Assembly: GCA_902793635.1 (NCBI GenBank)
Contig: CADBEA010000045.1
Span: forward strand, 1-37,078
Source: an uncultured Erysipelotrichaceae bacterium
GTDB taxonomy: Bacteria; Bacillota_I; Bacilli_A; Erysipelotrichales; Erysipelotrichaceae
Length of the DNA: 37,078 nucleotides
Reading direction: 5' to 3'
This document shows positions 1 to 37,078 of this stretch, piece after piece. Numbering within the stretch: position 1 is the stretch's first letter; each line of letters opens with the position of its first letter. Both the position numbers and the translations under genes were made by a program. The notes beneath the pieces were generated by a model that saw only the letters and a program-made list of their open reading frames with translations, did no database searches and had not been told where the DNA came from.

Positions 1-103
1 TCAGCATATTCCTTACCTCTTTGCGTTTAGAATAGTCTTTTTCCCGAAATTCGCTGTACACTGCCAGGTACATCAACTAATTCTTTGAAAAGAGCGTTTA
101 CCA
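1..103. other. left edge, no gene identified
   Basis: AT-rich stretch downstream of the nfo terminator. I see no start, ribosome-binding site or coding signal that I can support; it could be the edge of a neighbouring gene or its control region. Confidence 0.4.
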
Positions 104-131
104 AACGAAAAAGCGCATGTTACTGCGCTTT
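104..131 (-). terminator. rho-independent terminator of cshB-nfo
   Basis: On the minus strand AAAGCGCA and TGCGCTTT form an 8-bp stem with a GTAACA loop, followed by TTTCGTTT. The nfo stop codon (120-122) lies in the loop, so the gene ends inside its own terminator. Confidence 0.8.
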
Positions 132-983
132 CATCAGATCTTTGAATTTCTTTTCCTTCAGCATGGCGATTTCCTCTTTATAGGGAGGCTCGCCGCCGAT
201 GTACGGTGTTTCGAGAATCTTCGGAATATGGGCGGTACGGGGATGATGGGCGATCATGCAGAGCGTGTCAAAGCCGATCATGCCCTGGCCGAGATTGGCA
301 TGCCTGTCCTTGCGGGCACCCCGTTCGTTTTTCGAATCGTTCAGATGAATGACATGCAGTCTGTCCAGACCGATGACTTTGTCAAATTCATCCAGCACAC
401 CGTCAAAATCACTGACGTCGTAGCCGGCATCGTGAATGTGGCAGGTGTCGAGACATACCCCGAAGTGTTCGGGCTGCCGCATGCCGGAAATGATTTCCGC
501 GAGATGTTCAAAACGGAATCCCACTTCACTGCCCTTGCCGGCCATCGTCTCAAGACAGATGACGATGCCTTCCGGGATGGTCAGTGAATTCAGACAGGAA
601 ATAATCGTCCGGATGCCGGTTTCCAGATCAGTACTCGTATAGCTGCCGGGATGCAGAACAATATACTTCGCACCGATCGCATGCGTGCGTTCTATTTCAC
701 TGGCGAGAAAATCATGGGCCAGTTCCGCTACTTCCGGTTTCACGCTGTTGGCCGGATTGATCAGATACGGCGCGTGAATGATCATGTGCTCAGCCGGGAT
801 CTGATGTTTTTTCATCAGTTCGGCTGCTTCCGCAATGTGCATTTCCGAAAGCTGCCGGCGGCGTGTGTTCTGGGGTGCCCCGGTATACAGCATCAGGGCA
901 TTCGCATCATAGGAAACTGCTTCCTTCACACTGCCTTCGACAAAATCAGGCGCTTTCATCTGCACATGCGAGCCGATGATCAT
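120..983 (-). CDS. nfo: endonuclease IV (AP endonuclease, DNase IV)
   Basis: Metal-dependent AP endonuclease of base-excision repair: it cuts 5' of abasic sites and removes 3' blocking groups. The 287 residues match the usual length of the family (about 280-300). The TIM-barrel starts with IIGSHVQM. The zinc-ligand motifs are visible as GVCLDTCHIHDAGYD and HLNDSKNERGARKDRHANLG, and a late ILETP motif carries another metal-binding Glu. The start codon overlaps the stop of the upstream helicase gene by 4 bases, so the two are co-transcribed and probably translationally coupled. The helicase-nfo pair also occurs in Bacillus subtilis (yqfR-yqfS, from memory). Cytoplasmic. Nothing appears broken. 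Confidence 0.97.
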   Translation of the reverse strand: MIIGSHVQMKAPDFVEGSVKEAVSYDANALMLYTGAPQNTRRRQLSEMHIAEAAELMKKHQIPAEHMIIHAPYLINPANSVKPEVAELAHDFLASEIERTHAIGAKYIVLHPGSYTSTDLETGIRTIISCLNSLTIPEGIVICLETMAGKGSEVGFRFEHLAEIISGMRQPEHFGVCLDTCHIHDAGYDVSDFDGVLDEFDKVIGLDRLHVIHLNDSKNERGARKDRHANLGQGMIGFDTLCMIAHHPRTAHIPKILETPYIGGEPPYKEEIAMLKEKKFKDLMKAQ

Positions 984-2347
984 AAGCCATTCTCCTTGTC
1001 CTGTTTGGCACGGGCCTTGTACATGGCCTTCTTTTCCTCACGGATCTTGGAACGGATCATTTCGCGTTTTTTCTGACGATGCACACGGGCGATCGCTTCG
1101 GCTCTCTTCTTCTTGTAGCCGGGCTTGACCTTCGCATTCTTCTTGGTCATGATCATTGCGATTTTCTTTTCCAGTTCATCGTCCTTGCGAGCTCTTCTGA
1201 CACCGTATGGCTGCAGATCCTGCCAGACTCCGTTGCGGCATCTCTGATGTTCGAAACGGATACCGCGGCGCTTCAGGGAGCGGATGGCCATATCGTCTTT
1301 CTCTTCATACAATGCATAACATGTGCCGCTTGATCCGGCACGGCCGGTACGGCCGGCCCGGTGAATGTAGTATTCGAGATCGTCCGGGAAACCGCAGGAA
1401 ATGACGTGTGTTACTTCGCCGATGTCAATACCGCGGGCTGCCAGGTCAGTCGCCACAACATAGGTGTGCTCGGCACTGGCGATGCTCTTCATGGCCTGCT
1501 TTCTCTTGCGGCTTGTCAGATCGCCGTGAATTTCACTGACGCTGATGCCTGCCTTTCTGAGTTCTTCAGCGATATCACTCGCTTCCTGTCGGGTATTGGC
1601 GAAAATCAGACAGACATACGGCCGGAAGCCCGGCAGAATGGACTGAATTGTCTTGGCATAGCCATGGTGATAGCACGGCACCAGAACGTGACGGATATCG
1701 GGATTGAAGCGGACCTTTTCGCCGATCTGGCAGGTGATCGGATGGTGCATGTATTTGCGGATGAACGGCTTGAGCTGCTCCGGCATTGTCGCCGAGAAGC
1801 ACTGCATCTGCAGATCGTCAGAAAGCCGGCCGGCAAACGCATCAATATCATCAAGGAAGCCATATTCAAGCGTCATGTCAGCTTCGTCGACTACCAGGAT
1901 CTTCGCCTTTTCAATACGCAGACCGCCGTCATTCAGAAACAGGTCACGGATACGGCCCGGTGTGCCGATCACGATATGCGGCTGTGCCTTTTCCAGCTGT
2001 TCCTTGTCACGGCTTCTCTCCTGGCCGCCGATCAGCAGACGGATCCTGAGATCCGGAACGACTTCATTCATGACTTTCGCCATCTCAAAGATCTGGGCAG
2101 CCAGTTCACGAGTCGGGGCTGTAATGACAGCCTGGCAGTAATCCTTTGCGGGATCCGCCATCTCCATGATTGGAATCAGATAGGCATGTGTCTTACCGGA
2201 ACCGGTAGCGGAAAGACCGATGACATCCTTTCCTTTCAGACAGGCCGGTATCACCTGTTCCTGGATCGGGGTCGGTTCTTTGAAGTGGTTCTTATGTATA
2301 AATTCCATCGTTTCCGGTTTCAGATTGAAATCTTCATATTTTTTCAT
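980..2347 (-). CDS. cshB: DEAD-box ATP-dependent RNA helicase, CshB-like
   Basis: ATP-dependent RNA helicase. The motifs appear in the normal order: Q-motif PTPIQ (26-30), Walker A SATGSGKT (46-53), PTRELAAQ (78-85), TPGR (129-132), VDEAD (153-157), SAT (185-187), then ATDLAARGID and YIHRAGRTGR in the second RecA domain. A Lys/Arg-rich tail of about 80 residues follows, as is usual for RNA-binding extensions. Start: AGGAGG lies a good distance upstream of the ATG. The CshB assignment rests on size (455 aa), the basic tail and linkage to nfo, with ispH close by, as in Bacillus. CshB-type helicases act in cold adaptation, ribosome assembly or RNA turnover; the exact role here is not shown by sequence. 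Confidence 0.92.
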   Translation of the reverse strand: MKKYEDFNLKPETMEFIHKNHFKEPTPIQEQVIPACLKGKDVIGLSATGSGKTHAYLIPIMEMADPAKDYCQAVITAPTRELAAQIFEMAKVMNEVVPDLRIRLLIGGQERSRDKEQLEKAQPHIVIGTPGRIRDLFLNDGGLRIEKAKILVVDEADMTLEYGFLDDIDAFAGRLSDDLQMQCFSATMPEQLKPFIRKYMHHPITCQIGEKVRFNPDIRHVLVPCYHHGYAKTIQSILPGFRPYVCLIFANTRQEASDIAEELRKAGISVSEIHGDLTSRKRKQAMKSIASAEHTYVVATDLAARGIDIGEVTHVISCGFPDDLEYYIHRAGRTGRAGSSGTCYALYEEKDDMAIRSLKRRGIRFEHQRCRNGVWQDLQPYGVRRARKDDELEKKIAMIMTKKNAKVKPGYKKKRAEAIARVHRQKKREMIRSKIREEKKAMYKARAKQDKENGL

Positions 2348-2373
2348 ACGCTGCCTCCTTTCTTTGCGGGCAC

Positions 2374-2395
2374 ACGGATTTTAACATATTCCGAA
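2374..2395 (-). promoter_or_regulatory. possible cshB promoter overlapping murC terminator tail
   Basis: On the minus strand a TAAAAT -10-like hexamer sits about 30 bases upstream of the cshB ribosome-binding site. A -35-like TTGGGT would fall inside the murC terminator stem. It is a weak candidate; readthrough from murC is the alternative. Confidence 0.35.
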
Positions 2396-2421
2396 AAAAA
2401 ACCCAACCGGATGGCTGAGTT
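2394..2421 (-). terminator. murC rho-independent terminator
   Basis: Minus-strand stem AACTCAGCC/GGTTGGGTT (9 bp, two G-U pairs, 4-base loop) followed by eight T. It lies just beyond the murC stop. Confidence 0.85.
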
Positions 2422-2429
2422 TTCAGGTA

Positions 2430-3827
2430 TTATTCGCGGGTTCCGTACTTGTCGACAAGTCTTTCGGCCAGAATATTGATGTTGCCGCAGCCGAGGGTGA
2501 CGACCAGGTCGCCTTCCTGGCAGTGTTCCATGATGAACTTTTCGGCATCGTCAAAGGTCGGTGTATAGTACACTTCCGTGCCGCGCTTCTTCAGTTCGTC
2601 GACAAGCTGTTCGGCGGTGACACCCAGGGTGTCGGTTTCGCGGGCCGGGAAAATATCAGTGACGATGACGGCTTCTGAACGGGACAGCACGTCAGCGAAG
2701 TCCTGCATCAGCAGTTTGGTGCGGGAATATGTATGCGGCTGCTGAACAGCCCAGAGCTTGCGGTGCGGATATTTCAGCAGTGTCTGAATGACAACGTCCA
2801 CTTCCTGCGGATGGTGGGCATAATCGTCCATGACGGTGAAACCGTTGACCTTGCCGAGGATATCGAAACGGCGGGCAGCACCGCGGAATTCCTTCAGTGC
2901 TTCCGTGATTGCCTGATAGGAAACACCGAGATAACGACATACGGCAATCGCCGCCAGCGCGTTCCAGACGTTGTGCATACCGGAGCAGTTCAGCGTGACT
3001 TCCGCCATTTCCTTGCCATGTTCGACAACGGTGAAGGTCGGTCTGACCAGAATGTCACTGCTGATCTTGACAGCCGTGAAATCGGCCTTCGGATCACGGC
3101 CGAAGGTCATTACCTGAGCCTTCAGGTTTTCCGTGAAGTAGCTGCGGTCCGTGATCTCGGAATTGAGGATCAGTACACCGTCTTCCGGCAGAAGATTCGC
3201 AAAGGCGCGGAAAGAACGGCGGATGTCCTGGATGTCCTTGAAGAAGTCCAGATGATCAGCTTCGACATTCAGAATGACGCCGATCGTCGGATGGAATGAG
3301 AGGAACGAATTGGTGTATTCACAGGCTTCGACAACCATCAGATCGCGGTTTTCACCGATTCTCATATTGCCGCCGATAGCCGGCAGTGTGCCGCCGATCT
3401 CAACCGACGGATCCATATCGGCTTTCAGAAGGATCTGGGTAACCATTGAAGTGGTCGTTGTCTTCCCGTGGGTGCCGGAAATATTGATGGCATTGTCATA
3501 CATCGCCATCAGCTGACCCAGCAGTTCAGCTCTTGTCAGCATCGGGATGCCGCAGTAATCAGCCGCATCATATTCGGGATTGCCGGGCCGGATCGCCGCG
3601 CTGAAAATGACAACGTCGATATCATCGGTGATATTGTCCGCACTCTGCGGATATTTGATCTGCACGCCGAGTTTTTCCAGATGTTCGGTGTATTTGGAAT
3701 GTGCCGAGTCTGATCCGGTAACGGTAAAACCATTCATGACCAGGAACTCTGCCAGGCCGCTCATGGACGTTCCGCCGATGCCGATAAAATGTGCATGTAC
3801 AGGATGATCAAGCTGAATCTGATACAT
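2430..3827 (-). CDS. murC: UDP-N-acetylmuramate--L-alanine ligase MurC
   Basis: Cytoplasmic Mur ligase that adds the first amino acid (L-Ala) of the peptidoglycan stem peptide to UDP-MurNAc, using ATP. Visible motifs: N-terminal Rossmann loop GIGGTSMSG (16-24), ATP loop GTHGKTTTT (118-126), the central-domain VEADHLDFF, and the C-terminal DDYAHHPQEV that is typical of MurC. The 465 aa are close to the usual 430-490. The start is supported by GAGGTGG a few bases upstream. The gene is divergent from ispH, with both promoters in a 93-bp gap. It has its own promoter and terminator, so it is probably monocistronic. Confidence 0.97.
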   Translation of the reverse strand: MYQIQLDHPVHAHFIGIGGTSMSGLAEFLVMNGFTVTGSDSAHSKYTEHLEKLGVQIKYPQSADNITDDIDVVIFSAAIRPGNPEYDAADYCGIPMLTRAELLGQLMAMYDNAINISGTHGKTTTTSMVTQILLKADMDPSVEIGGTLPAIGGNMRIGENRDLMVVEACEYTNSFLSFHPTIGVILNVEADHLDFFKDIQDIRRSFRAFANLLPEDGVLILNSEITDRSYFTENLKAQVMTFGRDPKADFTAVKISSDILVRPTFTVVEHGKEMAEVTLNCSGMHNVWNALAAIAVCRYLGVSYQAITEALKEFRGAARRFDILGKVNGFTVMDDYAHHPQEVDVVIQTLLKYPHRKLWAVQQPHTYSRTKLLMQDFADVLSRSEAVIVTDIFPARETDTLGVTAEQLVDELKKRGTEVYYTPTFDDAEKFIMEHCQEGDLVVTLGCGNINILAERLVDKYGTRE

Positions 3828-3854
3828 AATTCCACCTCGTTCTCTATCTTTTCT

Positions 3855-3883
3855 ATTCTACCATCATCGTATTTTGCTGAAAA
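3855..3883 (-). promoter_or_regulatory. murC promoter
   Basis: TTTTCA (3878-3883) and TAGAAT (3855-3860), both read on the minus strand, with a 17-bp spacer. The same pair of hexamers occurs upstream of pnp. It overlaps the -35 region of the divergent ispH promoter. Confidence 0.6.
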
Positions 3884-3902
3884 GTAACACATCATTTATA
3901 AT
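3874..3902 (+). promoter_or_regulatory. ispH promoter
   Basis: TTGCTG (3874-3879), 17-bp spacer, perfect TATAAT (3897-3902). The ispH ribosome-binding site GGGAGG follows directly, so the leader is very short. Confidence 0.8.
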
Positions 3903-3920
3903 GAATCCGGGAGGCTTCTC

Positions 3921-4826
3921 ATGGAAATCATTTCTGTTATTCCGCGTGGTTACTGCCAGGGTGTTGTCCGCGCCATTCTGACGGCGAAACGGACAGCTGA
4001 ACAATATCCCGATCAGCCGGTAACCATGCTGGGCATGATCGTGCACAACCGTTTTGTTGTCGAAGAATGCCGCCGCATGGGCATCCGCTTTGTCGAAAAT
4101 CCGGCGAAAACACGTCTCGAACTTCTTGATGAAATCGATGAAGGCGTCGTCATTTTCACCGCTCATGGCGTCAGTGACGCAGTCCGTGAAAAGGCAGCCG
4201 CCAAAGGCCTGATCGTCGTTGATGCGACCTGTCCGGATGTCATCAGAACCCATACCATCGTGCGTGAACATGCCACATCGGGAGACGTCATCTATATCGG
4301 CAAAAAGAATCATCCCGAATCAGAAGGAACCGTCGGCCTCAGCGGCCGTGTCCATCTGGTCACTTCAGCTGCTGACATTGAAAAACTGGACGGTCTGGAA
4401 AATATCCTGATCACCAACCAGACGACACTGTCTCTGATCGATACCCAGGACATCATTGACGCCTGCCTGGCTAAATGGCCTGACGCCGTTGTATGCAAAG
4501 AGATCTGCAATGCCACCCGGGTCCGTCAGGAAGCGGTCATGAATCTCAGGGATACCGACGTGCTGATCGTCGTCGGTGATCCCCGCTCCAACAACAGCAA
4601 TCAATTGCGGGAAATCGGCACGAAAGCCGGTATCCCGGAAACCTATCTGATCGAAAGTATTCTTTCTCTGAAAGAAGAAATGGTCAGAAATAAAAACCGC
4701 ATTGCCGTAACAAGCGGTTCGTCAACACCGAATTCACTGACTACCCAGATCATTGACTTCCTGCAGGAATATGCCCGCACCGGACAGTTCCGGCTTCCCG
4801 AAGAAGTAATCAGCACCCTTCTCTGA
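3921..4826 (+). CDS. ispH: 4-hydroxy-3-methylbut-2-enyl diphosphate reductase IspH (LytB)
   Basis: Last enzyme of the MEP isoprenoid pathway: a [4Fe-4S] reductase making IPP and DMAPP from HMBPP. All three cluster cysteines are visible: C12 in RGYCQGVV, C104 in DATCPDV and C196 in EICNATRVRQ. So are the substrate-binding histidines H42 (IVHNRFVVEE) and H82 (TAHGVSD), and the late SGSSTPNSL motif. At 301 aa it is a normal-length single-domain enzyme, without the S1 fusion seen in some clostridia. The start is fixed by GGGAGG 8 bases upstream. Its 3' end overlaps the convergent pseudouridine synthase gene by 17 bases. Confidence 0.97.
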   Translation: MEIISVIPRGYCQGVVRAILTAKRTAEQYPDQPVTMLGMIVHNRFVVEECRRMGIRFVENPAKTRLELLDEIDEGVVIFTAHGVSDAVREKAAAKGLIVVDATCPDVIRTHTIVREHATSGDVIYIGKKNHPESEGTVGLSGRVHLVTSAADIEKLDGLENILITNQTTLSLIDTQDIIDACLAKWPDAVVCKEICNATRVRQEAVMNLRDTDVLIVVGDPRSNNSNQLREIGTKAGIPETYLIESILSLKEEMVRNKNRIAVTSGSSTPNSLTTQIIDFLQEYARTGQFRLPEEVISTLL

Positions 4827-5505
4827 GATCATTGATCTCTTCTTCCGTCAGATAACGGTATTCACCTGGAGCGAGATTCTCATCGAGCTTCAGGTTTTTC
4901 ATACGCAGACGCTTCAGGTAAAGCACCTCGTTGCCGAGTGCCGTGAAGATCTGCTTGATTTCATGAAATTTGCCTTCTGTAATAATAATATGACAGCTGC
5001 GGTCACTGACTTCCGTGATCCTGGCCGGCTTATAGGTTTCCTTCTGATATGTGATGCCCTGGCCGGCTTTTTCAATATCCGCCGGACTGAGGTCCTTCGC
5101 ATAGCGGACGAAGTATTCCTTTTCGATCCCCTTCTTTGGTGAGAGCAGTTCATGGGCAAGCGGTCCGTCATTGGTGATCAGCAACAGGCCTTCCGTATCC
5201 TTGTCGAGACGCCCGCAGGGAAACAGATCCTTATACGGCTCGGCAATATAATCCATGACTGTTTCCGCATTGCCGGAGGTCGCGCTGATACAGCCGGCCG
5301 GCTTATGCAGCATCAGATAGACATATTTCTGATAGACGATCTCCTCACCGAGAAACGTGATGACATCATTTTCCGGATCAATATGCTGATCCGCTTTGAC
5401 ATCGGTGCTGCCGTTGACGCTCACTTCATGACGGCGGATGCTTTTCTTCACTTCCGAACGGGTGCCGCAGCCCTGATCAGCCAGAAACTTATCCAGCCGC
5501 ATCAT
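4810..5505 (-). CDS. 16S rRNA pseudouridine synthase, RsuA/RluB/E/F family
   Basis: Isomerises a specific rRNA uridine to pseudouridine. There is an N-terminal S4 RNA-binding domain (about 1-60, MRLDKFLADQGCGTRSEVKK) and then the catalytic domain, with the nucleophile Asp in GRLDKDTEGLLLITNDG and a C-terminal KFHEIKQIFTALGNEV motif. The 231 aa match RsuA-type enzymes. It overlaps the end of the flippase gene by 17 bases, so it is translated from the same mRNA. The same pairing (ytgP-ytzG) is what I remember from Bacillus, which favours a 16S U516-type target, though the exact site cannot be read from sequence. Two tandem ATGs make the start uncertain by one codon. Confidence 0.9.
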   Translation of the reverse strand: MMRLDKFLADQGCGTRSEVKKSIRRHEVSVNGSTDVKADQHIDPENDVITFLGEEIVYQKYVYLMLHKPAGCISATSGNAETVMDYIAEPYKDLFPCGRLDKDTEGLLLITNDGPLAHELLSPKKGIEKEYFVRYAKDLSPADIEKAGQGITYQKETYKPARITEVSDRSCHIIITEGKFHEIKQIFTALGNEVLYLKRLRMKNLKLDENLAPGEYRYLTEEEINDLREGC

Positions 5506-7111
5506 TCGTCTTCCCCTTCTTTTTGCCGAACAGCTGGGTCGGTACCTTCAGCATGCCGGTGACAAACAGATAGATCGGAATGGCAACCGCGTACATGGCC
5601 AGCAGATGAACCGCTGACAGCAGCCGGCTGGCATGCAGACCATCCAGTCCGAAGAACTTGAAGATGGCGAAGACACCGTTCATGCACATACATGCGGCAA
5701 GGATCTTGCCCATCTGCAGGAACAGCCGCTGATATGACACATTGAAGACGTTATAGACACGGCTCAGCGACAGGAACAGGATCGTGAAGACAGCCAGGAT
5801 CGTCGATGCCATGGCACCGGCATAGCCCATATAACTGATCAGGAACCAGAATGTCGCGATCTTGACGATCAGACCGATGACGGTATAAAAGAGACTGTTC
5901 TGATTGAAACGCAGGGTGATCATCAGCCACGACGAGATCATCGCCATGGCAACCGCCACACCTTCCGCGATTGCCCAGACAAGCACCACGGCACCGGTAT
6001 CAGCCGCTGTTTTGCCGTAGAGGACGTAATAGAACTGCGGTGAAAGAATGCCCATGGTAAACAGCATCGGCACAGCCGCGTAAAGGAAACGGCCGAAAAT
6101 GCGTTCCACACCCCTGTCGATCAATGCTTCGCTGCGCCGTTCGACACCTTCGGCGATCTGCGGGATCTGCGGCGAAGAAAGCCAGCAGGCAAACAGAACC
6201 GGAATCTCGGCGATCCAGGCACTGTGAACCTGCAGCTGATGGTACACCTGCAGGGCGTCTCTCGCTTCCATGCCGGCGGCCTGATTGGCCGGCAGGAAGA
6301 AGACGGTGTTGATCAGCAGGATGCAGCCGTGCAGAACAGCTACCGTGAAGCCGGGCATGGCAAAAGCAAACAGTTCACCGATCGCTTTTTTCTTTTTGAC
6401 CTGCGGCAGCAGCTGGGCTTTCGCCTGGGCCTCAATACGGGGATATTTCAGCCGGTCAAAGAGAACATAGAAACCGATCGTTATCAGCAATGCCAGTATG
6501 GCAGCACCGATGATCAGATACAGCATGATTCCCTTCTGATCACGGTGGAACCAGATATAGGCAAGACTGCCGGCTGAACAAAGAGCGCCGAGCAGACCGT
6601 TGATCCACTGCGACCTGTCATCGACAGTCATTTCGTTCATGCCCTGATAGAATCCGCGGTACAGATACAATACGGCATACAGCAGAATAAAGGCGGCCAG
6701 AACATAAAACACATTCCTGACAGTCATCAGCGTCGCCGCATCAGCTGCCCCGCCAAAGATCAGCGCGGCCAGGGGTTCTGCGCCAAATGCCAGCGCGATG
6801 GCTAGCACACAGGCGAAGATCATCATCGCCACCGTTGTAAACAGCCGCAGATGCAGAACTGTCTTGTAGTCATTGCGGCTGCTGTAATTGGCACACATGG
6901 CCATCAGACCAAACGGCAGTGATGCCGCGAAAGTCCGGGTCACGAAAATCAGAAACGCGTGCAGTATGGCCAGACCGCTGAGCTGGGCGTTATCCGCCAG
7001 TGTGACATACGGAACGCAAAGGATCAGACCGGCGATCGTCGCCAGAAAAATACCTGTCGTACAGGACAGAGCACCGACTGTAAAAACGGATGACTTCCTG
7101 CGCCTGGCCAT
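5489..7111 (-). CDS. murJ: MOP-superfamily flippase, MurJ/YtgP/SpoVB type
   Basis: Polytopic membrane protein of 540 residues with about 14 hydrophobic segments, typical of the MOP/MVF exporters that flip lipid-linked cell-wall precursors (lipid II for MurJ/YtgP). The cytoplasmic ends are basic (MARRRKSS at the start, FGKKKGK at the end) and a basic loop (QVKKKKAIGE) sits mid-protein, separating the two six-to-seven-helix bundles. Assignment to YtgP/MurJ rather than a Wzx polysaccharide flippase rests on length (YtgP is about 540) and the linked pseudouridine synthase; there are no glycosyltransferases nearby. The start overlaps the upstream lipoprotein stop, with GAGGGTG as ribosome-binding site. 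Confidence 0.7.
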   Translation of the reverse strand: MARRRKSSVFTVGALSCTTGIFLATIAGLILCVPYVTLADNAQLSGLAILHAFLIFVTRTFAASLPFGLMAMCANYSSRNDYKTVLHLRLFTTVAMMIFACVLAIALAFGAEPLAALIFGGAADAATLMTVRNVFYVLAAFILLYAVLYLYRGFYQGMNEMTVDDRSQWINGLLGALCSAGSLAYIWFHRDQKGIMLYLIIGAAILALLITIGFYVLFDRLKYPRIEAQAKAQLLPQVKKKKAIGELFAFAMPGFTVAVLHGCILLINTVFFLPANQAAGMEARDALQVYHQLQVHSAWIAEIPVLFACWLSSPQIPQIAEGVERRSEALIDRGVERIFGRFLYAAVPMLFTMGILSPQFYYVLYGKTAADTGAVVLVWAIAEGVAVAMAMISSWLMITLRFNQNSLFYTVIGLIVKIATFWFLISYMGYAGAMASTILAVFTILFLSLSRVYNVFNVSYQRLFLQMGKILAACMCMNGVFAIFKFFGLDGLHASRLLSAVHLLAMYAVAIPIYLFVTGMLKVPTQLFGKKKGKTNDAAG

Positions 7112-7677
7112 CAGTCACCCTCACTTTCTGTCTGTTCTTCCGTCTGTTCCTCTGTCTTTTCTTCCGGAACATACGGATCTTCCGCATAATTGAGAGAAAG
7201 CTCGATAAACTCACGGTTGACCGTTTTGCGGCTGCGGTCTTTCCATTCCACCAGCACCCGCAGATTGACATGATCCTGGGCGCATTCACCGTTCAGCATG
7301 ATGCCTTTGACATAGCCGTTGTCCTTGTTGACCTGATTCGGGATCATGTTGATGGCATCACCGAAAATACCGGATGAGGGCATCATCTTTCCACTGGTCG
7401 AATATTCCATACCGTTTTCCACAGCCAGCACGACAACGTCAGTCATGGCCACTTTCGGTTCGTCGACAAAAACGTAATACCGGTATGTTCCATCCGGCAT
7501 TTCACTCATGGCACCGCTGACTGAATAGTAGCGGCTGATCGGCACAAACCTTGTCGCTTCCGCCAGGGAACGGCAGTAAGCTTCGTATTTGATCATATAT
7601 GTATCTTCTTCTGAACTTCTGCGGCAACCGCCAAGAAACGACAGGCACAGAGCCAGAACGAGCATAATTTTGCGCAT
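7111..7677 (-). CDS. predicted lipoprotein, unknown function
   Basis: A 188-aa secreted lipoprotein. A basic start (MRK), a hydrophobic core and the lipobox LGGC at about 15-18 predict cleavage before Cys18 and anchoring to the outer face of the membrane. The mature part is a compact beta-rich sequence followed by an acidic, low-complexity tail (EEKTEEQTEEQTE) of about 25 residues. I recognise no family. It is the first gene of an operon with the MurJ-type flippase and the pseudouridine synthase (1-base overlap with the flippase start), so a role at the cell envelope is a reasonable guess but not shown. The start is supported by GAGG upstream and a nearby promoter. Confidence 0.8.
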   Translation of the reverse strand: MRKIMLVLALCLSFLGGCRRSSEEDTYMIKYEAYCRSLAEATRFVPISRYYSVSGAMSEMPDGTYRYYVFVDEPKVAMTDVVVLAVENGMEYSTSGKMMPSSGIFGDAINMIPNQVNKDNGYVKGIMLNGECAQDHVNLRVLVEWKDRSRKTVNREFIELSLNYAEDPYVPEEKTEEQTEEQTESEGD

Positions 7678-7693
7678 AGAATACCTCGAAAGG

Positions 7694-7702
7694 ATTATAC
7701 CA
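7694..7702 (-). promoter_or_regulatory. extended -10 promoter of the lipoprotein-flippase operon
   Basis: The minus strand reads TGGTATAAT, an extended -10 with a perfect hexamer (7694-7699). I find no good -35, which fits an extended -10 promoter. It lies 17 bases upstream of the lipoprotein start. Confidence 0.65.
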
Positions 7703-7740
7703 TAGTTACCTGCCTCCCACTCAGAAAACCTCAGCGGCGG

Positions 7741-7768
7741 ACAAGAGAAAAGAGGCCTGCGCCTCTTT
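7741..7768 (-). terminator. tyrS terminator
   Basis: Minus-strand stem AAAGAGGC/GCCTCTTT, loop GCAG, then TTCTCTTGT. It is placed immediately after tyrS. Confidence 0.85.
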
Positions 7769-7776
7769 CAGATGTT

Positions 7777-9012
7777 TCAGATCAGACCGATGAACTGTTT
7801 CTTCTTGCCTTTGCGGATGATGAAGACTCTGCCGTCGATGGCCTTGGATCCGTCCATGACTTCGTTTTCATCGCTGTGTCTTTCGTTGTTGATACTGATG
7901 GCACCGGCAGAAAGCATTTCTCTTGCTTCGCGGCGGCTGGAACAGATCTTATTGTCGACCAGAAGATCGATCAGTTTCTGCCCTGCTTCCACCTTGACAT
8001 TGGGAACCTGCTTTGCGGCAAGCAGAATGTCGTCAGCACTCAGACCCTGCAGATCGCCGCCGAACAATGCTTCGGAGATCTGCACTGCCTTGCGGTATTC
8101 CTCTTCGCCGTGCAGACCGGTGATGATGTCTTTGGCGAGGGCCTTGTGGGCAAGACGCAGATGCGGTGCTTCGTTATGCTTCTTCTCGATTTCCATGATC
8201 TCTTCCGGTGTCAGGAAGGTCAGCTTCTTCAGATAGTCGATGATCATCGAATCTTCGAGGTTGATCAGATACTGATACATTTCATAGGAACTTGTCTTGT
8301 TCTTGTCAAGCCACAGGGCATTGCCTTCTGTCTTGCCGAACTTCTTGCCGGTCGAATCGGTAACCAGCGGCATAACCATGCCGTAGGCTGTCTTGTCGAG
8401 CTTTTTGCGGATCAGTTCGATGCCGCTTGTGATATTGCCCCACTGGTCGCTGCCTGCTACCTGCAGAGTGCAGTTGCGGTTTTCAAACAGCCACAGGAAG
8501 TCCAGTGCCTGCAGGATCATATAGCTGAATTCAGCATAGGTGATGCCGCTTTCCATACGCGACTTGACCTTGTCCTTCGCCAGCATGTAGTTGACGTTGA
8601 AGTATTTGCCGTAGTCACGCAGGAAGTCGATGACATTGATGTCTTTGGTCCAGTCGTAGTTGTTGACGACTTCGAAGCCGAAGATTTCTTCCGCCTGCTT
8701 TTTCAGGCCTTCGATATTCTTCGCGACTTCCTCATAAGTGATCATCGGTCTTTCCGCATCCGGTTTGGGATCGCCGATCAGACCGGTCGCACCGCCGACC
8801 AGAAGCAGCGGATGGTGTCCGTGCTGGGCCAGACGCTTGGAAATCAGGAACGAAGAATAGTGACCGATATGCATGGAGTCAGCTGTCGGGTCGGTGCCGA
8901 TGTAGAATGTCAGCCCGCCTTCGTTCAGTTTGTCGATCAGCTCCGGACTGGAAATATCCTGTACCAGTCCGCGCCAGACAAGTTCATCATAGAAAGTCAT
9001 TTTTTCACTCAT
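7777..9012 (-). CDS. tyrS: tyrosyl-tRNA synthetase
   Basis: Class I aminoacyl-tRNA synthetase charging tRNA-Tyr, cytoplasmic. The HIGH signature is HIGH at 48-51 (DSMHIGHYSS) and the KMSKS loop is KFGKT (224-228), the form usual in the bacterial TyrS1 group. The tyrosine pocket shows YMILQALDFLWL and GSDQWGNI. A C-terminal S4 domain (about 345-411; ICSSRREAREMLSAGAI) binds the tRNA long arm. The 411 aa are typical. Expression is under a tyrosine T-box riboswitch directly upstream, with its own promoter and a strong terminator after the gene, so this is a monocistronic unit. In Bacillus subtilis tyrS also lies close to ccpA. Confidence 0.98.
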   Translation of the reverse strand: MSEKMTFYDELVWRGLVQDISSPELIDKLNEGGLTFYIGTDPTADSMHIGHYSSFLISKRLAQHGHHPLLLVGGATGLIGDPKPDAERPMITYEEVAKNIEGLKKQAEEIFGFEVVNNYDWTKDINVIDFLRDYGKYFNVNYMLAKDKVKSRMESGITYAEFSYMILQALDFLWLFENRNCTLQVAGSDQWGNITSGIELIRKKLDKTAYGMVMPLVTDSTGKKFGKTEGNALWLDKNKTSSYEMYQYLINLEDSMIIDYLKKLTFLTPEEIMEIEKKHNEAPHLRLAHKALAKDIITGLHGEEEYRKAVQISEALFGGDLQGLSADDILLAAKQVPNVKVEAGQKLIDLLVDNKICSSRREAREMLSAGAISINNERHSDENEVMDGSKAIDGRVFIIRKGKKKQFIGLI

Positions 9013-9029
9013 TGTTTTTCTCCCCGGAC

Positions 9030-9262
9030 GCGATATAAAAAGCGTCCTTATTATGATCTAAGGACGCCTGAAGCGCGGTACCACCTTAGTTTATATCCAG
9101 CGGATATACCCTCATCTATGCCTTTAACGCAGGCGCGCACGTCCGGTCTTTTGAGGCCGGAAGCTCCCAGGTGTATTCACTGACCAATCGCCCGTTCCCT
9201 TTCACCAGCCGGGACGTCTCTGTCGCGTTTGATACGGTCAATTACTTATCCTGTTCATCGCC
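9030..9262 (-). ncRNA. T-box riboswitch, tyrosine specific
   Basis: The leader of tyrS on the minus strand. It shows a stem I region with an AAGTAA motif near its base, a specifier loop reading GTGAATACACC with the Tyr codon TAC at 9175-9173, and GGGAGC just after it. The T-box itself is AAGGTGGTACCGCG (9074-9087), which would pair with the uncharged tRNA acceptor end. The competing terminator is GCGTCCTTA/TAAGGACGC followed by TTTTTAT. Uncharged tRNA-Tyr stabilises the antiterminator and switches tyrS on. Confidence 0.95.
9034..9067 (-). terminator. T-box conditional terminator
   Basis: Minus-strand 9-bp stem GCGTCCTTA/TAAGGACGC with a T-run (TTTTTAT). Its 5' flank is the T-box sequence, so it is the OFF state of the tyrS leader. 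Confidence 0.9.
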
Positions 9263-9268
9263 AGATTG

Positions 9269-9297
9269 ATTTTATAGTGCTTTGCGGGCAAAGTCAA
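9269..9297 (-). promoter_or_regulatory. promoter of the T-box leader and tyrS
   Basis: TTGACT (9292-9297) and TAAAAT (9269-9274) on the minus strand with a 17-bp spacer. The -35 hexamer overlaps the ccpA stop codon, so tyrS transcription starts right at the end of the preceding gene. Confidence 0.8.
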
Positions 9298-10286
9298 TTC
9301 TTGGTTGTCTGCCGCGGTGTGAACAGATAGCTCAGTTCGATCATCTTGTCAGATTCAGAATCGTTCTGCAGCATCTTGGTCATGACCCGCATCGAGACAG
9401 CACCAAGATCATAGGCCGGAATCGAGAAACTGGAAATCTGCGGACGCATCATGGAATTGTATTTCGTGTCGATGACACAGACGATTTCCATTTCTTCCGG
9501 AACCTTGATGCCGTTTTCACGTGCGGCATTGACGGCCGCCATCGCCTGGGAATCACGGTTGGCGATCAGTACGTCATACTTGTGTTCCTTCATCCAGCTG
9601 CTCAGGAAGGAATAGCTGGTACGGTTTTCCGACGGGATCTCAAGGAAACCGCTGAACTTCTTGCCCTTCGCCGCGAATGCCTTTTCGGCACCGGCTACCA
9701 TCGCCTTGGAGAAATAAACGTTCTTGCGGTCTTCGAGGATCGCGATATTGTCTTTCTTTTCCTCCAGGTATTTGGTGGAAAGTTCATAGATCGCCTTTTC
9801 GATATCGATGTAAACACTGCAGATGTTCTCACCCTTGATCTTGTTGCCGATGACAACGATCGGGATATTGTAGCGGGAGAGCTCTTCGATCTCCGGCGCC
9901 GACTGCTTGTTGTTGTAGAGGATCACACCGTCAACATGTGACTTGATGATCTCTTCGATCACGGAACCGAGATCGGTGATGCCGGCGGTGATCGTGTGCA
10001 GCATGATGTTATAGTTATAGATCTTCGCAACGTCGATCAGGCCGTTGATGATCTGTCCGGTATAGGTAAAACTCGCTTCCGGCACAATCAGTCCGATGGT
10101 CGTGCTCTTCTGAAGCGCCAGCCCCTGGGCTATTGCGTTCGGCTTGTATCCAAGTTTATCGACAGCAGCCTGAACTTTTTCTCTGGTCGGACCTTTTACA
10201 ACATTTGAACCGTTGATAACCCGAGAAACCGTGGCCAGGGATACCCCGGCCTCTTTGGCGACATCATATATCGTCACTCTTTTCAT
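9294..10286 (-). CDS. ccpA: LacI-family regulator, catabolite control protein A
   Basis: DNA-binding transcription factor, 330 aa. The N-terminal LacI helix-turn-helix (TIYDVAKEAGVSLATVSRVI, about 4-23) and the hinge KLGYKPNAIAQGLA are close to CcpA, followed by a periplasmic-binding-protein-like core. CcpA, with Ser46-phosphorylated HPr, binds cre sites to control carbon metabolism. The CcpA call is favoured over a sugar-specific LacI by three things: it sits behind ytxG- and ytxH-like genes as in Bacillus, no sugar operon is attached, and two cre-like sites sit in the promoter of this operon. The HPr contact residues were not verified. The start has a modest GGAG upstream; the gene follows the YtxH-like gene by 17 bases. 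Confidence 0.8.
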   Translation of the reverse strand: MKRVTIYDVAKEAGVSLATVSRVINGSNVVKGPTREKVQAAVDKLGYKPNAIAQGLALQKSTTIGLIVPEASFTYTGQIINGLIDVAKIYNYNIMLHTITAGITDLGSVIEEIIKSHVDGVILYNNKQSAPEIEELSRYNIPIVVIGNKIKGENICSVYIDIEKAIYELSTKYLEEKKDNIAILEDRKNVYFSKAMVAGAEKAFAAKGKKFSGFLEIPSENRTSYSFLSSWMKEHKYDVLIANRDSQAMAAVNAARENGIKVPEEMEIVCVIDTKYNSMMRPQISSFSIPAYDLGAVSMRVMTKMLQNDSESDKMIELSYLFTPRQTTKN

Positions 10287-10303
10287 AGTTCGTTTCTCCG
10301 TTC

Positions 10304-11023
10304 TTATTCACTGTCGTCTGTATGATCTGTTTCAGCTGTTTCCTTACTGTCCTCTTCACTCTTTGAAGTATCTTCATCATCGAGATTCAGCAGATCGCTG
10401 ACGGTATCAACTACCTTGTTTGTCACATCAGCGGCAGTTGTACGGATATTGGCAATCGTTTCCTGTACTTCCGGCTTGTTCATGAATGTGTCAACATTCT
10501 GCACGACCGGCTTTACCGCTTCGCTGATTGAGTCAGCAGCGCCTTTGATCGTCTCGGCGGTCTTGCGGGAAACTTCCTGAACTTTCGGATCGGATGAGAA
10601 TTCGTCCCACTTGTTCTTGGCGGCGGTAACAGCCTTGACAGCATTGGAACGGATAAAATCAAGGGTCTTCTTGAGATCCGGCTTGTTCATGACTTCTTCG
10701 GCTTTATCCTTGATGGTTTCAATGGAATCATCCAGTGTCTTGCAGGCATTGTCCTTGAGTTCTTCCGCCTTTTCACCGAGTTCTTCCACTTTGCCGGTGA
10801 TTTCTTCAACCTTTTCGCTGATTTCATCACCCAGTGATGTCTCTTCAGCAGCCGGTTCCGTTTTTTCTTCCGGTTCGGTATTCTCAGCTGCGTTCTTCTC
10901 GGAAAGTTCCTGAATCTTGCGCTTCAGTTCTTCCACTGTTTTTTCAATTGATTCAATTGGTTCGGCACCATCTTCAAATGCCGGCTTTTCCTCTTCGGAA
11001 GTTACCTTGTTTTCTTCACTCAT
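10304..11023 (-). CDS. YtxH-like coiled-coil protein
   Basis: A 239-aa, highly charged (Glu/Lys/Asp) protein with long amphipathic helices: an acidic N-terminal half rich in EEK and VEELGEKAEELKD repeats, then helical segments around KPDLKKTLDFIRSNAV and NKPEVQETIANIRTTA that repeat an approximate (N)KP-(D/E)-x-(K/Q)-(K/E)-T pattern. No membrane helix or signal peptide is visible. An upstream in-frame start exists, but GAGGAGA lies just before the internal ATG at 11023, which overlaps the stop of the preceding gene by 8 bases, so I use that one. Position and character resemble ytxH of the Bacillus ytxG-ytxH-ytxJ cluster next to ccpA. Function unknown. Confidence 0.8.
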   Translation of the reverse strand: MSEENKVTSEEEKPAFEDGAEPIESIEKTVEELKRKIQELSEKNAAENTEPEEKTEPAAEETSLGDEISEKVEEITGKVEELGEKAEELKDNACKTLDDSIETIKDKAEEVMNKPDLKKTLDFIRSNAVKAVTAAKNKWDEFSSDPKVQEVSRKTAETIKGAADSISEAVKPVVQNVDTFMNKPEVQETIANIRTTAADVTNKVVDTVSDLLNLDDEDTSKSEEDSKETAETDHTDDSE

Positions 11024-11411
11024 CTGTGTTCTCCTCTGTCGTTTCACCAACGGTTTCAGCAGCACCGTTCTTGAGTACATTAATTTTTTCTTCGACAGTG
11101 CTCTTCAGATTGTCAATGTTCTCGGTCGCAAAATCAGTTGCTTTCCCGATCGCTTCGGCTGTTTTATCGTGAACCTTGTCAAGTGTATGAGAGTATTTGA
11201 CAACGGTATCCAGCGGTGCCTGCACTCTGGCAAGGCTTTCATCAACCTTCTTCAAGGATGGATCCAGATTTTTAACCGTTAAGGTCAACTCGTCAACCAG
11301 CTTGCCAAGTTTAGTGAGCAGAATGGTCAAAAACAATAATGCAAGCGCTCCGAGAATCGGCAGTAAAGCCTGTGATACGTCTCTCAGAGCAATTAGTAAA
11401 GAATCTAACAT
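11016..11411 (-). CDS. DUF948 / YtxG-like membrane-anchored protein
   Basis: A 131-aa protein with one N-terminal membrane helix (LLPILGALALLFLTILLTKL, about 16-35) followed by a long helical domain with heptad-like patterning (LVDELTLTVKNLDPSLKKVDESL). This is the architecture of DUF948/YtxG proteins. It is first in the operon with the YtxH-like gene and ccpA; AAGGAG precedes the ATG. YtxG and YtxH are linked to general stress in Bacillus, from memory. Here the promoter carries cre-like sites, so carbon catabolite control is likely. Molecular function unknown. Confidence 0.8.
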   Translation of the reverse strand: MLDSLLIALRDVSQALLPILGALALLFLTILLTKLGKLVDELTLTVKNLDPSLKKVDESLARVQAPLDTVVKYSHTLDKVHDKTAEAIGKATDFATENIDNLKSTVEEKINVLKNGAAETVGETTEENTDE

Positions 11412-11452
11412 ATGCGTCTCCTTATTTTTTTATTGATCTTTGATTTAAGGAA

Positions 11453-11481
11453 ATTATACTTTGAAATGAAAACATTTTCAA
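11453..11481 (-). promoter_or_regulatory. promoter of the ytxG-like/ytxH-like/ccpA operon
   Basis: TTGAAA (11476-11481) and TATAAT (11453-11458) on the minus strand, spacer exactly 17 bp. It is one of the best sigma-A promoters in the window and is overlapped by a cre-like palindrome. Confidence 0.85.
11467..11480. promoter_or_regulatory. cre-like operator 2, overlapping -35
   Basis: TGAAAACATTTTCA matches 13 of 14 positions of the cre consensus TGWNANCGNTNWCA (the central CG reads CA) and covers most of the -35 hexamer. Binding here should repress. Confidence 0.55.
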
Positions 11482-11488
11482 CAGACCT

Positions 11489-11502
11489 TGATAGCGCTTT
11501 CG
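11489..11502. promoter_or_regulatory. cre-like operator 1
   Basis: TGATAGCGCTTTCG matches 13 of 14 positions of the cre consensus, including the central CG. Its centre is 22 bp (two helical turns) from the second site, so two CcpA dimers could sit on the same DNA face. Confidence 0.65.
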
Positions 11503-11556
11503 AAAATACCCGTGATTCTGATATTCCCGCTCAGCTTGCAGGTATACCGGCCTGTA

Positions 11557-11585
11557 TGAAAAACAGACAGCCCGCTTGCCGTCTG
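11557..11585 (-). terminator. terminator of HAD hydrolase gene
   Basis: Minus-strand stem CAGACGGC/GCTGTCTG (one G-U), loop AAGCGG, then TTTTTC. Confidence 0.8.
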
Positions 11586-11595
11586 CATGTTATGA

Positions 11596-12384
11596 TCATT
11601 TTTCCGCTTTTTCGAAAAGCCCGAGTGTTTCGCAGGCGTGCCAGATACCGTCATCATCCACGTCCCTGGTAATGAAATCAGCTCTGGCTTTGATCTCGTC
11701 ACAGGCATTACCCATCGCGACACACGTCCATTCGTCAAGGAACATGGACAGATCGTTCTTCGCATCACCGAACACGATCACATCCTTCTGATCACCGTCG
11801 AAATGCTGTAAGATCTGATGGATGCCGAATGCCTTGTCACACGGTTCGACGAACAGATATTCCTTATGGAACCGGCACCAGGGAAGTTCCTTCAATGTTT
11901 CCAGTTTTTCTTCTTCCGGATAGTAACAGCCGATATAGGCTTTATACAGGATCGGATAGTCATTCGGATTCAGGCCTGCGACTGCCTTTGTCTTCATATA
12001 CACATCATGGGTGAATTCATAGAACTTCTCATCCGGTGCATAGCGGGTATCACTGTTCTCCGGCTGAATCGCCCAGAGGTACCCCTTTTCCTGGCACTCG
12101 TTGACCAGGGCGATGACTTTCTTTCTGTCCAGCGGTGTGATGCCTAGCAGCTCATCATTGATCGTGACACCGTAACCGCCGTCGGAAACCATGTTATGAA
12201 AACCGAGTTCCTTCATGATATCAACAGCCAGCGCCTGGGCCTGGCCCGTGCATACCGCCAGAAAGTGACCGGCCTCTTCCAGTTTCAGAAGTGCTTCCTT
12301 CGTGGACGCGGGAATATAGGTATGGCCGTAGCCGCCGGCCGCGAGCGTTCCGTCGATATCAAAAAACAGATATTTTCTTTTCAT
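11596..12384 (-). CDS. Cof-type HAD-superfamily hydrolase
   Basis: Predicted sugar-phosphate or cofactor phosphatase of the HAD superfamily, cytoplasmic, 262 aa. Motif I is FFDIDGTL (nucleophile Asp9, acid/base Asp11), motif II Thr falls in the LAVCTGQA segment, and motif IV is VFGDAKNDLSM near the C terminus. The roughly 100-residue C2-type cap lies between them, as in Cof/YidA-like enzymes. A longer reading frame exists, but AAGGAG lies 6 bases before the ATG at 12384 and the upstream extension has no such site. The gene stands alone between two terminators. The substrate cannot be inferred. Confidence 0.88.
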   Translation of the reverse strand: MKRKYLFFDIDGTLAAGGYGHTYIPASTKEALLKLEEAGHFLAVCTGQAQALAVDIMKELGFHNMVSDGGYGVTINDELLGITPLDRKKVIALVNECQEKGYLWAIQPENSDTRYAPDEKFYEFTHDVYMKTKAVAGLNPNDYPILYKAYIGCYYPEEEKLETLKELPWCRFHKEYLFVEPCDKAFGIHQILQHFDGDQKDVIVFGDAKNDLSMFLDEWTCVAMGNACDEIKARADFITRDVDDDGIWHACETLGLFEKAEK

Positions 12385-12458
12385 TTCCGTCTCCTTGTCA
12401 GGCAGTTTTAGTTTACCAGTATTCTGTATGACACAGGTCATTTCTTTCTGATCAGACG

Positions 12459-12489
12459 AAAAAAAAGACATGTTCACAGGGAACATGTC
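12459..12489 (-). terminator. terminator of proline-rich protein gene
   Basis: Minus-strand perfect 9-bp stem GACATGTTC/GAACATGTC, loop CCTGT, followed by eight T. Confidence 0.9.
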
Positions 12490-12497
12490 ATGATTGC

Positions 12498-13385
12498 TTA
12501 TTTGTTCGGTCTCTGAATGACGATCGTCTGATCTTCCGCATTCTCCGGTTCTTCATCCCAGAGGTTGAGATTCAGGTCCGGGAACAGGTTGTCTGTGGAG
12601 TTGATCGGCGCGGTGTCTTCGAGGTCCGGCTTGCTGTATTCTTCGTCTCTGACTTTCAGAATGTCATCGAGCGAGAATTCCGGAATTTCATCTTCAGCAG
12701 CGAGCTTGACCGGATCACGGCGCAGCTTTTCCTGAGCATTGGACTTTTCGACAGTCTTCTGAATTGTTGAAGGAACGTCGTCAGCGTTGCGGCCGTACAT
12801 CGGCGAGATGATCGGCGTGATATTTGTTTCTGTCTTCGCTCTTTCAGCAGCAGTGATCTTGGTCGTTGTTGTCTTCAGGGCATTCATGTCCTTTTCATCA
12901 ACGCCGAAAATCGGGCTGATGACCGGCTGGAACTGATAGGAAGAACGCGGGGCTCTTTCTTCTTTCTTGGCCGGTTTGCTGACAGGCTTGGTGCTGACTT
13001 TCTTTTCTTCGAAACGGCTGTCAGCTGTGATGCCCAGTGTGGACGGTCTGGCCGGCTGTGACGGTGTCTGTTCTCTGAAGACAGATTCCGTACGGCGTGG
13101 CTGCGGCTGCGGTTTCGGTGTCTGTACCGGAATGGACTGTGTCACGTCGATGCGCGGCATCGGTGTGCGTACTTCTTCCGGTTCAATCGCCGGGAAAGCC
13201 GGAGCTTCCGGGATCTGAACAGGTTCCGGTGCCGGAGCAGGCTGAACAGGAGCCGGCTGTACAGCTGGCTGTACCGGTGTCGGAGCAGTCGCTTCAACAG
13301 CCGGAGCCGGTTTTGCGGTTATTTCCTCTTCTTCAATGATGTCGTCATCATCTTCGAACAGCAGGTTCTGTAATTTCTTAAACAT
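12498..13385 (-). CDS. proline-rich acidic protein with repeated ISP-(F/Y)G motif
   Basis: A 295-aa protein with no recognised domain, signal peptide or membrane helix. It starts with a short amphipathic stretch (MFKKLQNLLF), then an acidic run (EDDDDIIEEEE), a Pro/Ala/Val/Gln-rich linker (about 25-110), and two copies of the motif PVISPIFG (154-161) and PIISPMYG (191-198), each followed by acidic residues. An acidic C terminus (about 235-295) with DNLFPDLNLNLWDEE follows. It looks largely disordered, with short linear motifs that may dock a partner. The start is supported by GAGGGTGG, and it has its own promoter and terminator. Soluble scaffold or cell-division adaptor is a guess only. Confidence 0.8.
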   Translation of the reverse strand: MFKKLQNLLFEDDDDIIEEEEITAKPAPAVEATAPTPVQPAVQPAPVQPAPAPEPVQIPEAPAFPAIEPEEVRTPMPRIDVTQSIPVQTPKPQPQPRRTESVFREQTPSQPARPSTLGITADSRFEEKKVSTKPVSKPAKKEERAPRSSYQFQPVISPIFGVDEKDMNALKTTTTKITAAERAKTETNITPIISPMYGRNADDVPSTIQKTVEKSNAQEKLRRDPVKLAAEDEIPEFSLDDILKVRDEEYSKPDLEDTAPINSTDNLFPDLNLNLWDEEPENAEDQTIVIQRPNK

Positions 13386-13413
13386 AGATCCACCCTCTCT
13401 TGAATACTTATTT

Positions 13414-13442
13414 ATTCTATGCTAAAAACGCATAATTGTTAA
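13414..13442 (-). promoter_or_regulatory. promoter of the proline-rich protein gene
   Basis: TTAACA (13437-13442) and TAGAAT (13414-13419) on the minus strand with a 17-bp spacer. The -35 sits in a TTGTTAACAA palindrome. Confidence 0.75.
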
Positions 13443-13467
13443 CAATATTAATAATAGCAGAAAACAC

Positions 13468-13500
13468 TTGTCAAAAGTGAAAATTTTACTTTTTTTCACT
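13468..13500 (-). terminator. weak AT-rich terminator after lipoprotein gene
   Basis: Minus-strand stem AGTGAAAA/TTTTCACT (8 bp, AT-rich) with a 9-base loop, followed by TTTG. The stop codon of the lipoprotein gene lies in it. Weak because only two G-C pairs support the stem. Confidence 0.45.
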
Positions 13501-14187
13501 CTGATCACTGCTGTTCTCATCTGTCTTGTTGAAATCATCCGGCTCGATCGTATCCGGGAACAGTTCTTCAATGGAACCGTTTTCCGGTGTGATGCTGTCA
13601 AACAGCTCGATCGTCTCACCTGTGTAGTAAATACCGGAGCTGCTTTTGAAGTATGCCGCGATGGCATTCTTTTCAATGGTGACCGAGCGGCCGATCTTCA
13701 GCATCTCCCCTGCCATCAAAGGAGCTGAGTTGATCAGGCATACCCCGTAAAACTGCATGGTATCCGTCTGCAGACAGACGAAATGCCTTTCCCCGAGGGT
13801 GCTGATGCGCACCTGATAGGGATGCGGATTCCCCTGCCGGTCCGTGAATGTTCCGGAGGCGGAAGCTTCTTCCGTGCCGCCGCTGAACGCGAGAGCCGTC
13901 AGTTCCGTACTGTCTTCCCGCAGGATAGTCGGCACATCGAGATTCATGACAAAGAACTGACCCTCATAAGCGAAGACATTGCCGGTCCTTGTCGCACTGA
14001 TGCGGCCGATGCATGGCTGGGCGTAATAGGCATAGAATTCCTTCTGATAGGAAGCCGGCGGTACCGTGACCTCTTCTGCTTCCTTCAGAGCCCGCTCCAG
14101 TGCGGCATGCATATTGATTTCCGATCTGGCGCAGCCGCTGATGGACATGGCGGCCAGAGCCAGGATCATGAATATTCTTTTCTTCAT
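13486..14187 (-). CDS. predicted lipoprotein, unknown function
   Basis: A 233-aa secreted lipoprotein. Signal peptide MKKRIFMILALAAMSISGC with lipobox SISGC gives a lipidated Cys19. The mature region contains AEEVTVPPASYQKEFYAYY, then beta-strand-like segments, and ends in an acidic, Ser/Asp-rich tail (FNKTDENSSDQSEKK). I recognise no family. It follows trmB by 12 bases on the same strand and is probably co-transcribed, although no functional link between tRNA methylation and a surface lipoprotein is evident. The start is chosen for the intact signal peptide; the ribosome-binding site is weak. Confidence 0.78.
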   Translation of the reverse strand: MKKRIFMILALAAMSISGCARSEINMHAALERALKEAEEVTVPPASYQKEFYAYYAQPCIGRISATRTGNVFAYEGQFFVMNLDVPTILREDSTELTALAFSGGTEEASASGTFTDRQGNPHPYQVRISTLGERHFVCLQTDTMQFYGVCLINSAPLMAGEMLKIGRSVTIEKNAIAAYFKSSSGIYYTGETIELFDSITPENGSIEELFPDTIEPDDFNKTDENSSDQSEKK

Positions 14188-14199
14188 GACTCTATTCTA

Positions 14200-14850
14200 T
14201 CATCCGCGGCGCACTTTGGCACAGAGCTGATAAATCGGCTGACCGAGTTCAAGAAAACGGCTTTCGTATTCCGTCACGGCATCTTCAGGATGTTCTTTCC
14301 GCCGGTAGTCGACGGAGAATTCCGTCAGGATAAAGTCATTCTGCAGGAAATACAGAACAGAATCCTCAAACAGATCCTTGTTGTCTGTCTTCATGCGGAT
14401 ACAGCCGTCTGCCGCCAGCAGGCTGCGGTACATATTCAGAAAGCGGTCGCTGCTGAGCCGTCTTTTGTGGTAATGCCGTTTCGGCCATGGGTCGGAAAAG
14501 TTGAGATGAATGACGTCGATCTCGTTTTCGGCGAACCAGTTCGTCATGTCTTCCGCCTGATTGACGATCAGCCGTTTGTTGTGCAGATCGTCGTTTTCAT
14601 CTTCGACTGCCTTGCGGGCCGCCACGGCAATCGCACTGCGGTCTTTTTCAATGCCGACCCAGGCTTCGTCCGGATACATTGCCGACATGTGATTGATATA
14701 GTCACCTTTGCCGATGCCGATTTCCACATGCAGGATATCGGCATGGAGCAGGTCCCGCCATTTCCCCGCATATTCCTGCGGATCGCTGAAGACATAGTCA
14801 CTGTGTTCTTCGAGCCATCCGTCTGCCCATTTTTTCTTTCTCATCCGCAT
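14200..14850 (-). CDS. trmB: tRNA (guanine-N7)-methyltransferase TrmB
   Basis: SAM-dependent enzyme that makes m7G46 in the tRNA variable loop. The 216 aa hold the Rossmann SAM motif VEIGIGKGDY (about 43-52), the acidic VGIEKD, and the family signature NFSDPWPKRHYHKRRL with the DPWPK catalytic/binding loop, plus a late TEYESRF motif. The start is preceded by GGGAGGAAGAG. The upstream purF terminator ends just before this ribosome-binding site, so expression probably comes from partial readthrough or a weak promoter that I could not place. Confidence 0.96.
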   Translation of the reverse strand: MRMRKKKWADGWLEEHSDYVFSDPQEYAGKWRDLLHADILHVEIGIGKGDYINHMSAMYPDEAWVGIEKDRSAIAVAARKAVEDENDDLHNKRLIVNQAEDMTNWFAENEIDVIHLNFSDPWPKRHYHKRRLSSDRFLNMYRSLLAADGCIRMKTDNKDLFEDSVLYFLQNDFILTEFSVDYRRKEHPEDAVTEYESRFLELGQPIYQLCAKVRRG

Positions 14851-14864
14851 GTGTCTCTTCCTCC

Positions 14865-14889
14865 CAAAAAGAAGGCTTCCGCCTTCTTC
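14865..14889 (-). terminator. purF terminator
   Basis: Minus-strand stem AAGAAGGC/GCCTTCTT, loop GGAA, then TTTGGG. The T-run is short, so termination may be partial, with readthrough into trmB. Confidence 0.75.
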
Positions 14890-14913
14890 ACTGATGTTGT
14901 TTTGCGAAACTTC

Positions 14914-16332
14914 CTATTCCCTGCCGTTCCAGCAGTATGTGCATAATTTGTCGGCATCCAGACCGGTCGCTTTTACGGTATCATCCAGGCGGTTGAAGCG
15001 CAAGGATGAGAAGTGCATCTGTTCACGCATTTTCTCGACCATTGCCGCATAACGGCTGCTGTCCGGGTTGGCGTAGTCATCCAGGATGACCCGATCGACA
15101 TCGCTGCCCTCTTCCTGGGCGATGATGCGTCTGGCAATCAGTTCCATATCGGATGTGGCACGGGAAAAGTTGATATATTTGCAGCCGAACATGATCGGCG
15201 GACAGGCCGGTCTGACGTGGACTTCACGGGCGCCGCTCTCATACAGGAAATCGGATGTCTCCCTCAACTGGGTGCCGCGGACGATGGAATCGTCGATCAG
15301 CAGCAGACGCTGGTTCTCGATCAGTTCCCTGACCGGGATCAGTTTCATCTTGGCAATCAGATTTCTCTTTGTCTGCATGGTCGGCATGAAGCTGCGCGGC
15401 CAGGTCGGTGTGTATTTGATGAACGGTCTTGTATACGGCACATGTTTGCGGTTAGCATAACCGATTGCATGAGCCAGACCGGAATCCGGCACACCGGCAA
15501 CCGCATCGATATCCTCTTTACTCAGGGGATCTCTTTCCGCCATGTATTCACCGCAGCGGTAGCGCATCGCCTCGACGTTGACACCTTCGTAGTTGCTGGG
15601 CGGATATCCGTAATATGTCCACAGGAACGTGCAGATCCGCATCTTCGTGCCCGGTGCGGCCAGAACAGCGCAGCCGTCCGGTGTGATCACGTCGATTTCA
15701 CCGGGGCCGAGCTCGCGGCAGTCCGTATAGCCGAGCTTGATATAGGCAAACGATTCAAAGGTGGCGCAGTAGCCGGTTTCCTTCTTGCCGATCAGGATCG
15801 GTGTGCGGCCCAGCTTGTCTCTGGCGCAGTACAGTCCGGCCGGCGTCAGCAGCAGCATCGACATCGATCCGTTGATCTTGTCCTGCGCATAGCGGATGCC
15901 GTCGACCAGATTGTCACGCTGGTTGATCAGAGCCGCGACCAGTTCGGTCTTGTTGACTTCGCCGCCGCTCATTTCCAGGAAGTGAGACTGCGACCCGCCG
16001 AAGATCTCGTCCAGCAGTTCGTCACTGTTGTTGATACGGCCGACGCAGCAGATGGCGTAGGTGCCATGGTGCGAGCGGACGATCAGCGGCTGGGGATCAT
16101 AGTCAGAGATGCAGCCGATACCCATATTGCCGGACATATCCTGTACGTCATTGGTAAATTTGGTGCGGAAAGGAGAATTCTCGATATTGTGAATCGCCCG
16201 GTTGAAACCGTTCTTCTGATCATAGACGACCATTCCCGCTCTTCTGGTACCGAGATGAGAATGATAATCCGTACCGTAGAACAGATCAAATACACAGTCT
16301 TCTTTCAATGCTGTACCAAAAAATCCACCCAT
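14914..16332 (-). CDS. purF: amidophosphoribosyltransferase-like protein with degenerate glutaminase site
   Basis: PurF makes phosphoribosylamine from PRPP and glutamine-derived ammonia, the first step of purine synthesis. Here (472 aa) the phosphoribosyltransferase half is intact: the PRPP loop LLLIDDSIVRGT is at about 343-354. Four Cys sit at the positions expected for the Bacillus-type [4Fe-4S] ligands: C234 (MRICTFLW), C384 (FGCKY), C464 and C467 (CTYCW). The N-terminal glutaminase half has the fold but not the site. The family CGxxG start reads MGGFFG (nucleophile Cys replaced by Gly), HxRY reads CISD, the oxyanion HNG reads VGR, and S-D-(S/T)-E reads NKTE. AGGAGGAAG fixes the start, so no Cys is hidden upstream. 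It is probably ammonia-dependent, or relies on a partner glutaminase. Confidence 0.88.
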   Translation of the reverse strand: MGGFFGTALKEDCVFDLFYGTDYHSHLGTRRAGMVVYDQKNGFNRAIHNIENSPFRTKFTNDVQDMSGNMGIGCISDYDPQPLIVRSHHGTYAICCVGRINNSDELLDEIFGGSQSHFLEMSGGEVNKTELVAALINQRDNLVDGIRYAQDKINGSMSMLLLTPAGLYCARDKLGRTPILIGKKETGYCATFESFAYIKLGYTDCRELGPGEIDVITPDGCAVLAAPGTKMRICTFLWTYYGYPPSNYEGVNVEAMRYRCGEYMAERDPLSKEDIDAVAGVPDSGLAHAIGYANRKHVPYTRPFIKYTPTWPRSFMPTMQTKRNLIAKMKLIPVRELIENQRLLLIDDSIVRGTQLRETSDFLYESGAREVHVRPACPPIMFGCKYINFSRATSDMELIARRIIAQEEGSDVDRVILDDYANPDSSRYAAMVEKMREQMHFSSLRFNRLDDTVKATGLDADKLCTYCWNGRE

Positions 16333-16349
16333 ACTTTCTTCCTCCTGTC

Positions 16350-16370
16350 ATTGCCCCGCCTTTCGGCAGG
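16350..16370 (-). other. hairpin in purF leader
   Basis: On the minus strand CCTGCC-GAAA-GGCGGG forms a 6-bp GAAA tetraloop hairpin a few bases upstream of the purF ribosome-binding site. It has no T-run, so it is not a terminator; it may affect translation or mRNA stability. Confidence 0.4.
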
Positions 16371-16399
16371 AAAAGAAATAAGAAGACCTAAGCCTTCTT
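16368..16399 (-). terminator. pnp terminator
   Basis: Minus-strand stem AAGAAGGC/GTCTTCTT (one G-U), loop TTAG, followed by ATTTCTTTT. The stem starts within the pnp stop codon. Confidence 0.75.
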
Positions 16400-18596
16400 A
16401 TTCACTCGTTTTTTTGCTGCTGAAAGTGCGGCGTTCAACTTTACCGCTGTCACCTGTGTGGCTGTTTTCCTTCTTGCTGCCGCGGAAATTGTTATTGCGC
16501 GGAGCCTTCTTCGGTTCAACATAGCCCTCCGGTTTTTCAATGCATTCCTTGGCGGAAACCTTGAGCTTGCCGGCTTCGTCAATGGAGATGACCTTGACCT
16601 TGATGGTATCGCCGACATGCAGCACATCCTGGATCTTTTCGACTCTCTCCCATGCCAGCTGGCTGACATGCAGCAGCGCGTCAGTGCCCGGGAACAGAGT
16701 TACGAACGCGAAGGATTCACGTACTTCGGCAACCTTGGCGTCGTAGATCTCACCGACCTTGGCCTCACGGATGAGGTCGCTGATGATCTGCTTTGCCTTG
16801 TTGATCATTTCTCTGTCTGTATGGTAGATCACGCACTTGCCGTCATCATCGATATCGATCTTGACGTCGTTGCATTCTTCGATGATCTTGTCGATCTGTT
16901 CGCCGCCCTTGCCGATAACAATGCGGATCTTGTCGACCGGGATCATCATCATATCCATCTTCGGAGCCCACTTGGATACTTCCGGACGCGGCTCGGAGAT
17001 TGCTGTTTCCATGTTGTCAAGGATTTCCATACGGCCTTTGCGAGCCTCGGTAACCTTGATATCCATCTGCAGAGCGGTAATACCGTTTCTTGTACCGGCG
17101 ACCTTGAAGTCCATGTCACCGTAGTGGTCTTCCATACCCTGAATATCTGTCAGGATGGAATAGGTATCACCGACAGTGATCAGACCCATGGCAACACCGG
17201 CAACCATAGCCTTGATCGGAACACCGGCTGCCATCAGAGACATTGTGCCGGCACAGATCGAAGCCTGTGAGGAAGAACCGTTGGATTCCAGTACTTCCGC
17301 GCATGTGCGGATCGCATACGGGAATTCTTCTTCACTCGGCAGAACCTGCAGCAGTGCTCTTTCACCCAGCGCACCGTGACCGATTTCACGTCTGCCCGGG
17401 GAGCCCATGCGGCCTACTTCGCCGACTGAGAACGGCGGGAAGTTGTACTGGTGCATGAATCTCTTTTCCGTAACAGTTGTCAGATCGTCAATGATCTGGG
17501 CATCGGATAACGGACCCAGTGTGGTAACGGAAAGAACCTGTGTTTCACCGCGGGTGAACATGGCGGAACCATGGGTACGCGGCATCAGGTCAACCTGGCT
17601 GTCGAGCGGACGCAGTTCGTCAAGCGCTCTTCCGTCCGGTCTGATCTTATCTTCCGAGATCAATCTTCTGACTTCGGCAGCTTCGACTTCGACACCGTAT
17701 TCATGGGCCTGCTTGACTGCCTTTTCGCGGGCTTTGTCATCTTCCCATGTCAGTTCGCCGACACCGGCTGCCATTTCAGAAATGATCTCATCGATCTTGT
17801 TGTAACGTTCCAGCTTGCCTTTGATGGAAACGGCTTCACGGATACGGTCAGCACCGTTTTCATCTACATACTGACGGACGATCGGATTGATTTCATACAG
17901 TGTGATGGCCATCTTGGACTTGGCGCATGCGGCGATGACTTCTTCCTGAATACGGCAGAGTTCCTGAATCGCTTCATGACCGATAGCCAGCGCTGTCAGC
18001 ATGTCTTCTTCCGATACTTCCTTCGCACCTGCTTCAACCATGTTGATGGCTGCTTTGGTGCCGGCGACCGTCAGGTTCAGGTCAGCCTTTTCCGACTGTT
18101 CAACAGTCGGATTGATGACATATTCACCGTCAACGCGGGCGACGATAACGCCGGCGACCGGACCGTTGAACGGAATGTCGGATACACATAATGCCAGGGA
18201 TGAGCCGAAGATCGACATCATCTCACTGGAGCAGTCCGGATCGACGGAGAAAACCGTATTGACGATCTGAACTTCGTTGCGGAAACCTTCCGCGAACAGC
18301 GGCCGGATCGGACGGTCGATCAGACGGGCCGTCAGTGTCGCATGTTCACTCGGTCTTCCTTCTCTTCTTAAAAAGCCACCCGGGATCTTACCAGCTGCGT
18401 ACATCTTTTCCTGATACAGAACAGTCAGCGGAAAGAAATCAGTATCTTTCGCTTCGTTGCTTGCTGTCGCAACGGACAGCACAGCTGTGTCTTCGTAACG
18501 GATCAGCACCGATCCGCCGGCCTGCTTGGCCATTTCGCCGTTTTCCACCGTCAGTGTGCGGCCGTGGAAATACCAGCTTCTTTTAAACTTTTCCAT
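16398..18596 (-). CDS. pnp: polyribonucleotide nucleotidyltransferase (PNPase)
   Basis: Phosphorolytic 3'-5' exoribonuclease of mRNA decay, a trimer in the cytoplasm and a degradosome member. The 732 aa contain two RNase PH domains ([14 protein letters not shown] in the second), the catalytic stretch [16 protein letters not shown] and the [14 protein letters not shown] signature. A KH domain follows, with [12 protein letters not shown] where GPGG is the common form. Then comes an S1 domain ([19 protein letters not shown]) and a basic, low-complexity tail ([16 protein letters not shown]). In Bacillus pnp follows rpsO; here the two are about 7 kb apart. The ribosome-binding site is weak (AGAGG about 14 bases upstream), which may reflect control of pnp mRNA through its 5' leader. 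Confidence 0.97.
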
Positions 18597-18654
18597 CTTT
18601 TCGTCTTAACCTCTAGTCTATATTTCGTCTACTCTTATATTCATTAACTGTAAT

Positions 18655-18683
18655 ATTCTATCACAACGCCTGCAGAATGAAAA
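18655..18683 (-). promoter_or_regulatory. pnp promoter
   Basis: TTTTCA (18678-18683) and TAGAAT (18655-18660) on the minus strand, 17-bp spacer; the hexamers are identical to those of the murC promoter. It leaves a leader of about 50 bases. Confidence 0.6.
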
Positions 18684-18767
18684 CAAAAGTTTAAAAGGCC
18701 TTTATCATGCGCTTTTTTGGCATTTCTCCGTCTTCATGTTTTTCCATAGGAATGCCCCTGCTGTTGT

Positions 18768-20300
18768 ATGATTATTAGGATGACCAGTAAGAAAAGAAAA
18801 CCTGCCTCCGGCCGGCAGCGGAAAAGAAGACTCCGTCCCTGGGTCAAAGTGCTTCTTGCGGCTGTATTTCTCGCCGTTCTTTTTGTGCCGGCCCGTTTTC
18901 TTGTTTCCTTTTTACTCCTTGACGGCTCACCCTACCGCAAGATCCTGAATATCCCTTCCGACCCGTCGATGCCACCGATCACCTATGACGAAGATACAGG
19001 TACCTTCCTTCAGAATGACAGTGTTCTGAAGGACTGTCCTTTGACTCTCAGTGAAGATGGTCTGCACTTCTATATCATCCGGTTGGATGAAGACGGAAAG
19101 ATCCGGCATGGCTGGTATGAAAAAGACGGCAAACGCTTTTACTATGATGAGGAAAGCGGCCGGCAGTACAGCGGTCTGAATGAAGTGGACGGTCAGCAGC
19201 TGATGTTTATGAAAAACGGCATCCTCGCCGATCAGGACTGGGTGCGTTCAGGTAAAGCATACTATTGGTATGAAAACGGTCAGCCGGCCGGCACTGACAG
19301 CAGCAAGATCCTGTTTGTCAAAGGCGAAGAAGGCTTCTACTTCCTGCAGGCTGATCAGGGCGGTGCCCGTCTGGCTGAGAGTTCTGTTGTTCTCGCTGAC
19401 GGCCGCATAGCCCGCTTTGACAGCGAAGGCCATCTGCTGAAAGAAGAAAACACTGATACACTCGTCTTCCCGCTGCCGGAAGCAAACCAGACAGCCGAAG
19501 AAACCATCTGCATGGACGCTTCCGCCTATGCTGTCGAACTGCAGGAAGAACCGATCCGCTATATATCCCACCGCGGCTATCATATCGAAGCGCCGGAGAA
19601 TTCCCTGGCGGCATATAAGGAATCCTATGCCCAGGGATATCAGTATGTGGAATGTGACATCCAGATCACCAGAGATCAGATCCCTGTTCTGCTGCACAAT
19701 CCTTCCATCAATGAAGTAGCAAGAAACGCCGACGGATCGCTTTTACCAAATGTTATGTATGTCTATGATCTGACTTACGAAGAACTGCTGAATTATGATT
19801 TCGGCATTGCTTCCTCACCTGCCTATGCCGGCATGAAAATCACCCGGCTGGATACCTTCCTCGCCTACTGCAGTTCAGTCGGTCTGCACCCTTATCTGGA
19901 ACTGAAGATGGAAACGGTCAACAGCCAGGAAGATGTTGACATGATCGTTGATATCGTCCGTCAGCAGCATATGGAAAACCGCGTCTCCTGGATCTCCTTT
20001 TCACCGGATGATCTCGCCTATGTGCTCAATGATCTGCCAACGGCGGAAACCGGCTATCTGCTCAGTACTGAAGAGACTGCCGCCATGTACATGCCGCGCA
20101 TTCTCGAGAAAAAAGCACAGGGCTATAACGTGTTTGTTGACGCCGCCCATCCGCTTGTGTCCATGGTGTCGTCCGCCTGTCAGGAAGCGGGTATACCCCT
20201 GCAGATCTGGATGGTCAACTGGCCGGATTATCTGGCCTCCATGGATCCCTATATCAGCGGCATTACCACTGACAATCTGCTGCCGCCGTATGAACGGTAA
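18768..20300 (+). CDS. membrane-anchored glycerophosphodiester phosphodiesterase with wall-binding-like repeats
   Basis: A 510-aa surface enzyme. Basic N terminus (KKRKPASGRQRKRRLR), one membrane helix (about 26-51), then a region of YG/W-rich repeats like cell-wall-binding modules (GWYEKDGKRFYYD, 115-127; AYYWYENGQPAG, 164-175). The GDPD TIM barrel covers about 264-510: catalytic HRG (268-270), metal ligands in VECD (294-297) and YLELK, and a second catalytic His at 310. That motif reads HN rather than the usual HD. It likely hydrolyses glycerophosphodiesters, or teichoic-acid or lipid-derived substrates, outside the cell. The start is uncertain: ATG at 18768 and 18780 both lack a clear ribosome-binding site. 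It is convergent with superoxide reductase. Confidence 0.85.
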   Translation: MIIRMTSKKRKPASGRQRKRRLRPWVKVLLAAVFLAVLFVPARFLVSFLLLDGSPYRKILNIPSDPSMPPITYDEDTGTFLQNDSVLKDCPLTLSEDGLHFYIIRLDEDGKIRHGWYEKDGKRFYYDEESGRQYSGLNEVDGQQLMFMKNGILADQDWVRSGKAYYWYENGQPAGTDSSKILFVKGEEGFYFLQADQGGARLAESSVVLADGRIARFDSEGHLLKEENTDTLVFPLPEANQTAEETICMDASAYAVELQEEPIRYISHRGYHIEAPENSLAAYKESYAQGYQYVECDIQITRDQIPVLLHNPSINEVARNADGSLLPNVMYVYDLTYEELLNYDFGIASSPAYAGMKITRLDTFLAYCSSVGLHPYLELKMETVNSQEDVDMIVDIVRQQHMENRVSWISFSPDDLAYVLNDLPTAETGYLLSTEETAAMYMPRILEKKAQGYNVFVDAAHPLVSMVSSACQEAGIPLQIWMVNWPDYLASMDPYISGITTDNLLPPYER

Positions 20301-20301
20301 A

Positions 20302-20336
20302 GAAAAAGCCATAGGGCATTCGCCTTATGGCTTTTC
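20302..20336. terminator. bidirectional terminator
   Basis: Long 14-bp stem AAAAGCCATAGGGC/GCCTTATGGCTTTT (one G-U), loop ATTC. The flanking A and T runs make it work in both directions, for the convergent phosphodiesterase and superoxide reductase genes. Confidence 0.9.
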
Positions 20337-20357
20337 AAAGCGGCAGATCAATTATAA

Positions 20358-20729
20358 TTATGCTTCTGTCTTCCAGAGGCCGTGCAGGTTGCAGTACTCA
20401 TAAACTGCCATAACCGGCTCTTCGGCATAGAAATCAGCAGTTGGTTTGTCGCCCGGCTTCAGGTATGCGATACGGAAACCTGTCTCGCATTCGAGAGCGA
20501 TAAACTGGATGTAATGTGCTTCCAGCATCGGATGTTCAACGCTGCCTACCGAAACGGAAATCTTGTTGCCTTCCCGGGTAACGACCGGAACGTGTTTTTC
20601 TGTTGCACCGTCGGTTGTGTTGGCAACGAGTTCCACCATCGCCTCACCGCAGCACTTTGTCGGACAAACGGAATCCTGCAGGATAACAGCGATTTTTCCG
20701 CACTCCTTGCAGCGTACAAATTTAATCAT
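20358..20729 (-). CDS. dfx: desulfoferrodoxin (two-iron superoxide reductase)
   Basis: Reduces superoxide to hydrogen peroxide without releasing oxygen; typical of anaerobes. The 123 aa hold an N-terminal desulforedoxin domain with the Fe(Cys)4 ligands C7, C10, C26 and C27 (CKEC, KCCGE). The superoxide reductase domain follows, with H46 (EKHVP, with the adjacent Glu/Lys pair), H66 (VEHPM), H72 (AHYI), C113 and H116 (CNLHGLW). All active-site ligands are present. AGGAGG precedes the start and the gene has its own promoter, so it is probably monocistronic. The electron donor (rubredoxin or similar) is not encoded here. Confidence 0.96.
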   Translation of the reverse strand: MIKFVRCKECGKIAVILQDSVCPTKCCGEAMVELVANTTDGATEKHVPVVTREGNKISVSVGSVEHPMLEAHYIQFIALECETGFRIAYLKPGDKPTADFYAEEPVMAVYEYCNLHGLWKTEA

Positions 20730-20753
20730 GATAATACATCCTCCTTCACCATT

Positions 20754-20782
20754 ATTATGATGGAATCACCGGTCTTTTTCAA
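20754..20782 (-). promoter_or_regulatory. dfx promoter
   Basis: TTGAAA (20777-20782) and CATAAT (20754-20759) on the minus strand, 17-bp spacer. An inverted repeat CACCGG/CCGGTG (20767-20772 and 20794-20799) flanks the -35 and could be an operator. Confidence 0.65.
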
Positions 20783-20820
20783 TCGATGTTTTGCCGGTGG
20801 TCCCTTCTTTGCGCGGCTGT

Positions 20821-23800
20821 TTATTCGACGCTCTTCAGGCTTTCAACCATCTGGATCTCATGCAGTTTTCCGGCCATGAAGTGATCGACAATGACACCGA
20901 ACAGCAATGTCAGCCCGACGGCGTAGAAGTAACTCAGCAGTTCAACCTGACGGCCGAACATGACATAGTCCATTTCGACCGTACGCATGATGTAATGATG
21001 CAGCCAGGTGCCGATCGGCAAGGCGGTAATCGCTCCGATCAGGGTCAGAATATTGTTTTCCTTGTAGATATATGACTCCACTTCCTTGCGGCGGAAGCCC
21101 AGCACCTTGAGGGTGGCGATTTCCCGCTGCCGTTCACTGATGTTGACATTGATCAAATTGCCCAGGACGACAAATGCCAGACTCATCGAAGCCAGAATGA
21201 TCGTCCAGACGATATAGTTCAGACCTTTGACCATCTTGCGGAAATTGTCGAGCAATATGTTGAAGAATGAGACGGAAGCCACTTCCTTCATTTTCGCCAG
21301 TTCGCTTTCCACCTTTTTCTGTGTGTCCTCATCACCGTTTACGGTGATCAGGATTGCCTGGTCTTCACAGTCTTTTTTGAAATACTGCCGGTATACATCT
21401 TCCGTGAAGAAGACATAATGCTGTACATACATTTCCGTGATGGCGCTGACGGGTACGTCAGCAAAGCTGCCGTCCGCCCCTTCCAGAGCAATTGTATCAC
21501 CGACTTTGAGATCGAGGTTCTCGGCCAGTTTCTCGGAAATGATGACGCCGTCATTGTTCAGCTCCAGCGGCTTTCTGCCGATCCTGGTACGCAGTTCATA
21601 GACGTTTTTGATATCTTCACCCCGGGCAAAGATCTCCACGTTGACCGTTTCGTCCACATTCGTATTGCCGGCAGCCTTGGCACTGTAGACAGATGCTTCG
21701 GTCAGTGCTTCCACATCTTCCCTTGCCAGCAGCCGTTTCTCAAACGCCTGCTTTTCCTCTTCACTCAGACTGTTGTCCAATGTGATGGCGCCGTTGTAGC
21801 GGTAAATATCATAGAACTGCAAATCGACAATGGCATTGATGGAATCACGGATACCGAAACCGGTCACCAGCAGAGCTCCGCAGCCGGCGACACCGGCAAC
21901 CGTCATGAAGAAGCGGCGTTTGTAGCGGAACAGATTGCGCATCGTCACCTTCCAGGTAAAACTGAGCCGGTTCCAGATCAGCGGGATCCGTTCAATCATT
22001 GTCTTGCGTCCCAGCTTCGGTGCTTTCGGACGCATCAGCTGGGCCGGCACTTCCTTCATGTCCTGACGGCAGGAATACCAGGTCGTCAACAGCATGCCTC
22101 CCAGGAAGCAGACACTCGAGAGAATGATCAGCTGCCAGGGCATCTGCAGTCTGATCTTCGGCATGATATACATCAGACCCCAGGTGCTGTAGATGACCGG
22201 CGGGAATATCAGCATGCCGGCGATGACACCGATCACTTCGCCCAGCAGTGTCGCACTGCCGGCATAGATCAGATATTTTCCGGCACACTGCAGCTGGCTG
22301 TAGCCAAGCGCCCGCAGTGTTCCGATTTCACCGCGCTGTTCGTCCACCAGTCTGGTCATTGTCGTAAGACATACCAGAGCGGCGACGAGAATGAAGAACA
22401 GCGGGAAGATATCACCGATCGCCTTCATCTGATCGACGGTGTTCTGATAGGTCGCGGTGGCATAGTGCTTCGTTCGATCAAGCACTGTCCATTCACCCGG
22501 TTTCAGATCGTCGATTTCCTTTTTGGCATCGTCCAGTTTCTTTTTCGCATCCTCGAGCTCCTGCCGGCCTTCTTCCCTGGCGTCTGCCAGTTCTTTTCGA
22601 GCATCGGCAAGATCGGACAGAGCACTGGTCAGTTCCGCTTCAGCATCAAGCAGCTGCTTGCGGGCATCATAGAGTTTGTCACGGGCCGAGGCGGTCTCCG
22701 CTTCCAGCTGTTTCCAGCCATCGGCGATTTCCGCTTCACCCGATATCAGCTTGTCTTCCGCTTCCTTCAGCTGTTTTTCACCATCAGCAATGCCGTCGAG
22801 AATCTGCTGTCGGTTGTTAACAAGATCCTGCCGCTGTTTCTGCAGCTGAACAGTCAGATCCTGCAGTTCCCTGATTTTCGCGCTGATCGCTTCTTCCAGT
22901 TCCTTTACGGTGTTTTCTTCATTCAGGCCAAGCTGATCAGCCAGTTTCTTCATATCCTCATTGCGCATCAATACTGACAGTTTTGTATCGTCAGTGATCA
23001 TCGGCTCATTGAGCATCGTATGAATGGCGTCACTTGCGGTCTGCAGCAGTTCTCTTTTTTCATTGAGCATCGCTTCCAGTTCGGCAATCGTGTTATTCTC
23101 ATCGCCGCCGAGCATTGCCGCTATGCTGTTGAGTTCTTCCGCCAGTTCACTGCCGGCTGTCTCTTTGACTTCGGCAATCGTCATGGCGCGGATTTCTTCG
23201 GGAATCATCGCTTCCGCTTTGTCCAGCATTTCAATGAAGGTGGAACTGTCATCCCCGCCCAGCAGTTCAGTGATCTCTGAAACGATCGCGGCGGTTTCTT
23301 CCGGCAGCTGTTCCTTCAGTTCGCCGATCGTCATCTGCCGCTGTTCTTCGGGAACCAGATCTATCATGTTGTTGATCAGCGTTTCCAGCGTATCGGTGTC
23401 GGCTGTATCCAGCAGAGCTGCGATCATTGTGATCGTATCGACAATGCGCTCATCGAGCACTTCTTCCGCCTCCGCCAGAGTCATAGCCTTGATGGCATCC
23501 GGTACGTTTGCCAGTATCTCTGATGCGGCATCGAGCAATGCCTGCATCTGATCAAGCCTTTCCATCAGCTGACCGACTGTATCGGTATCACTGACTTCCA
23601 GCATGTCGGTCAGTTCCTTCAGCTCCGGCGCATATTCCAGCAATACCGAGACGGGATCATCCTCATGGACAAGGATCTTGTCTTTCATTTCGGCAATGGC
23701 ATCCTGAGCCTGCTGCAGACTGTCGATTCCTTCAGCGGTCTGTTTCAGGCCATCATCGATCTGTACAAGTCCATCATCGATCTGCTTCAGAAGATCTTCG

Positions 23801-24867
23801 AGTTCCTTTTTCTTCGCCGCAAATTCCGCCTTGCCTTTTTCCAGATCCGCCCGGCCGCTGGCTGCCTGGGCAGCCGCGTCATTGAGTTTCGCCACGGCAT
23901 CGGCCGTCTCGCGGTTGAGCTGGTTCAGACCGTCGTTGTACTCCGCCCAGCCATCGGCAACATGGCTCTGACCATCGGCGATTTCCTTTTCGCCATCAGC
24001 GATCTGCTGTTCACCGTCGGCGATCTTCTCATTGAATTCCTTCAGGCCGTCTTCGTATTCCTTCAGGCCGTCGTTGTATTCCTTCAGGGCATCTTCCCTG
24101 ATGCGTGTGATCCGTTTGTCTTTCTGCGAGAGCGCCAGAGCTTCAATGGCTTCCCTGCCTTCCCCGGCGAAATCTTCATATTCCTTCGAAAACGTATAGA
24201 GCTCTTTGGCGTCTTTGAGCAGGACATTGGCTTCCAGATAGAATTCCTGATTAAACGCGGCATCCGGTACATACAGATACGTTTCGATATACTGGTTGTT
24301 CAGGGTGCTGTTTTCCTTGGTCATGTTCAGATACAGAGGCGTATCGATCGTACCGACGATTTTCACCTCATCCACCAGCAACGATTCATTCTCTGATCCT
24401 TCCGGCCAGCTGATGGAAACTGTCGAGCCGATCTGAAAGCCGGATTTCAGCGTCGTTCCCGCTTCCGCCACAGCTTCATTTTTATTCTGCGGCAGTCTTC
24501 CCTCCCGCAGAACAAAACGATTGATACGGCTGTCAGGATCAAAGGAATGGATCCTGGTGATCAGCGTCGTATTGCCGGAAGCGGCCAGACAGTCGGCGAA
24601 CCATGCGCCTTCGCAAAGTTCGACTTCGTCCAGTCTCTGTATCGCATCGATATCCGCCTGATCAAAACCATAGTTGGAGTAGACCGTGATATCCTTCATT
24701 TCCATCTCGTCATCGTAGACATCGACACTGTGTCCCATGATCGGCGATGTTGCCGAGACACCGACAAAAAAGGCAACGCCGATCGTCACGATTGCCGTCA
24801 GGGCAAAAAAACGGCTTTTCGTTGCCAGAATGAGTCTTCGTATATTGGCTGCCAGTGTCTTGGTCAT
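20821..24867 (-). CDS. giant FtsX/MacB-type ABC transporter permease with extracytoplasmic coiled coil
   Basis: A 1348-aa permease. One N-terminal membrane helix (about 20-40) and a MacB-like outer domain (about 45-230) lead into a coiled-coil region (about 255-395 and 670-790) rich in ADGE and DGLKEY repeats. Three tandem 50-residue units lie at 462-511, 512-561 and 562-611. FtsX membrane cores follow at about 818-950 and 1215-1335, with a second MacB-like outer domain between. It pairs with the ATPase gene 4 bases upstream. Such permeases act as mechanotransmitters or exporters for lipids, peptides or antimicrobials; the substrate is unknown. No sensor kinase lies beside it, unlike Bce-type exporters. 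Confidence 0.9.
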   Translation of the reverse strand: MTKTLAANIRRLILATKSRFFALTAIVTIGVAFFVGVSATSPIMGHSVDVYDDEMEMKDITVYSNYGFDQADIDAIQRLDEVELCEGAWFADCLAASGNTTLITRIHSFDPDSRINRFVLREGRLPQNKNEAVAEAGTTLKSGFQIGSTVSISWPEGSENESLLVDEVKIVGTIDTPLYLNMTKENSTLNNQYIETYLYVPDAAFNQEFYLEANVLLKDAKELYTFSKEYEDFAGEGREAIEALALSQKDKRITRIREDALKEYNDGLKEYEDGLKEFNEKIADGEQQIADGEKEIADGQSHVADGWAEYNDGLNQLNRETADAVAKLNDAAAQAASGRADLEKGKAEFAAKKKELEDLLKQIDDGLVQIDDGLKQTAEGIDSLQQAQDAIAEMKDKILVHEDDPVSVLLEYAPELKELTDMLEVSDTDTVGQLMERLDQMQALLDAASEILANVPDAIKAMTLAEAEEVLDERIVDTITMIAALLDTADTDTLETLINNMIDLVPEEQRQMTIGELKEQLPEETAAIVSEITELLGGDDSSTFIEMLDKAEAMIPEEIRAMTIAEVKETAGSELAEELNSIAAMLGGDENNTIAELEAMLNEKRELLQTASDAIHTMLNEPMITDDTKLSVLMRNEDMKKLADQLGLNEENTVKELEEAISAKIRELQDLTVQLQKQRQDLVNNRQQILDGIADGEKQLKEAEDKLISGEAEIADGWKQLEAETASARDKLYDARKQLLDAEAELTSALSDLADARKELADAREEGRQELEDAKKKLDDAKKEIDDLKPGEWTVLDRTKHYATATYQNTVDQMKAIGDIFPLFFILVAALVCLTTMTRLVDEQRGEIGTLRALGYSQLQCAGKYLIYAGSATLLGEVIGVIAGMLIFPPVIYSTWGLMYIMPKIRLQMPWQLIILSSVCFLGGMLLTTWYSCRQDMKEVPAQLMRPKAPKLGRKTMIERIPLIWNRLSFTWKVTMRNLFRYKRRFFMTVAGVAGCGALLVTGFGIRDSINAIVDLQFYDIYRYNGAITLDNSLSEEEKQAFEKRLLAREDVEALTEASVYSAKAAGNTNVDETVNVEIFARGEDIKNVYELRTRIGRKPLELNNDGVIISEKLAENLDLKVGDTIALEGADGSFADVPVSAITEMYVQHYVFFTEDVYRQYFKKDCEDQAILITVNGDEDTQKKVESELAKMKEVASVSFFNILLDNFRKMVKGLNYIVWTIILASMSLAFVVLGNLINVNISERQREIATLKVLGFRRKEVESYIYKENNILTLIGAITALPIGTWLHHYIMRTVEMDYVMFGRQVELLSYFYAVGLTLLFGVIVDHFMAGKLHEIQMVESLKSVE
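23035..23484 (-). repeat. three tandem 150-bp coding repeats in the ABC permease
   Basis: Encodes residues 462-611 as three units of exactly 50 aa, each starting MT(I/L)(A/G)E and showing an (A/E)LL-(G/D)-x-(D/A)-(D/E) core and an IPEE or VPEE end. Divergent partial copies flank both sides (about 404-461 and 628-670). The protein repeats are clear while the DNA has diverged. Confidence 0.7.
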
Positions 24868-24871
24868 GTTT

Positions 24872-25579
24872 TTACCATTCGATCGTATCGATATCCTGCG
24901 GATGCGGATTGAAGGTATCGGAAACCACCTTGCCCGACTTCATGCGGATCACCCTGTCGCCCATCGGACAGATGGCCAGGTTGTGGGTAATGATGATGAC
25001 AGTCATGCCGCGGCTGCGGCTGGTTTCCTGCAGAAGTTTGAGGATCTGTTTGCCGGTCACATAGTCGAGGGCGCCGGTCGGTTCGTCACACAACAGAAGT
25101 TTGGGATTCTTCGCAAGAGCCCTGGCAATCGCGACACGCTGCTGTTCACCGCCGGAAAGCTGGGCAGGAAAGTTGTTGAGTCTTTCACCGAGTCCCACCT
25201 GACGCAGTGTTTCCGTGGAATCCAGCGGATCGATGCAGATCTCCGTAGCCAGGTCAACATTTTCCCGGGCGGTCAGATTCTGCACGAGATTGTAAAACTG
25301 GAAAACAAAGCCGATATCGTTACGCCGGTATTCCGTCAGTTCCTTCTCACTCATACTGTCGATACGCACACCGTCGACCGTGATCTCTCCCGTTGTCGGC
25401 GAATCCATGCCGCCAAGGATATTCAGAACCGTGCTCTTGCCGGCGCCGCTGGCCCCCGCGACGATAACGATCTGACCCTTCTCCACGTCAAAATCCACTC
25501 CCGAAAGAGCGTGAATATCGACTTCACCCTGGTGGTATACCTTGGTGACATTCTGGAAGGAAATAAACGGCATATCCAT
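24872..25579 (-). CDS. ABC transporter ATP-binding protein, MacB/LolD type
   Basis: ATPase partner of the giant permease, 235 aa. Walker [10 protein letters not shown] (42-50), Q-loop VFQFYNL (92-98), signature LSGGEQQR (141-148), Walker B LLLCDEP (161-167) followed by TGALD, and H-loop IITHN (196-200) are all intact and typical of the lipoprotein/macrolide exporter ATPase group. An in-frame ATG at 25651 would extend it by 24 residues, but those codons run through the rpsO terminator, so I start at 25579 or 25573. Neither has a ribosome-binding site, and a TATAAT hexamer abuts the ATG, suggesting a leaderless mRNA. It is 4 bases from the permease gene. Confidence 0.93.
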
Positions 25580-25608
25580 ATTATACAGGTCAAAAAGATA
25601 CCGATAAA
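25580..25608 (-). promoter_or_regulatory. putative leaderless promoter of the ABC operon
   Basis: A perfect TATAAT (25580-25585, minus strand) directly touches the first ATG. The predicted transcription start falls on the A of the ATG at 25573. The -35 (TTTATC, 17-bp spacer) is poor. Confidence 0.45.
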
Positions 25609-25640
25609 GGAAAGAAAGCCGGAAGTATTTCACTCCCGGC
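25606..25640 (-). terminator. rpsO terminator
   Basis: Minus-strand 9-bp stem GCCGGGAGT/ACTTCCGGC (one G-U), loop GAAAT, then TTTCTTTCCTTT. It lies 11 bases after the rpsO stop and upstream of the ABC genes. Confidence 0.9.
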
Positions 25641-25650
25641 ATGAATTGCA

Positions 25651-25917
25651 TTACTTTCTCAGACCCAGTCTCTTGACCAGTTCACGATAACGGTTTACAT
25701 CAGTTCTCTTGAGGTATTCCATCATCTTTCTTCTGCGGCCGACCATCTTCAGAAGACCACGGTTGGAAGAATAGTCCTTCTTGTTAGCCTTCATGTGTTC
25801 AGTCAGGGCATTGATCTGCGCTGTCAGCAGAGCGACCTGAACTTCGACAGAACCCGTGTCGCCTTCGCTGCGGCCGAATTCCTTTGTGATTTCTGCAACT
25901 CTTTCTTTAGATAACAT
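25651..25917 (-). CDS. rpsO: 30S ribosomal protein S15
   Basis: Small-subunit primary binding protein that contacts the 16S rRNA central-domain three-way junction. The 88 aa carry the full S15 signature: [19 protein letters not shown] near the N terminus and [20 protein letters not shown] further on, ending in LGLRK. It has its own promoter, a structured leader of about 78 bases and a strong terminator, so it is a one-gene unit. AGAGGA is the ribosome-binding site. In Bacillus rpsO precedes pnp; here an ABC transporter follows instead. Confidence 0.98.
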
Positions 25918-25995
25918 CTTTTTTTCCTCTTTCTTTCTGTTTATGTTCCAAACCGAGATCAGCGTTAGAGGATGCGCATGTCCCAGATTGGAAGC
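25918..25995 (-). promoter_or_regulatory. rpsO leader, candidate S15 autoregulatory RNA
   Basis: The transcribed leader can close with TTCCAA (25988-25993) pairing with TTGGAA (25946-25951), enclosing a GGGA/TCCT hairpin around ATGCGCAT and an unpaired region. Bacterial rpsO leaders often bind S15 in such junctions; no specific family was matched. Confidence 0.45.
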
Positions 25996-26001
25996 CCTAT
26001 T

Positions 26002-26030
26002 AGTTTAGCATTCTTTTAGGATCTGTACAA
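26002..26030 (-). promoter_or_regulatory. rpsO promoter
   Basis: TTGTAC (26025-26030) and TAAACT (26002-26007) on the minus strand, 17-bp spacer, with the leader beginning near 25995. Confidence 0.75.
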
Positions 26031-26044
26031 ACATAATTTGCATT

Positions 26045-26524
26045 TCATTTCAGAAGTATGACAAACAATGCCACAATGGCCGCTCCCGCGATCCAGATCA
26101 GTGTCAGGATGCCCCGTTTCTTCAGGACCTGCGGCCAGGTCTGCACGAACGGAATTTCCTCGGTTCCGGGAATCAACCAGAACCTGCTGTGTCCGACCCA
26201 GAGTCTGTCGATCACGATCCCGTCATACCAGTTCATGACTTCAAGGAAAAGGAGTGCCTGACAATATGCTGTAGAAAAGTTTTGCACGCCGTTCCAGTAA
26301 CGGATGATCAGGATCAGGGCTGCTGTCATGACCGCGAAAAACGCCGTCATAAAACGCTTCCGCTTTGCCGCAACCGTTTCCCGGTCTGTCAGTCCAAGTT
26401 CATATACCTTTTCCTGAACGGGCTTCGGATAAAAATACAGACCGTTCAGCGCATTGTTTCCTACACCAATTTTTACCATCAGGGTGAACAGTGCACAATA
26501 TAAAATCAACTGAATGACAATCAT
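26045..26524 (-). CDS. small membrane protein of the metal-linked operon
   Basis: A 159-aa polytopic membrane protein with about four hydrophobic segments: IVIQLILYCALFTLMV, AFFAVMTAALILIIRYW, a mid segment CQALLFLEVMNWYDG, and a C-terminal GILTLIWIAGAAIVALFVIL. Between them are a soluble YFYPKPVQEKVYELGL stretch and a Trp/Phe-rich loop (DRLWVGHSRFWLIPG). I recognise no family. An upstream GTG is in frame, but GGAGGTGG lies 5-6 bases before the ATG at 26524, so I use that. It is the last gene of the six-gene operon. A transporter accessory or a membrane enzyme working with the methyltransferases is possible, but unproven. Confidence 0.75.
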   Translation of the reverse strand: MIVIQLILYCALFTLMVKIGVGNNALNGLYFYPKPVQEKVYELGLTDRETVAAKRKRFMTAFFAVMTAALILIIRYWNGVQNFSTAYCQALLFLEVMNWYDGIVIDRLWVGHSRFWLIPGTEEIPFVQTWPQVLKKRGILTLIWIAGAAIVALFVILLK

Positions 26525-26554
26525 GATCCACCTCCGATATCCAGGCACCAGGGC

Positions 26555-27340
26555 TCAATTGCAGTCCTTTCCTGATGCGTGTGCTTTTTCCACTTCCCTG
26601 ATGAACTGTCCGGTGTTTTCACCGATCAGGCCGCCGTGCCCCATATCTTCAAAGATTTTACAGGTAAACGGATAGCCCTTCTGTTTCAGATCTTCGAGGC
26701 CGGCTGACAGTTTCCTGTCCACGGTTCCTTTGACACCGTACCAGATATGCATATCGGTATTTTGAAAAACACTGTAATCCGTCTTCTTACCGATCAGACA
26801 TTTATCCTGGTTCTTCCAGCTTTTCCAGCTGGCTTTGGTATAGAGGATCCGGTCGGCCTCCGCCAGGCTGCGTCCCGTGATCTTTGCCAGAAACCTTTTG
26901 CGCAGTTTTCCGGCTCTGCCCATAATGACGAAGAATGTCCCGGTAAAGAAGAACAGATAGATTTCTTTCAGAACATCGTTTTTGATATCGGGGTAGTCTT
27001 TCAGTGACATGCCGTCGGCGATGGTCGTTGTGATCGCAAGCCGGTTGTCTTCCAGTACCTGCATCAGCGTGCGGCATCCATATGAGAGGCCATAAAGAAT
27101 GTCCACCTTGCCGTCATAGTTATCAATGATGTAATCCTCCAGGCTGCGGGCTTCATACGCCACCGACCTGAATTCCGTCTCCGGTTCGGATGGATTGAAG
27201 CCATCATAAGCAGTCAGAATGACATGATACTGTTCGGCGATCTTCTTCGCCGTGGGCAGGATACCGAGATAACTCGTTCCGCCGCCATGCAGAAGGACCA
27301 TCAGTTCTTTATTCTCTTTGCCGAATTCAAAGTATTTCAT
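26555..27340 (-). CDS. alpha/beta-fold hydrolase
   Basis: A 261-aa alpha/beta hydrolase. Oxyanion-type motif LLHGGGTSYLG (15-25), nucleophile elbow GLSYG (GxSxG, about 84-88) with the catalytic Ser, and a late His in EDMGHGGLIGE; an acid lies in between. The fold suggests an esterase, thioesterase or lactonase. There is no signal peptide, so it is cytoplasmic. It overlaps the start of the preceding methyltransferase stop by 14 bases, so translation is coupled. Next to two methyltransferases and a metal transporter, a plausible job is hydrolysing a methyl-ester or acyl-ester intermediate. The substrate is unknown. Confidence 0.85.
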   Translation of the reverse strand: MKYFEFGKENKELMVLLHGGGTSYLGILPTAKKIAEQYHVILTAYDGFNPSEPETEFRSVAYEARSLEDYIIDNYDGKVDILYGLSYGCRTLMQVLEDNRLAITTTIADGMSLKDYPDIKNDVLKEIYLFFFTGTFFVIMGRAGKLRKRFLAKITGRSLAEADRILYTKASWKSWKNQDKCLIGKKTDYSVFQNTDMHIWYGVKGTVDRKLSAGLEDLKQKGYPFTCKIFEDMGHGGLIGENTGQFIREVEKAHASGKDCN

Positions 27341-28028
27341 TTCCTGATCCCTTCACGCATCGAAAACAGCCGATTCCTTCCACCGCTGTGACATGCACGT
27401 CTTCATACATTTCACAAAGGCGTTTTCTGAGACTGTCTTCCGTTTCAAACGGCGGCGTGAAAAAGCCTTTCGGCACATACAGATGCCGGATGAACCAGTC
27501 AGTTCTCTTACAGCCGTTTTCAATATAGAAACAGCCGCAGAAGATGCCACCCTTCTTCAGTACCCGAAACGTTTCCCGATAAGCGGCTTCCTTATCAGGA
27601 AAGGCATGAAACCCATTAAGGGAAAGCACGATATCAAAGCTTTCATCAGGAAACGGCAAAGCCCCGACGTCACCCCGTACGAACCTGATATTCCTTAGAC
27701 CGAGATGTTCCGCCTTCTGTCTCGCCGCCGCCATCATTTCCGCGGAGTAATCCAGACATGTGATATCAGCTTCCGGCAGTTCCCGGTAAACCGGCATTGT
27801 AAGCACACCGGTTCCGACCGGCACTTCGAGCAGTTTTCCTTTAAAACCTTCCGGAAGGCCGGCAAGAGCTTCCATGATATACCGCAGGTTCTTTTCCCGG
27901 TCCATATTCCATACCAGCCGGCAGATCGCCTTTCCGGCCGGTGTCGAGTACGTCATCATGCCGTCATAAAAACTGCTGGCGCCGCCAGTCATCTGATAGG
28001 CATTTTGGATCAGATCTTTTCTTGACAT
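27327..28028 (-). CDS. class I SAM-dependent methyltransferase, UbiE/Methyltransf_11 type
   Basis: A 233-aa SAM methyltransferase: motif I LLEVPVGTGVLTMP (a variant of the usual ExGxGxG), the acidic LDYSAEMM after beta 2, RGDVGALPFPDESFDIV (motif II region), and LKKGGIFCGCFY (motif III). Several Cys lie toward the C terminus (FCGCFYIENGCKR, GCFRC). No membrane helix. It sits 3 bases after the LCM-type methyltransferase gene and overlaps the hydrolase gene, so it is certainly co-transcribed. It could methylate a small molecule, quinone or thiol metabolite. The acceptor cannot be inferred from sequence. Confidence 0.87.
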   Translation of the reverse strand: MSRKDLIQNAYQMTGGASSFYDGMMTYSTPAGKAICRLVWNMDREKNLRYIMEALAGLPEGFKGKLLEVPVGTGVLTMPVYRELPEADITCLDYSAEMMAAARQKAEHLGLRNIRFVRGDVGALPFPDESFDIVLSLNGFHAFPDKEAAYRETFRVLKKGGIFCGCFYIENGCKRTDWFIRHLYVPKGFFTPPFETEDSLRKRLCEMYEDVHVTAVEGIGCFRCVKGSGNEIL

Positions 28029-28031
28029 CTT

Positions 28032-28865
28032 TTATCCTCCGAATTCGATCCTGACGATTTTCATTCTGATTGGATAATCACAGAAGCGGATCAGCAGTCT
28101 GTGAAAGATATTGACTTCGCTGTAAATATCACGATAGCCGCGCATGTAGCTTCTGGCTGTCACTGAATGAAATCTGTCACTCCATCCAATCAGTTCATGT
28201 TCATCCTTTAATGAAAAAAAAGTATCGAGCGAATCTATACCTGCTTCCTTCAGCCAGGTGCCGCGCAACATCTTCGTGCCAAGCGGTCCGCAGGTATCGA
28301 AGACCAGCACCGCACCGCCAAACCGCTCCGCCATCCTGACAAACAGTTTTCTGATCTGGTCTGTCCGGAAATAATAGAACACACCGGACGCGAAGAATAC
28401 CGCGCCATTTGAAGCGTCCACCGCATCCATCCAGGCTTCATCATTCAGATCGAACGCCAGATTCACTTCCCTCTCACCTGCCGGAATCAGCTCATTGCGG
28501 ATCGCGATGACATCCGGCAGATCGATATTGTAACCATGACACAGACCGTTGTCGCATTTCCGGAAAGTATCATCAAGACCGCAGCCGAGATTGACGACTG
28601 CCGCCTGCGGGTGGCTTTTCAGATAGTATTTTACTTCCCACTGCAGATCATACTGCCGCTGGGCCACTTCCAGAGCGCCGAACAGACCGACCGGTGATTC
28701 CATCTTTTTTTGTTTGTCCGCGAAGTCATAGTCCAGCATGGTACAGATCCGTTCCGCTTCCGGATCAGTGAACAGATACGGATAATGCCGTGAACAGATC
28801 AGTCTGGCATACAGCGGAATGACCAATGTTTCCTGGACTGTGTTTTTCTCAATATGATATTTCAT
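28032..28865 (-). CDS. LCM-family (TcmP/Ppm1-type) class I methyltransferase
   Basis: A 277-aa methyltransferase of the leucine-carboxyl-methyltransferase-like group. VNLGCGLDDTFRK (about 91-103) is the typical SAM loop, followed by NIDLPDVIAIRNELIP and a conserved FFASGVFYYF segment. Bacterial members methylate carboxyl or hydroxyl groups of small molecules (for example the polyketide enzyme TcmP). It starts 10 bases after the ZIP gene. The pairing of an LCM-type methyltransferase with a UbiE-type one and an esterase-like hydrolase suggests a small biosynthetic or detoxifying module. No polyketide or peptide synthetase is nearby. Confidence 0.85.
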   Translation of the reverse strand: MKYHIEKNTVQETLVIPLYARLICSRHYPYLFTDPEAERICTMLDYDFADKQKKMESPVGLFGALEVAQRQYDLQWEVKYYLKSHPQAAVVNLGCGLDDTFRKCDNGLCHGYNIDLPDVIAIRNELIPAGEREVNLAFDLNDEAWMDAVDASNGAVFFASGVFYYFRTDQIRKLFVRMAERFGGAVLVFDTCGPLGTKMLRGTWLKEAGIDSLDTFFSLKDEHELIGWSDRFHSVTARSYMRGYRDIYSEVNIFHRLLIRFCDYPIRMKIVRIEFGG

Positions 28866-28875
28866 CCGCTACTCC

Positions 28876-29580
28876 TTATCCCAAAGCGACATCCAGCGCC
28901 ATCATGACACTGAATCCGGCCGCAAACGAAAGAAGATACGGCATGGCTGGTACGATCAGGCCGGCAATCAGGATGGTCAAAGCCCCGGCCAGCGGTTCCA
29001 CCGCGCCGGAAAGCACGCCCAGCCAGAACGATTTCATCCGGCTGCATCCTTCGGCATACAGCGGCATGGAAATGATGGCACCTTCCGGAAAGTTCTGTAT
29101 GGCAATGCCGAGGGAAAGCGCCAGCGCCGCTCCGGCGGTAATATGACCGGCGCCGTTTAACATGCCGGCATATATGACACCGACCGCCATGCCTTCCGGA
29201 ATGTTGTGAAGGGTCACTGCGAGCATCATCATGGCCGTTCTTGTCAGACGGCTTTTCGGACCTTCCGTCTGGTTGATGCTGCGGTGCAGATGCGGAATGA
29301 CATGGTCAAGAAACAGCAGGAACAGAATGCCGCACCAGAAACCGATAAAGGCCGGCAGAAAGGCCCAGCGTTCAAGACTGCCTGCCTGTTCGATCGCCGG
29401 GACGATCAGACTCCAGATGGACGCGGCTGTCATGACGCCGGCCGCAAAACCCATCAAGGCCCGCTGAACATTGATATCAAGATCCTTCTTCATGACGAAG
29501 ACGCCTGCCGAACCGGCCGCCGTTCCGATAAACGGGATCAGCAGACCGGTGACGACCGTCCGTATCATCAGAAGAACCAC
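28876..29580 (-). CDS. ZIP-family divalent metal transporter, apparently with internal deletion
   Basis: A 234-aa membrane transporter of the ZIP/ZupT type (Zn, Fe, Mn uptake). The two metal-site helices are intact: TLHNIPEGMAVG and IQNFPEGAIIS. The C terminus, however, reads LSFAAG directly joined to FSVMMALDVALG. In the family FAAG is normally followed by a VVEELIPE-containing helix and a loop of about 25-30 residues before the terminal GFxxMMxLDVALG. The protein is also shorter than the usual 255-270. The reading frame is preserved, so this looks like an in-frame deletion. The start overlaps the HMA gene by 13 bases. Transport activity is doubtful. Confidence 0.85.
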   Translation of the reverse strand: MVLLMIRTVVTGLLIPFIGTAAGSAGVFVMKKDLDINVQRALMGFAAGVMTAASIWSLIVPAIEQAGSLERWAFLPAFIGFWCGILFLLFLDHVIPHLHRSINQTEGPKSRLTRTAMMMLAVTLHNIPEGMAVGVIYAGMLNGAGHITAGAALALSLGIAIQNFPEGAIISMPLYAEGCSRMKSFWLGVLSGAVEPLAGALTILIAGLIVPAMPYLLSFAAGFSVMMALDVALG

Positions 29581-29816
29581 CCCTTCTTCTCATACGGCTC
29601 ACTGACGACATCCGTGCAGGTATAGCCGGTTTCATTGACGGCGTTTTTCAGTAAATCCGCATTGACTTCTTCCTCATGCACAAAGGACGCTTCTTTGGCG
29701 CGGCGGGAAGCCGTGACTTTCTTCGCGGTCGGTACGGTTTTGCGGATCACGTCGCAGATATGCGATTCACACATGCCGCACATCATGCCGTCTATTTTCA
29801 GAGTTGTTCTGTACAT
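29568..29816 (-). CDS. heavy-metal-associated (HMA) domain protein
   Basis: An 82-aa HMA-type metallochaperone-like protein. It has the metal loop GMMCGMCE (MxCxxC, about residues 10-17) and a ferredoxin-like beta-alpha-beta pattern ending in ETGYTCTDV. The middle (VTASRRAKEASFVHEE) is more basic than in classic CopZ. It probably binds Cu(I) or Zn(II) through the two cysteines. First gene of the six-gene operon, with AGAGG before the ATG; its stop overlaps the ZIP start. It could hand metal to, or take it from, the ZIP protein, or act as a sensor or buffer. Which metal is not decided by sequence. Confidence 0.85.
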   Translation of the reverse strand: MYRTTLKIDGMMCGMCESHICDVIRKTVPTAKKVTASRRAKEASFVHEEEVNADLLKNAVNETGYTCTDVVSEPYEKKGWFF

Positions 29817-29837
29817 ATAAACCTCTTTTCATTTGAA

Positions 29838-29851
29838 TTAGTTTTAACTAA
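29838..29851. promoter_or_regulatory. palindromic operator 1 upstream of the metal operon
   Basis: TTAGTT-TT-AACTAA: perfect 6-bp inverted repeat with a 2-bp centre, in the 5' leader of the HMA-ZIP operon, 22 bp before the HMA start. The TTAG...CTAA layout resembles metal-dependent repressor sites (DtxR/MntR style), by analogy only. Confidence 0.5.
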
Positions 29852-29882
29852 CATATATACAAATTTTTAGCAGCCACTGAAG

Positions 29883-29896
29883 TTAGTGATTGCTAA
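29883..29896. promoter_or_regulatory. palindromic operator 2 at the predicted start site
   Basis: TTAG-TGATTG-CTAA shares the TTAG-N6-CTAA layout with operator 1, whose start lies 45 bp away. It covers the predicted transcription start, so a bound protein would repress. Confidence 0.5.
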
Positions 29897-29901
29897 TACA
29901 T

Positions 29902-29931
29902 ATATTACATTCCCTGTCCGGCGGATTTCAA
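29902..29931 (-). promoter_or_regulatory. promoter of the HMA-ZIP-methyltransferase operon
   Basis: TTGAAA (29926-29931) and TAATAT (29902-29907) on the minus strand, 18-bp spacer, start near 29895. It begins directly after the upstream gene's terminator. Confidence 0.65.
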
Positions 29932-29957
29932 GAAAAAGAGGCAGATCATTCTGCCTC
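29931..29957 (-). terminator. terminator of the IIB-ROK fusion gene
   Basis: Minus-strand perfect 8-bp stem GAGGCAGA/TCTGCCTC with the TGA stop codon in the loop, then TTTTTCTT. Confidence 0.9.
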
Positions 29958-31421
29958 GTTGTCTTCATGAGCACGGTATGTTTCCTGGGTACGGTTGAGC
30001 CGCTGCTTTGAGAGATATTCCACACACAGTATCATCCCGCCGACAAACATATATTCGATCACGTCGTCGGTCTTGATCAGTTCCGGAATGAATTCTCTCT
30101 GCATGTATTCCGCCAGCGCATCCCTCACCTGATCCAGATCATAGATCATATCACAGTAGATGACGATCAGTTCCGGGTCGAAATTAGCGATGATAGTCAG
30201 CAGGTATTTCGTGACGACTTCCAGCGATCCTTCCGGCGTCCTGACCAGTTCCGAAGGATCCCTGCTGTATCTGATGATCTTGTGCACATACTGCATCTCA
30301 CCGGCCAGATTGTTGCGGCCGGTAAACAGAGCGCCGTTGACCACATTGCCGACACCGGCTGTGCGGGCCGCCCGGGGATGGAAATAGAAGCTCAGGTTAC
30401 GGGTGTTTTTCTGCAGTCCGTAATAACCGAGAGCCATCGAATTGGCATCGTTGACGAAGATGAAAGGAATCTGATATTTGCCGACGAAACGGCTTTCCAC
30501 ATCGACATCATAGATGCCGGCTGAGCGGAATGTCATATGTCCCTTCCAGAACACGCCCGGTGAATTGATGCAGACCATGCGGATCCCCGGGAAACGGGCC
30601 ATTTCAAAGTCCAGCATATCTTCCAGGTCACGGATCTCAAAACGCTGTTTGATGACTTCATCTTCATGGGTGACCAGACCGGTATCATAGATACGGTAAA
30701 TGAAGCGGATCGATTCATATTCGACAATCACTGATATGATCAGCATCCGCGGTGTATTGCGAAATTCCATGCGTTCGGCCGGAACCATCTTCGCCTTTTT
30801 TTCCAGATCGTTTTCGAGAATGCTGCGGTTGACGAAATCGAGCAGTTCGCTGACGTTGTATGCTGCGAAGATCGAAGCCGGGATCTTGAGCACCAGCTTG
30901 TCCTTCAGGACTTCACGGATCTTATCGTAGTCATAGGCGATCTGCGGTGCCAGCAGGATCATATCGCAGTCATAGCCTTCCACAAAAAGATTGTTGTAGC
31001 TTACCGCTTCAAACGTCATATTCAGTTTCAGCAGTTTGGCCGCGTTGTTCAGCTTTTCCTTGAAAAACGATGTCGTGATGGCACTGGAGCAACATAAGAG
31101 AATACGTCTTGTGGAAGTGACCTTCTGCTTGAGAACAGCCGATACCATTTCCTGGAACAGTTCCTGGGCATGTTCAAGATCCTTCAGTTCGAAGTGCAGA
31201 TAAAAAACCGCCTCACTGGTATGCTTGTTGACGACGCTCATTTCGACGACGACGAAGTTTTCCAGCAGGTAAAAAGACGTGGTTCCGCGGGCATATTCCG
31301 TATCAACGATAATATGGTCGCCCTTCTCATGGGAAAACGAAATGATATACTCGCTGCTCTCCTGTCTGGCAGCCCAGTTTTTAAAATCCTGCAGCAGTCT
31401 TTCCGTGTTCTCTTCGTACAT
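29946..31421 (-). CDS. PTS IIB-like / ROK-domain fusion protein
   Basis: A 491-aa protein with an unusual fusion. Residues 1-100 are an unrecognised alpha/beta region. Residues 104-210 match lactose/cellobiose-type PTS IIB: ILLCCSSAITTSFFKEKL carries the phospho-Cys loop (C111 in CSSAITTS), and ILLAPQIAYDYDKI is the family's second motif. Residues about 225-480 are ROK-like, with FVNDANSMALGYYGL and NGALFTGRNNLAGEMQYV. The ROK zinc motif (CxCGxxGCxE) that normally follows is absent, and no DNA-binding helix-turn-helix is visible. It may sense PTS phosphorylation state and control or bind a sugar-related partner. It is monocistronic, with its own terminator. Confidence 0.82.
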   Translation of the reverse strand: MYEENTERLLQDFKNWAARQESSEYIISFSHEKGDHIIVDTEYARGTTSFYLLENFVVVEMSVVNKHTSEAVFYLHFELKDLEHAQELFQEMVSAVLKQKVTSTRRILLCCSSAITTSFFKEKLNNAAKLLKLNMTFEAVSYNNLFVEGYDCDMILLAPQIAYDYDKIREVLKDKLVLKIPASIFAAYNVSELLDFVNRSILENDLEKKAKMVPAERMEFRNTPRMLIISVIVEYESIRFIYRIYDTGLVTHEDEVIKQRFEIRDLEDMLDFEMARFPGIRMVCINSPGVFWKGHMTFRSAGIYDVDVESRFVGKYQIPFIFVNDANSMALGYYGLQKNTRNLSFYFHPRAARTAGVGNVVNGALFTGRNNLAGEMQYVHKIIRYSRDPSELVRTPEGSLEVVTKYLLTIIANFDPELIVIYCDMIYDLDQVRDALAEYMQREFIPELIKTDDVIEYMFVGGMILCVEYLSKQRLNRTQETYRAHEDNEAE

Positions 31422-31440
31422 GACCAGTACCTCTGTTAAT

Positions 31441-31446
31441 ATTCTA
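31441..31446 (-). promoter_or_regulatory. possible -10 of the IIB-ROK gene
   Basis: TAGAAT on the minus strand 20 bases upstream of the ATG. I see no convincing -35 at the proper distance. Confidence 0.35.
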
Positions 31447-31480
31447 CTACATGTATCAGTCTTTATTCATGAAACCCGAC

Positions 31481-31507
31481 AAAAAAACACATGGCAAAAC
31501 CATGTGT
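31481..31507 (-). terminator. terminator after the small membrane protein gene
   Basis: Minus-strand stem ACACATGG/CCATGTGT, loop TTTTG, then seven T. The stem begins at the gene's stop codon. Confidence 0.9.
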
Positions 31508-31866
31508 CAGCCCATTCTCTGCATGGCGATGACGATCTGAACAACCAGCCAGATGGCACCAAGAACAATGCCGACCCAGGCTGCGTAGTAATCCTTGTCG
31601 CGGCGGCTGCCGTTCATTTTCAGTCCGGCGATGCCGAAACCGATCGCCATCAGTGAGAAGATTCCCCAGAAGCCGAGAAAGATGGAAAAGATGGAAGATA
31701 CCAGCGCATACCAGCAGAAAATCGTGCTGAGCGTGCTGCGTCTTGCGGTTCTGCTTTTTTCCATTTCTTCTTCATGTTTGCGGATTGCTTCCTCACGTCT
31801 CTGTTCTTCTTCTATGGAACGCTGCGAACGCGGTTTTGTTTTAGATTTCTTTAACTTATCTGCCAT
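31507..31866 (-). CDS. small membrane protein with charged N-terminal coiled coil
   Basis: A 119-aa protein. A very basic/acidic N terminus of about 50 residues (KLKKSKTKPRSQRS, then EEEQRREEAIRKHEEEMEK, a likely helix) is followed by about three hydrophobic segments in the C-terminal half (TIFCWYALVSSIFSIFLGFW, FSLMAIGFGIAGL, AAWVGIVLGAIWLVVQIVI). The pattern is like DUF4190-type small membrane proteins, but I do not claim a family. An upstream TTG is in frame; GAGGA 5-6 bases before the ATG at 31866 decides the start. It has its own promoter and terminator. Function unknown. Confidence 0.75.
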   Translation of the reverse strand: MADKLKKSKTKPRSQRSIEEEQRREEAIRKHEEEMEKSRTARRSTLSTIFCWYALVSSIFSIFLGFWGIFSLMAIGFGIAGLKMNGSRRDKDYYAAWVGIVLGAIWLVVQIVIAMQRMG

Positions 31867-31885
31867 AAATTCCTCACGATTCAAA

Positions 31886-31914
31886 ATTCTAGCAAATCAT
31901 CTGCCAATATTCAA
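31886..31914 (-). promoter_or_regulatory. promoter of the small membrane protein gene
   Basis: TTGAAT (31909-31914) and TAGAAT (31886-31891) on the minus strand, 17-bp spacer. The -35 overlaps the hemW stop codon. Confidence 0.7.
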
Positions 31915-33020
31915 ACCGGCAAAAGATCGCTCAATACACTGTTCAGCAGATGATAATACGCATCCGCACATTTCAGGTATCCGTCTTTGATCAGCAGTTT
32001 GCCTTCGCCAAGCAGTTTCTCTGCCGTCCCGCTGAACGCCTCTTCGAAAGTCATGCCGAAGCGCTCCTGAAAAACTGACAGGGAAATGCCGTCTTTCAGC
32101 CGAAGTCCCATCATGACCGTTTCGAACATTTCGTCCTCCTGAGGCAGCGGAATCAGATCACGCCGGAGCGGATCCTGCAGGTACTCACTTAAGCCTGCCG
32201 GTTTGTCATAGCGGCAGTGATCTTCCATACCGGAAGCGCCGGCCGAAAGACCGTAGAAGTCCTCGTAATGCCAATAGACCAGGTTATGCCGGGATTCATA
32301 GCCCGGCAGTGCGAAATTGGAGATCTCATACTGCCGGTAGCCGGCTTCCGGCAGAACCCGGCAGATTTCTTCATACATGTCCGCTTCCGTTTCCTCATCC
32401 AGCGGTGTGACGCCCTTACGGCCGAACACGGTGTTCTCCTCCACCGTCAGGGAATACAGGGAAAGATGCTTCGGCTGTAAAGAAAGCGCGAAGCGGATCG
32501 ATTCCCGCAGCGATTCCATTGTCTGATCCGGCAGCGAATACATCAGATCCAGTGAGATGTTGTCAATGCCGTGTTCTTTTAACAGGCGCACTGTTTCCGT
32601 GACATCGGCGGTGGTATGATGACGGCCGATCTTTTGCAAAAGTTCTCCATCAGCTGTCTGCAGGCCGATGCTGGCCCGGTTGATGCCGTGGGCAGTCAGA
32701 ATGGCTGCTTTCTGTTCATCCAGCGTTTCCGGATTGATCTCAATCGTATATTCCAAAACGTTTTTCGTATAAGGATCCAGCAGGCTCAGAAGACTGTCCA
32801 GCTGACGGCCGGAAAGCGCGGTTGGTGTACCACCGCCGATATAGACCGTTTTCAGATCTGTATTGAGACGGTAATGACTGATTTCCCTCCGCAATGCCAA
32901 AAGCCATTCATCCGCTTCTTTTTCCTGGTAGAAGCGATGGCAGAAGTCGCAGTAAAAACAGATACTGCGGCAGAACGGCACATGAATATACAAAGCCCGC
33001 GGCTTTTTATTTTGGTTCAT
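31911..33020 (-). CDS. hemW: radical SAM heme chaperone HemW
   Basis: A 369-aa radical SAM protein. The [4Fe-4S] motif CRSICFYC (CX3CX2C) follows YIHVPF at the N terminus; [27 protein letters not shown] and [15 protein letters not shown] are typical of the HemN/HemW group. Assigned to HemW (heme chaperone) rather than the oxygen-independent coproporphyrinogen oxidase HemN because of the short form, the HVPFC-type motif and linkage to lepA, as in Bacillus (lepA-hemW). It overlaps the end of lepA by 14 bases, so translation is coupled. No heme synthesis genes are present in the window. Confidence 0.92.
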
Positions 33021-34815
33021 CTTCCCTCGACAGAACAGACATGAAGGCTTCCTGCGGAATGACGACAGAGCCGACTTCCTTCATGCGCTTCTTGCCTTCC
33101 TTCTGCTTTTCCAACAGTTTCTTCTTACGGGAAATATCACCGCCGTAGCACTTGGCCAGGACGTTCTTGCGCAGTGACTTGATATTCGTTCTGGCAATGA
33201 CCTTGCCGCCGACCGCGGCCTGAACGGGAATTTCAAACTGCTGCTTCGGAATCAGTTCCTTAAGGCGGATGGTGATGCCGGAGCCGCGTTTATAAGCATT
33301 GGAACGGTGCACGATGACACTCAGGGCGTCCACCTGCTCACCATTCAGCAGGATATCCATACGGACCAGATCTTCCTTCCGGTAGCCGACCAGTTCGTAA
33401 TCCAGTGAAGCATAGCCCTTCGAGCAGGACTTCAGCCTGTCAAAGAAATCGTAGATGATCTCTGAAAGCGGCAGTTCATAGATGATCATGTTGCGGCCGG
33501 CATCGATCACTTCCATGTTCTGATAAATGCCGCGTTTGTTCTGACACAGATCCATGACGGCGCCAATATAGGAATCCGGCACCATGATGCTGGCCTTTAC
33601 ATAAGGTTCCTCGACATGGTCGATTCTTGAGGCATCCGGCATTTTCGCAGGATTGTCGATGGCCATCATGGAACCGTCGCTCAGATAGACATGATAGATA
33701 ACAGACGGTGCCGTGCAGATCAGATCAAGGTTGTATTCCCTCTCCAGTCTTTCCTGGATGACATCCATATGCAGCAGACCAAGGAAGCCGCAGCGGAAGC
33801 CGAAGCCCAGAGCCTGTGATGTTTCCGGTTCATACTGCAGCGATGCGTCGTTGAGCTGCAGCTTGTCCAGCGCGTCGTGCAGGTCTTCATAGCGGGCCGC
33901 ATCACTCGGATACAGACCGCAGTAAACCATCGGATTCATACGCCGGTAACCGGCCAGCGGTTCACTGGCAGGCTTGGCGACGGAGGTCACCGTGTCACCG
34001 ACCCGGACATGCTTGATCGATTTGATGCTGGCGGCGAACCAGCCGACATCTCCTGCCGAAAGACCGTCGACTCTGACTTCCCGGGGATTGCGGATACCGG
34101 TTTCCAGCACTTCGTATTCAGCACCGGTCGCCATGAAGCGGATCTTGTCACCGACCTTCAGACTGCCTTCGCGGACTCTGACCAGGGCGATGACACCGCG
34201 GTATGGATCATAGAAGGAGTCAAACACCAGAGCCTGCAGCGGCGCGTTCTTGTCACCCTGCGGGGCGGGAATGTGCGTGACGACCTGTTCCAGCACCTGG
34301 TCGACATTGAGGCCGGTACGGGCGCTGATCAGCGGCGCTTCACTGCAGTCCAGACCGATGATGTCTTCGATTTCCCTGATCGTGACATCCGGCTGGGAAT
34401 TGTTCATATCCACCTTGTTGATGACCGGGATGATCTCGAGATCATTGTCCAGCGCCAGATAGGTGTTGGCCAGCGTCTGCGCCTGCACGCCCTGGGTCGA
34501 ATCGACGACCAGAATCGCACCTTCACAGGCGGCCAGTGATCTTGACACTTCGTAGCTGAAGTCGACATGGCCTGGCGTATCGATCAGGTTGAACAGATAT
34601 TCATGACCGTCTTTGGCATGATAGGAAAGCTGCACGGCATTCAGCTTGATGGTAATGCCGCGCTCTCTCTCCAGTTCCATATCGTCCAGCAGCTGTGTTT
34701 TCATATCTCTCTCTTTGACCGTGTCCGTCATTTCCAGAATGCGGTCGGCAAGTGTCGATTTGCCGTGGTCAATATGAGCGATAATGCAGAAGTTGCGTAT
34801 GTATTTCTGATCCAT
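33007..34815 (-). CDS. lepA: elongation factor 4 (LepA) GTPase
   Basis: Ribosome-associated translational GTPase thought to aid initiation or back-translocation and ribosome assembly. The 602 aa are the usual length. G1 AHIDHGKST, switch region with [10 protein letters not shown]3 DTPGHVDF, G4 NKVD, then the LepA-specific C-terminal domain with [21 protein letters not shown] and [30 protein letters not shown]. Everything expected is present. It follows fmt by 8 bases and overlaps hemW, giving fmt-lepA-hemW as one unit. In Bacillus lepA and hemW lie near rpsT, as here. Confidence 0.98.
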
Positions 34816-34823
34816 TCTCTACC

Positions 34824-35762
34824 CTATTCAAATACCTTTCCAACCAGACTTCTTCCGGCACCGTTGGCGAACTGTTCCGCTTTCATCGGCTTCTTGCCTT
34901 CCGGCTGCAGTTCGAGAACCAGCAGGATTCCTCCCCTGGCGGCGATCTTCATCGCACCGTCTTCAAAGCCAAGCACTTCACCCGGCTGATATGCATGTTC
35001 CCTGACTTCCTTGCGGGCTTTGTAAAACTTATAGCGTTTCCCTTCCAGGATACCGTAGCTGATCGGCCAGTCGATCAGACCCCGGACATGATTATACAGG
35101 GAATTGATTTCTTCTTCCTGAAAATGAACCTGTTCCATCTCACGGGAGATATTCGGCGCCAGCACGACTTTTTCTTCGTCCTGTTCCACACCCGGCAGTT
35201 CACCGCGGATATAGCGCGGCAGTTCCTCCCGGATGATCCGCACGCTTTCTTCCTTCAGCAGCACGTCCAGTTCGGCAGCCGTCATATCCGGTGTGATACC
35301 GACTTCATGACAGGCGAAGACCCGGCCCGCGTCCATCTTCTTCACCATTTCCATCAGACAGACACCGGTTTTCTCGTCACCGTTGAGAATGGCATGATGG
35401 ATCGGCGCCCCGCCCCGGTACTTCGGCAGCAGGGACGGATGGATATTCACACAGCCAAGACGCGGCGCCATCAGAATCGTCTCGGGTACGATCTGTCCAT
35501 ACGCGCATGTCACGATCAGATCCGGTTCATAAGCGAGAACCGCGTCTGCTTCCGCTCTCAGTTTCTCCGGCTGCAGAACGGGAATATTGTTTTCATCAGC
35601 CAGGGCATGGACAGGTGTTTTGACAATGATATGCTTTCTTCCGACCGGTTTGTCCGGCTGGGAAACCACGGCAGCGATATGATACTTCTCATCGATCAGA
35701 GCCTGCAGGATCGTGCAGGCGAATTCCGGTGTGCCAAAAAAAACAATGCGGGGACTTGTCAT
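34824..35762 (-). CDS. fmt: methionyl-tRNA formyltransferase
   Basis: Formylates initiator Met-tRNA using 10-formyl-THF. The 312 aa have the Rossmann N terminus IVFFGTPEFA, the signature HPSLLPKYRGGAPIHHAIL (catalytic His and the Asn just before, in CVNIHPS), the catalytic Asp in KKMDAGRV, and the C-terminal OB domain (LEGKRYKFYKA, VLGFEDGAMKIAARGGILL). GAGGAGG precedes the start. First gene of fmt-lepA-hemW, divergent from rpsT. In many bacteria fmt sits with def or priA; here it is linked to lepA instead. Confidence 0.97.
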   Translation of the reverse strand: MTSPRIVFFGTPEFACTILQALIDEKYHIAAVVSQPDKPVGRKHIIVKTPVHALADENNIPVLQPEKLRAEADAVLAYEPDLIVTCAYGQIVPETILMAPRLGCVNIHPSLLPKYRGGAPIHHAILNGDEKTGVCLMEMVKKMDAGRVFACHEVGITPDMTAAELDVLLKEESVRIIREELPRYIRGELPGVEQDEEKVVLAPNISREMEQVHFQEEEINSLYNHVRGLIDWPISYGILEGKRYKFYKARKEVREHAYQPGEVLGFEDGAMKIAARGGILLVLELQPEGKKPMKAEQFANGAGRSLVGKVFE

Positions 35763-35787
35763 ATGCTTACCTCCTCATATCTGTAAT

Positions 35788-35793
35788 ATTATA
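35788..35793 (-). promoter_or_regulatory. -10 of the fmt-lepA-hemW operon
   Basis: Perfect TATAAT on the minus strand 25 bases upstream of the fmt ATG. The -35 is not obvious. Confidence 0.5.
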
Positions 35794-35815
35794 GCGTATA
35801 TTAGCGCCATTTTTA

Positions 35816-35844
35816 TTGCATTTTGATATGTGCTTTGTTATAAT
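35816..35844 (+). promoter_or_regulatory. rpsT promoter
   Basis: TTGCAT (35816-35821), 17-bp spacer, perfect TATAAT (35839-35844). The longer open frame that begins here is therefore not coding at its start. Confidence 0.85.
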
Positions 35845-35878
35845 TCCTACTGCTGAAAGAAATACTAGGAGGTGTCTC

Positions 35879-36142
35879 ATGGCAAATATTAAATCCCAGA
35901 AGAAGCGTGCGCTTACAAATCTGAAGAGACAGAATGCAAAAGCCGGTCAGAAAAGTGAACTGAAAACAGCTGTCAAGAAAGTTCTCGCAGCTGTTGCAGA
36001 AGGTAATAAAGAAGCAGCTGTCGAGGCATTTAACAAAGCCAACAAGTCCCTGGACAAGGCAATCGTTTCCGGTATCAGAAACAAGAACTACGTTGCGCGT
36101 CAGAAGTCCAGACTTGCCAAAGCTGTTAACTCCATTCAGTAA
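35879..36142 (+). CDS. rpsT: 30S ribosomal protein S20
   Basis: Primary 16S rRNA-binding protein of the small subunit, 87 aa and strongly basic. MANIKSQKKRALTNLKRQNA is the typical N terminus and the helical hairpin ends in NKNYVARQKSRLAKAVN. The start at 35879 is fixed by AGGAGG 7 bases upstream and by homology; a longer frame from 35816 would overlap the promoter. It has its own promoter and a terminator 13 bases after the stop, so it is a one-gene unit. Confidence 0.98.
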   Translation: MANIKSQKKRALTNLKRQNAKAGQKSELKTAVKKVLAAVAEGNKEAAVEAFNKANKSLDKAIVSGIRNKNYVARQKSRLAKAVNSIQ

Positions 36143-36154
36143 AAAGTCAGAACA

Positions 36155-36180
36155 AAGTCACGCAAGTGGCTTTTTTCTTT
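36155..36180 (+). terminator. rpsT terminator
   Basis: Stem AAGTCAC/GTGGCTT (one G-U), loop GCAA, then TTTTTTCTTT. Confidence 0.85.
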
Positions 36181-36222
36181 GCGAATCGGCAGTAAAATAG
36201 AGACTGTTAAAACAATCCTGCT

Positions 36223-37005
36223 GTGCCATACAGCAGATCCTGGGAGGTATTACAAATAATCGTAACTATCGCTGCGCTGCTCGCCAGCTTCATCGTTCCG
36301 CTCGCCATGTTCTTCTTTATGAAGAGTGCTCACAAAGACGACGAAAACTACAAGAAAGACTGCAACACACTGCTGCTGAAAGGAAGCCTGCTGGCGCCGC
36401 CGGTCTTCCTGTTCTCACTGGCAATGAACCTTCTGTTCGCCTTCGTGTTCAAGGGAAACGCTTCACCCCTGCTCAAAGCTCTCTTCAAGGCCTTCTTCCT
36501 GGCGGCTTTTTCCGAAGAAGTCATGAAGTATCTGGTCGCCAACAAGACCATTCAGAACAATAAGGCGAAAGTCAGTTTCCTGGACGTCATGGCCTATACC
36601 TGCATTGCCGCCATCGGTTTTGAACTGATGGAAGCAGTTGTATATGTGTTTATCACCAATGTTCCCCAGATCCTCGTCCGCGGCATCACCTGCATGCACG
36701 GCACATTCGGTCTGATCATGGGCTACATTCTGGCGAAACAGTGGAAGACCGACAAAAATGCCAGCCCTGTTCTGGCAATCCTGGCAGCTACTCTGATCCA
36801 TGGCGCTTATGATTTCTGCCTGAACGAAATCGTGTACGAAGGTGCGGGCGGCTATATCGCTCTCGCGATCGCCGTATTCTGCCTTGCGGTCAATATCTTC
36901 TCATTCTTCTATATCCGGAAGAAAAGAGAGGAAACATATTACACGGAACCCCTGTTCCCCGAGGCCACCGCACAGACAGAAAATCGAGTAGGAGGAACTA
37001 AGTAA
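36223..37005 (+). CDS. PrsW-like intramembrane protease family protein
   Basis: A polytopic membrane protein (260 aa from GTG) of the PrsW/CPBP-like putative intramembrane protease group: EE at 98-99 with K102 (SEEVMKYL), E134 and E137 (GFELMEAVVY), H159 (MHGTFG), H193 and D197 (IHGAYDF). About seven to eight hydrophobic segments. PrsW in Bacillus cleaves an anti-sigma factor; the target here is unknown. The start is odd: GTG at 36223 is in frame, but the ribosome-binding site GGGAGG (36242-36247) lies inside that frame and is followed at the right distance by ATA (36256), not ATG. The last codons and the stop (about 36985-37005) lie in the antisense group II intron end. Confidence 0.75.
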   Translation: MPYSRSWEVLQIIVTIAALLASFIVPLAMFFFMKSAHKDDENYKKDCNTLLLKGSLLAPPVFLFSLAMNLLFAFVFKGNASPLLKALFKAFFLAAFSEEVMKYLVANKTIQNNKAKVSFLDVMAYTCIAAIGFELMEAVVYVFITNVPQILVRGITCMHGTFGLIMGYILAKQWKTDKNASPVLAILAATLIHGAYDFCLNEIVYEGAGGYIALAIAVFCLAVNIFSFFYIRKKREETYYTEPLFPEATAQTENRVGGTK

Positions 37006-37017
37006 AGGTTCCTCCTT
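36991..37017. terminator. hairpin at intron end / possible terminator of the PrsW-like gene
   Basis: Perfect 9-bp stem AGGAGGAAC/GTTCCTCCT with a 9-base loop (TAAGTAAAG on the plus strand) that holds the PrsW-like gene's stop codon. On the plus strand it is followed by TTACTT. It is the domain VI-like hairpin of the intron on the minus strand. Confidence 0.5.
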
Positions 37018-37020
37018 TAC

Positions 37021-37077
37021 TTAGCCCCGACCTCTCACACCACCGTACGTACCGTTCGGTATACGGCGGTTCGAAAT
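37021..37077 (-). CDS. group II intron reverse transcriptase/maturase, C-terminal end (partial)
   Basis: The last 18 codons of a reading frame that enters from the right edge: NRRIPNGTYGGVRGRG at the end, then TAA. This matches my memory of LtrA-type intron-encoded proteins, which often end in TYGGVRGR or a similar sequence. The rest of the protein (reverse transcriptase, maturase domain) lies beyond the window. The codons overlap domain V of the intron RNA, so the same bases serve protein and ribozyme. It runs antisense to, and toward, the PrsW-like gene. Confidence 0.7.
   Translation of the reverse strand: MSNRRIPNGTYGGVRGRG
37039..37072 (-). ncRNA. group II intron domain V
   Basis: Minus strand folds as CCGCCGTAT-ACC-GAAC-GGT-AC-GTACGGTGG: a 9-bp lower helix with the catalytic triad CGC opposite GGTGG, a two-base bulge (AC), a short upper helix and a four-base loop. 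This is the domain V layout; CGC rather than AGC is the class C form. Confidence 0.7.
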
Positions 37078-37078
37078 T

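Follow-up and report, generated by a model that had tools for sequence, protein, structure and literature searches.

The window, a stretch of 37,078 nucleotides of DNA from an uncultured Erysipelotrichaceae bacterium, carries a gene whose product combines a IIB domain of the Lac/Cel type with a ROK domain in a single chain. From comparison of sequences, the best reading of the protein, at a probability of roughly 55%, is a PTS signal protein of the cytosol that takes no part in transport, holds a sugar pocket of the pseudokinase kind and exerts its effect by protein contacts. A first-pass annotation of the same DNA had placed both domains in one open reading frame at 29946-31421. The frame is real at these positions and each domain is individually significant; the annotation had the coordinates right, gave no strand and overlooked the missing ATP-binding motifs. 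The gene, its parts and the hairpins at its edges are as follows.

31486..31508, minus strand: terminator-like hairpin after the upstream gene
29946..31421, minus strand: whole gene, N-terminal domain, IIB-Lac/Cel domain, linker and pseudo-ROK domain (ATG start, open reading frame of 491 aa, Pfam/NCBIfam, dN/dS)
31110..31421, minus strand: N-terminal domain, residues 1-104, alpha-beta5-alpha (AF2 pLDDT 86.7, pTM 0.80; conservation; fold match)
30822..31109, minus strand: IIB-Lac/Cel domain, residues 105-200 (PF02302, TIGR00853, family profile against 1h9c)
31089..31091, minus strand: Cys111 codon, IIB phospho-Cys position (aligned with the IIB-Cel P-loop Cys; invariant)
30942..30947, minus strand: Pro159-Gln160 codons, IIB-Cel 'APQ' motif (invariant in 72/72)
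30756..30821, minus strand: variable charged linker, residues 201-222 (lowest conservation in the protein, 0.30)
29988..30755, minus strand: pseudo-ROK domain, residues 223-478 (PF00480; ATP and zinc motifs missing)
30447..30452, minus strand: N324-D325 codons, ROK 'ND' sugar/catalytic pair (aligned with ND.N of ROK kinases)
30297..30299, minus strand: E375 codon, first residue of the ROK ExGH motif, here E-M-Q-Y (E in 62/65)
29938..29957, minus strand: terminator-like hairpin at the stop codon of the gene

Comparison of the gene with three orthologues from Solobacterium and other Erysipelotrichaceae MAGs (79-95% identity) gave dN/dS values of 0.055, 0.115 and 0.118, which argues that the product is under selection, and constraint extends to all three parts of the protein. 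Because it is flanked by the two terminator-like hairpins, the gene is probably monocistronic. It adjoins lepA/hemW, and no IIC gene was recognised next to it. Downstream lie genes for a small HMA metal-binding protein (29568-29816) and then a ZIP-like transporter (28876-29580, named by reading only), with overlapping ends.

The IIB domain is recognised by several independent searches. Residues 106-170 match the PTS_IIB model PF02302 (E 8.5e-7; 30.0 bits against a cut-off of 23.6), and residues 99-175 match the NCBIfam model TIGR00853 (E 1.2e-12, under its whole-protein cut-off). PDB sequence matches at residues 105-185 are IIB-Cel/Chb chains, and the family profile finds IIB-Chb (PDB 1h9c) at 4e-16. 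Conservation was followed in an alignment of 65 distinct fused members, or 72 members including seven split forms. The annotation had pointed to a IIB phospho-Cys loop. In alignments C111 stands at the IIB phospho-Cys position, and it never varies, be it in the fused (65/65) or in the split (7/7) members. The two checks that the annotation had named, HMM support for the domains and conservation of C111, thus both came out in favour of the observation. The loop residues T116 and T117 are kept in 64/65 and 63/65 fused members, respectively. Identity across the family is only about 30% overall, yet C111, P159 and Q160 are invariant in 72/72, and judged by conservation the IIB phosphorylation loop is the most strictly constrained part of the protein. 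The P-loop phospho-Cys and the APQ motif are common to the protein and the IIB(Lac/Cel/Chb) subunits of the PTS. Those subunits are stand-alone proteins of about 100 aa that phosphorylate sugar on IIC, whereas the IIB domain in the window lies within a 491-aa protein and has no adjacent IIC.

The ROK half was also confirmed as such. Residues 266-376 match PF00480 (ROK; E 3.2e-8; 33.9 bits against a cut-off of 22.9), the best stretch spanning positions 43-155 of the 294 in the model, so that IIB and ROK both lie above the Pfam gathering scores. PDB sequence matches at about residues 314-379 are ROK kinases, and the family profile matches ROK proteins, e.g., 2hoe at 8e-12. ROK kinases are defined by DxGxT, a catalytic Asp, ExGH and a zinc motif (PMC5458393). 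The protein shares the ND.N and AGE loops of the ROK core with ROK sugar kinases (NagK, NanK, glucokinase), whereas its family is devoid of the ATP motifs, ExGH and the zinc motif and is fused to IIB and an N-terminal domain. DxGGT, GTGxG and the adenosine GG motif were found in 0/65 fused members, the rare DxGxT strings in these members all lying outside the ROK domain, and ExGH was also found in 0/65. N324 is present in 62/65 members. The catalytic D325 is present in 42/65, including the window member, and absent in 23/65, where Asn is the usual substitute. G289, G374, P446 and G461 are invariant in the 65 fused members. Replacement of D6 (of DxGxT) or the change D105N abolished the activity of NagK (PMC10031466). 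Since the ATP motifs are missing and D6 and D105 are essential in NagK, the ROK half is by sequence a pseudokinase. The kinase function considered by the annotation is not supported, with DxGxT, GTGxG and the adenosine GG absent in 65/65 and the catalytic Asp in 23/65 members, and such a function of the fused protein is unlikely. The annotation had correctly reported the lack of a zinc motif; CxCGxxGC was found in 0/65 fused members. This absence is not decisive, because FnNanK is likewise without the motif (PMC5458393).

The N-terminal stretch of about 100 residues, unrecognised in the annotation, is a separate conserved domain with the confident AF2 model listed above, and its H76-F77 pair is invariant in the 65 fused members. 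Its top fold match (rank 1 in Foldseek, E 0.078, prob 0.99) is the TriTu immunity protein 7zhm_C, with Z 9.3, rmsd 2.4 and 82 of 87 residues aligned at 12% identity; type III secretion chaperones come next (SycT, Z 7.8). The TriTu model PF24689 gave a weak full-length match to the protein (E 0.16; 12.2 bits against a cut-off of 27). Membership of the TriTu sequence family was rejected at this score, and since only 2/40 members match the Pfam model at E 1, the resemblance is claimed for the fold only and not as homology. No toxin gene was recognised near the window gene. The TriTu immunity protein binds its toxin and SycT is a chaperone, and both are protein-binding modules; the modelled resemblance in fold would thus fit an output by protein contact. 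A PPR-type match of the N-domain profile covered 14 residues with no stretch passing alone and was discarded, and a full-chain AlphaFold2 model from four sequences (pLDDT 41) was set aside. The spacing between IIB and ROK is about 42 residues, with 37-46 residues from F185 to L227 across the 65 fused members, and the linker occupies the site at which the winged helix is located in the split ROK partner. These 37-46 residues are too short for a winged helix. No HTH match was found in the fused protein (Pfam), and a search for PRD, HTH and AAA+ domains in the window protein was also negative (Pfam, E 10), in agreement with the annotation, which had reported no DNA-binding domain.

Components that could supply phosphate to the IIB domain are present, as the window genome encodes EI, HPr and one IIA-Lac. 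Co-occurrence was surveyed in 70 genomes of the genus, 32 with the fusion and 38 without. Of the genomes with the fusion 30/32 have IIA-Lac, and of those that lack the fusion 13/38 (p 2.7e-7, shared ancestry uncorrected). The same held when only genomes of 2 Mb or more were counted, with 29/30 versus 7/23 (p 2.3e-7, again uncorrected for shared ancestry), and in these genomes the controls IIA-Glc (30/30 versus 22/23, p 0.43) and IIA-Fru/Mtl (25/30 versus 17/23, p 0.5) were not significant. This pattern is what would be expected if IIA-Lac were the phosphoryl donor. Most family members are orphan genes. The member in L132 is preceded by a GH1-BglG-IIBC-IIA cluster. A linkage to GH1 glycosidases that was apparent at first was rejected, as these occurred in 4/150 places near the family and in 4/150 near control genes 5-6 positions off; with no general enrichment of GH1 neighbours over the control, function cannot be read from context. 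Stand-alone IIB-Cel genes with no IIC or IIA beside them adjoin fused members in L124 (6239-6541, beside the member at 6550-7947) and L131 (8674-8985, beside the member at 7247-8647).

Some genomes of the sister family contain a split form, in which the N-domain and IIB make up a protein of their own of about 200-205 aa. Two genomes, L096 and L097, have an N-IIB gene that overlaps a downstream pseudo-ROK gene of 309-322 aa. The N-terminus of these pseudo-ROK partners is winged-helix-like, with matches to HTH_DeoR (0.00096), TFIIE-beta and FeoC in L096 and to PCI in L097, all under the Pfam cut-offs, and a winged helix is probable in both. In a tree of ROK halves the L096 and L097 proteins form the sister group of the fused ones as a whole (84/97), and winged-helix pseudo-ROKs without a IIB neighbour fall outside; two of the latter kind are also encoded in the window genome. 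The split forms all lie on one side of one branch in the N-IIB tree (65/89). A pseudo-ROK regulator probably came first, was next joined by N-IIB in an operon and was finally fused to it, losing its winged helix; the linker of the fused proteins, which spans only 37-46 residues, is the reason for this order. Split N-IIB genes in L099 (7391-7966), L102 (8876-9451), L104 (7235-7810) and L037 (9247-9831) have a maltose/galactoside O-acetyltransferase gene directly after them. Such acetyltransferases make up 4/150 near neighbours of the family and are not among the 25 commonest families near 150 control genes. Winged-helix-like pseudo-ROKs without IIB (L006 1135-2079, L116 7260-8300, L117 1580-2557 and L119 7414-8457) are followed by PHP-type phosphatase-like genes, and a similar gene adjoins fused members in L124 and L135 (by reading only).

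The preferred mechanism would run as follows. IIA-Lac/Cel~P, fed by EI and HPr, would phosphorylate Cys111 while lactose- or cellobiose-type sugars are not flowing. Sugar uptake would drain phosphate from IIB, so that the state of IIB would report transport. The pseudo-ROK domain may bind a sugar or phospho-sugar, or it may serve only as a surface for dimerisation and IIB docking, since the outer sugar residues N324 and E375 are kept and the ATP chemistry is gone. The output would be protein contact through the N-domain, ROK dimerisation or both, e.g., with winged-helix pseudo-ROK regulators of the same genome. The annotation had already suggested a sensor phosphorylated by the PTS, and this part fits the invariance of C111 and P159-Q160, the presence of EI, HPr and IIA-Lac and the co-occurrence with IIA-Lac; the kinase role that it also considered is not supported. 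The missing ATP motifs of ROK, the overlapping N-IIB and pseudo-ROK genes of the split form and the precedents of Mlc and of IIB-type domains in PTS-controlled regulators speak for the mechanism as well. Several points count against it. D325 (42/65) and E375 (62/65) are not universal, and a DNA-binding domain is lacking in the fused form. Most members are orphans without an excess of glycosidase neighbours, the window gene itself being probably monocistronic beside lepA/hemW. The co-occurrence with IIA-Lac is uncorrected for phylogeny, and the winged helix of the split partners stays under the Pfam cut-offs.

The closest competitor, itself unlikely, is a phosphate sink or adaptor in which IIB competes for IIA-Lac/Cel~P and tunes transport, with the ROK half as a mere dimerisation scaffold. 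The invariant Cys, the co-occurrence with IIA-Lac and the stand-alone IIB-Cel genes beside the two members in L124 and L131 are consistent with such a role. A bare scaffold would have no need to keep N324, E375, G289, G374 and G461 at 62-65/65, and in the split form IIB is paired with a probable DNA-binding regulator. Still less probable is a soluble PEP-dependent sugar kinase, in which Cys111~P of IIB would pass its phosphate to a sugar in the ROK pocket and so replace ATP. The loss of ATP motifs from a pocket in which N324 and E375 stay at 62/65 would suit this chemistry, as would the invariant phospho-Cys, and the window member keeps D325 and has Y378 in place of the His of ExGH, where Tyr is known from LmNanK (PMC5458393). 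The catalytic Asp is replaced by Asn or another residue in 23/65 members, one of the four paralogues in the window genome has N-F and Q for N-D and E, known IIB domains phosphorylate sugar on membrane IIC, and a metabolic operon context is generally lacking, all of which argue against a kinase of this kind. Restricting it to members in which D325 is retained, and regarding those with Asn as derivatives used in signalling, makes a PEP-driven soluble kinase no more credible, and if anything slightly less so.

The remaining alternatives are more doubtful again. With C110-C111 adjacent in the window member and in 32/65, and with genes for an HMA metal-binding protein and a ZIP-like transporter downstream, the Cys pair might act as a redox or metal sensor instead of a site of phosphorylation. 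This is highly improbable, as Ser takes the place of C110 in 30/65, in contrast to the preservation of C111 and the entire IIB loop (TTS, PQ), the neighbours differ among orthologues and paralogues, and a terminator-like hairpin stands between the window gene and the HMA gene. The least credible is a ROK sugar kinase of the usual ATP-dependent kind, to which IIB would be an accessory. Its Pfam ROK match above gathering and the D325 of the window member speak for it, and the loss of DxGGT, GTGxG, ExGH and the adenosine GG in 65/65, in a fold in which the equivalents of D6 and D105 are essential in NagK (PMC10031466), leaves it with hardly any probability.

The preferred signal protein resembles known regulators in part. 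The ROK repressor Mlc (DgsA) of E. coli is sequestered by EIICB(Glc) in its dephosphorylated state (PMC3901232). As proposed for the window family, the Mlc-EIICB(Glc) system ties a ROK protein to a PTS IIB, the phosphorylation of which reports uptake. In the Mlc system a glucose-type IIB forms part of a transporter in the membrane, and Mlc carries a winged helix. In the window family a soluble IIB of the Lac/Cel type shares its chain with the ROK half or is encoded next to it, and the fused form is without a DNA-binding domain. IIB-type domains are also found inside PTS-controlled regulators; the Cys affects activity in CelR, and no phosphorylation of the IIB-like domain has been reported for LevR-like regulators (PMC10864463). 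The PRD-type regulators (LevR/CelR, MtlR, LicR) are like the window protein, as read here, in using IIB-type domains in regulation and not in transport. They contain PRD, HTH and AAA+ or Mga-like domains together with IIB(Gat) and have no ROK domain, whereas none of those domains is present in the window protein by Pfam. The protein is therefore a member of neither the Mlc-type nor the PRD-type regulators, as its IIB type and architecture differ and it has no PRD or DNA-binding domain. If the preferred reading is true, control of a ROK protein by IIB evolved anew with a IIB of another, unrelated kind and was then hard-wired, first as an operon of N-IIB and a pseudo-ROK regulator and then as one chain that neither uses ATP nor binds DNA. 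The question whether a pseudokinase ROK domain reads phosphocysteine on IIB is thereby made testable.

Full-length members were found in about 76/315 genomes of the order (family profile, E below 1e-100), i.e., in 40 genomes of the window's family and 36/43 genomes of the sister family. Outside the order, a sample of 392 genomes of the class yielded no full-length members, only IIB-alone or ROK-alone matches, and no relatives were found among viral contigs. The single window protein as query gave matches in 12/195 sampled genomes of its family. Papers on IIB-ROK fusions were not found in the open-licence literature, and this architecture, its pseudokinase state and the paralogous family that spans the order are apparently undescribed; the parts and the principle were already known. 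Copy number reaches six per genome within the genus, and with up to six copies in gut and rumen Erysipelotrichales the family may, if the preferred reading is true, form a large and so far overlooked part of sugar signalling in these bacteria. In L043 (8228-10303) a member seems to be fused to a ribosomal-protein-like start, an appearance created by a run of N from masking. The window genome has four copies, the window gene and three full-length paralogues at 33-38% identity, one of the four having N-F and Q instead of N-D and E. Paralogue L031 (738-2600) has 620 aa and extends about 150 aa past the usual C-terminus, possibly by loss of a stop codon. Three bases beyond paralogue L032 (10259-11671) begins a gene for a small protein (11675-11977) that reads like a STAS-domain anti-sigma-factor antagonist, which suggests that the two are co-transcribed.
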